From contig NZ_CP012410.1 of assembly GCF_001274535.1 (NCBI RefSeq), positions 1,275,126 through 1,339,125 on the forward strand: 64,000 bases of DNA, written 5' to 3'. The position numbers and the translations under genes are program-made. The DNA comes from Leptotrichia sp. oral taxon 212 (GTDB lineage Bacteria > Fusobacteriota > Fusobacteriia > Fusobacteriales > Leptotrichiaceae). Below, piece by piece: positions 1 through 64,000 of the stretch. Numbering within the stretch: the first letter of the stretch is position 1; every line of letters begins with the position of its first letter. The notes beneath the pieces were generated by a model, which saw only the letters and a program-made list of their open reading frames with translations, searched no databases and was not told the origin of the DNA.

Positions 1-1287
1 AGGTTTATTAGGAAGACCATTTGTACTCATTCCAAAGGCATCCCGGCTTCTGTCAAAAATTATTCTTATTTTTACTCCTCTATTTGCCGCCCTTATTAGT
101 CTGTCTATTACTCCTTTATCAGCCAGAAAATACATTCCCATAAGCAGTTCATCCCCTACTTTCAGGCTATCAATATCTTCATCCAGATGCTTTCCAATAG
201 CACCTTCAGTAAGATATTGTATTTTATATGTATGTCCTTCTGTATCTGTTATACTATTTTTTTCTGAATTAATAGAAGTCTTTTCCTTTACATTTTGCTC
301 ATTTTCTTCATTATTTATCTGTTTTACATTATTTTCTTTCTGATTTTCAGAATTTAATGTTTTTTCATCAGTTTCTGTTTTATCATTTGAACCGGAATTC
401 ATAATATTTTCCATTCTCCTGTCAGAACCATCTACATTTATTTCTGAATCAGAAAACTTTGCAACCAGCTGTAAATTATGAAGTACATCCTTCACTATAG
501 GACCATCAGTGTATATTGCAATATTTTCATGAAAATAACTGGGATCATGTATGTTTGCACTGGAAACCACTACTTCTTTTTCATTCAGAAAAACTTTCTT
601 ATGATCGGCTTTTACATTCAACGCCCTTAACAGATTTCTTATAGTCAGTTTAGGCCACATATCTCCGTAGAAATTTGTTATCCAGCCTTTATTCTGTGGA
701 TTTCCCATAGGTTTTATGAATGTTCTCCAAAAAGGTGAATACCATGGAAACGTATCCTTTAACTTAAAAATATCCACTATAATTACATTTATTCCTGCAT
801 TTTTCATTGATGTTATAAATGGATGTTCAAATGCACCATAAAAATTATTGTTTTCATCTGCCAGTATATATACTTTCAAGTTAGGATTTTCCTTCTGTTT
901 TTTTACGAGTCTTTCAGTATATTCCTTTGCAAATTCAGGAAAATGTTCCTTATCTTTATTATAAAGGTCGTTAAATAGAAACATTTCTACTATAAGATAA
1001 TCTTTTGCATTATCTATTACTTTATAGGTAGCATCCCATAAATTTCTGTCATACTGTATATTTCCGTCTTTATCAAGATAAGTAAGGTCATAATGAAATT
1101 CAGCATTTTCTGTTTCACGTATTGGACTTTCATAATTTATTCCTAAAGGTGGTGTTTTTATAGTCGAACATGATACAGTAAATGCTATAGTTCCTGCAAT
1201 TAAATATTTTTTTATGCTGTTTTTTCTACTTACATCTATATCTTGTTTCATATCAAAATTAATATTTAAATTCCTATTTTTATTCAT
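1..1287 (-). CDS. Phospholipase D-like lipoprotein (C-terminus beyond window edge)
   Basis: An open frame starts at 1287 behind AGGAG (7-base spacing) and runs off the left edge, so the C-terminal part is missing. The N-terminus has a long charged lead, then a hydrophobic segment ending in TVSC, a lipobox, so I infer a membrane-anchored lipoprotein. The body resembles PLD-superfamily proteins. The first HxK motif reads KADHKKVFLNE followed by SSAN, with Glu where the family usually has Asp. A Ser/Asn/Glu-rich insertion of about 65 residues sits between the two halves. The second HxK motif would lie outside the window. It is a paralogue of the gene at 12799-14223. It follows a MATE exporter by 22 bases and is probably co-transcribed with it. 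Substrate unknown. Confidence 0.8.
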   Translation of the reverse strand, partial: MNKNRNLNINFDMKQDIDVSRKNSIKKYLIAGTIAFTVSCSTIKTPPLGINYESPIRETENAEFHYDLTYLDKDGNIQYDRNLWDATYKVIDNAKDYLIVEMFLFNDLYNKDKEHFPEFAKEYTERLVKKQKENPNLKVYILADENNNFYGAFEHPFITSMKNAGINVIIVDIFKLKDTFPWYSPFWRTFIKPMGNPQNKGWITNFYGDMWPKLTIRNLLRALNVKADHKKVFLNEKEVVVSSANIHDPSYFHENIAIYTDGPIVKDVLHNLQLVAKFSDSEINVDGSDRRMENIMNSGSNDKTETDEKTLNSENQKENNVKQINNEENEQNVKEKTSINSEKNSITDTEGHTYKIQYLTEGAIGKHLDEDIDSLKVGDELLMGMYFLADKGVIDRLIRAANRGVKIRIIFDRSRDAFGMSTNGLPNKP

Positions 1288-1309
1288 TAGAGTTCTCCTA
1301 ACATAAAAT

Positions 1310-2680
1310 CTAAGAAGTTTTTACAAAATTATTTATCCATTTTCTGCTTTTCAATCTCCGCATACAGAAGGGCATTTTCAAAATTTCATCACTTCCGGAA
1401 CATAAATATACAAGTGCCACCGGCAGTCCGAGTTTAAGACCTGCAAAATATGTAAGAGGAATAGCAAATGTCCATAAAGGAATCAAATCAGCAAACATAG
1501 TCCACAGTGTATCTCCTCCGGCTCTTAAAATTCCAACTATAAACAATGTTCCGGCAGTTTTTATGACTATCAGAATTCCTTCTGAAAATACTATCTGTCG
1601 AGCAAGCGGATAAATCGCCCTGTCCACTTTCATAAGAATTAAGACAAGAGGACTTACTGCATAAACAAACAATGCTACTATAACTCCTGCAACTAATGAT
1701 ATTTTCAATAGTTCCACGGCATATCTGTAAGCATTTTCTTCGTTTCCTGCTCCTATTTCCTGTCCTATTATAGCTGCAGTACCGCTTGATAACCCAAATA
1801 TCAGCGTGAACACAAGGTTACTTATGGATTTTACAACCTGTATCGCCGCAGTTGCTTCTGTACCCATTCTTCCGTAAATTACAACATACAAACTTACACC
1901 TATTACCCACATTATTTCATGTCCAAATACAGGAAGTGATATTTTCAATGTTTTAACTATAAAGTTCCATGATAGTTTAAACAATTCAGAAAAAGTTCCT
2001 GCCATAGGAAGCTTATACTTATATATTATGTATATCAGATAAAATATACTTATTATTCTGGCTATTATCGTTGCAACAGCTGCTCCTTCAACTCCCATTG
2101 CAGGAAAACCGAAATTTCCATTAATAAGAAAATAATTTCCAATCAGATTTATACATAATCCTATAATCGTAGAATATAGGGAATATTTTGTTTTTCCGAT
2201 AGCACGTAACTGCATATTGAAAGCATATCCAATCCCTATCAGAGGGTAGACAAGGGCTATTATTCTAAAATATCTTGACCCTAAATCTAATACTTTTACA
2301 TCTGAAGTAAAAATCCCTATAATTTTTTCAGGAATAAATACTCCCATCAAGAAAAATAAAATTGAAAACAAAAATCCCACTACAATAGTTATTCCAAGAC
2401 ATTTTTTCAGATTTTTATAATCTTTGCTTCCGTAATACTGGGCGGCAAGTATTCCGCCACCACTGTTCATTCCAAAAAGTGAAACTATAAAAACCATAAA
2501 TACCTGATTTGCAAAACCCAGTCCAGCAACTGCAGATGTTCCAAGACCTAACACAATATCTTTTTTTCCAACCATAAATATATCTATAAAATTCATAAGA
2601 CTGTATATCATATTTTCAATTGATACAGGCAGTCCTATTGTAAAGACCTTCTTATATACTTCTTTAACTGATTTGTCCAT
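1310..2680 (-). CDS. MATE family efflux transporter
   Basis: This 456-residue polytopic membrane protein has about twelve hydrophobic helices, the length and layout of MATE (multidrug and toxic compound extrusion) transporters, which export cationic drugs or metabolites using Na+ or H+. The start at 2680 is preceded by GAGGAGAG. Typical MATE features are the N-terminal GLPVSIENMIYSLMNFIDIFMVG stretch in short form (GLPVSIEN, then NFIDIFMVG) and the central GxGxxxG-rich repeats. It lies 54 bases downstream of an endonuclease/phosphatase-fold lipoprotein gene and 22 bases upstream of a phospholipase D-like lipoprotein gene. The three probably form one transcription unit. The substrate cannot be read from sequence. 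A second, more distant MATE gene is at 45486-46895. Confidence 0.9.
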   Translation of the reverse strand: MDKSVKEVYKKVFTIGLPVSIENMIYSLMNFIDIFMVGKKDIVLGLGTSAVAGLGFANQVFMVFIVSLFGMNSGGGILAAQYYGSKDYKNLKKCLGITIVVGFLFSILFFLMGVFIPEKIIGIFTSDVKVLDLGSRYFRIIALVYPLIGIGYAFNMQLRAIGKTKYSLYSTIIGLCINLIGNYFLINGNFGFPAMGVEGAAVATIIARIISIFYLIYIIYKYKLPMAGTFSELFKLSWNFIVKTLKISLPVFGHEIMWVIGVSLYVVIYGRMGTEATAAIQVVKSISNLVFTLIFGLSSGTAAIIGQEIGAGNEENAYRYAVELLKISLVAGVIVALFVYAVSPLVLILMKVDRAIYPLARQIVFSEGILIVIKTAGTLFIVGILRAGGDTLWTMFADLIPLWTFAIPLTYFAGLKLGLPVALVYLCSGSDEILKMPFCMRRLKSRKWINNFVKTS

Positions 2681-2734
2681 AACTCTCCTCTATTTCCTCG
2701 CTTCTTCTATAAACTTTCCATACATATCATTTAG

Positions 2735-3652
2735 TCAATCTAAATCATTTTCAGTAGAATATTCTGAAAATATAGGCAGATGATCTGAAATGTATTTTTT
2801 TATTATAGCATAATTATCATTTTTTACAAAATTATAAACTCCTGAATTTTCTATAAATTCCTTTGTTTTTTCTTTATTTATAAAAAAATTGTCATATGAG
2901 CTTACAAGCCTTTCATCAGAAAGGGTAGTAAGATTTTCTTCAGGAGAAAGAAGATATGACACACCTGCATTTTCTTTCAAATTTCCAAAGGCAGGACTGT
3001 CTGCCGGTACATTAAAATCTCCTGCAATTATAACATCACTTTCTCCACTTTCCTTCAAAAAATATTCATATACATTTATATAATTTGATGCTTCAATTAA
3101 TCTCTGCTTTTCCTTATCACCGAAAATCGAATGGCATATGACATACACAAAATCAAAATTTTCTGACTTAAAGTACACTCCATAAGGTTCCCTCATAAAT
3201 TCATTTTCATTTTTTTCCTTATAAAATCCCAGTTTCCTTACTTCCTGAAATTTCTCTTTTCTGTAGATATATCCGTAATACTCCCTATATCCTTTACTTC
3301 CAACTGAGTTTTCAGATATTATATACTCCCATTTCTCTCCAGTCAGCCTATTCAAATAAGCCTTAAGCTTTTTCAATCCTTTTTCATGCATTACTTCTTC
3401 TATTCCAATTAAATCAAAATTTGAAAGAACTTTTGCCATTACTTCATAATTTTTTTCCTTTTCACCTAACCTCATGGCATTAAAGGAAGCTATAGTTATT
3501 TTCCTGTCCTTTTCAGCCCCTTCGCCACTCATATCTGTAATTTCCTGATCAATATTAATTTCAGAAGAATTACTTTTGTCAAAAAATTTTCCACAACCAG
3601 TTAGAAAATAAAAAAATAGTAATAATAAAAATACCCCTTTTATGTTTTTCAC
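2735..3652 (-). CDS. Endonuclease/exonuclease/phosphatase-family lipoprotein
   Basis: A signal peptide ending in FLTGC gives a lipoprotein. The mature part has the EEP (DNase I-like) fold motifs in order: IASFNAMRLG (metal-binding Asn), DLIGIEEV (catalytic Glu), IAGDFNVPADS (Asp/Asn pair) and SDHLPIF (general base His) at the C-terminus. The family cleaves phosphodiesters or phosphomonoesters; secreted members include nucleases, sphingomyelinases and phosphatases, and I cannot tell which this is. I chose the GTG at 3652 because GGTGGGG lies six bases upstream; the GTG at 3664 falls inside that ribosome-binding site. It leads a likely operon with a MATE exporter and a PLD-like lipoprotein, so phospholipid or nucleic-acid breakdown outside the cytoplasm is a reasonable inference. 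Confidence 0.85.
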   Translation of the reverse strand: MKNIKGVFLLLLFFYFLTGCGKFFDKSNSSEINIDQEITDMSGEGAEKDRKITIASFNAMRLGEKEKNYEVMAKVLSNFDLIGIEEVMHEKGLKKLKAYLNRLTGEKWEYIISENSVGSKGYREYYGYIYRKEKFQEVRKLGFYKEKNENEFMREPYGVYFKSENFDFVYVICHSIFGDKEKQRLIEASNYINVYEYFLKESGESDVIIAGDFNVPADSPAFGNLKENAGVSYLLSPEENLTTLSDERLVSSYDNFFINKEKTKEFIENSGVYNFVKNDNYAIIKKYISDHLPIFSEYSTENDLD

Positions 3653-3740
3653 AAAATACCCCACCTTTTATTTTATTTATTAACATAAATTTTTTCTGAA
3701 CATTAAAATTTCAAAAAATATGTCTAAATTTATTATAACA

Positions 3741-3763
3741 AAAAAGACTGGAGTATACCAGTC
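3741..3763 (-). terminator. Intrinsic terminator after the substrate-binding lipoprotein gene
   Basis: Read on the minus strand, GACTGG and CCAGTC pair around a six-base loop and are followed by six T. It ends the transcript of the gene at 3826-5529. The hairpin and about 20 bases before it are nearly the same as at 7061-7080. Confidence 0.75.
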
Positions 3764-3825
3764 CGATTTTATTAAATTATATTTTTGCTTTTTATTACAA
3801 TTGACAAAGAGCCTCTTTTAAACTT

Positions 3826-5529
3826 CTATTTAGCTTTATTAACATTTCTTAAATATAAAATTCCGCCATAAGGAACTAATTTCAGTCCTTTTATTCCCGG
3901 TCTTTCAAGAATAACATGAGTAATTTCACCATAGCCCATTTTTGCTGCCGGATTTTCTTTCTCATATATATTTTCGGCCTTGACTAAAACATCTGTTTTG
4001 ACGTTAATATCTTTTGTTTCAGAGGCAATTTTTATAAGTTTGTCATATTCAGAATTAGAATAAGAACCGTAATTATAAGGACTGTCTGATACAAATCTTT
4101 CAAGATAAAGTATCGGATCACTAAATCCTAACAAAATTTCGTTTTCAATAATATCAAAATCTTTTTTTCTTGATTTTAAAATTAAATCCTTATAAGACAC
4201 TCTTGTAACTTTGACATCTATTCCAAGATATTTTTTTAAATTTTCTGAGAACTTGTCAATGGAATTTTCTTTAATGACAATATTTAAAACAGGCATTTTA
4301 TTTATTCCTAATTCTTTTAATCCCTCATCTAGTAATTCTTTTATATTTTTGTAATGATAACTCCCACTTTCAGTTTTTCCATTTTTTGCAGCTAAAGCAG
4401 AGAAATTTTTTCCATTAATACTGATGTATTCCGGAACAAATCCATATTCCTTCATTGTTTCTCCTGCCATTACAGCATCTATAGCCTTTCTGACCTTAGG
4501 ATTACTCAATACTTTTACTTTAGTATTGAAAACATAATAATGAGAAGAACCTGTAGATAATCTCTGTGTTTCTTTCATATCATTTTTCAGTTTGGCTCTT
4601 GAAAAGAACTGAGAATATACAACAGTTGCATCTATTCCTTTACTTTCAGCAATTCTTTTATGGTCGTCTCCGTCCCATAAACCGCCATAAACATTGATTT
4701 TATTCATTTTTATATTACTGCTGTTCCAGTAATTTTTATTTTTTTCCAACAATAATTTTCTTTTTCCTATACTTTTTATTATATAAGGTCCTGAATATAA
4801 AATATTTTCAGGTATTTTTCCGTATTTTTCTCCCAATTTCCCAAAAAATTCCTGATTTAAAGGTGAAAATTCTACTTTTGTCATTAACATATCAAAATAT
4901 CCTATTGGCTTGGTTAGTTCCAGTTCAATAGTTTCATTATTATCCAATATTTTTATCCCTACATTTTCGGCTTTTACCTTTCCTTCATAAAATTCTCTGC
5001 CGTTCTTTATAAGAAAAAGGACATCCGTATTCGGAGATACTATTTCAGGATTCAGCATTCTCAACAATGCAGTTTTAAAATCTTCAGCTTTTATAGGAGT
5101 TCCGTCAGAATATTTTAATCCTTTTCTCAGATGAAAAGTCCACTTGGTTTTATCCTTGCCTGTTTCCCATTTTTCTGCCAGTCCTGGTACTATTTTACCA
5201 TTTTCATCAATTCTGACAAGTCCTTCAAATAAAAGGTCAAAAATATCGGCAGCTTCATAATTTCTGATATTTTCAGGGTGTTTATCATTAAGCAGCTGAG
5301 CATCGTAAGATTCAGGAAGAAACAGATGTACTAAATTAAAAGTATCAGGAGTACTTTCAGTAACATTATATTCAAATTTAGCCCCACTAATTGTGTCCAC
5401 AATTGTATTAAATATATTTTTTTCTGTCTTATTTTCAGAATATGTTCCTGTCTTACTTTCAGAACATGATAAATTGAATACTCCTAATAATAATATAAAA
5501 ATTGTATACATTTTTTTCATTTTATTCAT
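3826..5529 (-). CDS. ABC transporter substrate-binding lipoprotein (OppA/DppA-like, SBP family 5)
   Basis: The protein is about 567 residues. Its signal peptide ends in GVFNLSC, so it is lipid-anchored. It then shows the family-5 solute-binding layout: AADIFDLLFEGLVRID near the N-terminus, GLAEKWETGKDKTKWTFHLRKG in pieces (LAEKWE, then WTFHLRKGLKYSDG), and a late SDPILYLERFVSD segment. Such proteins bind oligopeptides, nickel or glycosides for ABC import. No permease or ATPase genes lie beside it. I chose ATG 5529 because GAGAGGG lies eight bases upstream; starts further up would fall inside the preceding membrane-protein gene, whose stop is at 5531. The near-abutting genes suggest translational coupling. 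A hairpin terminator follows at 3741-3763. Confidence 0.85.
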   Translation of the reverse strand: MNKMKKMYTIFILLLGVFNLSCSESKTGTYSENKTEKNIFNTIVDTISGAKFEYNVTESTPDTFNLVHLFLPESYDAQLLNDKHPENIRNYEAADIFDLLFEGLVRIDENGKIVPGLAEKWETGKDKTKWTFHLRKGLKYSDGTPIKAEDFKTALLRMLNPEIVSPNTDVLFLIKNGREFYEGKVKAENVGIKILDNNETIELELTKPIGYFDMLMTKVEFSPLNQEFFGKLGEKYGKIPENILYSGPYIIKSIGKRKLLLEKNKNYWNSSNIKMNKINVYGGLWDGDDHKRIAESKGIDATVVYSQFFSRAKLKNDMKETQRLSTGSSHYYVFNTKVKVLSNPKVRKAIDAVMAGETMKEYGFVPEYISINGKNFSALAAKNGKTESGSYHYKNIKELLDEGLKELGINKMPVLNIVIKENSIDKFSENLKKYLGIDVKVTRVSYKDLILKSRKKDFDIIENEILLGFSDPILYLERFVSDSPYNYGSYSNSEYDKLIKIASETKDINVKTDVLVKAENIYEKENPAAKMGYGEITHVILERPGIKGLKLVPYGGILYLRNVNKAK

Positions 5530-5530
5530 T

Positions 5531-6349
5531 TTATTCACCCTCTCTATTTTTTTTAGCAAAAATCAGCAAAATTCCTAAAAATATTATTACAAATAAATTT
5601 ACACAGAAATACATATTAAATATCTCAATATATAAATTTTTATACCTCAACACAAATTTTAAGAAATGAATAAAAAGCTTAAACTCATGCCCCACTTTAA
5701 AAGAGTAATTTTTATACAAGTTAGAAAGTTCCATTATAAAATTGATTCCTAATAATCCTATTATTGAAACAATAGCAGTATAAATTATTCCTATTATTCT
5801 GTGTTCATACAATTTCTTTTCGTATGTTTTTACTGAAAATAAAAAGACTACTGAAAAAAATGCAGTTGCTGATGTTGCTATTACTCCTGAAGGAATTCCG
5901 GAAAATAAAAACAGCATTATTTTCTGAATGAAAGTAAAGTTGAGTTTCATCTGTTTAAGAACTTCAGATGTTCCAATAATTGAATTTATAATAATTAAAA
6001 TTCCTATGAAAATTATTACATAATACTTTATTTTATGAGACAATTCCATACTATTTTCATTAAAATAGTCTTTTATCATTTTTATAAAAATAATAGCTGA
6101 TACAATTATTACAATAAGAGAAAATAGTGTAAATATTGCAGCTAGCATTGTTATTTTTTCTTTTATACCTGCACTTCTGGAATTCATTATAAAAGAAAAA
6201 TAACATTGCATATATATCATTTTCTCAAATAATACAAGAAAAGCTGCTAAAATAATCATACCCGTTATTTTCACCAATCCCTGTAATACCTTGCCAGTAT
6301 TCTCTTTTTCAAAATCTTCAAATTTTTCATTTAAATCATTTATTTTCAT
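5531..6349 (-). CDS. Six-helix membrane protein, copy A of a duplicated module
   Basis: I do not recognise the family. The 272-residue protein has a charged N-terminus (NDLNEKFEDFEKEN) and about six hydrophobic helices, near residues 24-50, 68-92, 105-128, 143-170, 184-207 and 245-266. It is a close paralogue of the gene at 9183-10001, with the same length, the same ribosome-binding site (GGAGGTAAGA) and nearly the same end (AKKNREGE against AKKNREDE). Each copy is followed, without a gap, by a lipoprotein gene, but the two lipoproteins are unrelated. A partner or export role for the lipoprotein is only inferred from this arrangement. Confidence 0.8.
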   Translation of the reverse strand: MKINDLNEKFEDFEKENTGKVLQGLVKITGMIILAAFLVLFEKMIYMQCYFSFIMNSRSAGIKEKITMLAAIFTLFSLIVIIVSAIIFIKMIKDYFNENSMELSHKIKYYVIIFIGILIIINSIIGTSEVLKQMKLNFTFIQKIMLFLFSGIPSGVIATSATAFFSVVFLFSVKTYEKKLYEHRIIGIIYTAIVSIIGLLGINFIMELSNLYKNYSFKVGHEFKLFIHFLKFVLRYKNLYIEIFNMYFCVNLFVIIFLGILLIFAKKNREGE

Positions 6350-6480
6350 ATATTCTCTTACCTCCGGAAATGCATATTTTTTTATTTATTTTCTATTCTT
6401 ATGTAATTATTAGCAGTAAAAGATTAAAATAAAATGAGAGTTTTTCATATGGCATCTGACAAAACTCCTTTTTTAAATGA

Positions 6481-6522
6481 AAAACCTGCCTTTCCTATTT
6501 TATAGGTAATTATACAGGTTTT
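6481..6522 (-). terminator. Hairpin terminator after 6534-7007
   Basis: On the minus strand AAAACCTG pairs with CAGGTTTT, with a second inner pair CCTAT/ATAGG, followed by a short T run. It lies 12 bases past the stop of the small ORF and supports real minus-strand transcription there. Confidence 0.6.
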
Positions 6523-6533
6523 ATATTATTTGT

Positions 6534-7007
6534 TTATTTTATCTTACTCATCGCCCTTTGAAATTCTTCTTTTGTGATATTAAAAGAATTTAAGGCATGT
6601 GAAAACTGTTTTGAATTATAGTAACCTATATTCAATATATTCCCTAGCATTATTCTTTTTTCCTTTGAATTTTTTCCACTACATAGACCGTTTTCCATTA
6701 GATCTGTCATCGTAAAAATATTGTTTTCTTTCTTTTTTAAGTTATCAAAGGATATAATATGCGAAATAGCTTCATCAGAAGCATTTTCAACTCCAATATT
6801 CTCTTTTTTTGTTGCATTTTTCCTAGTTATAAAAGACAAAATCACTGTATCCGACAGATGAAGCATTAATGAAATCAGTATATTTAAGCTTAAAGGAAGC
6901 AACAAAGAAATGGACTGGAAGAATATCAGGCTGGGGAGAAATATATTCCCAGTTAAGCATTTATTTTGAAGGAAGAATTTAAAAAACAGGATGATAAAAT
7001 TTACCAT
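6534..7007 (-). CDS. Small hypothetical protein, start uncertain
   Basis: I do not recognise this 157-residue frame with confidence. The N-terminal third is hydrophobic. The C-terminal part (FTMTDLM, KRIMLGNILN, SFNITKEEFQRAM) weakly recalls the DUF1413 type of small regulatory domain. The ATG at 7007 lies inside a perfect eight-base hairpin stem followed by six T on this strand, which looks like a terminator, so translation from there is doubtful. Met48 (base 6866) is a possible start but has no clear ribosome-binding site. A terminator at 6481-6522 follows. It could be a short gene with a downstream start or a decaying remnant. Confidence 0.4.
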   Translation of the reverse strand: MVNFIILFFKFFLQNKCLTGNIFLPSLIFFQSISLLLPLSLNILISLMLHLSDTVILSFITRKNATKKENIGVENASDEAISHIISFDNLKKKENNIFTMTDLMENGLCSGKNSKEKRIMLGNILNIGYYNSKQFSHALNSFNITKEEFQRAMSKIK

Positions 7008-7012
7008 CCTGT
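6981..7012 (-). terminator. Second terminator-like hairpin downstream of efp
   Basis: On the minus strand ACAGGATG pairs perfectly with CATCCTGT and is followed by six T. It lies about 50 bases beyond the efp terminator, either as a tandem terminator or as an attenuator in front of the small ORF that follows. Confidence 0.6.
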
Positions 7013-7060
7013 ACCATATATTATATTTTGAGTTTACACAAAATTATATACACTCTCAAA

Positions 7061-7080
7061 AAGACTGGAGTACACCAGCC
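7061..7080 (-). terminator. Intrinsic terminator of efp
   Basis: The minus-strand RNA forms GGCUGG/CCAGUC with one G-U pair, followed by five U. The wobble pairs only on this strand, which fixes the orientation. It is a near copy of the hairpin at 3741-3763. Confidence 0.75.
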
Positions 7081-7108
7081 TAATTTTATTAAATTATATT
7101 TTTTATTA

Positions 7109-7681
7109 CTAATTTGCTCTTTCCAGATATTCCCCTGTTCTTGTGTCAATTTTAATTTTATCCCCTATTACTACAAATAAAGGAACCTGTAAAGTGTATC
7201 CTGTAGAAATTGTTGCAGGTTTTGTAGCTCTTCCTATAGTATCCCCTTTTAATCCTGGCTCAGTATAAGTAATCTCTCTTATTACTGTATTAGGTAACTC
7301 AACTCCTACCGGTGTTCCTTCATACATAAGCACTTGTATTACCATTTCTTCCATAAGAAAATTTACTGCATCTCCTAAATCTTCTTCAGTAAGTGCTATC
7401 TGCTCAAAAGTTTCCTGATCCATAAAGAAGTACTCACCTTCAGATTCATAAAGAAACTGCATCTGATTTCTATCAAGAATAATATCATCCATAAGTTCTG
7501 TTGCAAGAACGGTAATTTCCTGAATTTTTCCTGAAATTAATTCTTTAGTTTTAAATTTTACTTCTGCCGCTCTCTGTCTTTTACCGGATGTTGACTGATG
7601 TCTTTCTGCTTTCAATATCAAATAAGGGATATTATCCTTTCTATATGTACTTCCTTGTCTTAATTCTGCTGCTGGTTTCAT
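7109..7681 (-). CDS. efp: Elongation factor P
   Basis: This 190-residue protein binds ribosomes stalled on polyproline stretches and restores peptide bond formation. It shows the KOW-like N-terminal domain, a central OB domain and the C-terminal signature (PLFVVIGDKIKIDTRTGEY). Aligned by hand with E. coli EF-P, Lys34 at the tip of the loop is kept, in SGKRQRAAEVKF. The residues after it (KRQRAA) differ from the usual KGQAFA, so the modification chemistry may differ. No epmA, epmB or ymfI-like modification gene lies nearby. The SIMPL-domain gene is 39 bases upstream. A hairpin terminator at 7061-7080 ends the unit. Confidence 0.95.
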   Translation of the reverse strand: MKPAAELRQGSTYRKDNIPYLILKAERHQSTSGKRQRAAEVKFKTKELISGKIQEITVLATELMDDIILDRNQMQFLYESEGEYFFMDQETFEQIALTEEDLGDAVNFLMEEMVIQVLMYEGTPVGVELPNTVIREITYTEPGLKGDTIGRATKPATISTGYTLQVPLFVVIGDKIKIDTRTGEYLERAN

Positions 7682-7720
7682 TTTCTAATTTCCTCCTAAA
7701 TTTTATATAAGTTTTATATT

Positions 7721-8452
7721 TTAATATTTTATTGAATATGTAGCTGTCACAACTGAACGTAATTTTTTATACATCTGATTATGCTCATCATCATTTATAT
7801 GTTTAGAATCTTCCCTGTCAGGTAAAATTTCAAACTGTCCCTGTGTCATATTTTCCAGTCCACCAATTTCATTTTTATTAACTTTTAACATTTCAATTGC
7901 TCTCATTTCAGCATTTTCAGTCGCACTGACAAGCAAATCCTTTTTATATTTCTCAATACTTGTAATATAATATTCCGGCTTTACAATATTCATATTGTTA
8001 AATGTCAGCTTTAATTCCTGGAGTTTTTCATAAATTTCATCACTTTTTTCAATGTTTTTTGGAATGATAGCTATAGACTGCATAACATCATAATTTAATA
8101 TCTTAGTTTCTTTTTCCTGCTGTCTTTCTGAAAAATTAGGCTGCACTTTCACATTATTTACCTGATATTCATTTTCTTTAAGTTCAAGAGACTTCAGAAT
8201 ATCAAGAACAGCCTTTTCCTTTTTGGATACATTGTCCTGGGCATCTTCCAGTTTTGTATTAGATGTTGAAAATATGACATTTATTATTGCCTTATCTGCT
8301 TTCACCCTTTTTTCAGCCACACCTTTTACTGTTATCCTGCTCTGACTTTTATCTGAATTATGCATTGCATTTGATATTAATGCGGCAGATATAATTAATC
8401 CAAAAGAAAGAATAGTTGCAGTTATTATAAATTGAACTTTTTTCATTATCAA
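7721..8452 (-). CDS. SIMPL domain protein (DUF541)
   Basis: This 243-residue protein has a single N-terminal hydrophobic segment (about residues 7-28) and then a SIMPL (DUF541) domain. Visible family features are the opening ITVKGVAEKRVKADKA, the middle NNVKVQPNF region and a late SATENAEMRAIEML helix. Members are exported or periplasmic, and their biochemical role is poorly defined; some are oxidative-stress linked. The TTG at 8452 has AAGGA eight bases upstream; the ATG at 8446 would be 14 bases from it, so TTG may be the true start. It lies 39 bases upstream of efp, probably in the same transcript. Confidence 0.85.
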   Translation of the reverse strand: MIMKKVQFIITATILSFGLIISAALISNAMHNSDKSQSRITVKGVAEKRVKADKAIINVIFSTSNTKLEDAQDNVSKKEKAVLDILKSLELKENEYQVNNVKVQPNFSERQQEKETKILNYDVMQSIAIIPKNIEKSDEIYEKLQELKLTFNNMNIVKPEYYITSIEKYKKDLLVSATENAEMRAIEMLKVNKNEIGGLENMTQGQFEILPDREDSKHINDDEHNQMYKKLRSVVTATYSIKY

Positions 8453-8563
8453 TCACGACATCCTTTATATTATAGTTAACTTTATGAGCTTACATAGAAT
8501 TATAATTGATTTTTTCAAAAATGTCAATTTTATACTTTCAATATTCATCAATAATTTTATCTC

Positions 8564-9181
8564 CTATCTTTCTGCATTCCATGATTTATTTACCATAGCA
8601 AGTAACTCTAAAACTGCATTCTTATCATTTCCTTCTACACTTATATAGTAAACCGAATTATTATGCTCTGTAAATATCATCATAGCTTTTCTTCCATCAG
8701 CTGCACTTATCTGTATCATCAAAGCATCATTTCCGTTAATTCTTCCTTTATTAATTTTCATATTTTCTTTTTTTATTCCCAGGTTTAAAAGTCCCTGATA
8801 CATCCCTTTTATTGCCTCTTCTTTAGTTTTATATTCAGGAAATTTATCTAATGTTATTATTTCTACAGGATTTTTGGCTATCTGCATAGCTGTCGGACGT
8901 GCACCCGGATCTTTGAAAAGACTCCATCCCTGAGGGTAGTCTATAAATCCTACTTCTGCATTTCCAAATCTTTTAAGTGAAGCATTTTCGTTTTGATTAT
9001 TTTGTACTTCATTATTTATTTTTGCATCTATCCCGTTCTTTGTCTCTGTTTTTTCTTCCTGTTTTTGATTGACTTCCATTTTTATATCTTCGCTTTTTTT
9101 CTCCTTTTGTCCGCAAGATACAAGCATAAACGCTGAGATAACTGTAATTACATAAAATTTAACCATAATATTTTTTTTCAT
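8564..9181 (-). CDS. Small lipoprotein of duplicated module, copy B
   Basis: This protein of about 205 residues has a signal peptide ending in FMLVSC and is thus a lipoprotein. After a Glu/Lys/Asn-rich linker of about 45 residues it holds a compact domain starting at FGNAEVGFIDYPQGWSLF. That resembles small bacterial lipoproteins with a PsbP/Mog1-like fold that begin with a YPxGW motif. This is a resemblance only, and no function is assigned. ATG 9181 is nine bases from GAGAGG. The stop of the upstream membrane-protein gene is at 9183, so the two are almost fused. The same arrangement occurs at 5529/5531 with an unrelated lipoprotein. Confidence 0.7.
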   Translation of the reverse strand: MKKNIMVKFYVITVISAFMLVSCGQKEKKSEDIKMEVNQKQEEKTETKNGIDAKINNEVQNNQNENASLKRFGNAEVGFIDYPQGWSLFKDPGARPTAMQIAKNPVEIITLDKFPEYKTKEEAIKGMYQGLLNLGIKKENMKINKGRINGNDALMIQISAADGRKAMMIFTEHNNSVYYISVEGNDKNAVLELLAMVNKSWNAER

Positions 9182-9182
9182 T

Positions 9183-10001
9183 TTATTCATCCTCTCTATT
9201 TTTTTTAGCAAAAATTAGCAAAATTGTTAATAATATTATTACAAAAAAGTTTACATAAAAATACATATCAAATGTCTTTTCCTGTATATTCTGATACCTT
9301 AGTACATCCTTTAAAAAATGTATAAAAAAATTGAAATCACGTCTTCCACTAAACAAATACGTATTGTATAAATAAGAAAGTTCCATTATAAGATTGACTC
9401 CTGCTAATCCTATTATTGATGCAATAGCAGTATAAACTATTTCTATTACTCTGTTTTCATATAATTCCTCTTCATATGTTTTTACTGAAAACAAAAATAC
9501 TGTTGAAAAAAATGCAGTTGTTGCTGTTGCAGATATTCCTGAAGGAATTCCGGAAAATAGAAATAGCATTATTCTATTAATTAAAGTAAGATTGACTTTT
9601 ATCAGTTTCGAAAGTTCAGATATTCCAATAATTGAATTTATACTAATTAAAATTCCTATAATAAGCATTACATAATAATATATTTTACGAGAAATTTCCA
9701 TACTATTTTCAACAAAATATTCTTTTATCATTTTTATAAAAATAGTAGCTGATACAACTATTACAATGAAAGAAAATAGAGTAAAAATTATAACTAGCAT
9801 TATTATTTTTTCTCTTGAATTAATACTCCTAAATTTCATTACAAGAGAAAAATGATATTGCATATGCATAATTCTCTTAAATAATACAAGGAAAATTGCT
9901 GAAATTATTATACCTGTTATTTTCATTAATCCTTGAAAAGTACTGGCAGTATTCTCTTTTTCAATATCTTCAAATTTTTCATTTAAATCATTTAATCTCA
10001 T
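9183..10001 (-). CDS. Six-helix membrane protein, copy B of a duplicated module
   Basis: A 272-residue paralogue of the protein at 5531-6349. DNA identity is high over the whole gene, including the ribosome-binding region (GGAGGTAAGAAAATAT before the ATG) and the gene end. About six membrane helices are predicted by eye, with a charged N-terminal tail (NDLNEKFEDIEKEN). The family is not recognised. Immediately downstream is the lipoprotein gene 8564-9181. The duplication seems to stop within the first codons of the lipoprotein, which then differ completely between copies. Lipoprotein handling or co-localisation is possible but unproven. Confidence 0.8.
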   Translation of the reverse strand: MRLNDLNEKFEDIEKENTASTFQGLMKITGIIISAIFLVLFKRIMHMQYHFSLVMKFRSINSREKIIMLVIIFTLFSFIVIVVSATIFIKMIKEYFVENSMEISRKIYYYVMLIIGILISINSIIGISELSKLIKVNLTLINRIMLFLFSGIPSGISATATTAFFSTVFLFSVKTYEEELYENRVIEIVYTAIASIIGLAGVNLIMELSYLYNTYLFSGRRDFNFFIHFLKDVLRYQNIQEKTFDMYFYVNFFVIILLTILLIFAKKNREDE

Positions 10002-10111
10002 ATATTTTCTTACCTCCCCCTTTCGGAAAATTTAATATTTTTTACTTATTTTTTTATTATATCGTACTAATCTTAGAAAAATAAGTTAAATAATATTTTA
10101 TAAACAAAAAA

Positions 10112-10134
10112 GAACATACCTTTAAAGTATGTCC
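10112..10134 (-). terminator. Terminator of the OmpA/FadA cluster
   Basis: The minus strand reads GGACATAC, a seven-base loop, then GTATGTTC followed by six T. It lies 16 bases after the ompA-like stop and closes the adhesin operon. Confidence 0.8.
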
Positions 10135-10149
10135 TTTCTATTACTATTA

Positions 10150-10695
10150 CTACTGCTGGCTTCCTCTTCTTGCAAGTTTGAATTCTATTCTTCTGTTCTG
10201 TGCTCTTCCCTCTGATGTACTGTTTGTCGCTACAGGCTCTTCTTCACCTTTTGATACCGTTCCCTTTATTCTGCTAGGGTCAAGTCCAAATTCCAGTAAC
10301 TTCGCCTTTACGCTCTGTGCCCTTCTCATTCCTAACTTCATGTTGTAAGCATTGCTTCCCTTTGAATCTGTATGCCCTTCTATCACCACTTCATAATCGT
10401 TGAAGTTTACATATTCTATGAATTTATGTAGCATTTCAAAGTACTGGGGCTTTACGTTCGACTTGTCAAAGTCAAAGTTCAAACTTCTCTCGTCCATTAC
10501 AACTATCTGCTGATCCGGCCCCTTCTCTTCCGCTATTATTTCTGTTATGTCTATCCTGTCTATCTCAAGGGCATTTATTCTTATCGTATTTTCCCTCATC
10601 TGTGTTGTTGTCAGCTTTCTCGCCGCAGATGATACCGAAGATACTGCCAACAACATCGCTACACCCGCTACTACTGTTGCTGTTCTTCTAGCCAT
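10150..10695 (-). CDS. OmpA-family peptidoglycan-binding protein
   Basis: The 181-residue protein has an N-terminal signal peptide (to about residue 24, VSSVSSAA) and a C-terminal OmpA domain. The domain is marked by NFDFDKSNVKP, VIEGHTDSKGSNAYNMKLGMRRA and GRAQNRRIEF. The Asp and Arg of these motifs bind diaminopimelate in peptidoglycan. It lacks the eight-stranded barrel of full OmpA, so it is a periplasmic or outer-membrane-associated tether. Its start, with AAGGAGG seven bases upstream, lies inside the end of the preceding lipoprotein gene (25-base overlap), so translation is coupled. It is the last gene of the FadA-type cluster. Confidence 0.9.
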   Translation of the reverse strand: MARRTATVVAGVAMLLAVSSVSSAARKLTTTQMRENTIRINALEIDRIDITEIIAEEKGPDQQIVVMDERSLNFDFDKSNVKPQYFEMLHKFIEYVNFNDYEVVIEGHTDSKGSNAYNMKLGMRRAQSVKAKLLEFGLDPSRIKGTVSKGEEEPVATNSTSEGRAQNRRIEFKLARRGSQQ

Positions 10696-10913
10696 GCATC
10701 TGCCTCCTTCTCAAGTGATCTGTACTCCTGTGAATAATTGATTTTCCCTTCCTCTTTTAACTTCTCTACATTTTCTGATGGCTTTATGAACTTGTTCTCT
10801 CTTAAATATGCCTCTATGTTGTCCAGTCTGTCTGTATTGTACTGCACTAATTTCGCATTTGTGCATGATATCATTAATGCTCCAAGTCCTATTGTTATCA
10901 ATCCTTTTTTCAT
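10671..10913 (-). CDS. 80-residue lipoprotein in the FadA/OmpA cluster
   Basis: A short signal peptide ends in GALMISC, giving a lipoprotein of about 64 mature residues. The mature part is highly charged and probably helical (RLDNIEAYLREN, SLEKEADAWLEEQQQ). Its 3' end overlaps the ompA-like gene by 25 bases, so the two are made together. Small lipoproteins next to OmpA-like and FadA-like genes are known from fusobacterial adhesin loci. An exact function cannot be read from the sequence; an assembly or anchoring role is an inference from position. Confidence 0.75.
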   Translation of the reverse strand: MKKGLITIGLGALMISCTNAKLVQYNTDRLDNIEAYLRENKFIKPSENVEKLKEEGKINYSQEYRSLEKEADAWLEEQQQ

Positions 10914-10994
10914 ATTTCCTACTCTCCTGTCTTCTTTTATTTTAACTACACCTTCTTCTCTTTTTCCTCTTAGACTTTATTTTCCTAATTATTT

Positions 10995-11474
10995 CTATTT
11001 CAGCTTAGTTTCAATACCTTCAAGTCTCTGTTCCATCTTGTCAAGCATCTCATTCGTCTTGTGGAATGTCTCTATGTTGCTGTTTATCTCGTCAACTCTC
11101 TTCTTTATTCTCTGTACTTCCGCATCCATCTTTTCGCTTTCACTCATGTTCTTGTACTTCGCCTTCATCGCTTTTGCCTCAGCCTTTCTCTTTCTCGCTT
11201 CAGCTTCCTTGTTTCGCTTTGCTTCCAGCTCCGCTTTCCTGCTTCCGCTCACTGCTGGTGTGCTTATGCTCGGAGATACTGTTACAGGTACTTCTCCCTC
11301 TTCAACTACTGAGTTCATAAGTTCCTGTTTTCTCGCCTCCTTCTCCTCTGCCGCCTTCTTCTGTTTTGCGACCTTTAACAGTCTTTCTATGTTCGGGTCT
11401 GTCTTCTCTGCCATTGACAGCTGCCCCACCGCAAATGCAAGCAGTGCCACTCCCATTATCTTCTTAACTTTCAT
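10995..11474 (-). CDS. Secreted coiled-coil protein of the FadA/OmpA cluster
   Basis: The 159-residue protein has a signal peptide (cleavage probably after QLSMA), then two strongly helical, Lys/Glu/Ala-rich segments separated by a Ser/Pro/Val linker (VPVTVSPSISTPAVSG). The second segment (about residues 80-159) has heptad-like spacing typical of coiled coils and ends in LDKMEQRLEGIETKLK. I recognise no enzyme motif. It lies third in a five-gene unit. Codons rich in C at the third position differ from neighbouring chromosomal genes and suggest strong expression. It may be a periplasmic or surface structural protein. Confidence 0.75.
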   Translation of the reverse strand: MKVKKIMGVALLAFAVGQLSMAEKTDPNIERLLKVAKQKKAAEEKEARKQELMNSVVEEGEVPVTVSPSISTPAVSGSRKAELEAKRNKEAEARKRKAEAKAMKAKYKNMSESEKMDAEVQRIKKRVDEINSNIETFHKTNEMLDKMEQRLEGIETKLK

Positions 11475-11509
11475 ATCTTCTCCCTTTCCTGTCTGTTTTT
11501 CTTATACTC

Positions 11510-11923
11510 CTATTTCTTTGCCTTCTTTGTTTTCTCTGTCTTTGCCTTCTGCTCTTTCACTTTCTTGCTCTTCTTCTTCCCTAACACTTCATTGTAGCCA
11601 TCCAGTTCCTTTTCTTCCCTAGCCACACTTCTTACTACTCTCTCATAGTAGTCCACCTTTATCGCTGCCTTGTTTGCATTGTATTCAAGCTTTTCCATCG
11701 GTGTTCTTGGTTTCACTTCTTCTTCTGCTTCTACTTCTTCAACTCCCTCTGCTGTCTCAACCTTCACTCTTTCCACCTTCTTAGGTGCCTTCGCCGCCTT
11801 TCTTTCAGCCTCCTGCTGCTTATAGTAGTCATCCCTTGCCTTCTTCAGTACATCCTGTGCACTGTTTGCCATCGCTACACTTCCAACAGCTAAAAGAAGT
11901 CCTGCCAGAATTATCTTTTTCAT
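11510..11923 (-). CDS. Secreted charged helical protein of the FadA/OmpA cluster
   Basis: The 137-residue protein has a signal peptide (to about VAMA) followed by a short helix (AQDVLKKARDDYYKQQEAER), a Val/Glu-rich acidic linker, a second helix around MEKLEYNANKAAIKVDYYE and an extremely Lys-rich tail (last 25 residues). No catalytic motif is seen. It lies between the FadA-like gene and the coiled-coil gene at 10995-11474 and shares their unusual codon use. The basic tail could bind acidic polymers, but this is speculation. Confidence 0.7.
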   Translation of the reverse strand: MKKIILAGLLLAVGSVAMANSAQDVLKKARDDYYKQQEAERKAAKAPKKVERVKVETAEGVEEVEAEEEVKPRTPMEKLEYNANKAAIKVDYYERVVRSVAREEKELDGYNEVLGKKKSKKVKEQKAKTEKTKKAKK

Positions 11924-12096
11924 ATGTTCCTTCCTTTCATTGTATAAATATTGAAATTCAAAAAACTGTTTATGAATTCATTCTAAATTTTATAGTTTAA
12001 AATCATTGGTAAATTTATGATTTTTTCTTAATGAACTTCTGTTTCATGCCGGTAAAATTTTGCAGAATGAATAAAACATTTTTTGGAGTTTAAGTT

Positions 12097-12486
12097 TTAG
12101 TTTCCCATTATTGCAAGTATCTGTTCAAGTTCAGCTATCTTCTGTTCCTTCTCTCTTATCAGTCTTGCTATGTTTTTGTAATAAGCATCATAATTCTTCA
12201 GTATCTGTTTGTACTTATCCCTGTGCCATCTTACTTCAGAATCCTTCTTCAGTTTTTCAAATACCTTTTCTTTTCCTTCTTCTTTTGCCTTAAGATCTGC
12301 GACTTCAGTTTCAAGTTGCGCCTTCTGTGCTTCAAACTCCCTCTTCTTCTGTGCTTCCTTTTCAAGAAGGTCGTTAAACTTGTTCTCTATTGAGTTCAGA
12401 CTCGCTTCCAGACTCGCTTTTTCTGCTGAATAACTTACTGCCGAAATTGTTAATATTCCTAATAGTAACAATACTTTTTTTCTCAT
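12097..12486 (-). CDS. FadA-family adhesin
   Basis: The 129-residue protein has a signal peptide (to about SYSA) and a mature part of about 109 residues that is almost wholly helical. It aligns by eye with F. nucleatum FadA: it begins with ASLEASLNSIENKFNDLL, has a central hinge-like KDSEVRWHRDKYKQIL and ends in AELEQILAIMGN, close to the FadA end QALRAGN. FadA forms an antiparallel helical hairpin that self-assembles into filaments and binds host cadherins. Family membership is well supported; host-cell binding here is inferred. It is the promoter-proximal gene of the cluster, with about 170 bases to the next gene. Confidence 0.85.
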   Translation of the reverse strand: MRKKVLLLLGILTISAVSYSAEKASLEASLNSIENKFNDLLEKEAQKKREFEAQKAQLETEVADLKAKEEGKEKVFEKLKKDSEVRWHRDKYKQILKNYDAYYKNIARLIREKEQKIAELEQILAIMGN

Positions 12487-12608
12487 ATTCTTATTCCTTT
12501 CTATTTAATATCATAAAATTTTAATTACAAAATAAAACTTAATCCAGATTTATTTAAAATTATATTAAATTATCTTATTTTAACTTTTATTTTTCTTTAT
12601 TCACTAAG

Positions 12609-12637
12609 ATAATACCAAAAATTTAGAAAAATTACAA
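12609..12637 (-). promoter_or_regulatory. Probable promoter of the FadA cluster
   Basis: On the minus strand TTGTAA and TATTAT are 17 bases apart, giving a leader of about 115 AT-rich bases before the fadA-like start. The whole gene-free stretch 12487-12798 is a divergent promoter region. On the plus strand a TATAAT at 12724-12729 probably serves the phospholipase D-like gene. Confidence 0.4.
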
Positions 12638-12798
12638 CAAAAGTTTTTAAAAAAATAAAAATTTTTATTTTAAATTTATTATATCGTTGTATTTTCAATA
12701 CTTTAAATAATCAAAAAATATGTTATAATATTCTAAATCAAAACTTCAATTTTTTGATTTTGATTATCTATTTAATAAAAAAGGAGGAACGATATAAA

Positions 12799-14223
12799 AT
12801 GAAGTATAATAAACTTATCTTTTTTCTACTTTGTATGATATTTTTAATTTCTTCATGTACTTCCCTTCCTGAGGGACTGGCAACAAAAACTGAAATATAT
12901 AATGCAGACAATGTTGATTTTTATTATGACTTGAATTACGAATCTGATGGTGAAAGAAAATTTGATAGGCAGATATGGAACGAAGTCTATAAAATTTTAG
13001 ATGAAGCTCAGGATTTTTTCCTTATGGATATTTTTGTGTTTAACGATTTTCTGGCTAAAGGGGTCAGAGAAAAATTGCAACCAATAGATATTGCTACTGA
13101 ATTTTCTGAAAAAATTCTGGAAAAAAGAAAAAAAGATCCAAATGTTGAAATTTATCTTATACTGGATGAAAGCAATACTTTCTATGGAGCATTTGATAAT
13201 CCTACACACAAAAAGCTTGAAGAAGCAGGAGTAAAAATAGGATATGTCGACTTAGCGAAATTAAGAGATCCTATGCCTCTTTATTCAAAACCATGGCGTT
13301 TATTTATACGACCATTTGGAAATCCTAAAAATATTGGAAAAAGAAAAAATCCTGTTTATGAAGGAACTGACAAAGTCACTATAAGAAGCATATTGAGGGC
13401 TTTAAATGCAAAAGCTGATCATCGTAAACTTATTATGAATGAATCTACTGCAATGCTTACTTCTGCTAATCCACATGCAGAAGGTTCTAAACATTCCAAT
13501 GTTGCATTTAAATTTTCCTCTCCTATTATTAAGGATATTTATAATGCGGAAAAGCCTGTTGCCAAAATAACAAAGCCTGACGGAAGCTTAAAACAGAAAC
13601 TTCCTGATAAAGATTTCAGTCACATTCCCTATTCCAAAAATAACAGTCTGAAATTACAATATTTTACTGAAGGACAGACCGCCATTGATATTACAAGGGA
13701 GATGGAAAATGCATCAAGCGAAGATAAAATAGTAATTGCCCAGTTTTTTCTTGCTGACAGGGGAATTATAAACAGTATAAGGAAAGCAGCTAAAAGAGGA
13801 GTTGAATTTCAGATTATTCTAAATAATTCCAATGCAGGACTTCCAAACAAAGCATCTGCAGGAGAGCTTATGAAATATGCAAGAAAGCATAATTATAAAA
13901 TTAATGTGAAATTTTACAACAAAGGAGAGGAAATGTATCATGTGAAAATGCTTTCGATACTGAAAAAAGATTACATGATCACTTATGCAGGATCAACAAA
14001 TTTTACAAGAAGAAATATGCGAAACTACAATCTCGAAAATGAAATAAAAATTATTTCCACGTATGATCAGAAAATTTCTGAAAGCCTTTTAAATTATTAT
14101 GACACATTGTGGAACAATAAAAATGGTATTTTTACTCTTCCATATGATGATCATAAAAACGAAAAAATATTAAATGATTTATTATTCAGATTTATGGAAA
14201 TTAATGGTTTCGGAGTATTTTAA
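12799..14223 (+). CDS. Phospholipase D-like lipoprotein
   Basis: The protein is about 474 residues. I chose ATG 12799 because AAGGAGG lies 11 bases upstream and the resulting N-terminus is a clean lipoprotein signal (FLISSC). Two PLD-type motifs are visible: DHRKLIMNE followed by TSANPH in the first half, and YHVKMLSILKKD followed by AGSTNFTRRN in the second. As in the paralogue at 1-1287, the first motif has Glu where Asp is usual. The family hydrolyses or transfers phosphodiesters (phospholipases, cardiolipin synthases, nucleases); substrate not readable. It is one of few plus-strand genes here, a single-gene unit ended by the hairpin at 14277-14345. Confidence 0.85.
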   Translation: MKYNKLIFFLLCMIFLISSCTSLPEGLATKTEIYNADNVDFYYDLNYESDGERKFDRQIWNEVYKILDEAQDFFLMDIFVFNDFLAKGVREKLQPIDIATEFSEKILEKRKKDPNVEIYLILDESNTFYGAFDNPTHKKLEEAGVKIGYVDLAKLRDPMPLYSKPWRLFIRPFGNPKNIGKRKNPVYEGTDKVTIRSILRALNAKADHRKLIMNESTAMLTSANPHAEGSKHSNVAFKFSSPIIKDIYNAEKPVAKITKPDGSLKQKLPDKDFSHIPYSKNNSLKLQYFTEGQTAIDITREMENASSEDKIVIAQFFLADRGIINSIRKAAKRGVEFQIILNNSNAGLPNKASAGELMKYARKHNYKINVKFYNKGEEMYHVKMLSILKKDYMITYAGSTNFTRRNMRNYNLENEIKIISTYDQKISESLLNYYDTLWNNKNGIFTLPYDDHKNEKILNDLLFRFMEINGFGVF

Positions 14224-14276
14224 TAGCACAGGAAAACTCTCTATTTCTATAATATATACTATTTAATTTAACAATC

Positions 14277-14345
14277 AAAAAACGATACTTATTTGTCTTT
14301 TTAAATTCTAAAATTTAAATTAGACTTATAAATATCGTTTTTTAT
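14277..14345. terminator. Long bidirectional hairpin terminator between converging genes
   Basis: AAAAAACGATA pairs with TATCGTTTTTT, enclosing further complementary segments (TTATTTGTCT with AGACTTATAA, and TTTAAATT with AATTTAAA). Flanking A and T runs serve both the plus gene ending at 14223 and the minus gene ending at 14385. Confidence 0.75.
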
Positions 14346-14384
14346 ATTGTTTTTCTTTTTTGAATAAACTTATTTGATTTTTAC

Positions 14385-15899
14385 TTATTTTCCATATATT
14401 ATATCATTTACTAAAGAAAGCATTTCACCACTCAGATTTAAGAGTCCCTTCTCTGTAAATATTTTCTTTGCCCATTCCATACCTTTTTCTTGATCTTTTT
14501 TATCATAAAAATAATAATACATTAGCTTAAACATTGCCCTTGCCTCCTTCTGAGCAGCAGCTTTTTCAAACCACCTGGCAGCTTCATCCTTTTTATCATT
14601 TTTATTTAACATTTCACCGTAATCCAACTGACAACTTACTTTTCCTTTTTCTGCACACATTTTTAGTAATTTCTCTTCTTCGCTTTTATTTCCTCTTTGT
14701 CTTTCCATTATTACTAAGGAGTATGTTGCTTCCAAAGATCCTTCAGCATGTCCTTTTTTGTAAAGTTCCATTGCTTTATCTTTATTTTTATAACTACGAT
14801 AGTACATAGTTCCTAAATCATTATACGCTCTCTTATTATATTTTATTGCTTCAGTATACAGTTTTTCTGCTTTCTCATATCTACCTTGATTTTCCATTAT
14901 TTCTGCTTCCAGTAAAATTTTCAAATACTTTCTGTCATTTTCACTTCCGGTAGCATAAAGTACTATATCCCTTGCTTCTTCTGATAAATTTTTTCTTTGA
15001 GGTTTATTAAAAAGACTTTCCTTCCATTTCTGCATTTCAGCTTCCTTATTTGTTTCAAAATATAGAAGAATCAGCAGATATATCGAAGTTGTATCCTCTA
15101 TCTGTGCACCTTTAAAAAGTAACTTTTCTGCTTCATCCCACTTTTTTTCTTTTTCGTATAATATTGCCATTGAATTTTGTGAATATAAATCGCCCTTTTC
15201 CATTCCTTTCTTATACCATTCCTTCGCCTTATTAATATTTCCTTTTTCTTCCTCTGATTCTCCAAGCATTCCGGCTGCTGAATAAGCCCCCTTCTCATAG
15301 GCTTCCTTCAATTTTTCTATTCCCTTTTCCTTATCTATATTGTCATAGTACATTTGGCCTATAACCATGTATATTTCTTTATTATACTGGGCAGCTTTCA
15401 AGTAATACTCCTCAGCTTTTTCATATTCTCTATTTTCTTCATATTTTTCAGCCGTATCTATCCATTTTTTATACGAATCCTCTATATTCTGATTTGTTAT
15501 CTGATTCTGAAAAGCTTCAGTCGGTTTCAGTTTATTATCTGGACCGTCACAAAAACGGATAATAGCAACAATTATACCTATCACTATCCACCATGGTGAT
15601 TTTCTCCATTTTATAATTGGATTATCTGTTATAATTTTTTCAATTTTTTTCTCTTTCTCGGTTTCATATTTTGTTTTTTCTTCAGTTAAATTAATATTTT
15701 TCTCATATTTAAAATTATTTTCATTGTAGTCTTTTTCATTATTTTCTCTATTGAAAAGCTTTTTTTCCTTTTTTCTTTCACTTTCCAATGAAAAGTCATC
15801 AAAATCTTCCTTTTCCTTTTTATTTTTAAAAAATACTATCAATCCCCCTATTATAATCCCTAGTAGAAAAATCCATACCAAAATAGTCAATCCCAACAT
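14385..15899 (-). CDS. Membrane-anchored TPR/Sel1-repeat protein
   Basis: The protein is about 504 residues. It starts with a membrane helix (residues 2-26, LGLTILVWIFLLGIIIGG), then a charged linker of about 75 residues, a second short hydrophobic stretch (SPWWIVIGIIVAIIRF) and about ten Sel1/TPR-like repeats such as AEEYYLKAAQYNKEIYMVIG and AKEWYKKGMEKGDLYSQN. Such repeats form a superhelix that binds other proteins. ATG 15899 lies five bases after AAGGAGG. Partner unknown. It stands alone, divergent from thrC. Confidence 0.85.
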   Translation of the reverse strand: MLGLTILVWIFLLGIIIGGLIVFFKNKKEKEDFDDFSLESERKKEKKLFNRENNEKDYNENNFKYEKNINLTEEKTKYETEKEKKIEKIITDNPIIKWRKSPWWIVIGIIVAIIRFCDGPDNKLKPTEAFQNQITNQNIEDSYKKWIDTAEKYEENREYEKAEEYYLKAAQYNKEIYMVIGQMYYDNIDKEKGIEKLKEAYEKGAYSAAGMLGESEEEKGNINKAKEWYKKGMEKGDLYSQNSMAILYEKEKKWDEAEKLLFKGAQIEDTTSIYLLILLYFETNKEAEMQKWKESLFNKPQRKNLSEEARDIVLYATGSENDRKYLKILLEAEIMENQGRYEKAEKLYTEAIKYNKRAYNDLGTMYYRSYKNKDKAMELYKKGHAEGSLEATYSLVIMERQRGNKSEEEKLLKMCAEKGKVSCQLDYGEMLNKNDKKDEAARWFEKAAAQKEARAMFKLMYYYFYDKKDQEKGMEWAKKIFTEKGLLNLSGEMLSLVNDIIYGK

Positions 15900-16111
15900 T
15901 TTTTCCTCCTTCATACAGTTGTAACAGCATAATTTTACTATTTATTTCATATGTTTTCAATAGTTATTTGGTAAAATAACATTCTATTTTTGAAACTTCA
16001 TCTCTAAATTTATATAATACCCCCATTTATTATAACTAATATTTTTCATTGTAAAATCCACTGATATATGATATTATTACAATATTAATTATAACTGAAA
16101 GAGGTATTTAT

Positions 16112-17602
16112 ATGAATTATAAAAGTACAAGAAGTAATGATTTAAAGTCATCTACATTTGCTACTCTGCATGGACTTGCAAATGACGGAGGACTTTATAT
16201 TCCTGAAAATCTTCCTGATGTAAAACTTTCTTATGAAGAGCTTAAAAACCTTTCATATCAGGAACTATCCGAAAAAATTATAAAATTATTTTTTACGGAA
16301 TTTTCCGATGAAGAAATAAAAACTGCCGTAAACAGTGCTTACAATAACACTACATTTACAGATGAAAATATTGTTCCTCTACATAAATTAAATGATAAAG
16401 TAAGCTTTGGAGAGCTTTTTCATGGGAGAACACTGGCATTCAAGGATCTTGCCCTTTCCCTTTTTCCTTATTTATTGCTTTTAAGCAAGAAAAAACAGAA
16501 TGAAAATAAAAAAGTGCTGATTCTTGCCGCAACTTCAGGTGACACAGGAAAAGCTGCATTAGAAGGATTTAAGGATATCGAAGGTATAAATATTGTAGTG
16601 TTTTATCCTAAAAACGGTGTCAGTCCTATGCAGGAAGAACAGATGAGAAAACAGAAGGGAAATAATGTTGATATCGTTGCAATAAATGGAAACTTTGATG
16701 ATGCACAAAGTGCCATAAAAGTTATTTTTTCCAGCGAAGAATTTAAAAATTATGCAAGTGAACATGACATAATGTTTTCAAGTGCAAATTCAATAAATAT
16801 TGGAAGACTTTTCCCACAGGTTATTTATTATGTTTCTACTTATGTAAATCTTGTAAATTCTGGAACTATAAAAGAAGGAGAAGAATTTAACATTGTTGTT
16901 CCTACAGGAAATTTTGGAAACATACTGGCAGGTTATATTGCCAAAAAGCTGGGAATACCTGTAAGAAAATTTATTTCAGCTTCAAATAAGAATAAAGTTC
17001 TTGCTGATTTCTTTAAATCAGGAACTTATGACAAAAATAGGGATTTCTACACTACAAATTCTCCATCTATGGACATTCTTCTTTCATCAAATTTTGAAAG
17101 ATATCTTTATTATGCCACAGGAGAAAATTCTGAAAGAACAAAGGAATTAATAAATTCACTGCTTACAACAGGTGTACTGTCAGTTTCACCTGAAGAACTT
17201 GAAAATATTCAGAAGGAATTCTATGGAGAATTTGCTGACAGTGAAGAAACTGTAGAGGCTATTAAGAATGTATATGATAATTATAAATATCTGATGGATC
17301 CTCATACTGCAGTTGCATATTCTGTATATGAAAAGCTTTCAGATGACAAGCTTGATAAAAATATTCATACAGTAATTATGTCTACTGCTCATCCATTTAA
17401 GTTCCCTGAGCCAGTTGCAAAAGCTCTTGGTCTTGAATTAAATGAAAATCCATATATTACTCTGGATAAAGTAAGCGAAATTACAGGAGTTAAGTTCCCT
17501 GAGAAGCTTGCAGAAGTAAGAAAATCTGATATTAGATTTTCTAATGTAATTGAAAAAAATGAAATTGCAGATTATGTAAAAAAATACATTGAAAAAATTT
17601 AG
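16112..17602 (+). CDS. thrC: Threonine synthase
   Basis: The 496-residue enzyme makes L-threonine from O-phospho-L-homoserine with pyridoxal phosphate. It shows the N-terminal YKSTRSND opening, the PLP-lysine motif HGRTLAFKDLALS (about residue 110) and the phosphate-binding AATSGDTGKAALEGF segment. The length fits the longer (about 500-residue) class of threonine synthases found in many bacteria and fungi. GAAAGAGG lies before the ATG. A small zinc-ribbon gene follows 60 bases downstream, probably on the same RNA. The other threonine genes (thrA, thrB) are not in the window. No riboswitch or T-box was found upstream. Confidence 0.95.
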   Translation: MNYKSTRSNDLKSSTFATLHGLANDGGLYIPENLPDVKLSYEELKNLSYQELSEKIIKLFFTEFSDEEIKTAVNSAYNNTTFTDENIVPLHKLNDKVSFGELFHGRTLAFKDLALSLFPYLLLLSKKKQNENKKVLILAATSGDTGKAALEGFKDIEGINIVVFYPKNGVSPMQEEQMRKQKGNNVDIVAINGNFDDAQSAIKVIFSSEEFKNYASEHDIMFSSANSINIGRLFPQVIYYVSTYVNLVNSGTIKEGEEFNIVVPTGNFGNILAGYIAKKLGIPVRKFISASNKNKVLADFFKSGTYDKNRDFYTTNSPSMDILLSSNFERYLYYATGENSERTKELINSLLTTGVLSVSPEELENIQKEFYGEFADSEETVEAIKNVYDNYKYLMDPHTAVAYSVYEKLSDDKLDKNIHTVIMSTAHPFKFPEPVAKALGLELNENPYITLDKVSEITGVKFPEKLAEVRKSDIRFSNVIEKNEIADYVKKYIEKI

Positions 17603-17662
17603 CAGAATAAAGCTTTATATTTAAAAAATACTATCAATATAAAAATTTTAGGAGGGAAATCT

Positions 17663-17908
17663 ATGCACGATGGTTGTTCAGGAAGTTTTAATGATGGAAT
17701 AGAAGTTGTGGAAAAATTGAGAATGATGGGATTCAGCAGTCAGCCTATGCCTGTTCCTGCCGTTTTCACATGTAAGGAATGTAACACAGAAATAGTGATG
17801 GATACATTTGAATATGAATGTCCTCATTGTGGAATGGTTTATGCTGTTACACCTTGTCACGCATTTGATGTTGCAAATATATTAAGTGCCGGAAAATTGA
17901 ATAAATAA
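17663..17908 (+). CDS. Small zinc-ribbon protein
   Basis: This 81-residue protein has a zinc ribbon of two Cys pairs, FTCKEC and YECPHC, about 14 residues apart, plus an N-terminal MHDGCSGSFNDG segment and a later TPCHAFD with further Cys and His. The ribosome-binding site is TAGGAGGG. I recognise no named family. It lies downstream of thrC and shares its terminator at 17915-17961, but a metabolic link is only suggested by position. Metal binding is well supported; function unknown. Confidence 0.75.
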   Translation: MHDGCSGSFNDGIEVVEKLRMMGFSSQPMPVPAVFTCKECNTEIVMDTFEYECPHCGMVYAVTPCHAFDVANILSAGKLNK

Positions 17909-17914
17909 TAATAT

Positions 17915-17961
17915 ACTGCACCCAAAATCTTGAACACAAGACTGGAGGTGCAGTTTTTTTA
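17915..17961 (+). terminator. Terminator of thrC / zinc-ribbon unit
   Basis: ACTGCACC pairs with GGTGCAGT, with an inner CTTG/CAAG hairpin, followed by seven T on the plus strand. Confidence 0.85.
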
Positions 17962-17965
17962 TTTC

Positions 17966-19669
17966 CTATTTTATCTTCAATTTTCTATATCTGTTCAGAG
18001 CTGCACAGAATTCCTGTTTTCGTGGCAAAGCCAAGTTTCCTGGATGCCCTGTATATGGTGAAATTGAATCTAGCCCTGATTTTACAATATGTTCATAAAT
18101 GCTATCAGCAGCTTCTGAAAGTGTTAATTTTTCATCCAGAACTTTATTCCTGAAATAATCCATCATAACAGCGATGCCATTTGTCTGGCTATCATCAACA
18201 AGCTGTTCCAGTCCAGAAATATCAATCATTTCTTTTCCATAAAAAATACTGTATTTTCCTTTTGCTTTTATCCTGTCCTCTTTTCCTGATAATGAAAAGC
18301 TTCGTTTTAATGGGATGCGCTCTGTAATTCCTTTAAAGCTTTCATTTGAAGAAAATTCCCTTTTACTTTTATCACTATTCGCAATATTTTTAGCTTTTTC
18401 CGTTACATCCAGAGGAATATATTCATCCATCATTATAACTCTGTCAGCCACATCAAAATAATCTCCTGAACCACCTACAATAAGTATTGTAGAAATTCCA
18501 AAATTATCATAAAGCTCCTTTACCCTGTCTATAAACGGTGTTATAGGTTCTTTTTCCTTAGCAACCAGTTTTTGCATCCTTCCGTCACGTATCATAAAAT
18601 TCGTAGCCGAAGTATCTTCATCTATTAACAGTAACGATGTTCCATATTCTATTGCTTCTGACACATTCGCAGCCTGTGAAGTACTTCCACTTGCGTTTTC
18701 TGTAGAAAATGCCAAAGTATCTTTTTTTCCCGGGAGATTATTTATAAATCCGCTTATATTTACCCTTTCTACATTTCTTCCATCTTCCGAACGTATTTTC
18801 ACTGCATCTGATTCAGAAATTATCATTTCCCTTCCATCACCTGCTATATGATTGTACACTCCTCTTTCAAGTGCTTTCAGCAAGGTTGACTTTCCATGAT
18901 AACCTCCTCCTACAATAAGAGTAATCCCTTTTGAAATACCCATTCCAGTCACCTTTTTTCCGCTTGGCAGACTTAATGTTACTTCATATTCTTTCGGACT
19001 TTTAAATCGGACTCCGTTTCTCATTGGCTTATCCGAAACTCCACTTTCACGGGGAAGTACCGAATCATTGCCTACAAATGCAGCCAGCCCTTTTTCTTTC
19101 AAAACTTTTCTTATATACTGCTGGTCAAGCATAAGGATTATCTGTTCCTTAAGCAGAGTTTTATCAATATTCTTATAAACAATGGACTGTTCAACTATTT
19201 CAGGAAGTACTTCTATAAGAATATTTTTTGCAACTTTTCCCATTATCCTTCTTCCTGCTGCAGGAAGCCCTATCTCAAACCTCACTTCAATTTTATCTTT
19301 TTTTATTAATACTGAAGTTCTTTCCAATATTTCCTGACCACATCTGTCAATGGAAATTCTTCCACTTCCACCTGTTCCAGCACTTCCTTTTTCCCTTTTT
19401 CTGACTTCCTTATAAAAATTTCTTGTAAGAAAATCAGAAACTGCAATTTCCTTATCCTTTGTATCAGTCAGTTCTTCAGGAATACCGGAAACTTTCCTTG
19501 GCATTACTATTCTCATTTTTGAAGGTGGGGCATACGGGTCAGACTGGACATGATCTATGGAGAGAATATAATTATCATATTTATAGTCACCTTTTAAGGA
19601 TTTATAAGCCGAATAGCTTTTTCTTTCCATCGAAATGAGCATTTTTTCAAGTTCTCTATAATTTTTCAT
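17966..19669 (-). CDS. ABC-class P-loop ATPase (predicted)
   Basis: The 567-residue cytoplasmic protein belongs to the ABC_ATPase family, which is sometimes wrongly labelled isopentenyl-diphosphate isomerase. It has a Walker A loop VGGGYHGKSTLLKAL (about residues 250-262), a Walker B-like SLLLIDEDTSATNFMIRD (about 347-362), and an N-terminal DPYAPPSKMRIVMPR motif. No membrane helices are seen. The family's role is not established; members resemble the ATPase heads of repair proteins of the ABC superfamily rather than importers. GGGAGA precedes the start. It is convergent with thrC and downstream of the sulfur operon but separated by 114 bases with no clear terminator. Confidence 0.85.
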   Translation of the reverse strand: MKNYRELEKMLISMERKSYSAYKSLKGDYKYDNYILSIDHVQSDPYAPPSKMRIVMPRKVSGIPEELTDTKDKEIAVSDFLTRNFYKEVRKREKGSAGTGGSGRISIDRCGQEILERTSVLIKKDKIEVRFEIGLPAAGRRIMGKVAKNILIEVLPEIVEQSIVYKNIDKTLLKEQIILMLDQQYIRKVLKEKGLAAFVGNDSVLPRESGVSDKPMRNGVRFKSPKEYEVTLSLPSGKKVTGMGISKGITLIVGGGYHGKSTLLKALERGVYNHIAGDGREMIISESDAVKIRSEDGRNVERVNISGFINNLPGKKDTLAFSTENASGSTSQAANVSEAIEYGTSLLLIDEDTSATNFMIRDGRMQKLVAKEKEPITPFIDRVKELYDNFGISTILIVGGSGDYFDVADRVIMMDEYIPLDVTEKAKNIANSDKSKREFSSNESFKGITERIPLKRSFSLSGKEDRIKAKGKYSIFYGKEMIDISGLEQLVDDSQTNGIAVMMDYFRNKVLDEKLTLSEAADSIYEHIVKSGLDSISPYTGHPGNLALPRKQEFCAALNRYRKLKIK

Positions 19670-19783
19670 TTTTTACAATCTCCCATATTTATTTTTAGAA
19701 TTAATTATATTATACATTTATTTTTGAAAAAAAGACAATAAAAATTTTTATTAGGTAATACAAATTTATTTTACGTTTTTTAT

Positions 19784-20854
19784 TTATTTAGTTTTATTTT
19801 CTTCACTCATGGCAATTTTATAATATTTTTTTGTTAACAATTCATCTGCTTTTATTTTACTTTTTATAAAATTATTACTATATAGAAAATCTATAAGGCT
19901 TGTTATTTTATTTTCAGTTTCCTTTTTTATTTCAGGATTAAAATTTTCAAAGGTAAAATCTTCTGAGTAAGCTTTTTTAAATATATCTGCAGGAATTCCA
20001 CTCCTAGCATAAATTTCAAATGCCTTTTCAGGATTTTTAGCTGTAAATTCTTTTGCTCTTTTTAATGCTTTTATTATTGCAACAGGTACTCTTTCATTTT
20101 TTTCCAGATATTCATTTCTTCCTACAACTAGACTTTGAGAAGAAATTTCAGGTTTTTCTATTGTTGAATATATAACTTTTCCTAGTCCCTTTGATTCCAT
20201 AAATAGTACATTGTAATAAAATCCAAAAAGTGCATCTGCCTGTTTTGAAGAAAATACTGAAAGTGCTTCTGATCCTACTGCATTTATCGTTTTGAATTTA
20301 TTTTTATCTAAATGATATGCTTCCAATACATTTACAAAAAATCTATTTTGTACAGTTCCTTTTCCATATATCACTTTTTTTCCTTCAAGATTCTTTATAT
20401 CTTTAATTCCGCTATTATTTTGTGCAATCACTCCAAACTGTAATCTTAAATTATCTACTGCAAATACTTTTATATTAATTCCTCTACTTTTAAGTACAGT
20501 TATAGGCAAATCACCATACATGGCAATATCTATTTTATTAGCTGCAAAAGCTTCATTTAAGGCCGGACCTGCTTGCTGAAAATAAATGTATTCTACTTTA
20601 TAACCTTCCTTTGACAGCTCTTCTTCAAAATATTTATTTCCAATTGCAACTCCTCCAGCTTCAAGTATTGTGTTGGAAATTCCAGGCAACCCTATTCTTA
20701 CTACTTTTTTTTCCCCATCTGAACTAATCTTCTCTTCATTTTCTGTTTTAACAAATTTTAATCCGCCTAAAGAAAGTATAAACAGTAATACAAGAGCAAA
20801 TATAAGTTTTATCTTCTGTATTTTTAAGTTAACCAATTCTTTTTCCCCTTTCAT
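19784..20854 (-). CDS. ssuA: ABC transporter substrate-binding protein, sulfonate/taurine type
   Basis: The 356-residue protein belongs to the SsuA/TauA/NMT1 family, with VVRIGLPG at the mature N-terminus, FAANKIDIAMYGDLP and a late FYSARSGIPADIF-type segment (IYARSGIPADIF). These bind aliphatic sulfonates, taurine or related organosulfur compounds outside the membrane. The N-terminal hydrophobic segment lacks a lipobox Cys, so it is either released or stays anchored by its helix. ATG 20854 shares its A with the stop of the ATPase gene; the TTG at 20836 has AAAGGGG eight bases upstream and may be the true start. It is the last gene of the sulfur operon. Confidence 0.85.
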   Translation of the reverse strand: MKGEKELVNLKIQKIKLIFALVLLFILSLGGLKFVKTENEEKISSDGEKKVVRIGLPGISNTILEAGGVAIGNKYFEEELSKEGYKVEYIYFQQAGPALNEAFAANKIDIAMYGDLPITVLKSRGINIKVFAVDNLRLQFGVIAQNNSGIKDIKNLEGKKVIYGKGTVQNRFFVNVLEAYHLDKNKFKTINAVGSEALSVFSSKQADALFGFYYNVLFMESKGLGKVIYSTIEKPEISSQSLVVGRNEYLEKNERVPVAIIKALKRAKEFTAKNPEKAFEIYARSGIPADIFKKAYSEDFTFENFNPEIKKETENKITSLIDFLYSNNFIKSKIKADELLTKKYYKIAMSEENKTK

Positions 20855-21627
20855 TATATTTTGTATTCTATATCAGGAATTTTATTTTCAAAGAAATATT
20901 CATGAATCTTATTTTTATAATTTAGAAATTCAGTATTAGTTCTGTCCTTATTTCCCTGAATATCAATTTTTACTATATCTCTTATTTTTCCAGGTCTTTC
21001 AGACATTACAACTACTCTATCACCTAGATAAACTGCTTCTTCTATATCATGAGTAACAAGTATCATTGTTTTATTTTTTTCCTTCTTTATTTTTTTAACT
21101 TCTTCCTGCATCTGTATTTTTGTCATTGCATCCAATGCTCCAAAAGGTTCATCAAAAAGTAATATCTCTGAATTTACTGCAAGTCCTCTTGCAATGGCTG
21201 CTCTTTGTGCCATTCCTCCTGAAAGTTGTTTTGGATACATGTTTTCAAAACCTTTTAAACCAACCAGTTCAATATATTCATCTATAATTTTCTTTTTCTC
21301 TTCAAAGTTATTATTTTCAAGACCTAAAGAAACATTTTCCTTTATTTTCATCCATGGAAGAAGTCTAGCATCTTGAAACACTATCGAACATTCTGCCCTA
21401 CTCCCTTTGACAGTTTCATTATTTATAATTATTTCCCCTTCACTTACTTCTATCATTCCTGAAATCATTTTTAGCAATGTACTTTTTCCACATCCACTTT
21501 TTCCTACAATTGTAATAAATTCACCTTTTTCAATCCCTAGGCTAATATTATTAAGTACACTAATTTCAGTGTTTTTATTTACATATTTTTTAGAAACATT
21601 TTTTATATCTATTATACTCAAAATCAT
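20854..21627 (-). CDS. ssuB: ABC transporter ATP-binding protein, sulfonate/taurine type
   Basis: The 257-residue ATPase has Walker A (VGKSGCGKSTLLKM), Q-loop region (VFQDARLLPWM, the DxRLLPW form typical of SsuB/TauB/nitrate importers), signature LSGGMAQRAAIARGL, Walker B (ILLFDEPFGALDAMT) and the switch His (LVTHDIEEA). It powers import together with the permease at 21717-22466 and the binding protein whose start overlaps its stop codon. Assignment to the sulfonate branch rests on these motifs and on neighbours (sulfite reductase and arylsulfotransferase-like genes); nitrate or aromatic sulfate esters are alternatives. Confidence 0.9.
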   Translation of the reverse strand: MILSIIDIKNVSKKYVNKNTEISVLNNISLGIEKGEFITIVGKSGCGKSTLLKMISGMIEVSEGEIIINNETVKGSRAECSIVFQDARLLPWMKIKENVSLGLENNNFEEKKKIIDEYIELVGLKGFENMYPKQLSGGMAQRAAIARGLAVNSEILLFDEPFGALDAMTKIQMQEEVKKIKKEKNKTMILVTHDIEEAVYLGDRVVVMSERPGKIRDIVKIDIQGNKDRTNTEFLNYKNKIHEYFFENKIPDIEYKI

Positions 21628-21716
21628 TCCTCCCGTTTTATATTTTTTATATATCTATTTTTTTAGATATTGAAAAATAATATTTTGAAGAATATTACCG
21701 TAAATATACTATCTCA

Positions 21717-22466
21717 TTAATTATACTTCCATGACATTATTTGCTGTGCAAACAAAGTAATTATCTTATCCATCAGTACTCCTGTAATTCCTATTACAAT
21801 CATACATACAATTACTACATCTGATTTCATGAGACTTCTTGCATCATTCAAACGATATCCTATTCCTGAAGAAGATGCAACAAGTTCAGCTGCGACTACT
21901 GCCATCCACGACGCACTTAATCCAAGTCTCAATCCAATAAATATATTTGGAAGAGCTGAGGGTAAGTATACTTTAAAAAATGTATCAATTTTATTTAATT
22001 TATAGGCTTTTGCAAGTTCAAGGTAATTTTCAGGTGTAGAATCTATTCCATTTATTGTATTAACTATTATTGGAAATGTAGCCGCAAAGAAAATTACTGT
22101 TATCTTTGAAATTTCCCCTATTCCTGTCCATAATATTATAAGTGGAATCCATGCCACCATTGGTACTTGTCTTATTGAAGTTAAGGAAAATAACATAGTT
22201 TCCTTTATTCTTTTTGATATTCCCATTGTAATACCTATTGATATTCCTAATATACTTGATATAATGTATCCTCCCAATACTCTTCTTATACTTATTCCTA
22301 AATCTGAATAAAGCTGTCCTGTCTTAAGCATCTCTACAAATGCTGTTTTTACCGAACTTAGCTTAGGTAAAGCAGTTTCTGGAATATTACCTAAATTTGT
22401 AGCAGTTAACCATAAAACTATTATAAATACAGGAAAAATAAATTTTATATAATTGTCTTTCTGCAT
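21717..22466 (-). CDS. ssuC: ABC transporter permease, sulfonate/taurine type
   Basis: The 249-residue membrane protein has about six helices and the BPD_transp_1 coupling motif near residues 170-195 (ALPNIFIGLRLGLSASW). Family marks include RVLGGYIISSILGISIGI and WIPLIILWTGIGE. It forms the membrane channel for SsuA/SsuB. GAAAGGAG precedes the start. It lies 31 bases after the arylsulfotransferase-thioredoxin gene, so the importer and the enzyme are co-expressed. Confidence 0.9.
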   Translation of the reverse strand: MQKDNYIKFIFPVFIIVLWLTATNLGNIPETALPKLSSVKTAFVEMLKTGQLYSDLGISIRRVLGGYIISSILGISIGITMGISKRIKETMLFSLTSIRQVPMVAWIPLIILWTGIGEISKITVIFFAATFPIIVNTINGIDSTPENYLELAKAYKLNKIDTFFKVYLPSALPNIFIGLRLGLSASWMAVVAAELVASSSGIGYRLNDARSLMKSDVVIVCMIVIGITGVLMDKIITLFAQQIMSWKYN

Positions 22467-22497
22467 AGTTTTCTCCTTTCATATCCTTCTGTAATTT

Positions 22498-24294
22498 TTA
22501 TAGAAAAGACGAAAGAAACTTCATCAGTTCTTCATACGTTTTTTCTCCACTTGTTCTCGCTAATTCTGTTTCATACTTTGAAACAATCACAGTTGGTATT
22601 CCCCTTATACCTTTTTCCTGTGTCAGATTAGGATTTTTATCTACATCTATATATTTTGCTTCTATCCTATTTCGAAAGTCTGACTGAATCAACTTTTCTA
22701 TCACAGGATAAAGTTTTTTACAATGTGAACATCTTTCTGCTCCAAAAAGAACTAGTTCAAGCTTGTCATTTTTTAAAATCTCTTCTTCGCTTACTTCTGT
22801 AAATAAATCTCTATTTACTTTGAACAGCTTTTCTCTATTTCTTAATTTATCAGTTTCATCTATCTTTGCAACACACAAAGCACCTGATTCACTATATGGC
22901 AATGTTCCTTCTACTGTTATTACCTTCTTAGCTCCAAACTTACCTGCATTAGGCAATCTATATGTCGTTATATCTAATGGTTCTATTGCTATTTCTTCAG
23001 GTATTTCTTCTTGAGGAACCCAGCTATATGGATATCTGTATCCTCTATAAATCATATTATTTATTGGATCTTCATCTTTACTATTACTGAAATATGGAGA
23101 AATCCATTCCCATACTATTTCTTTCTCATAAGTTACTTCTATCAGTCTTCCGTTAGAACCTTCATCTATCAGAGTGTTGCCATTAGGTAGTCTTTGTGCA
23201 CTACTAACATACGGACTATAAAATTTACTTGCATCTGTAGGAATTCCAGCTCTTATTGATTCAGGAGTAAACTGCCATACTATTTCTAAAGTTATAGGAT
23301 TAATCTCAAGAACTCTGGAATAATCTCTCCATACATTCTTAGTACCATCTTCACTCACAGTATTTGGAACACCATATCCCCCCCATCCTCCATTATCAAA
23401 CACAAGTATATTACCTTCCCCTGGAAGACCTTCAGGTATAAGATGGGTATGGTGTGGCCCTATTATATAACCTATATGCTTTATATTTTCATCATCCCAG
23501 TTTGGTCCTATTTTCCATACAATTTTCCCTGTTTTTTTTGATATAATTGCCAAAAAGTTAGCTTCACGACTGTCAAATATTATGTTTTCAGGATGAAATC
23601 TTTCGTCTCCTTCATTATATCTTTTATTTGGTCCTAAGTAGCTCATACAATTTATATGAAGCCAGTCTCCAACTCCGCCATCAGACTCTCTTATGTTAGG
23701 ATTTTTATAAATTGTTTTCTTCGCTTCTTCACTGAAACCTATTTCATCAAAATGCTCATTTGCATGCCATTCCCATAAAATATTTCCCTCCCAGTCTACT
23801 TCATAAAAAACATCATCTAATAATTTTTTATCACTAATTTTTTCATTTCTGACTGTTTTATGTCCTAAAATCAATGTTTTCCCTTCTCTTAAAAGCGGAT
23901 TTTGTTCAGGTACATAATATCCTACAGGATTCCCTTCTCTCTGATAATCATGATGAGTTCTTGCCATCCATTGGGCTTCATTTCCTTCATCTTCAATAAA
24001 TTCAAATCTATTAAATTTCCATACTATATTTCCATCATAATCTATTTGAACAAGATCCACTCCATCCTGCATTCCATATTTTGGATCTCTGTCTCCGGAA
24101 TATCCAATTAAATCTCCATTTGGAAGAAGTTTATTTGGAAAGCCGTGAAATTGCTCCCATCTTCTTATTTCATTTCCATTCATGTCAAACAGTAATGCCC
24201 CTGAATTAATTGTAGGTACTAAATTATAGCCATTCCAGCATTTTTCAGGCTTATAGATTGTCACTCCTGTAGGAAATATTGTTGGTTGTCCCAT
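22498..24294 (-). CDS. Arylsulfotransferase-like beta-propeller fused to thioredoxin domain
   Basis: The 598-residue protein has two parts. Residues 1 to about 480 match the arylsulfotransferase (ASST) propeller: repeated DxxGNIxW blades, DWLHINC (His213), GPHHTHLIPEG (His281-His284), LVFDNGG, and DYSRVLEI (Arg327). Residues about 500-598 are a thioredoxin fold with a CSHC active site (522-525) and the cis-Pro loop GIPT. No signal peptide is present, whereas classical ASST enzymes act in the periplasm, so this one should be cytoplasmic. Where the E. coli enzyme has its nucleophilic third His I see SAQRLPNGNTLI without His. Placed between the importer genes and a sulfite reductase, it may release sulfite from an imported organosulfur compound; this is inference. 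Confidence 0.85.
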   Translation of the reverse strand: MGQPTIFPTGVTIYKPEKCWNGYNLVPTINSGALLFDMNGNEIRRWEQFHGFPNKLLPNGDLIGYSGDRDPKYGMQDGVDLVQIDYDGNIVWKFNRFEFIEDEGNEAQWMARTHHDYQREGNPVGYYVPEQNPLLREGKTLILGHKTVRNEKISDKKLLDDVFYEVDWEGNILWEWHANEHFDEIGFSEEAKKTIYKNPNIRESDGGVGDWLHINCMSYLGPNKRYNEGDERFHPENIIFDSREANFLAIISKKTGKIVWKIGPNWDDENIKHIGYIIGPHHTHLIPEGLPGEGNILVFDNGGWGGYGVPNTVSEDGTKNVWRDYSRVLEINPITLEIVWQFTPESIRAGIPTDASKFYSPYVSSAQRLPNGNTLIDEGSNGRLIEVTYEKEIVWEWISPYFSNSKDEDPINNMIYRGYRYPYSWVPQEEIPEEIAIEPLDITTYRLPNAGKFGAKKVITVEGTLPYSESGALCVAKIDETDKLRNREKLFKVNRDLFTEVSEEEILKNDKLELVLFGAERCSHCKKLYPVIEKLIQSDFRNRIEAKYIDVDKNPNLTQEKGIRGIPTVIVSKYETELARTSGEKTYEELMKFLSSFL

Positions 24295-24353
24295 TCAAAT
24301 CACATCCTTTACTTTAAATTTTATTTATATTCTTTATTTCTCAGTCATTTTCT

Positions 24354-25972
24354 TTATCCTTCTTTAAAGAAGGAGATTCCATATTTTTTTATTAAATTAT
24401 CAAATTCATTTTTTTTCATATATTCTTCATAGCTGATATTTCCATTTTTTAAAATTGTGGCCAGTTCTTCAAGAAAAAATGGTATTTGTTCAGATTTTAT
24501 TTCTCCTATATTTTTATTTAATTTTACAATTTTTCTATTTCTGAATTCTCCTCTTGCAAATATATTAAAATATATTCCATCTTTTTTAAGTTTCCCCTGA
24601 AATCCCAATTTTCCAATTTGATGAGCTGCACAAGAATTAGGACATCCTGAAAAATTAAGTTTTGGAAGATAATCAACAAGTCTCTGTTTATTTTTAAAAT
24701 ATTTCAATATTTCGTCCAGAATTGTCGGTGTATCAAGTATTCCAAGATTACATACAGATTTTCCTATACATGAATAGGAATTAAAAAATTCTTTTTTTGA
24801 AAATTTTCTATTTATTTTTTTTAATTTCAAAGCATCTTCCTTTATTAGCTTTCTAACAAAAATTTCCTGATTACTTGTCAACCTCATTTCAATTTCATAA
24901 TTTAGTTTTTTTAGGAAAGATATTATTTCTTTGCCTATTTCCTGGTTAATATCGCCTTTTTCAGGTCGTATATAATATCCATATTCAGCTTCGTATTTCC
25001 CCTTTATTAGATTATAATCTGTCTTTTTCTTAAATATTCCTTCATTATTAGAAAACCTTTTCCCAGCATTTTCTTTTTTATTTTTTCTCTTTCTTCAATT
25101 AATTTTTTCTCTGTTATTTTTTTATATCCATCTCCTATATTTTCATGTACTTCATCTAAATATTTATTATATAAATTTAAAAATTCTTCTTCTCCTAAAT
25201 TTATAATTATATATCTTATCCTTGCTTTTGCCTTAACTTTTCTATTTCCATGCTCAGAAAATAGATTTCTCATTGCTCTCACGTGATAAAGAATTTCGTT
25301 TTCCTTTATAAAATCCCTTAAAATCATAGCTTCTTTTGAAACTGGTCCTAGCCCTCCTCCACCATAAACGGTAAATCCTTTTTTTCCATTTTTTTCTACA
25401 GCCAGAAATCCTAAATCTGATATTTTTACATATGTTGAATTTTCTTCTTTATTTGCAAAAGCAATTTTATATTTTCTTGGTAATCCCATATAGTCATCGC
25501 TCGAAAGTATGTGTTCTGTGACTATTTTATTATGAGGTGTCACATCGAATATTTCTTCTTCAAAACCTGAGGAAGATGGCGCAATGACGGCTCTTGCTGA
25601 ATTTCCTCCTGTAGCTTTTGTAAAATATTCTTTTTCAGATAATTTTTCCAATAATTTATGAATATTTTCTCTTTTTACTCCATGAAGCTGTATATCCTGC
25701 CTTGTTGTTAAATGAAGTCTTCCATCTCCATATTTCAATGCTAGTTTTAATAAAAATTCTAATTTATCAGTTGTAATTTTTCCTTCTAAAAATCTAGGTC
25801 TTATCATATATGTTCCTCTTTTTCCCTCTGTATAGATTCCATAAGAAGTCCTTATTTCATTCCATTCTTTTTCCTTTTCCTTATTTTTCAAGCCATCTTT
25901 TGATAATTCTGAGATTTTCAAAAAGCTTCTTTTTTCTTTTTCCTCTAAAATTTCTTCTTCAAGTTTTTTCAT
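24354..25972 (-). CDS. Sulfite/nitrite reductase family protein, interrupted by a one-base frameshift
   Basis: Two frames together encode a full siroheme/4Fe-4S reductase of about 538 residues. The first (25972 to 25007) holds the N-terminal ferredoxin-like part (MIRPRFLEGKITTDKL, LTTRQDIQLHGV, TGGNSARAVIAP) and the first catalytic repeat. The second holds the second ferredoxin-like part (YYIRPEKGD) and the cluster ligands CIGKSVC (C-x5-C) and GCPNSCAAHQ (C-x3-C). The frames join at 25058-25064, where the minus strand reads GGGAAAA; re-reading one A restores the protein. This is either a lost A in a run (mutation or sequencing error) or -1 frameshifting. TGGAGG precedes the start. Reduction of sulfite to sulfide is inferred from the sulfonate importer downstream. 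Confidence 0.8.
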
Positions 25973-26066
25973 TTATCCTCCATACTATAAATTCTAATTT
26001 TTTTATTTGTTTCCTTGGATTTCTCCCCTTTTATATTTTCAATGATTTTTTATTTTAGTCATTAAT

Positions 26067-26093
26067 AAAAAAATCCGAATATTTCTATCCGGA
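26067..26093 (-). terminator. Attenuator terminator in the sulfur operon leader
   Basis: On the minus strand TCCGGATA and TATTCGGA pair (eight pairs, one G-U) around a GAAA tetraloop, followed by seven T. It lies about 95 bases before the sulfite reductase start and downstream of the leader peptide, so it would stop transcription before the operon. Confidence 0.8.
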
Positions 26094-26144
26094 CTTACAC
26101 AGGAATATCTATTAATAAAATCCTGTTTAATGATTGTATATGCT

Positions 26145-26242
26145 TCCGAATAGACTAATTTATTTCAAACAAAAAAGTCTATTCAAAGCAGCTTATAATT
26201 AATTCTGTAGAATTAAAAACATTTAAACTGTTGTATAGACTA
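26145..26242 (-). promoter_or_regulatory. Antiterminator/anti-antiterminator segments of the attenuator
   Basis: Four segments alternate on the minus strand. Segment 1, AGTCTAT (26241-26235), overlaps the leader stop codon. Segment 2, GAATAGACT (26184-26176), can pair with segment 1 (7 bp) or with segment 3, AGTCTATTC (26156-26148, 9 bp). Segment 3 extended, CTATTCGGA (26153-26145), can instead pair with TCCGGATAG (26093-26085), the 5' arm of the terminator. Thus 1:2 favours 3:4 and read-through, while 2:3 leaves the terminator free. Confidence 0.65.
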
Positions 26243-26323
26243 GAACCACATACACATTTCGTTTATTAAATTTTTATATATAAATATGTTTTCTTTTTTT
26301 ATTATCAATTTTGTAATATTCAT
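26240..26323 (-). CDS. Leader peptide (27 residues) of the sulfur operon
   Basis: A short ORF starts at ATG 26323, seven bases after AAAGGGAGG, one of the best ribosome-binding sites in the window, and ends at TAG 26240. The peptide begins MNITKLIIKK and ends NEMCMWF. Its only Cys codon, TGT, lies four codons before the stop. Stalling there would leave segment 1 of the attenuator exposed, whereas a ribosome at the stop codon would cover it. This fits cysteine-responsive transcription attenuation of a sulfur assimilation operon. The mechanism is inferred from sequence; Met or Trp sensing is a weaker alternative. Confidence 0.65.
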   Translation of the reverse strand: MNITKLIIKKENIFIYKNLINEMCMWF

Positions 26324-26372
26324 TTAAATTCCTCCCTTTTTAAATCATATTAACTTTTTAAATTATGAAATA

Positions 26373-26400
26373 ATAATATCACAAAATATATAATTTGTAA
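26373..26400 (-). promoter_or_regulatory. Possible promoter of the sulfur operon
   Basis: TTACAA and TATTAT on the minus strand, 16 bases apart, lie about 50 bases before the leader peptide start. The surrounding sequence is very AT-rich, so this choice is tentative. Confidence 0.35.
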
Positions 26401-26448
26401 AATATATTATTATTATTTTTTCTATTAATTATATAAATATATATCTCT

Positions 26449-26480
26449 AAAAAAGATAGGAATAAATTTTATCCCTATCG
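26449..26480 (-). terminator. Terminator of the cupin gene
   Basis: GATAGG pairs with CCTATC on the minus strand, with an inner AT-rich stem, followed by six T. It separates the cupin gene from the sulfur operon leader. Confidence 0.75.
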
Positions 26481-26522
26481 TAATTCTCTCATTGACTTTT
26501 AAATTAATCCATTATTATAATT

Positions 26523-27194
26523 TTATTCCTTTATAAGAACTAACATCATTTTAAAATTTTCCACTGCTTCAACAGCATGAGGGATATTTGCAGGTAAAAC
26601 TGCACTTTCTCCTTTTTTTACAATAAAAGGCTTTCCATCAACATAATATTTTCCCTCTCCATCAAGAACTGTAACTAATGCATCTCCAGGAGCTTTATGC
26701 GGATCAAGGCTTTCACCTTTCCAGAAAGACATAACAGTTATTACAAGGTTATTTTTAGCTGCCAGATTCTTACTTATAATTTTTCCTTCCTGATAATCAA
26801 CAATTTCCGCAAGATTAAAAGCCACAGCGCTTTCCAACATTTTTAAAGTTTGATTTTCCATACCATCATCTCCTATCTTCTCACCAATTTCAATAAGTTT
26901 AAGATTATCACTTGCTTCAATAGAATAATTATGATTTGATAATATTTCTAAAAAATCTCCATTAGAAATACTCTTTTTACTGTTCTCAATAAAAATTTCT
27001 CCATTTCCATTAAAACAATAATAATACCTGTTACCTAGCATAGCTTCAGCAGTTATTTCCTCATTTTTTGCCAAAGAAAACAGAGAAACGTAACTGTTTG
27101 GCTGATTTAAAATCCTCATACTCACAACTTCGGATTCTTTTGAATAAATGAGTTCATTAAAATTTACCGATTTTGCTACATCTATTTTAACCAT
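26523..27194 (-). CDS. Two-domain cupin protein
   Basis: The 223-residue protein has two cupin barrels. The first (about residues 25-105) keeps the shape but few metal ligands. The second (about 130-220) has LDPHKAPGDALVTVLDGEGKYYV in outline (LDPHKAPGD, LDGEGKYYV) and VLPANIPHAVEA, with the His and Glu/Asp residues expected of a metal-binding cupin. Such proteins bind small ligands, sugars or metals; the substrate is not apparent. A terminator lies 40 bases beyond the stop. It appears to be a single-gene unit upstream of the sulfur operon and not part of it. Confidence 0.85.
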   Translation of the reverse strand: MVKIDVAKSVNFNELIYSKESEVVSMRILNQPNSYVSLFSLAKNEEITAEAMLGNRYYYCFNGNGEIFIENSKKSISNGDFLEILSNHNYSIEASDNLKLIEIGEKIGDDGMENQTLKMLESAVAFNLAEIVDYQEGKIISKNLAAKNNLVITVMSFWKGESLDPHKAPGDALVTVLDGEGKYYVDGKPFIVKKGESAVLPANIPHAVEAVENFKMMLVLIKE

Positions 27195-27284
27195 AAAAAT
27201 GCCTCTTTTCTTATTAGGTTAATATTATTATACCATTATTTTTATTGAAATGGTATTATAAAAAAATAAAATTTTAAAATCCTG

Positions 27285-28673
27285 CTATCCTGACAATCTG
27301 CTATATCTACGAGTTGAATCAGGAAAATCCATGCTCATTGCAAATGAGGAAATCAGGAAAAATATTACTCCTGTTACAAAAGCAGTTCCATAATCTAAAG
27401 TTTCAGGAATTGAAGTAATTCCAGATGGAAAAAGCATCACAATAAGCCCCAAAAAGTACATTCCTACACTGAACCACTGATATATTCTTAAATTCCCTAT
27501 TATTTTTGTCAGAGGTTCACCCCTATATGCTTCCTCAATAAATCTTGTTATTCCTGCTCCAATTAAATATAAACCTATTATTATCGTATATTTTACTCCG
27601 CTAATCCAGTAAAATAAAAGTATAATTTCCAACATTACATTTCCAATGATTGAATATAAAGGGGTTGGATATATTGGGACACCGCATTTATGTGACAGTG
27701 CGCAAACTCTTGAATGAGGATTATTTACAACTATTCCATGTCCTTCCTCTGTATTATCCCCATGACAGCACCCCTGTATCAGGCATCTTATCCTTCCTAC
27801 AGCCTGCGCAACAGGTGATGCAATTGCAAAAGCTCCTAGAACTTTAAATATTTCAGGATAAAAAATGGAAATCATAAGTCCGGTCGCTGACACTCCAAAT
27901 AATGAACCAAAATATCCGAAAGGTCTGCTGAGCCTATTTGTAGAACCAACCAGTATCTGTCCTATGATTGAAGCTCCAATTAAACCAATGAACATTAAAA
28001 TTACAATATAAATAGAGTATTTTCTTCCTAAAATAAGTGTAATAATACCAGAACCTATTCCACCCGCAAGTCCTGAATACAGAAAGTGATTTATTATTCT
28101 AAGTTTTCCAAACCTCCATGATTTCCAGCTGTTTGCCCTGTTTTCAGCCCATTTTAATAAAATATTCCATAATTTATTCAATCTGAAAATCTTGACAAAT
28201 GGCCTTGAAATATTGGAAATTCCCAAAATAGGATGCGGAACTTTTTCAAAATTTTTTTTGAGATATAAATTTTCATATCCTAACACGAGTGCCATGCATC
28301 CACCTATTATAACAAGAGTAACCAGATAAAGTCCTGCCGCTGATTTATAAAATATAGAAATTCCGATACACATAATACAGAAACCAAAATATATTGGATG
28401 AGGAAAAATACCGTATATTCCATCCTCTACAAGCTCTTCAGGGGGAAAAGCATTCATTGGAAGCCCCTTTCCTTTTACCTTCAGTTCATACATTCCTCTT
28501 ATTATTATCGCTAACCCTATTATAGCCATAACTGAACCGCCATAACCTAATTCTGAAACTTCAAAAGGCAAAGAAACACTGTTTGCCAGAAAAATGAAGT
28601 ATAATGGCAATACTAATATGAAAAAAGTTCCATATAATATCTTCTGTAATTTTATTTTCTGCGATTTTATCAT
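27285..28673 (-). CDS. Fusion of isoprenylcysteine/phospholipid methyltransferase-like domain and Lgt-like domain
   Basis: The 462-residue protein is polytopic. The N-terminal third (to about residue 160) resembles small membrane methyltransferases of the ICMT/PEMT type, with GIYGIFPHPIYFGF followed by GYENLYLKKNF. The C-terminal two thirds resemble prolipoprotein diacylglyceryl transferase: GRIRCLIQGCCHGD, PIYPTPLYS and GITRFIEEAYRGEPL correspond to Lgt motifs (GRxGCFxNGCCYG, PTPLYE, RFxxEFxRxD). The Lgt-like part has changes at conserved positions, so it may act on a different lipid or acceptor. Its ATG overlaps the TGA of a decayed ORF (ATGA). The fusion is unusual. Confidence 0.75.
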   Translation of the reverse strand: MIKSQKIKLQKILYGTFFILVLPLYFIFLANSVSLPFEVSELGYGGSVMAIIGLAIIIRGMYELKVKGKGLPMNAFPPEELVEDGIYGIFPHPIYFGFCIMCIGISIFYKSAAGLYLVTLVIIGGCMALVLGYENLYLKKNFEKVPHPILGISNISRPFVKIFRLNKLWNILLKWAENRANSWKSWRFGKLRIINHFLYSGLAGGIGSGIITLILGRKYSIYIVILMFIGLIGASIIGQILVGSTNRLSRPFGYFGSLFGVSATGLMISIFYPEIFKVLGAFAIASPVAQAVGRIRCLIQGCCHGDNTEEGHGIVVNNPHSRVCALSHKCGVPIYPTPLYSIIGNVMLEIILLFYWISGVKYTIIIGLYLIGAGITRFIEEAYRGEPLTKIIGNLRIYQWFSVGMYFLGLIVMLFPSGITSIPETLDYGTAFVTGVIFFLISSFAMSMDFPDSTRRYSRLSG

Positions 28674-29049
28674 TTCCAGATAACCTCCTCATAAAGTATT
28701 TTTCCTTTTTTACCATCCATTATTCCTTCTGAAAAATACTTCTTTTCATCAATATTTCTTAGTTTCTTCGGCAATAAAAATGAAAAAATATCTTTCCTTC
28801 CTAAAATGCTTCTACTTACTATTTCATCTCTTATGCTTTTTTTATTCATGATTTCAATTTTTCTGTTACCAAGTCTAATTTCATCATCATTATAAATAAT
28901 TTCACTGTTCTCTGTATAATTTTCTCCCCATATTCTGCTTATATTTTAATCCTTTATACCGGACCAGCCAATCCATGTAACAGCTTCATTATCTGTATTG
29001 CTTCTCTATCTTCAATATGACAATCAAAATAATACTTTAAAAGTCTCAA
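28670..29049 (-). pseudogene. Decayed ORF upstream of the Lgt-like fusion gene
   Basis: Two open fragments in different frames lie head to tail. The first begins at TTG 29049 behind AGGAAGG and stops at 28954 (31 residues, contains YYFDCHIEDREAIQIMKLL). The second runs from 28945 to 28670 (about 91 codons, contains YNDDEIRLGNRKIEIM and SILGRKDIFSFLLPKKLR) without a start codon near its beginning. Its stop overlaps the next gene start as ATGA, the spacing expected of a once-intact operon gene. I cannot name the ancestral protein. Confidence 0.45.
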
Positions 29050-29089
29050 AATTTCACCTTCCTGTAAACAATATACTTAATAATAGAAA

Positions 29090-29191
29090 AAACAATATTT
29101 ACAAAATTTCAAAATTTCCAATTTAATAATTATAATTTTTCTTAATAAATAACTATTTTAAAAGTAATTCCTTAATTTATAAATATTGTTT
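29090..29191 (-). terminator. Long-loop inverted repeat after gltX
   Basis: Perfect 12-base arms AAACAATATTTA and TAAATATTGTTT are about 78 bases apart. On the minus strand the distal arm runs into a stretch of six T. It probably ends the gltX transcript, though the loop is long for a terminator. Confidence 0.4.
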
Positions 29192-29204
29192 CCTGTTTAT
29201 CCTA

Positions 29205-30707
29205 CTATTTTATTATGTTATGTATTCTTTTTAATGTTCTCTCTTTTCCAATAACTGCTATTACAGTATACAGATCAGCACCTCTCGCTTTTCCTGTAAT
29301 TACTGCTCTTAAAGGCATAATTACAGCTGCAGGTCCTTCTCCTAGTTCATCCTGTAATTCATGTAAAAGAGTTTTCGCTTCTTCTTCCGTAATTTCTTCT
29401 CCAAATTTATTTAATTTTTCAATAAATAATTCTATTGATTTTTTACCAATTTCTGTTTCAAGTGAAGAACGAAGTTTTTCCACTGACTTTCTTTCCTTCT
29501 TGTTCATTCCTTCTTCAACAGCAGGCAGTTCAAACTCGTCTTCAAAATATATCGAAGCAATCTCAGGAAGTTCTTTAAGCGTATGGGCACCTTCCCTTGA
29601 AATTTCAACTATTCTTTTCAATTTTGCATATTCTGTTTCTGATAAATTTTCATCTTTGTAATATCCTGCCTTCACAAAATAAGGAAGTGCAAGTTTTGTA
29701 AGTTCATCAAGGTCTTTCAGTCTCATATGCTGATTGTTTACCCATCCTAATTTAACAAGGTCAAATACAGGACCTCCAAGCGAAATCTTGTCAAATGAGA
29801 AATTTTCTATCATTTCTTCAATTGTAAATATTTCCTTATCTCCACCAAAGCTCCATCCCATAAGTGCAAGGAAATTGAGCAGTCCTTCCTTCAGATATCC
29901 TTCTTCAACATAATAATTCATTGATACAGGATTTTTTCTCTTGGATATTTTTGTCTTATCAGCATTTCTAAGTAATGGCATATGATACCATTTTGGTTCA
30001 TCCCATCCAAATGCTCTATATAATTGAACGTGTTTAGGTGTAGAAGCAATCCATTCTTCTGCTCTTATTACATGAGTTATTCCCATTAAATGGTCATCCA
30101 CGATATTTGCCAGATGATAAGTAGGGAATCCATCTGATTTTAACAGAACCTGATCATCAATTTTACTGTTTTCAAATACTATATCCCCTCTTAATTCGTC
30201 ATGAACTATAGTTTCTCCTTCATAAGGCATTTTAAGTCTTATTACATAAGGTTCTCCTGCAGCCAGTTTAGCTTCAACTTCTTCTTTTGAGAGGTTTCTG
30301 CAATGACCGTCATATCCAGGAGCCTGTTTCATTGCAACCTGTCTTTCCCTTAATTTCTGTAATCTTTCAGGAGTACAGAAACAATAGTACGCTTCTCCTT
30401 TTTCTACTAATTTTTCAGCATACTCCTTATATATTGAAAATCTTTCAGACTGTCTGTACGGTCCTCTATCTCCTCCTATATCCGGACCTTCATCATAATT
30501 AATTCCCAGCCATCTCATCATATCAAATATCTGCTGTTCCGAAGTTTCGGAAAATCTTGTCCTGTCGGTATCTTCTATTCTTAACAGGAAATCTCCATTA
30601 TTGTGTTTTGCAAATACATAGTTAAATAGCCCAATATATGCAGTTCCTACATGAGGATCCCCTGTAGGTGAAGGTGCTATTCTAACTCTAACTCTTTTTT
30701 CAGACAT
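29205..30707 (-). CDS. gltX: Glutamyl-tRNA synthetase
   Basis: A class I aminoacyl-tRNA synthetase of about 500 residues that charges tRNA-Glu (and possibly tRNA-Gln for later amidation). The HIGH-type motif is IAPSPTGDPHVGTAYIGLF near the N-terminus and the KMSKS-type motif is KISKRKNPVS near residue 240. Typical GluRS segments LLRIEDTDRTR and DHLMGITHVIRAEEW are also present. I chose ATG 30707, giving MSEKRVRVRIAPSP, because GGAG lies upstream; ATG 30725 has no ribosome-binding site. It stands as a single gene between a decayed region and prfB. Confidence 0.95.
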   Translation of the reverse strand: MSEKRVRVRIAPSPTGDPHVGTAYIGLFNYVFAKHNNGDFLLRIEDTDRTRFSETSEQQIFDMMRWLGINYDEGPDIGGDRGPYRQSERFSIYKEYAEKLVEKGEAYYCFCTPERLQKLRERQVAMKQAPGYDGHCRNLSKEEVEAKLAAGEPYVIRLKMPYEGETIVHDELRGDIVFENSKIDDQVLLKSDGFPTYHLANIVDDHLMGITHVIRAEEWIASTPKHVQLYRAFGWDEPKWYHMPLLRNADKTKISKRKNPVSMNYYVEEGYLKEGLLNFLALMGWSFGGDKEIFTIEEMIENFSFDKISLGGPVFDLVKLGWVNNQHMRLKDLDELTKLALPYFVKAGYYKDENLSETEYAKLKRIVEISREGAHTLKELPEIASIYFEDEFELPAVEEGMNKKERKSVEKLRSSLETEIGKKSIELFIEKLNKFGEEITEEEAKTLLHELQDELGEGPAAVIMPLRAVITGKARGADLYTVIAVIGKERTLKRIHNIIK

Positions 30708-30861
30708 AATTTCTTTCTTCTCCATTCGTTATTACTTTTGTTTTATATTATATAACACTTTTTATAATCTCGCAACTGTCTTTAATATTTTTCTACATTT
30801 TTCATATATTTTATATATTTATAAATCAGAAATCCGACTATCCATATAAAAAAGACAACAG

Positions 30862-31963
30862 TTATCCTTTATAAAATTTCAGATACTCATTTATAAAGTT
30901 ATTTATATCTCCGTCCATTACCTTGTCTACATTTCCCTCTTCTGCCTTAGTTCTATGATCCTTTACCATTTTATACGGCTGAAATACATATGATCTTATC
31001 TGGCTTCCCCATTCAATCTTGCTGTCAGTTCCTTTTAAATCTTCCATTTCCTTTTCTCTTTTTTCAAGTTCCATTTCAAATAATTTTGATTTAAGTATTT
31101 TCATGGCTGTTTCCCTGTTTTTTATCTGAGATCTTTCTTTCTGACACGTAACTACTGTATTTGTAGGAATATGAGTAATTCTAACAGCGGAATCTGTTGT
31201 GTTTATATGCTGTCCTCCTGCTCCACTTGCTCTATATGTATCAATTTTCAGGTCTTCTGATTTAATCTCAATTGAAACATCATCATCAATTTCAGGAACA
31301 ACATTTACAGCAGCAAAAGACGTATGCCTTTTTCCGTTTGAATCAAAAGGAGATATCCTTACAAGCCTGTGCACTCCCTTTTCTCCTTTTAAATATCCAT
31401 AGGCATAAGATCCTTTTATATTCAAAGTTATACTTTTAATCCCTGCTTCCTCGCCAGACATGCTGTCTAAAATCTCGACTTTAAAGCCATTATGATTTGA
31501 CCATCTGTCATACATTCTGTACAGCATTTCTGTCCAGTCACACGCTTCTGTTCCACCAGCACCTGAATTTATTGTCAATATTGCATCATTCATATCATAT
31601 TTTTCATCAAGAAGAAGCTTAATTTTAAAATCTTGTATTTCATTTTCAGTATCTATTATTTTTTCTTCCAGTTCTTGAGAATATGAAACATCTCCCATTT
31701 CAACAAATTCAATAAGCATAAGTATATCTTCATTCATGGAATCTATTTTTTCGTATTCTTCCAGAATTTTTTTTCTTCCGTTCAGTTCCTTTAAAATTTC
31801 CTTGCTATTGTCATTATCCCAGAAATTCTGATCGAAAGTCTTTCTCTCTAATTCTAAAATTTTTTTCTTTAAGAAAACAGGGTCAAAGGTGCCTCCTGAT
31901 TTCCTCAATTTCAATATTATTTTGCTCATTTTTCTTTTTTATTTCGAATATATCCATGTTCAT
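30862..31963 (-). CDS. prfB: Peptide chain release factor 2 with programmed +1 frameshift
   Basis: RF2 ends translation at UGA and UAA. The main frame (31884 to 30862) carries the anticodon-mimic SPF (RISPFDSNGKRHTSF) and the catalytic GGQ (SGAGGQHINTTDSAV). The true N-terminus is in another frame: ATG 31963 behind AGGA gives 26 codons ending in RRHL, then TGA at 31885-31883. A +1 shift at CTTTGAC continues with DPVFLKKKILELE, and an AGGAGG three bases before CTT stimulates it. The product is about 366 residues, the usual RF2 size. RF2 thereby limits its own synthesis, as in E. coli. Reading only the downstream frame would miss the real start. Confidence 0.95.
31883..31897 (-). promoter_or_regulatory. 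Programmed +1 frameshift signal in prfB
   Basis: On the minus strand AGGAGG, three bases, CTT and TGA followed by C: the internal Shine-Dalgarno plus slippery CUU UGA C arrangement known from most bacterial prfB genes. Confidence 0.92.
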
Positions 31964-32030
31964 CTCTTTTCCTATAAAAAAATTATACCCGAAGATATAA
32001 TTTTTTATTATAAATTTATTTCCTAAATTA

Positions 32031-33071
32031 TTATTTTTTTGGTCTTAATCCTTCCACTATTTTCTTAGTTTCAGTATCATACCATACTTCGTTTACTAAA
32101 TCTTCTTTTTTTGCAAATGTCAATATATTATTCAGTGTAGTTTCAACTATGTTATTTAAGGCTTCTTCTGTCAGGAAAGCCTGATGTGAAGTAACAACTA
32201 CATTATTAAATGTAAGAAGTCTTGCCAGAACATCGTCTTCCAGAATTTTTCCAGATTCATCCTCAAAGAAATAATGTCTCTCATTTTCATAAACATCCAG
32301 ACCAGCTCCACCAATTTTTCTACTTTTCAGTCCATCAATCAGTGCTTCTGTATCTATCAATCCACCCCTTGCTGTATTTATAATTATAACTCCATCTTTC
32401 ATTTTAGCTATACTTTCTGAATTTATCATGTGCTTTGTATCAGGAAATAGAGGACAATGTAAGGAAATAATATCCGACTGTTCATATATCTCTTCCAGTG
32501 AAACATATTTAAAGTTTTCTTCCTTTGCAGCCTGCTCATTTGGAAATTTATCATAAGCTATAACATTCATTCCCAGACCATTTAAAGCCTTTATAAATAT
32601 TCTGGCTATTTTTCCTGTTCCTACTATTCCTGCCGTTTTTCCGTTTAATACTATTCCTGTAAGTCCTACTAAGCTGAAATTTCCTTCTCTGGTTCTATTA
32701 TATGCCTTATGAATTTTTCTGTTTACACTCATCAGTAATGCAAGTGCATGCTCTGCAACTGAATATGGAGAATATGCAGGTACTCTAAATACCTTAACTC
32801 TGTTATGATATGCTGCTCTTATATCTACATTGTTATATCCTGCAGCTCTTATTGCTATTGCTCTTACTCCATTTTTTGAAAGAATATTTATAACTTTTTC
32901 ATTCAAATCATCATTTACAAATGTACACACAACATCCTGATATTTTGTCAGCATAACATTATTTAAACTAAGTTTTTCCTTAAAATATGTTATTTTAGCC
33001 CCATATTTTTCATTCCATTTTTCAAAAAATTCTACATCATAAGGTTTTGCGTCAAAAACCACTATTCTCAT
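32031..33071 (-). CDS. ldhA: D-lactate dehydrogenase (D-2-hydroxyacid dehydrogenase family)
   Basis: The 346-residue enzyme reduces pyruvate to D-lactate with NADH. It has the nucleotide-binding loop AGIVGTGKIARIF (about residues 148-160) and the catalytic Arg in NTARGGLIDT, Glu in VYENERHYFF and His in TSHQAFLT. The YENERHYFFED segment and the VPAYSPYSVAEHA motif are typical of fermentative D-LDH (LdhA) and less so of glycerate or phosphoglycerate dehydrogenases. A lactate-forming fermentation agrees with a Leptotrichia-like host. It lies alone, with CCTCC-type ribosome-binding complement just upstream of the start. Confidence 0.92.
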   Translation of the reverse strand: MRIVVFDAKPYDVEFFEKWNEKYGAKITYFKEKLSLNNVMLTKYQDVVCTFVNDDLNEKVINILSKNGVRAIAIRAAGYNNVDIRAAYHNRVKVFRVPAYSPYSVAEHALALLMSVNRKIHKAYNRTREGNFSLVGLTGIVLNGKTAGIVGTGKIARIFIKALNGLGMNVIAYDKFPNEQAAKEENFKYVSLEEIYEQSDIISLHCPLFPDTKHMINSESIAKMKDGVIIINTARGGLIDTEALIDGLKSRKIGGAGLDVYENERHYFFEDESGKILEDDVLARLLTFNNVVVTSHQAFLTEEALNNIVETTLNNILTFAKKEDLVNEVWYDTETKKIVEGLRPKK

Positions 33072-33233
33072 TTCAACTTCCTCCTACAATTTTTTCTATC
33101 TAATTATAACAAAAAAATAAGCAATAAGCAATTTTTTTTCATAAATTTTGTAGATTTTTCACCTCTTTCTATAGAATAATCTTTAAAATTAGAAAAAGAA
33201 CTACCTTAATCAAACTAAAATAAAATCTAATAA

Positions 33234-33278
33234 AAAACTATATCTATAAATTATAATAAATGAGATAGATATAGTTTT
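33234..33278 (-). terminator. Terminator of the superoxide dismutase gene
   Basis: Perfect 13-base arms AAAACTATATCTA and TAGATATAGTTTT with a 19-base loop, followed by two further T on the minus strand after the TTTT of the stem. It lies 60 bases past the sod stop. Confidence 0.7.
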
Positions 33279-33337
33279 CATACATTTTAATTTTTCTATT
33301 TTGAGATAGCTCTTTTTCAGATTATTTTAAAAATTAA

Positions 33338-33973
33338 CTATTTTGCCTTTGAATATCTTTCAGCAACAGCATCCCAGTTAATTACATTAAAGAAAGCAGT
33401 TATGTAATCAGGTCTTCTGTTCTGATAATTTAAGTAGTATGCATGTTCCCATACATCTATTCCTAAAATAGGTGTTCCTTCTGAGCATGAGCAGCAAGTA
33501 GCTCCTGGCATTAAAGGATTATCCTGGTTAGCAGTTGAAGTAACTCTTAATTCTCCCTTTTTATTAACAACAAGCCAAGCCCATCCTGATCCAAATCTTG
33601 TTGCTGCAGCTTTTGAAAATTCCGCTTTAAATTCTTCAAAACTTCCAAATTTTTCATTAATTTTTTCAGCTAATTCTCCTTTTGGTTCTCCACCTGCATT
33701 TGGTCCCATTACTGTGAAGTACAGATTGTGATTGTAGAATCCTCCACCATTGTTTCTCACTGCACCTCTTATTGCTTCTGGTAATGCATCTAAATTTGAA
33801 AGAATTTCCTCGATTGATTTTTCTAAAAATTCAGGTGCATTATTTTTCAATGCGTCATTTAAGTTGTTTGTATACGCAGCATGGTGTTTTCCATAATGAA
33901 TTTCCATTGTTTTTGTGTCTATATTTGGTTCTAATGCATCAAATGCATATGGTAATTTTACTTGTTCAAACAT
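33338..33973 (-). CDS. sodA: Superoxide dismutase (Fe/Mn family)
   Basis: The enzyme of about 211 residues converts superoxide to oxygen and peroxide. Metal ligands are visible as His in [12 protein letters not shown] and in [11 protein letters not shown], Asp in [20 protein letters not shown] and the following His. GWAWLVV precedes the active site. The [11 protein letters not shown] form leans to Mn or cambialistic enzymes, but the metal cannot be fixed by eye. A CCSCSEG insert with three Cys lies before GIDVWEHAY, unlike the usual short loop. GGAG eight bases upstream supports ATG 33973. For a mostly anaerobic organism this gives oxygen tolerance. Confidence 0.93.
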
Positions 33974-34033
33974 TATTATCACTCCTATATCAATTTTATA
34001 TACAATATTTTAACATACAAATTTTATAAAATC

Positions 34034-34068
34034 AAGAGCAAAAAATTATTTTGCTCTTTTTTTTTTAA
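34034..34068. terminator. Hairpin between the response regulator and sod genes
   Basis: AAGAGCAAAA pairs with TTTTGCTCTT and is followed by a run of T on the plus strand. On the minus strand it lies 20 bases after the response-regulator stop and is followed only by TTGATTTT, so it works better in the plus direction. Confidence 0.5.
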
Positions 34069-34087
34069 TTTTCTATATTTTAATAAT

Positions 34088-34765
34088 TTACTCTTTTACA
34101 ATATATCCTACACTTCTTACTGTTTTTATAATTTTCTGGTCGTATCCCTTATCTATTTTAGCTCTAAGGAAATTAATATAAACATCCACTATATTACTTT
34201 CAGTTATAAAGTCAATGTCCCATATTTTCTCAGAAATCATAGTTCTTGTAAGTACTCTGTTTTTATTTCTCAGGAAATATTCCAGTAACAAGAATTCCTT
34301 ATTTGTAAGTTCAATTTCTTTTCCTGCTCTCTTTACTTCCCTGTTAATAGGATTCAGTGTCAAATCATATGCTGAAAGCAGTTCTGAATTGTCATTATTT
34401 AATTTTTTAGTTAATACTCTGACAATTGCCTTGATTTTTGCTGAAAGCTCCTCAAGTCTGAAGTCATTGTAGATATAGTCATCTATCCCCTTTAGCAATG
34501 CTTCTGTCTTAGAATATCTATCATCATTCTGAATAGACAATAACACATAACTGTCTTTTTTATACTTCAGTACATCACCAATTACATCAGTAAAATTACT
34601 GAAAGAATTCACATCAAGCATGACTAAATCAATGGATTCTGTCTTTAATTCTTCAAATAATTTTTCTTCTGAATCAGCTAATATTACACTGAAACTTAAT
34701 TCTTTTAATAATTGTCCCACCACTAATCTTGACTTTTCATTTTCATTATAAACTAATATTTTCAT
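34088..34765 (-). CDS. OmpR-type response regulator with degenerate receiver
   Basis: The protein of about 225 residues has an N-terminal receiver domain and a C-terminal winged-helix OmpR/PhoB DNA-binding domain (LTNKEFLLLEYFLRNKNRVLTR, VRSVGYIVKE). The likely phosphoacceptor Asp is kept (VMLDVNS). The usual acidic pair near the N-terminus is replaced (YNENEK instead of a DDE type), and the conserved Lys near the end of the receiver is Asn (YNDFRLEEL where KPFxLEEL is usual). Phosphorylation control may therefore be lost. No histidine kinase gene lies nearby, so it is an orphan. ATG 34765 follows AAGAAAGG. Confidence 0.88.
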   Translation of the reverse strand: MKILVYNENEKSRLVVGQLLKELSFSVILADSEEKLFEELKTESIDLVMLDVNSFSNFTDVIGDVLKYKKDSYVLLSIQNDDRYSKTEALLKGIDDYIYNDFRLEELSAKIKAIVRVLTKKLNNDNSELLSAYDLTLNPINREVKRAGKEIELTNKEFLLLEYFLRNKNRVLTRTMISEKIWDIDFITESNIVDVYINFLRAKIDKGYDQKIIKTVRSVGYIVKE

Positions 34766-34839
34766 TTTTTTTCCTTTCTTTAAAATTTTAAAGTACATTT
34801 TACAATGAAATATTCCTACCTATAAAATATTTCTATACA

Positions 34840-35634
34840 CTATAGCTGATCTAATAAATTTGTTATAATTGAATTCATTTTTTTAGCAGCCATAGAATCA
34901 GTTCCAATATAAGGGATTCCTGTATCTCCAGCTTCAACGATACTTGCATCCATAGGAATGGAACCTAAGAAATTGGATTTTGTCTCTTCAGCCATTTTTT
35001 CAGCTCCACCCTTTTTAAAAATATTCACTTCCTTGCCACAGTCAGGACATATAAATCCACTCATATTTTCTACTATACCTAATAATTTCAAATTCAGTAG
35101 TCTTGAAAATTTTACTGTTCTTCTTGAATCAAGAAGTGAAACATCCTGCGGTGTAGTAACAACTACAGCCTTTGCATCAGGTCCTATATTCTGCGCAATA
35201 CTTAAAGTTTCGTCTCCTGTTCCAGGTGGCAGATCTACAACTAAGAAGTCTATTTCTCCCCATTCAATTCCTTCCAGCATTTCAGAGATAGCTCCCATTT
35301 TCTGAGGTCCTCTCCAGATTATTGGATCATTATCAGGAACAAAAAAACTTAATGAAGATATTGCCAGATTATCTGTTATTGGTAAAGGCATTGATATTGA
35401 AGGAAGTTTTATTCCTTCCCTGCCAAGCATCAAAGGCACATTCGGTCCGTGAAGATCTGCATCAAGTATTCCTACTTTATACCCTCTTAATGATAGTCCA
35501 TATGCCAGATTAACTGAAACTGTTGACTTACCAACTCCACCTTTTCCACTCATTACTGCAATTCTATGTTTAATTTTTGACATTTTTTCTGTTATTCTTT
35601 TTTTTCTTTCTTCTAAATTTGGATTTCCGTGCAT
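34840..35634 (-). CDS. mrp: Mrp/NBP35-family Fe-S carrier ATPase
   Basis: The 264-residue cytoplasmic P-loop protein has the deviant Walker A MSGKGGVGKSTVSVNLAYGL, the Walker B-type VVDLPPGTGDETL and a later CPDCGKEVNIF whose CxxC would hold a bridging 4Fe-4S cluster in the dimer. Members (Mrp, ApbC) carry Fe-S clusters to target enzymes. TAGGAGG precedes ATG 35634. The leader up to the promoter-like site at 35968-35996 is over 300 bases and seems to contain a separate structured RNA. Confidence 0.92.
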   Translation of the reverse strand: MHGNPNLEERKKRITEKMSKIKHRIAVMSGKGGVGKSTVSVNLAYGLSLRGYKVGILDADLHGPNVPLMLGREGIKLPSISMPLPITDNLAISSLSFFVPDNDPIIWRGPQKMGAISEMLEGIEWGEIDFLVVDLPPGTGDETLSIAQNIGPDAKAVVVTTPQDVSLLDSRRTVKFSRLLNLKLLGIVENMSGFICPDCGKEVNIFKKGGAEKMAEETKSNFLGSIPMDASIVEAGDTGIPYIGTDSMAAKKMNSIITNLLDQL

Positions 35635-35752
35635 TAAATTCCTCCTAATTAATTTACTCTACATACAATTAAAACATATACTGAAACAAAAAACAAGTTA
35701 TTTTTAATTATATTTTTTTTATTTTGTGATATAATGCAAGTCATACTTCAAA

Positions 35753-35965
35753 GAAGTGAAGCAAATTTTAATTTAGATAATTTATAACAGAATCAAAAAC
35801 TTTAAATATGACATTTTTACACAAATAATTAAACATAATGAAATCAACACTTTTAGAATAAATTTTTTTAAGCATATAAGTTTTTCAAAAAATGAAAATT
35901 ATTCTATGCCATATTCAAAAGATTCAAATCAACAAATTTATAGTTTATTCATTTTTTACTACTTC
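35753..35965 (-). ncRNA. Candidate structured RNA, 6S RNA-like rod
   Basis: About 210 bases lie directly behind a perfect consensus promoter and contain no credible ORF. TTTTGAATATGGCAT (35920-35906) pairs over all 15 positions with ATGTCATATTTAAAG (35814-35800), with three G-U pairs that form only in minus-strand RNA. GAATC (35925-35921) pairs with GATTC (35794-35790). The ends close with GAAGT (35965-35961) and ACTTC (35757-35753). A long rod with an internal open region is the shape of 6S RNA, which sequesters RNA polymerase. The 6S assignment is only a hypothesis. No strong terminator is seen, so it could also be an mrp leader. Confidence 0.4.
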
Positions 35966-35967
35966 TA

Positions 35968-35996
35968 ATTATACCCTTAGTGGTCTGATTTGTCAA
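35968..35996 (-). promoter_or_regulatory. Perfect sigma-70 consensus promoter
   Basis: On the minus strand TTGACA, 17 bases, TATAAT. This is an exact consensus match in a gene-free stretch (35635-36095), reading toward the structured RNA candidate and mrp. Confidence 0.8.
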
Positions 35997-36095
35997 CAGT
36001 ATTATTTTAATTTTACCTTGTATCTACAAGTCTTAGAGCATATTCTTATTTTTATTTACAATATTTTTTTTATACTATTTTTAAGTCTTTTATTT

Positions 36096-38249
<2,154 letters not shown>

Positions 38250-38363
38250 TTATTTCAATTATTTCTAGTATTATACTACATCTTTCCTAATCTGTATATT
38301 TGAAATTTTATATCTGTATTATTTTCGTAAAATATGCTATTATATAGGGGTAGCAAATTTAAT

Positions 38364-38407
38364 AAGGAGGTTTTTAATTGTACCTGATATTCGGGTATAA
38401 TCCATAA
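38364..38407 (+). promoter_or_regulatory. Tiny upstream ORF and hairpin before rlmN
   Basis: AAGGAGG (38364-38370) is followed, seven bases on, by TTG starting a nine-codon frame (MYLIFGYNP) that ends in TAA at 38405-38407, three bases before the rlmN ATG and in its frame. TACCTGA and TTCGGGTA within it form a seven-pair hairpin. The rlmN ATG itself has no close ribosome-binding site, so reinitiation or looping seems needed. Confidence 0.5.
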
Positions 38408-38410
38408 AAA

Positions 38411-39487
38411 ATGTCAAATAATATTACAAATGATAAAATTGATATATTGAGCTTGAATCTTGAAAAATTACAGGAAATTTTTGTTATTACTGGCTTGAAA
38501 AAATTTAATGCGGCACAGGTTTTTAATTGGCTTCATAACAAACTTATATTTGATTTTGACAGATTTACCAATATTTCAAAAAATGATAGGGAAATATTGA
38601 AAAAACGATTTTATCTGCCTAAACTGGAATATCGGACACATCAGATTTCCGATGATAAAAATACAGAAAAATTTCTTTTTGAATTAAAAGATAAAAGGCT
38701 TATAGAAAGTGTTCTAATTTCACATAAAAACAGACATACTCTCTGTGTTTCTTCACAGATAGGGTGTCTTCTGGGATGTGATTTCTGTGCTACGGCAACT
38801 ATGAATTATGAAAGAAATCTCGATATTTCAGAAATTCTTCTACAGTTCTACTATGTACAGAATTATCTATCTAAAAGAGGAGAAAAACTCGGAAATGTTG
38901 TTTTCATGGGAATGGGAGAACCCTTTCTGAATTATGATAATGTTATCGGAGCAATCAATATATTAAATTGTGACAAAGGACAGAATTTTTCCAAAAGAAA
39001 CTTTACTATTTCCACAAGTGGAATAATTCCAGGAATCAAAAGGTTTACAGATGATGAGCCACAAATTAATCTGGCTATTTCCCTTCATTCTGTAAAAGAC
39101 GATGTCAGAACGGAAATTATGCCTATAAATAAAAAGTGGAATGTAAAAGAACTTAAGGAAACTCTTCTGGAATATCAGAAAAAATCCAAAAACAGAATTA
39201 CATTTGAGTATATTCTCATTGACGATATGAACTGTGAAACCAGGGATGCCTTTGAGCTGATAAATTTCTTGCGTTCTTTTTCCTGCCTCGTAAATCTTAT
39301 TCCTTACAATCCTGTTGCAGGAAAAATTTATAAAACTCCACCAAAGAAGAAACAAAGAGAGTTTTATAATTTACTTAAAGAAAAGAATGTTAATGTTACA
39401 CTGCGTGAAACAAAAGGTCAGGATATTGCAGCGGCTTGTGGGCAATTAAAAGCTAAAAAGGAGATGAGCAGTATAAATGAAAAATAA
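38411..39487 (+). CDS. rlmN: 23S rRNA (adenine2503-C2)-methyltransferase
   Basis: This 358-residue radical SAM enzyme methylates A2503 of 23S rRNA and A37 of some tRNAs. The cluster motif is IGCLLGCDFCATA (CxxxCxxC), preceded by LCVSSQ. GMGEPFLNYDNV and the C-terminal catalytic Cys in DIAAACGQL follow. The ATG at 38411 lies directly after an in-frame stop of a tiny upstream ORF that carries the only good ribosome-binding site, so expression may be controlled by translation of that ORF. The 3' end overlaps the start of the PBP gene by 11 bases. Confidence 0.95.
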   Translation: MSNNITNDKIDILSLNLEKLQEIFVITGLKKFNAAQVFNWLHNKLIFDFDRFTNISKNDREILKKRFYLPKLEYRTHQISDDKNTEKFLFELKDKRLIESVLISHKNRHTLCVSSQIGCLLGCDFCATATMNYERNLDISEILLQFYYVQNYLSKRGEKLGNVVFMGMGEPFLNYDNVIGAINILNCDKGQNFSKRNFTISTSGIIPGIKRFTDDEPQINLAISLHSVKDDVRTEIMPINKKWNVKELKETLLEYQKKSKNRITFEYILIDDMNCETRDAFELINFLRSFSCLVNLIPYNPVAGKIYKTPPKKKQREFYNLLKEKNVNVTLRETKGQDIAAACGQLKAKKEMSSINEK

Positions 39488-41534
39488 TAATAATTCTAAT
39501 GAACAGGAGAAAAAAGTTCCTAAAAAGAAAAAGAGAGTGAGTATTCTTTCATTTTTTCTTAAACTTTTTGTATTTCTCATGATAGTTGGTGTAGGAGTTC
39601 TCTCTTATATGATTTACAGTATCAGGAAAGAAACTCCTACAGAACTTATTGAAAGTTACAGTCCTATTTCACCTTCAGTTATATATGATATAAATGGAAA
39701 TCAGCTGGATACAATTATCGTTGAAAATCGTTCGCCAATCAGCATAAATGATGTTCCTAAACATGTTCAGGATGCTTTTCTGGCAATAGAGGACAGAAAA
39801 TTCAGAACACATCACGGATTTGACTTTGTGCGTACAGGAAGAGCGATGTTCCTTACACTTACAGGACGTCGTCGTGAAGGTGGAAGTACGATTACCCAGC
39901 AGCTTGCTAAAAACGCTTTCCTTACTCCTGAACGTACATGGATAAGAAAAGCAAAGGAAGCTATTTTGGCGATTGAAATTGAAAGAAAATATACAAAAGA
40001 TGAAATACTGGAAAATTATCTGAATACAATTTACTTTGGGCAGGGAGCATACGGAATAAAAAATGCTTCAATAAAATACTTCAATAAGGAACCGAAGGAT
40101 CTTACAATAGCACAGGCTGCTATACTGGCAAGTTTACCTAAGTCTCCTACAAAATATTCAAAAATAGAAAATGCTGTTGAAAGGGAACAGCTTGTTCTTT
40201 TACAGATGAGAAATTTTGGATTTATTACAGAGCAGCAATATGAAGAAGCTAAAGCTGAAAAAATTAAGTTTGTAAATGGAAATATTAAAAATCAGAATGA
40301 AGAGGAACAGATTTCAACTTCCAACATTGCACCTGAATTTACTACTATCGTATTAAGCGAAGTAAGAAAAATACTCAATATTGCAGATGATGATCAGAAG
40401 TTTATATTTGACGGATACAAAATATATGCAACTGTTGATTTAAATATGCAGAACGCTGCTTATAAAGCTTTTAACAGTAATTACAACATGAGAAGAAGGG
40501 CAAAGCTGAATGGAGCATTATTCTCAATAGATCCAAGCAATGGTTTTGTAAAAGCCATGGTTGGAGGTAAAAACTATAAAAAGGGAGAATTTAACAGGGC
40601 TTTAAGTGCTACACGACAGCCTGGATCCTCATTTAAGCCACTAGTTTATCTTGCCGCTTTGCAAAAAAATATGAACATGAGCAGCGTAATGGAAGATTCA
40701 CCCCTTACCTCTCCAGGATGGTCTCCGAAAAACTATGACGGAAAATTCAGGGATAGTATGTCTTTGGCAAAAGCACTGGAAATTTCAAATAACGTAATTC
40801 CTGTAAAACTTCTACAATTTGTAGGTATTGATGCAGTTGAAAAAATATGGCGTGATTCAGGAGTTTTAGGTGGAGATTTTCCTAGAGATTTAACACTCGC
40901 ATTAGGTTCCATAACAACAAGACCTATTGACATGGCTCTGTTTTATGCGGCTCTTGCTAATGGTGGATTCCAGGTAACTCCTCAATATATATATAAGATA
41001 GAAAATAAATACGGAGAAATTATTTATGAAGCAAAACCTCAGAAAAAGAAAATATTTGAACCTGAAGATGTCGCAATACTTACATATATGCTCCAAAATG
41101 CTGTTAATTATGGTACAGGACAAAGCGCAAAAGTATTTAAGAGTGGAAAACTTATTCCTATGGCAGGAAAAACAGGAACTACCAGTGACTACGTTTCTGC
41201 ATGGTTTACAGGTTACACTCCTACTCTTGCTACAGTAGTTTACGTTGGAAATGATGACAATAAGTCTATGGGTGGAGGAATGACAGGGGGAGCCGCCGCA
41301 GGTCCTATATGGAAAAACTACATGCAGTCAGTTGTAAATATTGAAAACTACAATGTCGGTTTCTTTGAGTTCATTGATGATTATATTAAAAGAAAAGATT
41401 TGATTTTAAGAGAAATTGATTTAAAAATAGGTCTTCTGGACACAGATGGCATAGATAAGAGAACAGCGTTATTTAAAGCTGGAACTGAACCTGTTGAATA
41501 TGAAGGTAAATTTAAAGGTGGAATAACATACTAA
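39477..41534 (+). CDS. Class A penicillin-binding protein (PBP1A type)
   Basis: The 685-residue protein polymerises and cross-links peptidoglycan. After a short basic cytoplasmic tail and one membrane helix (about residues 25-45) comes the glycosyltransferase domain GT51, with EDRKFRTHHGFD, EGGSTITQQLAKN and KILENYLNTIYFGQGAYG in outline (ENYLNTIYFGQGAYG). The transpeptidase domain follows with SxxK in RQPGSSFKPL, SNN in EISNNVIP and KTG in AGKTGTTSDY. The start overlaps rlmN by 11 bases. A strong terminator follows at 41544-41581. It is likely required for growth of the outer-membrane-bounded cell. Confidence 0.95.
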   Translation: MKNNNNSNEQEKKVPKKKKRVSILSFFLKLFVFLMIVGVGVLSYMIYSIRKETPTELIESYSPISPSVIYDINGNQLDTIIVENRSPISINDVPKHVQDAFLAIEDRKFRTHHGFDFVRTGRAMFLTLTGRRREGGSTITQQLAKNAFLTPERTWIRKAKEAILAIEIERKYTKDEILENYLNTIYFGQGAYGIKNASIKYFNKEPKDLTIAQAAILASLPKSPTKYSKIENAVEREQLVLLQMRNFGFITEQQYEEAKAEKIKFVNGNIKNQNEEEQISTSNIAPEFTTIVLSEVRKILNIADDDQKFIFDGYKIYATVDLNMQNAAYKAFNSNYNMRRRAKLNGALFSIDPSNGFVKAMVGGKNYKKGEFNRALSATRQPGSSFKPLVYLAALQKNMNMSSVMEDSPLTSPGWSPKNYDGKFRDSMSLAKALEISNNVIPVKLLQFVGIDAVEKIWRDSGVLGGDFPRDLTLALGSITTRPIDMALFYAALANGGFQVTPQYIYKIENKYGEIIYEAKPQKKKIFEPEDVAILTYMLQNAVNYGTGQSAKVFKSGKLIPMAGKTGTTSDYVSAWFTGYTPTLATVVYVGNDDNKSMGGGMTGGAAAGPIWKNYMQSVVNIENYNVGFFEFIDDYIKRKDLILREIDLKIGLLDTDGIDKRTALFKAGTEPVEYEGKFKGGITY

Positions 41535-41543
41535 CTAATCTAT

Positions 41544-41581
41544 TGGGATTTATAGAAAAACTTTATAAATCCCATTTTTTT
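41544..41581 (+). terminator. Terminator of the rlmN-PBP unit
   Basis: TGGGATTTATA pairs with TATAAATCCCA around a nine-base loop, followed by seven T on the plus strand. Confidence 0.88.
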
Positions 41582-41625
41582 ATAATGAAGAAGTTAGCTG
41601 AAAAACAGAAATACAATAAAAAAAT

Positions 41626-41662
41626 TATATTTATGAATTATTTAGAATTTCACAATGTAAAA
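41626..41662. repeat. Dispersed intergenic repeat, copy 1
   Basis: A 37-base stretch starting TATATTTATGAATTATTTAG matches 54897-54933 at 34 of 37 positions. Both copies lie just after the end of a plus-strand gene and before a convergent minus-strand gene. Confidence 0.5.
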
Positions 41663-41738
41663 TAGTCATTCATAAGTGAAATCATAATAAATAAATATAA
41701 TTTTCATATTTTATTTCATTTCTTTTTGAAATAATCTT

Positions 41739-42863
41739 TTATTCCCTTAATGCCAATGGCATAGTGAAATACACAGACTTGTCATTATCTTCATCTTTTA
41801 CTACCACTGAGCTTTTTGAATTCATTAATCTTAATTCTGTTACTTTACCGCCAATAATTGAAATATAATCTACAAGAAATTTAACATTTAAAGAAATTTT
41901 TAAATTTTCACCTTCCTGTATAGTTGCAAGTTCTTCTTTTATTTTAGCATTTTCATTTATACCTGTAAGAATAAGCTTATTATTTTCAAAACTGAAAATA
42001 CCACCATTTTTTGCATCTTTATTATCTCTAACAAATATCAATGTTCTTTTCAATACTGATAAAAAATCTTTTGTATTTAGAAGAATTTTTTTATCATGCT
42101 GTGCACTTTTCAATATTGATTTATAGTCAGGAAACTGTAATTCTATTACTCTTGTTAAAATCTCTACATTTGAAAATTTAAAAAATACTCTTGTACCATC
42201 TGATTTAAAACTTATAGTTTCCTCATCTATAAGTTTCATTATCTTTATTAATCCTTCTATTGTTTTTAGAGGAATACTTACACTTAATCCTTCTTTATTC
42301 TTCTGATTTTCTTCAAGCTCCTCCTCTATGTAAGTAAGTCTATAAGTATCTGAAGAAACTAACTTAAGCTTATTATCCTCAATTTCAAGTCTTATACAAT
42401 TTACAGCAAGATTTTCAGGATCGCTTGATGCTGAGATTTTTACATTTTCTATATTTGCCAGAAGCTTACTTTTTTCGAAAGTATATTCAACTCCCATTTC
42501 AAATCTTGACTGTGTAGGATAATTTTCTGCATCATACAACGAAAATTCAGTATTTGTACTGTCTGTTCTTATTGTAAGTTTTCCCTGTTCTTCGATTAAT
42601 TCTATCTTTTCATCAGCTATTTGTTTTAAAAATTCTTCAATAAGCTTATGCTTTATAACTATTTTTCCCTCGGAATTTATTTCTCCTGAAATTTCAGTAT
42701 TAATTGATAATTCAAGATCTGTACCTTTTAATATTATACGGTTTTCCCTTGCTTCTATATAAATCCCTGAAAGAACTTCTCTTATTTTATTTTCTGTTAC
42801 TGAGTTTTCAACTATCTGAATTGCTTTTAAAATTTCTTTTCTGTCAACTTTGACATTAAGCAT
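41739..42863 (-). CDS. dnaN: DNA polymerase III beta sliding clamp
   Basis: The 374-residue protein forms the dimeric ring that tethers polymerase III to DNA. It shows the three repeated clamp domains, starting MLNVKVDRKEILKAIQIVENSV, with KLVSSDTYRLTY in the middle domain and the C-terminal VYFTMPLALRE that closes the fold (family form YLIMPMRL). AAGGAAGGAG precedes the start. The gene lies 31 bases after a sigma-factor gene and not next to dnaA as in many bacteria, so replication-origin linkage is not suggested here. Confidence 0.93.
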   Translation of the reverse strand: MLNVKVDRKEILKAIQIVENSVTENKIREVLSGIYIEARENRIILKGTDLELSINTEISGEINSEGKIVIKHKLIEEFLKQIADEKIELIEEQGKLTIRTDSTNTEFSLYDAENYPTQSRFEMGVEYTFEKSKLLANIENVKISASSDPENLAVNCIRLEIEDNKLKLVSSDTYRLTYIEEELEENQKNKEGLSVSIPLKTIEGLIKIMKLIDEETISFKSDGTRVFFKFSNVEILTRVIELQFPDYKSILKSAQHDKKILLNTKDFLSVLKRTLIFVRDNKDAKNGGIFSFENNKLILTGINENAKIKEELATIQEGENLKISLNVKFLVDYISIIGGKVTELRLMNSKSSVVVKDEDNDKSVYFTMPLALRE

Positions 42864-42894
42864 ACATGATCTCCTTCCTTTTAGATATATTTCA

Positions 42895-43716
42895 CTATAG
42901 CATTTCTTTATACTCTTTAAAATGATTTTTTAATTTTATAATTGCTTTTTTTTCTATCTGTCTTACTCTTTCCCTTGTAATATTTAAAATAGATCCTATT
43001 TCTTTCAAAGTGTGTATTTTATTATTATAAAGACCGTATCTGAGTTCGAGTATCTCCTTTTCCCTTTCTGTAAGAGTATTGTCAAGCAAATCCCTCATTT
43101 CTGATAACTGATCTTCTTTAATAATTTTTTCTTCAACATCATCGTTTTTTCCAATGATATCTTCCAGATAAATATTATCTCCTATTGTTTCATTCAGGGA
43201 GATTACATCCTGAAATTCATTCAGAAGAAGAATTACTTTACTTTCTTTCAATTCTACTTCTTTTGCAATGTATGAAGTTGATGGAGATTCTCCATGCTGT
43301 GCTACATAATCTGTAATAACTTTATTTACTTTGGCAAGCTGTTCATATTTATAGGAAGGGATTCGTATATCTCTTCCGGTATTAATGATTGCCTTCTTTA
43401 TAGACTGTTTAATCCACCATACTGCGTATGTACTGAATCTATGTCCTTTAGTATAGTCGAATTTATTTATTGCCTTTATTAATCCTATGTTTCCCTCACT
43501 AATCAAATCAATTAGTGGAAGACCGTTACCAAGTAACTTTTTTGCCGTACTTATAACCAGTCTTAAATTCGATAAAATTAGTAACTGTCTCGCCTGTTCA
43601 TCATTTTCTTCTCTAATCTTCTTTAAAAGTTCATATTCTTCTTCTTTTGATAGCAAATGAAATTTCTGAATATCACTCAAATAGAGAGAGATCAAATTCA
43701 AATTATTCTCTTCCAT
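42895..43716 (-). CDS. Sigma-70 family RNA polymerase sigma factor
   Basis: The 273-residue protein has sigma regions 1.2 (SLYLSDIQKFHLLSKEEEYELL), 2 (LRLVISTAKKLL, DLISEGNIGLIKAINKFDY, RFSTYAVWWIKQSI), 3 and 4 (TLKEIGSILNITRERVRQIE). It lacks region 1.1, so it is shorter than a usual primary sigma factor and is probably an alternative factor of the RpoD/RpoS type. The intact RFSTYAxWWIKQ -10 recognition helix suggests recognition of TATAAT-like promoters. It lies 31 bases before dnaN and is probably co-transcribed with it and with gpsA 84 bases upstream. Confidence 0.92.
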   Translation of the reverse strand: MEENNLNLISLYLSDIQKFHLLSKEEEYELLKKIREENDEQARQLLILSNLRLVISTAKKLLGNGLPLIDLISEGNIGLIKAINKFDYTKGHRFSTYAVWWIKQSIKKAIINTGRDIRIPSYKYEQLAKVNKVITDYVAQHGESPSTSYIAKEVELKESKVILLLNEFQDVISLNETIGDNIYLEDIIGKNDDVEEKIIKEDQLSEMRDLLDNTLTEREKEILELRYGLYNNKIHTLKEIGSILNITRERVRQIEKKAIIKLKNHFKEYKEML

Positions 43717-43800
43717 ATATCCGCTCCGTTGTTATTATCTTGTTAGTTCTTAATATACTTATTTTTATGCTAATCATCACAATATTTCATCGCAGTAATT

Positions 43801-44820
43801 TTAAACAAATTCTGATTTAAGGTTTCTGCTCATAAATAATGAAACTAGTTCATTTACAGGTTTCCCTTGATAAATCACTTCATATAAAGCAGAAAAAATA
43901 GGTGCATTAATATTTTGTTCTTTTATAATTGCATATAGAGCCTTTATAGTTTCCGCTCCTTCAGAAACCATATTCATATTTGCAGTTATATCTTCTATTT
44001 TTTCACCTTTTCCAAGCTTTTCTCCTACATATCTGTTTCTACTGTGGTTACTTGTACATGTTACGATTATATCACCAAGACCCGAAAGTCCCATAAAAGT
44101 TTTTGGATTGACATCATAATACTTGCTTATTTCCAATATTTCATTTATTCCTCTTGTAATCAAAGCAGCCTTAGAGTTATCTCCAAAACCTAATCCATCA
44201 GACATTCCCGCAGCAATCGCCAGACAGTTTTTTAAAGCTCCGCCCAGTTCCGCTCCAGTAAGATCCGTTCCTGTATAAACTCTGAAATAATTATTACTGA
44301 ACAATTTCTGAACCTGTATCGCCGCATTTTCATCTGTAGATACTGCTAAAATTGCTGATGGAAGCTTTATTGCCACTTCTTCAGCATGAGTAGGTCCGGC
44401 AAGCAGGACATAACTGTATTCTTTATTTCCAAGCTCTTCTGCCACTACTTCAGAAATTCTTTTCTTACTTGAAATTTCAATTCCTTTTGCGACATTAACT
44501 AATATTATATTATAAATCAGACAATTTTTCAATCTTTTTAAAACTGTCCTCAAAAATTGTGTAGGTGTAGCTAATAAAACAACATTTATTCTACCATATT
44601 TCTGTTCATCTGAAAGAACTTCACAGTAATCATCAATTATTTTCAGTTCTTCAGGTAATTTAACTTCAGGTAAAAAAATAGGATTTTTTCTTTCTTTTTT
44701 CATTATATCCCTATTTTTTTCGCTATGTTCCCACAGATAGACATTACTGCCATTTTCTACCAGCAATTTAGCTAAGCAGGTTCCCCAGCTTCCACCACCT
44801 ATTACCAATACATTTTTCAT
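43801..44820 (-). CDS. gpsA: Glycerol-3-phosphate dehydrogenase [NAD(P)+]
   Basis: The enzyme of about 339 residues makes sn-glycerol-3-phosphate from dihydroxyacetone phosphate for phospholipid synthesis. The Rossmann motif is VLVIGGGSWGTCLAKLL at the N-terminus. LAGPTHAEEVA, the catalytic-Lys motif ELGGALKNCLAIAAG and MSGLGDIIVTCTS-type GLSGLGDIIVTCTS follow. I chose ATG 44820 (AGGCAGG eight bases upstream) over GTG 44829. It lies 15 bases after plsY, the acyltransferase that uses its product, so the pair forms a pathway unit. Confidence 0.96.
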   Translation of the reverse strand: MKNVLVIGGGSWGTCLAKLLVENGSNVYLWEHSEKNRDIMKKERKNPIFLPEVKLPEELKIIDDYCEVLSDEQKYGRINVVLLATPTQFLRTVLKRLKNCLIYNIILVNVAKGIEISSKKRISEVVAEELGNKEYSYVLLAGPTHAEEVAIKLPSAILAVSTDENAAIQVQKLFSNNYFRVYTGTDLTGAELGGALKNCLAIAAGMSDGLGFGDNSKAALITRGINEILEISKYYDVNPKTFMGLSGLGDIIVTCTSNHSRNRYVGEKLGKGEKIEDITANMNMVSEGAETIKALYAIIKEQNINAPIFSALYEVIYQGKPVNELVSLFMSRNLKSEFV

Positions 44821-44835
44821 TAAATACACCTGCCT

Positions 44836-45456
44836 CTATTTTTTATTTATTGTAAATTTTGATTCTGTACCATTTAATAAACGTTGAATATTACTTTTAT
44901 GTTTGACAATTATCAGTATCGCAATTATTCCTCCAAATATTGTATAGGGGACATCGCAATAAAGAAAGAAAATAAATATTGGCAATGATATTGCGGCTGT
45001 TATCGAAGAAACTGAAACATATCTTGTCACTGCAAATATTACAAAAAATACCACTGCTGCAAGTAACAGAGCTTTTGGTACCAGAACTGTAAATACTCCA
45101 ACTGTTGTTGCAACTGCTTTTCCTCCTTTAAATTTCATGAAAAGTGAAAAGCTGTGTCCTATAATCGCAAATATTCCAACCATTATAGGATCTAAACCTG
45201 ATATTCCTGTCATATTCTCAAGTAAATCAGCCTTCATAAAAAAGGACAGCACAACCGGAATTGCCCCTTTAGAAATATCAAGTATCAATGTCAGTATTCC
45301 TAATTTTGCTCCCAGAACTCTTGCCGCATTTGTAGAACCTGTATTTTTACTTCCATGTTCTCTTACATCTATTCCCTTGAAAACTTTTCCTATCCAGAGG
45401 GCATTAGGAATACTCCCCAGAATATACGCAATTACTATTAATATAAACGTTTTCAT
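44836..45456 (-). CDS. plsY: Acyl-phosphate:glycerol-3-phosphate acyltransferase
   Basis: The 206-residue membrane enzyme adds the first acyl chain to glycerol-3-phosphate. It has about five helices and the three PlsY motifs: ILGSIPNALWIGK (with GKVFKGIDVREHGSKNTG, motif 1), HSFSLFMKFKGGKAVAT (motif 2) and the late GGIIAILIIVKHKSNIQRLLNGTE (motif 3) quoted here in part as IIVKHKSNIQRLLNGTE. It lies between a MATE gene and gpsA with gaps of 29 and 15 bases. Confidence 0.95.
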   Translation of the reverse strand: MKTFILIVIAYILGSIPNALWIGKVFKGIDVREHGSKNTGSTNAARVLGAKLGILTLILDISKGAIPVVLSFFMKADLLENMTGISGLDPIMVGIFAIIGHSFSLFMKFKGGKAVATTVGVFTVLVPKALLLAAVVFFVIFAVTRYVSVSSITAAISLPIFIFFLYCDVPYTIFGGIIAILIIVKHKSNIQRLLNGTESKFTINKK

Positions 45457-45485
45457 AAACTCATACCATCCATTCTTTTATTTAT

Positions 45486-46895
45486 CTAATTTTTTAACCT
45501 CTCTTCTTCTCTTCTTTTCAGTCTTCTCAGTTCCCTATAGAGAAAAAGCAGCAATACCACTGCAAATAGCAAATCTGTAAATGGCTGTGCATACCATACT
45601 CCATCCAGTTTCCATATTTTTGAAAATATTATCATAACCAGAAGAAATATCACAACTTGACGTAATAAATTCAATATTACTGCATATCTTGGCCTACCTG
45701 TAGACTGAAAATAATTTGGTATTATTATTCCTAATGATGCAAGGATTACCAATGAAAAATAAATTCTCAGTGCTTTTATCCCCTCATAAAGACCTTCTAC
45801 AGTACTTTTTTCATTAAAAAACAGAATAAGCTCCCTAGGTACAAGCATTACTATAATCCAAAATATAAATGAAGAAAAAAGTCCCATTGCAACAGCTATA
45901 AGAAGTGCTTTTCTAACTCTCCTGTAATTTTCCGCTCCATAATTGAATCCAATTATAGGCTGTATTGCCTGCGCTACCGAATAAACAGTCATTGTCATTA
46001 TCGGCAGGTAGGAATTTATAATTGTCATTACAGCAACACCATAAGTTCCTCCATTAGTTTCAACAATTTTATTTGTTACAAGTCCTACAAGTGAACTTGC
46101 CATCTGGAGAAGAAACGGGGACATACCGATTGCAAATATATCTTTTACTATTGGATATGACAATTTCATATTTCTTAATTTAAGTTTTAAGGAACTTGTC
46201 TCTTCCAGCTTATATCCAAAAAGATTAATTTTAATCGGAAGTTTTCCTGCTATTATAAAATACATTACAAAAACTGCTGAAAGTACATTTCCTATCAAAG
46301 TTGCATAAGCTGTACCTTCTATTCCCATATGCAGTACCATAACAGCAACATAGTCAAGCACGATATTAGTTATTGCACCGACCATCATTGAAAACATTGC
46401 AATTCTTGGAGTTCCTGCAGCATTCAAAATATTTGTAAGACCATAGGAGAAAAATAATGGCAGTATTGCATACATTATTATCTCAAGATAAGTTCTCGCA
46501 TATGGCAAAGTTTCCTGGTTTGCTCCTGAGTAAAGAAGAATTGTATCAAGATTTATTATCATTAGTACATAGAGGGTTATACCAAGTATTGCAAATATTG
46601 TTATAGTATTTCCCAGTATTTTTTTTGCTTCTTCACCTTTTTTCTGACCAAGCCTGATAGATACCACTGTTCCCGAACCTACACCTACAAGCATGGCAAA
46701 CGCTATAAAAATCATAACTATATAAAATGCTACTCCTGCACCTGCAAGAGCTTTCTCACTTATTTTTCCAACAAAAAACCTGTCTACAATGTTATAGAGT
46801 ACAACTACAACTGAGCCGATAAATGTCGGTATAAAATATTTTATGCAAAGCTTAAAAATTGAATCATTATTTAATTCATCATGCTTTTTATCCAT
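45486..46895 (-). CDS. MATE family efflux transporter
   Basis: The 469-residue membrane protein has about twelve helices and MATE marks: YNIVDRFFVGKISEKALAGAG near the N-terminus (here YNIVDRFFVG and ALAGAGVAF) and QAIQPIIGFNYGAENYRRV in the second half (AIQPIIGFNYGAENY). This resembles the MepA/VmrA-like branch. It lies inside the lipid gene run, 31 bases after lpxB and 29 before plsY. A link to lipid or envelope precursor export is possible but only positional. It is only distantly similar to the MATE at 1310-2680. Confidence 0.9.
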   Translation of the reverse strand: MDKKHDELNNDSIFKLCIKYFIPTFIGSVVVVLYNIVDRFFVGKISEKALAGAGVAFYIVMIFIAFAMLVGVGSGTVVSIRLGQKKGEEAKKILGNTITIFAILGITLYVLMIINLDTILLYSGANQETLPYARTYLEIIMYAILPLFFSYGLTNILNAAGTPRIAMFSMMVGAITNIVLDYVAVMVLHMGIEGTAYATLIGNVLSAVFVMYFIIAGKLPIKINLFGYKLEETSSLKLKLRNMKLSYPIVKDIFAIGMSPFLLQMASSLVGLVTNKIVETNGGTYGVAVMTIINSYLPIMTMTVYSVAQAIQPIIGFNYGAENYRRVRKALLIAVAMGLFSSFIFWIIVMLVPRELILFFNEKSTVEGLYEGIKALRIYFSLVILASLGIIIPNYFQSTGRPRYAVILNLLRQVVIFLLVMIIFSKIWKLDGVWYAQPFTDLLFAVVLLLFLYRELRRLKRREEERLKN

Positions 46896-46926
46896 ATCTA
46901 TTCCTTTAATTTTTATTTATAATCTT

Positions 46927-48030
46927 TTATTTAATAGTATTTCTCAAATAATCTGCTACCTTTGGTAAAACTCCTTTATTTCCCAATTTTTTTCTTTCTT
47001 CTTTCAGTTTTAATACTATTTTTTCCTTATTTTCTTCCATTTTTTTACATTCTATCAATAACTTATCCACTGTAAAATCTTCCTGCAGCAGTTCAGAAAA
47101 CACTTCTTCCTTTGCATTCAGATTAGTAAGTGAAATATATTTTATTTTCAGTATTTTTCTTGCAATGAAAGCATTTATAAATGATGTTCTGTAAACTACT
47201 ATTACAGGCAATCCTGTCAGTGAAACTTCAAATGTTACTGTTCCTGAAGTCGCTATCGCATATTTGCAACTGTCACGTAATTCAGGAATTGAAGCAAAAC
47301 TTATTTCCAGATTTTCAATTTTAGATAAATCTATATCCTCAATATATTTCAAATGTGATTTATCAGCAAATTTTACTATAAATTTCTCATTTTTCATTTC
47401 TTCTGACTTTACAAGCTTTATAATTTCAGGAAAAAACTTTGTAATTTCCTGTTTTCTGCTTCCAGGTAACAGAAGTATTTCATTTCCTAATTTTTCTGAA
47501 AATACATACTTGTCAACCAGAGGATTTCCAAAATACTTTACATCCATGACAGTTTCACTTTTCTTACTGTCAAAATATTCCTTTTCAAAAGGAAAGATAA
47601 CAATTACATCATCAAATTTCATAAGTTTCTTTATACGCTTTTTACCCCATGCCCAAACTTTTGGCGGTATATAATATATCGTTTTCACTTCTGGAAGATT
47701 TTTCTTTATAAGTTCAAAAAATCTCAGGTTAAATCCTCCAAAATCTACAAAAATGACCGTTTTAATATCATTTTTTCTAATGTAATCCAGATACTCCTCT
47801 GCTTTCTGCTTAAAATATTTATATTTTTTCACAGCTTCCACAAATCCCATAATATCATTATCTTTTATGTGATTTACTTTTATTGCTCCTGCATTTATTG
47901 AATTATCTCCAACTACTCCACAAAATTCAAGATTTTCATCCTGTTTTTTCATTTCTTCAATAATATAGGATAAATGAAGATCTCCAGACATTTCTCCACA
48001 TGAAACAAATATTTTCTTTTTATTTTTCAT
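46927..48030 (-). CDS. lpxB: Lipid-A-disaccharide synthase
   Basis: The 367-residue peripheral membrane glycosyltransferase joins UDP-2,3-diacylglucosamine and lipid X into lipid A disaccharide. Family motifs are SCGEMSGDLHLSYI at the N-terminus, IYYIPPKVWAWGKKRIKKL in the middle and LLLPGSRKQEI. A later segment is ATSGTVTFEVSLTGLPVIVVY (here ATSGTVTFEV). It acts directly after LpxI, whose gene lies 30 bases upstream. This confirms a lipid A outer membrane. Confidence 0.95.
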   Translation of the reverse strand: MKNKKKIFVSCGEMSGDLHLSYIIEEMKKQDENLEFCGVVGDNSINAGAIKVNHIKDNDIMGFVEAVKKYKYFKQKAEEYLDYIRKNDIKTVIFVDFGGFNLRFFELIKKNLPEVKTIYYIPPKVWAWGKKRIKKLMKFDDVIVIFPFEKEYFDSKKSETVMDVKYFGNPLVDKYVFSEKLGNEILLLPGSRKQEITKFFPEIIKLVKSEEMKNEKFIVKFADKSHLKYIEDIDLSKIENLEISFASIPELRDSCKYAIATSGTVTFEVSLTGLPVIVVYRTSFINAFIARKILKIKYISLTNLNAKEEVFSELLQEDFTVDKLLIECKKMEENKEKIVLKLKEERKKLGNKGVLPKVADYLRNTIK

Positions 48031-48060
48031 TTATATTCCTTTTATTTTCTCACAGATTTA

Positions 48061-48870
48061 TTAATCATTTATTTTTATTCCCTTTATAAATATTTTGTTT
48101 TTATTTGCAAATTCTATAACTTCCTTCTGATCTATAAAAAGCATTTTATCAGCTTCGGCAATTATACCTCTTCCATTAATTTCCACGACTTTCTTTACTG
48201 TTTCAAGTCCAATAGTTGGAATATCTATTCTGTAATCCTGCTTTCTTCTGGCTGTTTTGACAACAATGCAGTTTTTACCTGCAAGCTCCCCGCCACGCAA
48301 AATCGCCTTGTCAGTTCCTTCAATTCCTTCAAGCGCAACAACTGATTCGTCCTTTACGACAACAGTCTGTCCTGCATCAATATCTGTAAGCATTCTTGCC
48401 GCTTCTATACCTATCTCAATTGTTTTTTCCTCATTTTTTCCTGGACTATTTTTTGTGTAGTTTTCATTTTTCACCATATATTCATCAAACAGATAATTCT
48501 GAGGTAAAACTGTTATTCCTTCGCCTTCAATATAATCAATTATTGCTTTTAATATATTCTTATCTTTTTTATTTCTGGCTGAAAACAGTATTTTTGTTGC
48601 AGTAAAATCAAATTTTAAATTGGAAAAAATAAGGTCTTTTTCAACTTTTCCAAGCATAACAAGACGGGAAATGTTATTTTTCTTGAAATAAGAAATTATC
48701 TTTCCCGGTTGTGCTATACTATATTTTGCCGAATTAATATGTTTTTTTACTGATTCTTCAACACTGTCAAATAAATAGACGGAAACAGGTTCTATATCCT
48801 GTTGAATACATTGTTCTATAAACATTTCAGGTAATTTACCGTTTCCTGCTATAAGTCCAATTCTATCCAT
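48061..48870 (-). CDS. lpxI: UDP-2,3-diacylglucosamine diphosphatase LpxI
   Basis: The 269-residue enzyme of the LpxI (DUF1009) family removes UMP from UDP-2,3-diacylglucosamine to give lipid X. It is the alternative to LpxH in many non-enteric bacteria. Marks are LIAGNGKLPEMFIEQC at the start, LGKVEKDLIF, and GIEGTDKAILRGGELAG with KDESVVALE before it. It abuts lpxA (stop 48871, start 48870) and is followed by lpxB, so three consecutive steps are encoded together. Confidence 0.94.
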   Translation of the reverse strand: MDRIGLIAGNGKLPEMFIEQCIQQDIEPVSVYLFDSVEESVKKHINSAKYSIAQPGKIISYFKKNNISRLVMLGKVEKDLIFSNLKFDFTATKILFSARNKKDKNILKAIIDYIEGEGITVLPQNYLFDEYMVKNENYTKNSPGKNEEKTIEIGIEAARMLTDIDAGQTVVVKDESVVALEGIEGTDKAILRGGELAGKNCIVVKTARRKQDYRIDIPTIGLETVKKVVEINGRGIIAEADKMLFIDQKEVIEFANKNKIFIKGIKIND

Positions 48871-49650
48871 TTATCTCGTAATTCCTCTTTTACTTTTTCT
48901 TATAAATTCTACTACTTTCATTGCTTCATCAAAATGGCTGTATTCTTTTTCAAGTATCTGCAATGCTTCTTCCAGCTTTAATTTTTTCTTGAAAATAATT
49001 TTATATACTTCCCTTAAAGTTTTTATCTGTTCTTCTGAAAAACCTCTTCTCTGAAGACCGACAATATTTATATATACCGCTCTTGCCTTATTTCCTTCCG
49101 AAAGCATATATGGAACAACATCCTGAGTTACTGCAGAACATCCTCCTATCATTGCGTGTCTTCCTACTCTTGTAAACTGATGAATTGCAGTCAGCCCTCC
49201 AACAACAGCATAATCTTCAACTTCGACATGTCCAGCAAAAGTTGCCGCATTTGCAAGGACACAGTTGTCACCAATAATACAGTCATGTGCAATATGTACA
49301 TACGCCATTATTAGACAGTTATTACCAATCCTAGTTTCATACTTGTCATCAGTTCCCCTATGAATAGTTACAAACTCTCTTATTTTATTGTTATTTCCTA
49401 TTACTGTCCTCGTTTTTTCACCTTTAAACTTTAAATCCTGTGGAACTTTTCCTATAGATACAAATGAAAATATATAGTTATTTTCTCCTATTATCGTTTC
49501 TCCATCTATCACTACATGAGATTCCACAGTAGTTCCGTTTCCTATTACAACTTCAGGTCCTATTATCGAATAAGGTCCTACCGTTATGTTTTCTCCGAGC
49601 TTAGCTTCTTCAGCTATTATTGCAGTTGGGTGAATGTTATTCGTACTCAT
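48871..49650 (-). CDS. lpxA: UDP-N-acetylglucosamine acyltransferase
   Basis: The trimeric enzyme of about 259 residues puts a hydroxyacyl chain on UDP-GlcNAc, the first lipid A step. The left-handed beta-helix hexapeptide repeats run from NIHPTAIIAEEAKLG through IGPEVVIGNGTTVESHVVI (in pieces), with the catalytic His in AYVHIAHDCIIGD and the later GLTAIHQFTRVGRHAMIGG. ATG 49650 lies six bases after AAAGAGGT; ATG 49656 would overlap that site. It lies between fabZ and lpxI in one unit. Confidence 0.96.
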   Translation of the reverse strand: MSTNNIHPTAIIAEEAKLGENITVGPYSIIGPEVVIGNGTTVESHVVIDGETIIGENNYIFSFVSIGKVPQDLKFKGEKTRTVIGNNNKIREFVTIHRGTDDKYETRIGNNCLIMAYVHIAHDCIIGDNCVLANAATFAGHVEVEDYAVVGGLTAIHQFTRVGRHAMIGGCSAVTQDVVPYMLSEGNKARAVYINIVGLQRRGFSEEQIKTLREVYKIIFKKKLKLEEALQILEKEYSHFDEAMKVVEFIRKSKRGITR

Positions 49651-49684
49651 TGTCATACCTCTTTATATTATTTTATTGTATTAC

Positions 49685-50110
49685 CTATAACTCCTGTATT
49701 GCAAATTTCAAATCTGCCTCACATGTAACAGCACCATCAACGGTACATTTCCCTTTTGCAACTATAACATTTCTTTTTACTTTTATTTTTTCAACTTCTA
49801 TTCTTAGCTGATCACCTGGAACTACACCTTTTCTAAATTTACAGTTATCTATAGACATGAATAAAGGTATCTTTCCTGGTTCCAGCATTAATAATCCTAC
49901 TGCCTGCGCCATAGCTTCCACCTGCAGAACGCCAGGCATAACAGGTTTTCCTGGAAAATGTCCATTAAAAAACTCTTCATTCATAGTTACATTTTTTATT
50001 GCTACTAAAGTATCTGTTCCATTTTTTTCTATTACTCTATCCACTAATAAAAATGGATATCTGTGTGGCAGTATTTTCATAATATCTTCTATTGTCATAA
50101 CTGGTTCCAT
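49685..50110 (-). CDS. fabZ: 3-hydroxyacyl-ACP dehydratase
   Basis: The 141-residue hot-dog-fold enzyme dehydrates 3-hydroxyacyl-ACP in fatty acid elongation and competes with LpxA and LpxD for substrate. Catalytic His is in FFNGHFPGKPVMPGVLQVEAMAQ, here GHFPGKPVMPGVLQVEAMAQ, with the Glu in QVEAMAQ. ILPHRYPFLLVDRV is at the N-terminus. TAGGAGG precedes the start. It opens the fabZ-lpxA-lpxI-lpxB unit behind the promoter at 50158-50187. Its pairing with lpxA helps balance phospholipid against lipid A. Confidence 0.95.
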   Translation of the reverse strand: MEPVMTIEDIMKILPHRYPFLLVDRVIEKNGTDTLVAIKNVTMNEEFFNGHFPGKPVMPGVLQVEAMAQAVGLLMLEPGKIPLFMSIDNCKFRKGVVPGDQLRIEVEKIKVKRNVIVAKGKCTVDGAVTCEADLKFAIQEL

Positions 50111-50145
50111 ACTTATTTTTTCCTCCTAAAATTTTATATATAAAT

Positions 50146-50152
50146 CGTTATT
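50146..50152. promoter_or_regulatory. AATAACG half-site at the fabZ transcription start
   Basis: The plus strand reads CGTTATT (AATAACG on the minus strand) five bases after the -10 box of the fabZ promoter. It matches one arm of the palindrome at 50263-50278. Confidence 0.35.
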
Positions 50153-50157
50153 ACAGT

Positions 50158-50187
50158 ATTATAAACTTTATCCCCTATAAAAGTCAA
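50158..50187 (-). promoter_or_regulatory. Strong promoter of fabZ-lpxA-lpxI-lpxB
   Basis: On the minus strand TTGACT, 18 bases, TATAAT, about 48 bases before the fabZ start. Its -35 box overlaps the 3' arm of the lpxC terminator. Confidence 0.7.
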
Positions 50188-50208
50188 TAACCTATATACT
50201 GACTTTTT
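50179..50208 (-). terminator. Terminator-like hairpin after lpxC
   Basis: AAAAGTCA pairs with TGACTTTT on the minus strand around a 14-base loop. Its location before the fabZ promoter suggests lpxC and fabZ are separate units. Confidence 0.5.
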
Positions 50209-50213
50209 CGTTT

Positions 50214-50278
50214 AATAACGTTTTATTTCCCAACTTTTCATAGTTTAACGGCTTTACATCTAAATAACGTACGTTATT
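50214..50278. promoter_or_regulatory. AATAACGT-type operator candidates between lpxC and fabZ
   Basis: A perfect 16-base palindrome, AATAACGTACGTTATT, lies at 50263-50278. A second AATAACGT starts at 50214 and is followed by TTTATT as an imperfect mirror. The position between lpxC and the fabZ promoter suggests a dimeric regulator of lipid synthesis; its identity is unknown. Confidence 0.5.
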
Positions 50279-50303
50279 AAGAAACAGTAAATTCACTTTA
50301 AAA

Positions 50304-51161
50304 TTATTTCAAATATTTTTCAGCAATGAGCGCCGTCAGTTTTGCATTTACAAAATGTCCTGCCTTTATTGCTATTACATGGGCTTTTATAGGTCTTCCC
50401 AGAACATAGAGATCCCCTATTATATCAAGTATCTTATGTCTTACAAATTCATCCGGATATCTAAGCCCTTCGGGATTTAAAGGACCGTCTCTTCCAACCA
50501 CAATTGCATTTTCCAGACTTCCACCCAGAGCAAGATTATTTTTTTTCAAAAAATCTATTTCATAATCAAATGCAAATGTTCTGCATCTGGCGATTTTTTC
50601 AATATATTCCTCGGAATTTACATCTATTTCAAAATACTGTGATTTTAAAAAACTGTGATTAAAATCTATCGTATATGATATTTTAAATCCATCATAAGGC
50701 AGTGCCAGAACATGTTTTCCATCCTTTTCCTGAGTAAATATTACCGGTTCAGTTATTACTACAGGTTCTATTTCACTTTCCAGTTCCTTTATTCCTGCTT
50801 CTTCCAGTTTTTTCATAAACTGTATCGAGCTTCCGTCAAGTATCGGAAGTTCATTTCCATTTATTTCCACAATAATATCAGTAATTCCTGAAACGGAAAG
50901 CGAAGACATAAAATGTTCTATTGTATGCACTCTTACATCTGCCTCATTTTTTATATTTGTTCCTCTTTCCAGGTCAAATAAGTTTTTATAATCAACTTTT
51001 ATAATATTATCTTTATCTGTAACATCTACTCTTTTAAAAATTATTCCTCTTCCTGTCTTGCTGTCATCCCCATTAGGCTTCAATGTAAGTTCTATTTTCT
51101 CTCCTTTATGAAGACCTGTTCCGGATAGAGAAACTTCTCTTTGTATTGTTCTTCGCTTCAT
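50304..51161 (-). CDS. lpxC: UDP-3-O-acyl-N-acetylglucosamine deacetylase
   Basis: The 285-residue zinc enzyme performs the committed step of lipid A synthesis. The zinc His are in RVHTIEHFMSSL (about residue 78) and in FVRHKILDIIGDLYVLG (His and Asp), and the general His in KAGHFVNAKL near the C-terminus. LSGTGLHKGEKIELTLKP opens the protein. TGGAGGA precedes the start. It is 70 bases after pcrA and is followed by a hairpin and a new promoter, so it is controlled separately from lpxA and lpxB. Confidence 0.96.
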   Translation of the reverse strand: MKRRTIQREVSLSGTGLHKGEKIELTLKPNGDDSKTGRGIIFKRVDVTDKDNIIKVDYKNLFDLERGTNIKNEADVRVHTIEHFMSSLSVSGITDIIVEINGNELPILDGSSIQFMKKLEEAGIKELESEIEPVVITEPVIFTQEKDGKHVLALPYDGFKISYTIDFNHSFLKSQYFEIDVNSEEYIEKIARCRTFAFDYEIDFLKKNNLALGGSLENAIVVGRDGPLNPEGLRYPDEFVRHKILDIIGDLYVLGRPIKAHVIAIKAGHFVNAKLTALIAEKYLK

Positions 51162-51230
51162 AGATTTCCTCCATTTTTTTGTTTTCTGAGATTAATCCAA
51201 TCTTTGATTTATCCTTCTTAAACTATAAAA

Positions 51231-53429
51231 CTAGCCTTTCAGAAGTTTTTCTGCAAGAATTAAGGCTATTTTCTTTTCTCCTGTCATAAAATCAATTACC
51301 AGACTTTTTTCATCAACCTTTTTAATTTTACCTTTTCCAAACTTAATATGATCTACAGTATCTCCAACTTTATATTTAGATTTTCCTTTATTTTTCAGTT
51401 CGGAAGTTCTCACTGATTTTAATGAAAATGGATTAAAATTCTCTATTTTTCTTCTTGTTTCTTTATTTACAACAGTTGCATTTTCCATCTTTTTACTGAA
51501 ACTCTTAAATTTCTCTGATAAATATTCAAGGTTTCCCTGCTTCATCTCATAAATAAATCTTGAAGGTTTTATCATATAGTTCATTTGTCCCCATACCATT
51601 CTTTCTGAAACATGGGAAATGTAGAGTTCCTTTTTTGCTCTTGTAACAGCAACATAGCAGAGTCTTCTTTCTTCTTCAATTTCTTCCTCAGAAGTATCAA
51701 AATTACATGAAGGAAAAAGTCCATCTTCCATTCCAGCAATAAACACATAGTCAAATTCAAGGCCTTTTGAACTGTGAATTGTCATTAATTTTATAAAATT
51801 TTCTTCATCTTCAATATCATCAGTTGATGAAGTCAGTGAAACCATATCCAGATATTCACTCAGGGACATTCCAGGATTCTGTCTTTCAGATTCTGATATA
51901 CTGTTCAGCAGTTCTTCAATGTTTTTTACCCTGTCTTCCTTATTATCTTCTATCGAATCAATATATTTTGTCTTTATAAGCACTTCATCGAACACTTCTT
52001 TTATTGAAAGTTCATCAAGATTTTCATATATTTCATGCATCATTTTATAAAAATCTTTTGCCGCTTCCTTGACACTGGCTCTTATTCCTGGAATCTCATC
52101 AATATATTTTGTTGATTCCAGCATTGAAATTCCTTTTTCATTTGCAATTTGACCCAGTTTTTCAAGTGTCTTATCTCCTATTGATCTTTTTGGAACGTTT
52201 ATTATTCTATAAAAATTATGATTATCATTAGGGTTATTCAGTAAATTCAGATACGCCAGAATATCCTTTATTTCCTTTCTCTGGAAGAACTGCATTCCAC
52301 CATAGATTTTATAAGGAATATTCGCCGCAAGAAGCTTTTCTTCCAGAACACGTGACTGTGAGTTTGTTCTGTAAAGTATTGTCATTTCCTTGTAGAGTTT
52401 TCCATCTTTAGACTTGGCTTTTATTTCATTTACAATGAATTCAGCTTCATCATAGACAGTAGGAGCATTGAAAACTTTTATTTTTTCTCCTTTTTCTCCA
52501 TTAGTCCAAAGTTTCTTTCCTTTTGAGCTTTTATTATTTTTTATAAGCTCATTTGCAGTATCAAGTATTGTTTTAGTAGATCGGTAGTTCTGCTCAAGTT
52601 TAGCTACAAATGCATTTTTATAATCCCTTTCAAAATTCAGGATATTATTTATATTTGCACCTCTAAAGGCGTATATACTCTGATCTTCGTCTCCTACAAC
52701 ACATATATTTTTATATTTTTCTGCAATTTTACTTATTATTTCATATTGGATATCGTTTGTATCCTGATATTCATCCACAACTATATATCTGTATCTGTCC
52801 TGAACTCTTTCCAGCACATATGGATCTTCAAGCAGTTTCTTTGCATTAAGCAGTAAATCTGAAAAATCCATGGCGTTATTTGCCTTCAATGTTTCATCAT
52901 ATTTCTGATAAATATCCCTAAAAATTCTATTTGCAGGAATTCTAATGTCAATCTGTTCTTCCAGCTCTTCTATTCCTATTCCCTGTTCTTTAAGTTTACT
53001 GATTCTACCTGCAGTTTTAGCAGGTGATATGTCATCATTTTTTATATTCATATCTTTTTTTATTTTATTAATAATAGTTTTCTGATCATCTACATCATAA
53101 ATATTAAAATTTCTTCCATATCCTATCCTGTCAGAATATGTTTTTAAAAGTCTTACTGAAAACGAATGGAAAGTTGATACTACAAGATTATTTGCATCCG
53201 GTCCGATCAGAGCTTCTGCCCTTTCTTTCATTTCTTTGGCAGCTTTATTTGTAAATGTAAGTGCCATTATATTCAGCGGAGAAATTCCTTTTTCCTTTAT
53301 CATATGAGCTATTCTATATGTAACTGTTCTTGTTTTTCCACTTCCAGCTCCAGCCAGTATTAATACAGGTCCGTCAATTTTCTCAGCTGCTTTTCTCTGT
53401 TCTTCATTTAGTTCATCTAAAATACTCAT
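51231..53429 (-). CDS. pcrA: ATP-dependent DNA helicase PcrA/UvrD
   Basis: The 732-residue superfamily 1A 3'-5' helicase acts in nucleotide excision repair and removal of bound proteins. Motifs in order: Q motif LNEEQRKAA, Walker A LAGAGSGKTRTVTYR, Ia ALTFTNKAAKEM, II VDEYQDTND, III VGDEDQSIYAFRGA, IV LEQNYRSTKTI, V MTIHSSKGLEFDYVF, VI EERRLCYVAVTRAKK. The C-terminus has the PcrA Tudor-like segment (YKVGDTVDHIKFGKGKI) that binds RNA polymerase in other species. It is divergent from the CapA-like gene. Confidence 0.95.
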   Translation of the reverse strand: MSILDELNEEQRKAAEKIDGPVLILAGAGSGKTRTVTYRIAHMIKEKGISPLNIMALTFTNKAAKEMKERAEALIGPDANNLVVSTFHSFSVRLLKTYSDRIGYGRNFNIYDVDDQKTIINKIKKDMNIKNDDISPAKTAGRISKLKEQGIGIEELEEQIDIRIPANRIFRDIYQKYDETLKANNAMDFSDLLLNAKKLLEDPYVLERVQDRYRYIVVDEYQDTNDIQYEIISKIAEKYKNICVVGDEDQSIYAFRGANINNILNFERDYKNAFVAKLEQNYRSTKTILDTANELIKNNKSSKGKKLWTNGEKGEKIKVFNAPTVYDEAEFIVNEIKAKSKDGKLYKEMTILYRTNSQSRVLEEKLLAANIPYKIYGGMQFFQRKEIKDILAYLNLLNNPNDNHNFYRIINVPKRSIGDKTLEKLGQIANEKGISMLESTKYIDEIPGIRASVKEAAKDFYKMMHEIYENLDELSIKEVFDEVLIKTKYIDSIEDNKEDRVKNIEELLNSISESERQNPGMSLSEYLDMVSLTSSTDDIEDEENFIKLMTIHSSKGLEFDYVFIAGMEDGLFPSCNFDTSEEEIEEERRLCYVAVTRAKKELYISHVSERMVWGQMNYMIKPSRFIYEMKQGNLEYLSEKFKSFSKKMENATVVNKETRRKIENFNPFSLKSVRTSELKNKGKSKYKVGDTVDHIKFGKGKIKKVDEKSLVIDFMTGEKKIALILAEKLLKG

Positions 53430-53684
53430 TTTTCCCTTCCTTTGCTATCTGTATTTAGTATATTATTTGTTCTCATACTTATATTTTGTACATTTTTTTA
53501 TATTTAAATTATATCATAATTTATAGATTTTGTCTTTAAATATTTAGAATTAAAACATAATTGTATAAATTTCTCCCTTTTCAGAATTTTCTGATTTTAA
53601 TCTCTTATTATATATATTGCTATTGCATTTTCAATTGAAAACATGTAAAATTATTTAATTATAGTTTTATTATAAAGGAGTTTT

Positions 53685-54827
53685 ATGAAAAATTTTAAAT
53701 TTATTATTTTAGTGATAATGATGTTATCATTTTTTTCCTGTGATAATATTTATTATGGTAAAAAAGAACCCGAATCAGATATAAATGGAAAAAAAGAAAA
53801 TACAGATACTGCAGTTACAAATTCTGCCGAAACCGAGATACTGGAAAATAAAAAAATTACTGTCATAGGTGTTGGAGATATAATGCTTGGAAGCAACTAT
53901 CCTTCAAAAAATCTTCTTCCAAAAAATGACTATAACATATTATCTGATACTGAAAAAATATTACAGGATGCAGATATTACCATAGGAAATCTGGAAGGTA
54001 CCCTTTTTGATGAAGGTGGAACCCCAAAAAGCTGTTCTGATCCGTCTGTATGTTTTGATTTCAGAACTCCTTCAAAATACGGTCAATATCTCAAGAAAGC
54101 AGGATTTGACTACTTAAGCATTGCAAATAACCATTCCAATGACTTTGGAGATGAAGGAATTAGGCAAACAATGAAAAATCTTGATGAATTAGGCATAAAA
54201 TATACAGGCATTAAAAAATTAGCTGAAACCACTATAATTGAAAAAGATAATTTGAAATATGGTTTTGTATCTTTCGCCCCCCTTTCTAAAACAGTGGATT
54301 TAAATGATTATGAATATGGGGCTGAACTGATAAAATCCCTCAGAAGCGAGGTTGACATTGTTATAGTAATGTTTCATGGAGGAGCAGAAGGAAACGGAAA
54401 AGAACACCTTACAAGAAAAACTGAAATGTTCTTTGGAGAAAACAGAGGAAATGTATTTAAATTTGCCAGAATGGCAGTGGATGCAGGAGCAGATATAATT
54501 TTTGGACAGGGTCCTCATGTAACCCGTGCAATAGAACTGTATAAGAATAAATTTATTTCCTACAGTGCAGGAAATTTTGCCACATATGGAAAATTTAATT
54601 TAAAGGGTTCAAGCGGTATTGCTCCGATTTTTAAAATTACTCTGGATAGTAAAGGAAATTTTATTGAGGGAGAAATAATACCAGTTAGGCAGACCAAAGG
54701 AGTATACGGTCCTTTCATTGATGAAAATAAATCTGCGGTTAAAGAGATAATTTCCCTTAATAAAAGTGATTTTCCTGAAGGGAATGGCCTTTCTGTAAGT
54801 GAAGATGGAAAGATTCAAAAGAAATAG
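53685..54827 (+). CDS. CapA/PgsA-family lipoprotein (metallophosphatase-like)
   Basis: The 380-residue protein has a lipoprotein signal ending in LSFFSC, a 45-residue linker and a CapA domain. Motifs: VIGVGDIMLGSNY (metal-binding Asp), ITIGNLEGTLFD, YLSIANNHSNDFGDEG, VIVMFHGGAE and IIFGQGPHVTRAIE (metal-binding His). CapA/PgsA proteins take part in poly-gamma-glutamate synthesis or export, or act as calcineurin-like phosphatases. No capB or capC genes are nearby, so polyglutamate synthesis is not supported. AAAGGAG precedes the start. It is a single-gene unit. Confidence 0.88.
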   Translation: MKNFKFIILVIMMLSFFSCDNIYYGKKEPESDINGKKENTDTAVTNSAETEILENKKITVIGVGDIMLGSNYPSKNLLPKNDYNILSDTEKILQDADITIGNLEGTLFDEGGTPKSCSDPSVCFDFRTPSKYGQYLKKAGFDYLSIANNHSNDFGDEGIRQTMKNLDELGIKYTGIKKLAETTIIEKDNLKYGFVSFAPLSKTVDLNDYEYGAELIKSLRSEVDIVIVMFHGGAEGNGKEHLTRKTEMFFGENRGNVFKFARMAVDAGADIIFGQGPHVTRAIELYKNKFISYSAGNFATYGKFNLKGSSGIAPIFKITLDSKGNFIEGEIIPVRQTKGVYGPFIDENKSAVKEIISLNKSDFPEGNGLSVSEDGKIQKK

Positions 54828-54896
54828 AAAATTTTGTTATATGGTTCAGTTTCCTGTAAATAACTATAATAACTACCTTAGATTTGATATTAAAAC

Positions 54897-54933
54897 TATA
54901 TTTATAAATTATTTATAATTTCACAATATAAAA
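54897..54933. repeat. Dispersed intergenic repeat, copy 2
   Basis: Matches 41626-41662 at 34 of 37 bases. It lies between the ends of two converging genes, as does copy 1. Confidence 0.5.
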
Positions 54934-54957
54934 CAGGAAATGGATAAATATAATTCT

Positions 54958-55674
54958 CTATTTCGCATAAACATATTTTCTTTCATCAGACATTTCTTCG
55001 TTATATTTATATCCATTTAAACATATATTTTTTAACAGAATAACATCAGTTATTCTGTTTTTTATAATATAATTTACAGTAAAGCCACGCATTTTCTTAG
55101 AATTAGTGCTTATCTGTTTCAGTTTACCATCTTTCTCATCATAAAACTCAAAATTGTAAATATTATCTGTTGAAAGTATTTTAGAATACTCCTTTGATGC
55201 CAAGTTTATTATGAAATCCTCATTTCTGAAATAATCATTTATTTCCTTTTTCCATATTTCATAAAGTGACTTCTCTGAAAAAACTGAATTTACCATATCA
55301 AGTCTATATTCTTTCAATTCAGTAAGCGGAGTAAGAATACCATATAATGCAGACAATATTCTCAAGTTTTCTTCCATAAAATTCTGCTCCTCAGCAGTCA
55401 GTTCATCTGCATGTATTTCCTTATATGCAACTCCAGTATAAGTAGAGATTGCATGTCCATATTTTTCTTTTTTAAAACTTTTATAGAAGTCCGATAATTT
55501 TTCGGCTTGTTCTCTTTTTAATTTAAACTTACATTCAATATCTTCTACTGCCCATTGAGATATTTCTTTTACTATTTCATCCGTTATTTCTGAAAAAATA
55601 GGAGTTGCAAATCTGTCAACTCCATTCAGAACTCCTATCTTTTTTGTTTTACTTGGTGATATTATTATTTTCAT
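54958..55674 (-). CDS. yaaA: YaaA-family peroxide stress protein (DUF328)
   Basis: The 238-residue cytoplasmic protein matches YaaA throughout: MKIIISPSKTKK at the start, YTGVAYKEIHADELTAEEQNFMEENLRILSALYGIL in the middle (quoted here as YTGVAYKEIHADELT and LRILSALYGIL) and LKEYRLDMVN. YaaA lowers free intracellular iron during peroxide stress and binds DNA in E. coli. It lies 36 bases after a DUF3829 lipoprotein gene; a shared transcript is possible. Function by homology only. Confidence 0.92.
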   Translation of the reverse strand: MKIIISPSKTKKIGVLNGVDRFATPIFSEITDEIVKEISQWAVEDIECKFKLKREQAEKLSDFYKSFKKEKYGHAISTYTGVAYKEIHADELTAEEQNFMEENLRILSALYGILTPLTELKEYRLDMVNSVFSEKSLYEIWKKEINDYFRNEDFIINLASKEYSKILSTDNIYNFEFYDEKDGKLKQISTNSKKMRGFTVNYIIKNRITDVILLKNICLNGYKYNEEMSDERKYVYAK

Positions 55675-55710
55675 CTTTTATCCTTATCTATCATATTTTT
55701 TTACATTTAC

Positions 55711-56712
55711 TTACTTTTTAGCTGAAATTATATTATATCCATCCACTGTTCTGCTATGCGCATTTAAAAACTTACTTGCATATATTGCAACATCTTTTTG
55801 AGTGTTATTTTCTGCAGCTTTAATCATTTTATCTGCATTTTCAAGCAGTTCCTCAGAATTTTTCTTGATTTCCTTAAATTCATCTGTATTTATGCCTTCC
55901 TTAGTTGCAGCTTCATCTGTAGTTTCTTTTAATTTCAAATATGATTCCTGCATTTTTTTCTGTAATTCCCTTAATTTTTTTACTTCTTCCTTATCAAATT
56001 TCAGATTTTCTTTTGCAAATGCTGTATTTGCAAAGTTATTTGCTTCATTTACATACTTAACCAGATTTGCCATTGCTGTTTTTCCATCTGTTTCTGCTTT
56101 TTTTACTATTTTATCTCCTATTTTTTCAGAAAGTTTATCTAATGCTAACGAATATGCATTGTAGTTATTCTTTCTTTCTTCAGTGACATTTTTATACTTT
56201 TCTGCCAGTTTTTTACCTTCTTCAAAATTGTCTTTTTCATATTTTTTATTTTTATAGTAATCCACTATTTCTACTATCACATTTTTTTCATTATTTAAAG
56301 ACTGTACAAGATTCTCAGCCGATTTATCCACTTCATCAAATTTTGGATTCTTTTTTATGTTTTCTTCCAGATTTTTCACATATTCAGAAAATATATTAAC
56401 TGTTTCTTCAGTTTTAATAATTCCTTCAATTCCTTTAGTCGAAGGCTTTTTAAAATTTCCTTTTTCATCAGAAAATTCTTTAGTAAATACTTCTTTAAAA
56501 GAATCATGCCATTCTTCCTCATTCGGTACATTTTTTAAATTGACATATTCTGTATATTTTTTAATTTCATTTTCACTTATATTTTCAGAATCTTTAGATA
56601 TTTTAGTTGTAGTTTTATCCAGATTGTCCTTATCTACATTCTTGTTATCTTTTTTACCACAGCTTATAGCAATTAAAAGAACTGCAAGTCCCATTATTAT
56701 TCTTTTTTTCAT
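55711..56712 (-). CDS. DUF3829-type lipoprotein
   Basis: The protein of about 333 residues has a signal peptide ending in LLIAISC (lipoprotein), a Lys/Asp-rich linker and a largely helical domain with many Lys and Glu. This resembles DUF3829 in helical pattern and in segments such as YTEYVNLKNVPNEEEW and FLNAHSRTVDGYNIISAKK. ATG 56712 is preceded by AAGGA; start codons further up fall on or before that site. A related gene lies upstream at 56836-57804. Function unknown; a helical surface or periplasmic scaffold is the most that can be said. Confidence 0.7.
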   Translation of the reverse strand: MKKRIIMGLAVLLIAISCGKKDNKNVDKDNLDKTTTKISKDSENISENEIKKYTEYVNLKNVPNEEEWHDSFKEVFTKEFSDEKGNFKKPSTKGIEGIIKTEETVNIFSEYVKNLEENIKKNPKFDEVDKSAENLVQSLNNEKNVIVEIVDYYKNKKYEKDNFEEGKKLAEKYKNVTEERKNNYNAYSLALDKLSEKIGDKIVKKAETDGKTAMANLVKYVNEANNFANTAFAKENLKFDKEEVKKLRELQKKMQESYLKLKETTDEAATKEGINTDEFKEIKKNSEELLENADKMIKAAENNTQKDVAIYASKFLNAHSRTVDGYNIISAKK

Positions 56713-56835
56713 TTTTTTAATCATTCCTTTCAATTTTCCTATTTCAAAGAAAATTTTAATAAGTCTATTATTCCAGTTGTTCCTTTTAAATTGTAAATTT
56801 ATATTAATATATATTACATATTAAATTATTATTTT

Positions 56836-57804
56836 TTACTTTTTATTTCCTATCATTTTGTTATATTCAGTTATAATTTTTCTGTAATTTTCGCTAAATT
56901 CATAAAGTAAAGGATATATATCCTCTCCATTTCTTTTACTTTCAATTATTTTTTCACTCAGACTTACAACTTGTTTTGAATAACTTCTAATCTTATTATA
57001 ACTTTCTAAGGAGTATTTTTCAGTTTTTATCTGTTTATCCGAAATTATCTCAAGATTTCGGTATTCTTTTTTCATTTCCTCTATTAAGCCTTTCAGTTTC
57101 AGAACTTCCATTTTTGTGAAATCAAACTGTTTTCTTGAAAATAAAATCTGCGAAAAATCTTCTGTATTGTTAATAAACATAACAAGAGCCATAGCTGCTT
57201 TTCTTCCTTTTTTTCGAAGTCTTTCAATTTCTTTTTCTTTTTGACTCTTTATGAGAACCTTCATCACTTCAACATATACACCATATTTTTCATTACTTTT
57301 TCTTGAAGTGTTTAAGTAGGCAGATTGCAAAAATATGGCACCTTCATAATTATCTTCCTTGTACACTCCTTTTTCATAGTAATCCAATATTTCTAAATCC
57401 AATTTTTTTTCTTCTTTAATTGCTTCGATATATTCCTTAATATAGTTATCGATATTTTTAAATTCAGGTTTTTCATTGATTACAACCTCTATTTTAGAAA
57501 TTGATTCATCCAGTGAATTTAGTTTCTGTCTCATTGAATTTAATTCAAGCAAATCTACTCTTCTCACTTTTTTTAATCTCTTTTTATTTTCAGTGAAAGT
57601 ATCAAAATAATATTCACCGAAATCACCCAAAATTGCAGAATTTGATTGATTATAAAAAGCAGCATATTTATTATATTTTTCAATTTCCGCTTTTATTTCC
57701 TTTTCCTTAGCAAGCTCTCTCCTCATATGATATCCTATAGCTGCTAAAATTATTATAAGTATACCAAAAATAAAAGCACTATATTTTGTTATTTTTTTCT
57801 TCAT
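56836..57804 (-). CDS. DUF3829-like membrane-anchored protein
   Basis: The 322-residue protein has one N-terminal membrane helix (about residues 9-26, FIFGILIIILAAIGY) and a long helical, Lys/Glu-rich domain. It shares local patterns with the next gene, for example DYYEKGVYKEDNYEGA against DYYKNKKYEKDNFEEG and KGRKAAMALVMFINNTEDFSQ against DGKTAMANLVKYVNEANNFAN, so the two are paralogues, one helix-anchored and one lipid-anchored. Function unknown. The 342 bases upstream (57805-58146) hold the nrdF terminator and AT-rich sequence with no other feature I could support. Confidence 0.7.
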   Translation of the reverse strand: MKKKITKYSAFIFGILIIILAAIGYHMRRELAKEKEIKAEIEKYNKYAAFYNQSNSAILGDFGEYYFDTFTENKKRLKKVRRVDLLELNSMRQKLNSLDESISKIEVVINEKPEFKNIDNYIKEYIEAIKEEKKLDLEILDYYEKGVYKEDNYEGAIFLQSAYLNTSRKSNEKYGVYVEVMKVLIKSQKEKEIERLRKKGRKAAMALVMFINNTEDFSQILFSRKQFDFTKMEVLKLKGLIEEMKKEYRNLEIISDKQIKTEKYSLESYNKIRSYSKQVVSLSEKIIESKRNGEDIYPLLYEFSENYRKIITEYNKMIGNKK

Positions 57805-58057
57805 ATATATTCACCCTTTAATTATATTTCTCCTTTTTACCTATCATAATATTATACACTATTTTTATAATATTTTCCATTTTAAAAAATCTTTTTTATT
57901 ACATTTATTGTTTTTCTTAATATTTTGTTACTTAATAATTTAAAATTTTCAGTTTATTTCTCTCTTTTACTTCTTTTCCCATATTATATTTATTTATGTA
58001 AAGAATGTCAATTTATATTTTTAATTTTTCGTTAATAAACTTGTTGCAAAAAACTTG

Positions 58058-58136
58058 AAAAAAACGGCTTTGTTCAGACACATATATTAAAAATAATCAG
58101 TTTTCAATACTTTTTAATATGCCTATAAGCCGTTTA
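58058..58136 (-). terminator. Composite hairpin terminator of nrdF
   Basis: On the minus strand AAACGGCTT pairs with AAGCCGTTT, enclosing a second stem (ATATTAAAAA with TTTTTAATAT), and is followed by T runs. It lies about 12 bases after the nrdF stop. Confidence 0.7.
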
Positions 58137-58146
58137 AACTATTTTT

Positions 58147-59151
58147 CTAAATATCCAGATTAATTTCACTTTCCTTAAATTCAAAGTCTTCATCATTTAA
58201 ATGCACAACTTCCAGTGCTTTTTCGTAATTTGTAGATTTTTTAGAGAAAAAGTCATGCTGAGTTGTTTCTACATTCAGTCCGTTTAATACAATAGGATTT
58301 ACATCCTTCACTTCAAATTCCTCTTCAAAGCCAAGGTTCATAAGAGCCTTGTTTGCATTATATCTTATGTATTCCTTAACATCTGCTGTAAGTCCTATAT
58401 CCCCATATACTTCATCAGTATATCTTGCTTCATTTTCATAAAGATCATACAGAAGCTCCTTCAGTTCCTTTCTTACACTTTCCTTTTCCTCATCGCTAAA
58501 TGTAGTATAAATTTCCTGTGAAAGAAGTCCTACAAATACTCCATGAATAGACTCATCTGCTATTATTTTCTTTATTATATCACAGCTTGCCACCATCTGA
58601 CCTTGTCCTGCAAGCCATAGAGGTAGGAAAAATCCACTATAAAATAAATATGTTTCCAGATAAACCGAAGCACACAATGCCATATAAATTTCCCTCTTAG
58701 ATGCCTTAGGATTATTCATCTTCTGGTAATAATAATCTATTTTATTTGCCTTATACTGTAAATGCTCATTTTCCTGAACCCAGTTAAATGTCTCATTGAT
58801 TTCAGCTGTAGAAGCAACTGTCGTAAATATTGTCGAATATGACTTTGCATGAATTGTTTCCATCATGCACATATATGAAAGCACTGAACGGCATTGCAAC
58901 GAATCAATGTGATCTATGATTTTCGGCATTCCTGTATGACTCTGTAAAGTATCCAGCAATGTCAGTCCTCCCAGTACCTGCAAATAAGCAAGCTTCATTT
59001 GTGGCTCAAGAGAATGCCAGCTGTCTATGTCCTTTGACGGAATATATTCCGTATCTATCCAGAACTGCTTTAAATTCTGCTCCCAGAACATCTCTACATA
59101 ATCATTTTCCGGTGTGTTCCAGTTTACCGCTTCGTAAATTTTATTAGTCAT
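58147..59151 (-). CDS. nrdF: Ribonucleotide reductase class Ib beta subunit
   Basis: The radical-generating subunit (about 334 residues) of an aerobic ribonucleotide reductase. Metal ligands and radical Tyr are all present: Asp in LLDTLQSHTG, METIHAKSY (Glu, His and Tyr), SVYLETYLF (Glu) and ADESIHGVF (Glu and His). The set is complete, so it is not the metal-free class Ie type. Partner genes nrdE, nrdI and nrdH are not adjacent, which is unusual because they generally cluster. ATG 59151 lies five bases after GGAGG; ATG 59163 precedes that site. A strong hairpin terminator follows. Confidence 0.9.
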   Translation of the reverse strand: MTNKIYEAVNWNTPENDYVEMFWEQNLKQFWIDTEYIPSKDIDSWHSLEPQMKLAYLQVLGGLTLLDTLQSHTGMPKIIDHIDSLQCRSVLSYMCMMETIHAKSYSTIFTTVASTAEINETFNWVQENEHLQYKANKIDYYYQKMNNPKASKREIYMALCASVYLETYLFYSGFFLPLWLAGQGQMVASCDIIKKIIADESIHGVFVGLLSQEIYTTFSDEEKESVRKELKELLYDLYENEARYTDEVYGDIGLTADVKEYIRYNANKALMNLGFEEEFEVKDVNPIVLNGLNVETTQHDFFSKKSTNYEKALEVVHLNDEDFEFKESEINLDI

Positions 59152-59222
59152 TTTTTCCTCCATAGTTATTTTAATTCTATATTTTCTATTTTTTTATCTC
59201 CAGATAAAATAGCTATAATCAG

Positions 59223-60149
59223 TTAGTTCAATACTATTGTTCCCTGCTTGAAATAAATGTAAGGATAGTAAAATGGGAGGTTAAGATCACTTTCCACTCT
59301 TTTTTTCATATCAGAATGAATACTGTCAAATTCTTTGAAAATTTTCTTCATTTCATTTTTTATTCTTTTCTGATCACTAGCTTTAACAGCATTCCCATAT
59401 TGTTTTTTAAGATCAGCCATTTTTTGAACAACTTCCTTCATTCCAGGTGTCTTATAATCAGGTACAGTAAAATCACCTTTGTAAATGTTCATTGCATCCG
59501 CATAACTGTCAGTTTTACCATCACTAGTTATTTTTTGTCCTGTATCTTTCTTATTTGCTTCATAATAGCCTTTTTCACCAGATATTTCTTCAATAAAATC
59601 TATAAATTGCTTTTTTGTGAAAATTTTGGTTTCTGTCACCTGTTTCTGTCCTTTTACAGCAGTCACTTTTTTAGGAAGTTCCTTATCTATTCCATAATTC
59701 CATTCATATAAATTTTTATCAATTATTATATTATCACTGACTTTATTTGGGATGTCATATTCAACTCCATCTATTATTAAATTAGAATCTCTTAATATTC
59801 CTCCTGTTGAATTTGTAAGGGAACCATAAGCCATTTCCACTATAATATAGCTTGATCTAGTTGGATTTATTATACCACCTTCTGAGTCATAATAAACAAT
59901 GAAGTTAACATTTTCTCCAGTTGAAGTTTGTAAATTATGAGTTCCTGCCTTCAATTTCATTTTTTGAAAAGATTGCGGTTCCAGCTTGTACTCCTTTGAA
60001 TCCAGCTTTACAGTAGCTGCAGTGTCTGTAGGATTACTTAAAAAATATTCTTTTGAACTTGGTTTACATTTAGAAAAAAGTAGCATAATTACTATTATGA
60101 CTATCATTCCTAATCTTAATTTTACTCTCACTTTAATATGTCCTTTCAT
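59223..60149 (-). CDS. Lipoprotein of unknown function
   Basis: The 308-residue protein has a basic N-terminus, a hydrophobic stretch and a lipobox-like LLFSKC, then a region opening YFLSNPTDTAATVKLDSKEY. Phrases such as LEPQSFQKMKLKAGTHNLQT look like a small beta-sandwich of the sort that decorates surface lipoproteins. The C-terminal half is helical (KEVVQKMADLKKQYGNAVKA). I recognise no family. It lies about 70 bases upstream of nrdF and 50 bases downstream of the broken fic gene, without clear operon partners. Confidence 0.7.
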   Translation of the reverse strand: MKGHIKVRVKLRLGMIVIIVIMLLFSKCKPSSKEYFLSNPTDTAATVKLDSKEYKLEPQSFQKMKLKAGTHNLQTSTGENVNFIVYYDSEGGIINPTRSSYIIVEMAYGSLTNSTGGILRDSNLIIDGVEYDIPNKVSDNIIIDKNLYEWNYGIDKELPKKVTAVKGQKQVTETKIFTKKQFIDFIEEISGEKGYYEANKKDTGQKITSDGKTDSYADAMNIYKGDFTVPDYKTPGMKEVVQKMADLKKQYGNAVKASDQKRIKNEMKKIFKEFDSIHSDMKKRVESDLNLPFYYPYIYFKQGTIVLN

Positions 60150-60201
60150 ACTTTTATTTGTATTTCTATCCCCATCTCCAGTTTATTTTATCATATTTTT
60201 T

Positions 60202-61103
60202 CTACCAGTCCAAGTCCAAATCTTCATTAAGCTCCTCATATTTCATTAATTTACTTGGATTTTCAATCTTATCATAATATTTATTATTATGAACAGGCTC
60301 TATCTCAATCAATTCCAGTTTATCGTCAATCAAAGATTTCTCAAAAAATCTATATAATGGCTTAATATTAGGATTTATAAATTCATTATGTCTGTTAAGC
60401 TGTGAATAATTGACTAAAACAAGGTAATCCCTGAAATATTTTGCATTATCTTTAAACAGGTTGTTTGAAACATCTGCAATTCCTAAAGAATATAAAAATT
60501 TCAATGTAAATACTGTAGTTGTTCTAGTGTTCCTTTCCACAAATGGATGGACATCCCATATTTTTTTCACACAATCTACAGCTAGTTCCATCACATCATT
60601 AATATCTTTAATTTTATATTTTCTAATATCCAATTCCCTGATTATATCCTTCAAGTCCTCTTCGTCTTAAAATTCCCATAGTTAGCACTATCTCCATTTA
60701 AAATATCTTCATACTTCTGAATATCAAATTTTCTGAATTTACCACAAAATTCCTCATTAATAATATTTTCGAAAAGTTCCTTATGGATATTTTTCAGAGT
60801 ATTTATAGTCAAATTAAAACTGCTATTATCCAGTAATTCTACAATTTTTAAACTTACAAGGTCACACTCATACTCTGACTTATTAATTTTATTGACTTTG
60901 CTATAATACTTATGAAGCTCATCTTCCACTTCAACATAAGTCTTGATGTTATTTATATTGTCATAGGCAAGCTTTTTCAGTTCCTCCGATGGTTTCAAAT
61001 CATCAACCTGATTAAGTTCGACTGTTATTTTCCAATATTTCTGCTTTTTATACTTGTCGGTCGTTTCCTGTATTTTTTTATATTTGCTTTCTATAAGTAA
61101 CAC
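60202..61103 (-). pseudogene. Fic-family protein, frameshifted
   Basis: Two frames (61103 to 60651 and 60654 to 60202) together make a Fic protein of about 300 residues. The first has the pre-core helices (NTLKNIHKELFENIINEEFCGKFRKFDI). Quoted within limits: LKNIHKELFE and CGKFRKFDI. The second carries HPFVERNTRTTTVF, the HPFxxGNxR core with Arg in place of the first Gly. The reading frame breaks near 60668-60672, where one extra base would give NFK-DEEDLKDII. Intact members AMPylate or phosphorylate target proteins. The break and the altered core make activity doubtful. It starts (GTG) five bases after abiF and shares its transcript. Confidence 0.75.
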
Positions 61104-61108
61104 CTCTT

Positions 61109-62059
61109 TTACACTGATTTATGCCAATTTTTTGGAAAATCCATTTTATATAAAATATCATTTATATCTATAATGTCTTTTAGTTTAAATTCAAGTAAAC
61201 TTAATAATTCTCGTAACTTTTTTGTTAGACTTTCATATTCTTCTTTTGATAAAAATAATTTAAGTCCCTCGTATATCGTAAATAATTTTTGTTTCTTATT
61301 ATTTGTTATCCCCATAATATTATTTATATTTACAATATTTTTTGATGAAAAATCATACATTCTTTCGTTATGTGCCGCTATGTTTCTAAATAATGAACTT
61401 GCACGTAAAAAAGTTTTTATAAAATTATTATTTAATTTAGATAGAATCAAATACTCTTTTTTATATAAATTTCTAAAATGGCTTATTATTTTATTTTGTG
61501 TTCTATGCTCTAAAATTAAATAAAACCTGCTTACTTCTCCAAATGTTAAAAAATTAATTACTATCCAAAATGGTATGTTATCTTTTGTTGTACTATAATG
61601 CTTTATTATACTATTGCTTTTGTTATTTCTTAAAAAATTTAGTTTTTTTACTAAATGTGAAATGAGATGTATATTTTCATTTCTAACTCCAACATAATAA
61701 TTATTAAGTTCCAAATAACTTTCTTTATTTGTATAACATTCTGAATAATAATATGCAATTGCTGTTTTAAAAGCTCTTTCCAATTGTGTCAAAACATCAA
61801 AAAACAACATTCTCAAACTTTTATCAAAATCATACAATGCTTTCAAATGATTAAAATGAACTCCCGATTTATAAATATCATTTCCATTTAAATCTTTCCC
61901 TTTTAAAAAAGGTTCTTTATAAAAATTTATGATGGAATAATAATTATACCTCATTAAACAATAAATTGTTTCATCATCAGTTTTTACCCGTAATTTACAT
62001 CCGTTTCCTCCATTTAAAATTTCAACTTGTTCCTTAAAAGTTTTAAATGGCTTATCCAT
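61109..62059 (-). CDS. abiF: AbiF-family (Abi_2) HEPN protein
   Basis: The 316-residue protein matches the Abi_2 family, first known from lactococcal phage abortive infection (AbiD/AbiF). It opens MDKPFKTFKEQVEIL, has LMRYNYYSIINFYKEPF and the YDFDKSLRMLFFDVLTQLE helix (quoted: LYDFDKSLRMLF), and near the C-terminus carries the HEPN RNase motif RNIAAHNERMY (Arg225, His230; R-x4-H). RNA cleavage leading to growth arrest is expected. ATG 62059 follows GGGGGAAAGGGA; the earlier ATG 62104 lies in a terminator and cannot be the start. A promoter-terminator RNA unit precedes it at 62089-62175. Confidence 0.88.
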   Translation of the reverse strand: MDKPFKTFKEQVEILNGGNGCKLRVKTDDETIYCLMRYNYYSIINFYKEPFLKGKDLNGNDIYKSGVHFNHLKALYDFDKSLRMLFFDVLTQLERAFKTAIAYYYSECYTNKESYLELNNYYVGVRNENIHLISHLVKKLNFLRNNKSNSIIKHYSTTKDNIPFWIVINFLTFGEVSRFYLILEHRTQNKIISHFRNLYKKEYLILSKLNNNFIKTFLRASSLFRNIAAHNERMYDFSSKNIVNINNIMGITNNKKQKLFTIYEGLKLFLSKEEYESLTKKLRELLSLLEFKLKDIIDINDILYKMDFPKNWHKSV

Positions 62060-62088
62060 TCCCTTTCCCCCTTTTGTATCAAAAATGC

Positions 62089-62175
62089 AAAAAAGCTCCA
62101 TCAAAATTGAAAGAGCTTTTTTTACAGTCTACAACAACGCACAATTAAGTGGGTTATTCTTGTAGTACGATCACT
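62089..62175 (-). ncRNA. Candidate AbiF-associated small RNA
   Basis: An RNA of about 87 bases lies between a perfect promoter and an intrinsic terminator, directly before abiF. A 5' hairpin pairs CTACAA (62165-62160) with TTGTAG (62134-62129), with an inner stem AACCCAC/GTGCGTT (one C-C mismatch) and loop TTAATT. Then AAAAAAGCTC (62122-62113) pairs with GAGCTTTTTT (62098-62089) as terminator, with inner TCAA/TTGA. Some read-through would make the abiF message. I recall reports of AbiF toxins with an adjacent conserved RNA acting as antitoxin; that role here is inference. Confidence 0.6.
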
Positions 62176-62181
62176 AAAATT

Positions 62182-62210
62182 ATTATACTCTATATTTTGA
62201 TATTTGTCAA
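62182..62210 (-). promoter_or_regulatory. Perfect sigma-70 consensus promoter before the AbiF RNA
   Basis: TTGACA, 17 bases, TATAAT on the minus strand: an exact consensus. It drives the small RNA and, by read-through, abiF. Confidence 0.85.
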
Positions 62211-62269
62211 ATGTAAAAAACTTTCATTTTGCTTCATTTTTTCTATAAAATAACTCTGCCTTTATTTAA

Positions 62270-63112
62270 CTATTTATCCCAATCTCTTGGAAAATCCCTC
62301 TCTGTTTCTGAATAATCCTCAAACCTCTTTTGATAAACTTTTTTCGGATTAATTCCTTTATTTTTTAAGTATTCTTCAAATTTTATTTTTGTATTTTCAT
62401 CAAAATATTTATAATAAATCCAAAAAGTATTTTTGATGCTTTTTTCTATAAACTCAGTGAGTAATCTATAATCTGCCTTCGCCTGTGTAGTTTCCAATGC
62501 AGTATAATACTCTTCCCTTTCCTCATTTCGTATAACTGTAATAGGATAGCCATTTTTCATCAGTTCTAAATTCAGTAATAATCTCCCTGTCCTTTCATTA
62601 CCGTCAATAAATGGATGAATCTTTTCAAAATCAGCATGAAAATGTGAAACTTTTGTCACTAGATTATCAACTTTATTACTATTATATTTCTCAATCAGCT
62701 CAGTTAATTTTTCCTCAACCAAGTAATAAGGAGTTGTCTCAAATCCAGCTCCAAGAATTTCATTGTTACTCTGTTTGAATTTACCTCTATTTTCAATATC
62801 ATCATTCAGTACAAGAGAATGGAATTCCCTTATAAGCCTTAATGAAAGGAGTTCATTCCTTTTTATAATTTCTTTTAAAAAATTAATGGCATATTCCTGT
62901 CCCTTTACTTCTTCATGCTCCTTCAAACTTTTACCTTTCACAGTAACTCCATACTGAAGTATGATGTCAGTTTCCTTCAGAGTAAGAGTATTTCCTTCGA
63001 TAGCATTTGAATTATAAATAAAATTTGTTTTAAGATTACTCTCCAGCTTTTTCAAAATCCCTTCATTCAAAGGTCTTTCCAGCTCTAAAAATTGTTTAAA
63101 AATTTCAATCAT
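62270..63112 (-). CDS. Fic-family protein with N-terminal inhibitory helix
   Basis: The protein of about 280 residues has the complete Fic core HPFIDGNERTGRLLLN (about residues 165-180), with catalytic His and the anion-binding Gly/Asn/Arg. Its own inhibitory motif S-x3-E-G is in YNSNAIEGNTLTL near the N-terminus, which places it in the self-inhibited (class II) type. Such enzymes AMPylate proteins when inhibition is relieved. The C-terminal part (about 215-280) is helical and charged, without a clear winged-helix motif. ATG 63112 follows GGGGGA. It lies 37 bases after an unknown membrane protein gene and upstream of the AbiF RNA promoter. Confidence 0.9.
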   Translation of the reverse strand: MIEIFKQFLELERPLNEGILKKLESNLKTNFIYNSNAIEGNTLTLKETDIILQYGVTVKGKSLKEHEEVKGQEYAINFLKEIIKRNELLSLRLIREFHSLVLNDDIENRGKFKQSNNEILGAGFETTPYYLVEEKLTELIEKYNSNKVDNLVTKVSHFHADFEKIHPFIDGNERTGRLLLNLELMKNGYPITVIRNEEREEYYTALETTQAKADYRLLTEFIEKSIKNTFWIYYKYFDENTKIKFEEYLKNKGINPKKVYQKRFEDYSETERDFPRDWDK

Positions 63113-63148
63113 AATCACTCCCCCTTTCTGAATTTTAGCTTATATGTA

Positions 63149-63955
63149 TTATCCTAATATTTTTGGTATAAATTTGTCTGGAACAGTATCTAAAAAATCA
63201 TCTATTTCATATAATCTTAATAATTCATCAGATATTAAAGGGTCTTCTATATATATTTTATGAAATATTTTTATTACCGTTATTATTGCAGCTATTAGTA
63301 TATAAACTTTTAATTGATCAAAAAATAAATTATTTAGTTCAGTAATAATTTTTTGTTTATCATTGACATTCTGTACAATTAATTGCATTAAACTACTATA
63401 ATATTTATCCAATAATGACCAAAAACTTGTCAATACAACTATAAGAAAACTATTATTTATCAATGATTCCATGATTCCTCTTTTTGAATTCATTATTTTA
63501 TCAATTCTAGATTTTAATTGTTTTTGTATCTCTATTTTATCAAATTCATACTTTTCTTTTATTTGCTCATCAAAAACTATTTTAATTTTCATATCTAATT
63601 TTAGAATATTTTTTTTTAAATCAATAGGTGAAAAAAAATACTTCCATTTATAGTCGATTTTACATTCTTCATTTATCTTTCTTCTTATTTGTTTATTTTT
63701 TTCTATTTTTTTATCCATTTTATAGTCAATAAATTTTACATATGGTCCCAAAAATATAGAGATACATAATAGAATTAACACTATCCAATTTATACAAAGA
63801 AATATATTTAATTTTAAAAAATACAATAACATAAAATCAACTATAAAAAAATAATATATAACTCTAATTTCTTTATAAAAAATTAAATTAAGTATATTAA
63901 AATTACTTTTTTCAATTAATATTTTATGAAGATATTTAATTTTTTTCTTTTCCAT
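63149..63955 (-). CDS. Membrane protein of unknown function in the Fic/AbiF island
   Basis: The 268-residue protein has two adjacent hydrophobic segments near residues 32-48 and 50-72 (YYFFIVDFMLLYFL, INWIVLILLCISIFLG), a charged helical middle of about 90 residues, and two further segments (FLIVVLTSFWSLLDKYY and VYILIAAIITVIKIF). I recognise no family. Very low GC and many Lys, Asn and Ile codons match the accessory character of the island. It is upstream of the intact Fic gene by 37 bases and may belong to the same unit. Confidence 0.6.
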   Translation of the reverse strand: MEKKKIKYLHKILIEKSNFNILNLIFYKEIRVIYYFFIVDFMLLYFLKLNIFLCINWIVLILLCISIFLGPYVKFIDYKMDKKIEKNKQIRRKINEECKIDYKWKYFFSPIDLKKNILKLDMKIKIVFDEQIKEKYEFDKIEIQKQLKSRIDKIMNSKRGIMESLINNSFLIVVLTSFWSLLDKYYSSLMQLIVQNVNDKQKIITELNNLFFDQLKVYILIAAIITVIKIFHKIYIEDPLISDELLRLYEIDDFLDTVPDKFIPKILG

Positions 63956-64000
63956 AAAAATACCTCATTTATTTTATATTTATTTTATTCTATATACTTT

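Follow-up and report, generated by a model that had tools for sequence, protein, structure and literature searches.

Bacterial arylsulfotransferases (ASSTs) work via sulfo-His436, and their physiological role and natural acceptors were described as poorly understood in a 2026 review (PMC13426309). In a 64,000-nt stretch of the genome of Leptotrichia sp. oral taxon 212, referred to here in its entirety as the window, an ASST-like propeller is joined to a thioredoxin domain in one reading frame, beside genes for an ABC importer and a siroheme reductase. The question raised by this locus is what such an enzyme would do inside the cell, and to which acceptor it would pass the sulfuryl group. We found no papers on ASST-thioredoxin fusions in the open literature. 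Our analysis leads to the answer that the enzyme probably removes the sulfur of sulfate esters once these are imported into the cell, and passes it as sulfite to cysteine synthesis.

Domain organization of the fusion protein

A single ORF, at exactly 22498..24294 on the minus strand, encodes the 598-aa fusion. Residues 1 to about 440 (22975..24294, minus strand) form the ASST-like propeller, which matches Arylsulfotrans PF05935 in Pfam (E 2e-20, 73.6 bits against a cut-off of 24.2) and contains H115, H213, N215, R243, H281 and T374; the domain score and the equivalents of His436, His356, Asn358 and Arg374 place the protein in the ASST superfamily. Residues 500-598 (22498..22797, minus strand) match Thioredoxin PF00085 (E 3e-16, above cut-off), with the CxxC motif C522-SH-C525 and a cis-Pro region at I566-P567. 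No hydrophobic segment was found at the N-terminus, so that the protein is without a signal peptide; the relatives in the family share the start MGxPTxxPTG. The Ig-like domain PF17425, present in the classical ASST of locus L019, was not detected in the fusion by Pfam, and the protein therefore has neither of the two marks of classical periplasmic AssT, the export signal and PF17425. No match to PAPS_reduct PF01507 was found in it either. The first-pass annotation, which had described an ASST-like propeller with a CSHC thioredoxin domain and no signal peptide, was correct on these points.

An AlphaFold2 model of the fusion gave a mean pLDDT of 83 and a pTM of 0.73. The closest solved structure to the propeller is Cpz4 (9kf4/9kf6; E 6e-17, TM 0.58 on target, 16% identity), and the C-terminal part of the model resembles thioredoxins with TM of about 0.85-0.9. 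Consistent with a thioredoxin domain, C522/C525 and the cis-Pro region are invariant in the 14 fused proteins. Since these 14 copies, from Fusobacteriota, Pasteurellaceae and a Bacillota MAG, all keep the CxxC, the fusion is real and not an artefact.

The active site of the propeller

Sequence search gave no direct alignment between the window protein and E. coli ASST. Classical ASSTs (PF17425+PF05935) that adjoin unfused relatives in Peptococcaceae MAGs were therefore used as a bridge, with numbering on PDB 3ELQ. The bridge proteins align with 3ELQ with His356, Asn358, Arg374 and His436 in register, and when the family is compared with them at profile level (97% probability, E 1e-10), H213, N215, R243 and H281 of the window protein fall on these four residues. 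Among 37 close relatives, H114, H115, D116, H213, N215, R243, H284 and T374 are invariant, and H281 is found in 36, the remaining sequence having an ambiguous letter at this position. H115 and T374, both among the invariant residues, match His252 and Thr501 in motif but are not reliably aligned with them by hhalign. By these alignments the ASST active site of the window protein is intact. The third catalytic His had been reported as apparently lost, and the loss read as support for a changed reaction; neither statement stands, as the His356 and His436 equivalents are H213 and H281, both conserved in close relatives, and H115 fits His252 by motif, so that no catalytic His is missing.

A conserved cysteine in the tail

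The linker between propeller and thioredoxin domain is modelled with low confidence at residues 442-472, and at its end lies C474 (codon 22873..22875, minus strand). This cysteine is present in 36 of the 37 close relatives, fused and unfused alike, in a tail that is otherwise variable: across columns 440-488 only R446 and P448 also reach 36/37. In many unfused proteins its equivalent lies near the C-terminus, as in SFCVQAEDE and GFCLAIEEE. It is absent from one fused copy (L012) and from distant unfused relatives. Outside C522/C525, the cysteines of the window protein are C19, C216 and C474, of which only C474 is conserved.

APS/PAPS reductases load the sulfo group onto a Cys, and sulfite is then released with the help of a CxxC partner of thioredoxin fold. 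By analogy, C474 recalls the mobile sulfo-accepting Cys of these enzymes. In plant APR, S-sulfocysteine is formed and sulfite is released with a fused C-terminal CxxC domain (PMC9426629).

Neighbouring genes for import and sulfite reduction

Downstream of the fusion on the minus strand lie genes for an SsuC-like ABC permease (21717..22466; PF00528, with SaoP, SsuC, NtrB and TauC models below cut-off), an SsuB-like ABC ATPase (20854..21627; Pfam and subfamily models) and an SsuA-like substrate-binding protein (19784..20854; PF09084, with TIGR01728 at 112 bits against a cut-off of 163.5). These genes match models of the SsuABC, TauABC and NtrABC type with scores below every curated cut-off, and their identity as a sulfonate importer is not established. 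Upstream, a siroheme sulfite/nitrite reductase (sir) is present as two ORFs on the same strand, an N-terminal half (25007..25972; PF03460+PF01077) and a C-terminal half in another frame (24354..24887) with the siroheme/4Fe-4S Cys motifs. The halves are split by a single frameshift near 25020 in an A-rich stretch, for which real decay, slippage and sequencing error cannot be told apart. In G016, a relative of the same family, a whole 490-aa reductase ORF is found at the same place (L034). Elsewhere, the Leptotrichia genome encodes another NIR/SIR protein (L096:4631-6232; G000 C1, about 1.0276 Mb), which is intact at 533 aa and has the siroheme Cys motifs. The placement first proposed for the fusion, between SsuABC-type genes and a sulfite reductase, is thus confirmed, as are the gene types, with the qualifications that the importer matches fall below cut-off and that the reductase is frameshifted in this genome.

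A SAO (selenocysteine-assisted organometallic) system was also considered and rejected, as the SaoA and SaoP matches were below cut-off and no other scanned gene belongs to a SAO family. Elsewhere in the window, the ORF at 27285-28673 (minus strand) combines a phospholipid-methyltransferase-like N-terminal part with an LGT (prolipoprotein diacylglyceryl transferase) C-terminal part, an unusual pair.

A candidate cysteine attenuator ahead of the operon

The 5' leader of the operon (26401-25972, minus strand) contains a 27-codon ORF, MNITKLIIKKENIFIYKNLINEMCMWF (26240..26323, minus strand), which has a strong ribosome-binding site and a product ending in EMCMWF. It is followed by a terminator-like hairpin with a U run (26071..26096, minus strand), between the leader ORF and sir. 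A possible promoter, TTTACA-17-TATTAT, lies at 26373..26401 (minus strand); such promoter-type matches are no commoner in the region than in its shuffles. No Rfam riboswitch or T-box matched the leader at gathering score, and the one match found was at chance level.

Counterparts were found in relatives. The otherwise diverged operon leader of G016 encodes MENKINIINYNMCMCSRRV (NMCMCSRRV), with a terminator, directly ahead of sir. A motif search identified a peptide ending in LMMCMC, with terminators, ahead of the cysteine synthase gene cysK in G016 and in G008, a second member of its genus. An M-C-M-C-like leader ahead of cysK was absent from the window genome and from the other Leptotrichia-type genomes examined. 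The leader 12-mer ATGTGTATGTGK was counted 16 times in 12 genomes and its reversed control 10 times, which makes the string weak evidence by itself; the argument rests on the intergenic copies of the 12-mer, 4/6 of which fall within short ORFs upstream of sir or cysK. The arrangement has the features of a leader attenuator, namely a short ORF with Cys codons and a terminator, placed ahead of biosynthetic genes and recurring in relatives. Cys-codon leader peptides ahead of cysteine operons are known in Actinobacteria (PMC1262725). We consider the window leader and its counterparts a candidate cysteine attenuator in Fusobacteriota, a function inferred from sequence features. The Cys-codon leaders ahead of this operon, of sir in G016 and of cysK in G016 and G008 point to a function of the operon in cysteine supply.

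Distribution of the family

The family was found in 8 of 98 Fusobacteriota genomes, with 10 copies, all fused, and in 2 of 140 Pasteurellaceae genomes, where both copies are fused and followed by ssuCBA-like genes. The Pasteurellaceae copies are the nearest to the window protein (77% and 74%), and in the tree the three proteins form a fully supported group that is separate from G016; this suggests transfer between phyla. The tree is compatible with a single origin of the fusion but does not demonstrate it. The order ASST-Trx/SsuC/SsuB/SsuA is the same in Ursidibacter, Lonepinella and G016.

The first-pass annotation asked whether the fusion always travels with SsuABC and siroheme reductase genes in anaerobes. 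The association is not constant: in Cetobacterium-type genomes a carrier of the SLC13/Na-sulfate-symporter type is encoded in the cluster of the fused gene, and the Pasteurellaceae copies have no adjacent reductase. Nor is it confined to anaerobes. In Paenibacillus, an unfused copy precedes the genes of an ABC importer, of which the ATPase and the permease are similar to the window SsuB and SsuC, so the link between ASST and importer extends more widely. Unfused copies, up to five per genome, are found in 16 of 46 genomes of the class to which the Peptococcaceae MAGs belong; LysR-like regulators and SLC13/CitMHS carriers lie near them, as do classical ASSTs in some cases. No stand-alone thioredoxin gene was found beside unfused relatives in the loci examined.

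A thioredoxin-reductase-like gene is present in nearly all fused-copy clusters of the Cetobacterium type (L035, L036, L037, L038, L075, L076, L094). In L037 (10219-11361) and relatives, the thioredoxin reductase adjoining ASST-Trx is extended at its C-terminus by about 65 aa that contain no CxxC, possibly a docking domain. The cluster of L094, which includes the SLC13 carrier and NhaC, is located on the 231-kb plasmid p2 of Cetobacterium somerae, a possible route of ASST-Trx spread. In Mailhella (Desulfovibrionaceae) MAGs (L025, L026, L030, L032), several distant ASST paralogues are arrayed in one region.

Sulfur metabolism of the carrier genomes

Domain searches found no PF01507 protein (APS/PAPS reductase) in the Leptotrichia genome, in G016, G040, G056 and G059, or in the incomplete G065, whereas NIR_SIR proteins occur in every one of them. 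A single PF01507 protein was found in each of G052 and G064, and CysH-sized ones in the Pasteurellaceae carriers, so in these genomes the ASST-Trx system need not be the sole route. In the Leptotrichia genome, no sulfatase (PF00884) scored over cut-off. SsuD, previously noted as missing, is not recognisable there, and two luciferase-family proteins match other subfamilies in NCBIfam.

Proposed reaction and alternative explanations

We propose, with somewhat better than even confidence, that the fusion, a member of the ASST superfamily, acts in the cytoplasm in a thiol-dependent way, converting a sulfate ester to sulfite via His281, C474 and thioredoxin and so feeding cysteine synthesis. The parts that this proposal brings together (domains, ASST residues, tail Cys, CxxC, partner genes, leader ORF and terminator) can be read in the sequence itself; the sulfate-ester substrate, the S-sulfo-C474 intermediate and the sulfite product we infer. 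The pathway would begin with the import, by the SsuABC-like transporter, of an organic sulfate ester, most probably an aryl ester or another with a good leaving group. Its sulfuryl group would be transferred onto His281 of the propeller with release of the alcohol or phenol, and from there to Cys474 on the mobile tail, forming S-sulfocysteine. Attack on S-sulfo-C474 by C522/C525 of the tethered thioredoxin domain would yield sulfite and a disulfide, the latter to be re-reduced by thioredoxin reductase. The siroheme reductase would finally convert sulfite to sulfide for cysteine synthase. Such a pathway would follow the scheme of plant APS reductase, a transfer domain followed by a CxxC domain, but on an ASST scaffold and without the use of ATP sulfurylase or ATP. 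For a dithiol to reduce sulfate to sulfite, about 47 kJ/mol of activation must be supplied. This speaks for an aryl sulfate or another that is activated; simple alkyl sulfates might not suffice. The earlier idea of cytoplasmic, oxygen-independent sulfur release with thioredoxin as thiol or electron partner is supported by the tail Cys, the neighbouring thioredoxin reductases, the Cys leaders and the lack of a PAPS reductase. Several observations run counter to the proposal: C474 is missing in L012 and in distant unfused relatives, the operon sir of this genome is frameshifted, its own cysK shows no Cys-codon leader, and some carriers have PF01507 proteins. Moreover, we know of no ASST that uses a thiol acceptor.

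The intact catalytic residues would also suit an ordinary cytoplasmic ASST, which passes the sulfuryl group of an imported ester to a small acceptor while thioredoxin keeps a Cys reduced or has a regulatory role, the sulfur not being assimilated. The closest solved fold, Cpz4, is a transferase in antibiotic synthesis, and the unfused relatives have no thioredoxin gene nearby. We nevertheless regard this explanation as unlikely, given the Cys-codon leader and sulfite reductase within the same gene run, the thioredoxin reductase neighbours, and the conservation of C474, but not C19 or C216, beyond C522/C525. Alternatively, the sulfite might be drawn from a sulfonate, as first suggested, or from an S-sulfo compound (thiosulfate, S-sulfocysteine or polythionate), which would fit the SsuABC-like importer and adjoining sulfite reductase; thioredoxin would suit S-sulfo substrates. 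ASST chemistry, however, is the transfer of sulfuryl groups from O-esters, and to our knowledge no ASST member cleaves a C-S bond. The transporter scores lie below every cut-off, the carriers at other loci are of the SLC13 type, and relatives adjoin classical ASSTs, so that we think this source quite improbable. The sulfonate part of the idea is weakened in particular: because the active site is intact, unfused relatives lie beside classical ASSTs, and the importer is SsuABC-like or SLC13-type, a sulfate ester is the likelier substrate.

It is very improbable, in our estimate, that the operon is what is left in this strain of a system undergoing decay. The frameshift in sir would agree with decay, and the second intact NIR/SIR protein makes the operon copy dispensable, but the reading frames of the fusion and of the three transporter genes are unbroken, a sequencing error in the A-rich stretch may account for the frameshift, and the G016 reductase is whole. 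Returning to sulfite release from a sulfate ester, its extension to the family as a whole is more tentative, with chances just short of even: an ATP-free sulfate-ester reductase in which thioredoxin, in cis in the fused proteins or in trans in the unfused Bacillota proteins, releases sulfite. Host- and gut-associated bacteria would thereby draw the sulfur of cysteine from phenol sulfates, with no need for PAPS, a sulfatase or oxygen. The hosts of the family are oral, gut, termite-associated or fish-associated where a source is named, presumably places with phenol sulfates. If true, oral and gut bacteria would turn host and diet phenol sulfates into sulfite and sulfide, and this route would go unnoticed in surveys for sulfatases or PAPS reductases.

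Comparison with known systems

The window protein is an ASST variant, real and conserved, for which a testable new reaction may be proposed. It shares with EcAST/AssT (3ELQ; PF05935) the propeller domain and the equivalents of His356, Asn358, Arg374 and His436, and by motif probably those of His252 and Thr501, but differs in having no signal peptide and no detected PF17425, and in its thioredoxin fusion, tail Cys and cysteine-supply context. For an enzyme class in which role and acceptor are the questions, the gene context offers one of each, cysteine supply and C474 as a candidate acceptor residue, both testable. Cpz4 (9kf4/9kf6) is the best fold match to the propeller and matches in sequence around R243 and H281; unlike the proposed enzyme, it sulfates caprazamycin in antibiotic synthesis, and its 472-aa solved chain is covered by the propeller of the window protein only. 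The importer has the same subunit set as SsuABC, TauABC and NtrABC, with family-level matches, whereas the window genes score below all curated cut-offs and the genome has no recognisable SsuD.

The closest parallel in the proposed mode of action is with plant APR and with bacterial CysH and thioredoxin, where the sulfo group is held on a mobile Cys and a CxxC partner of thioredoxin fold, fused in plant APR and separate for CysH, frees the sulfite. The window protein differs from both in its fold (no PF01507), in that no Fe-S cluster motif was seen, and in the proposed substrate, an ester rather than a nucleotide. With plant APR it shares the same order of parts, on another fold.
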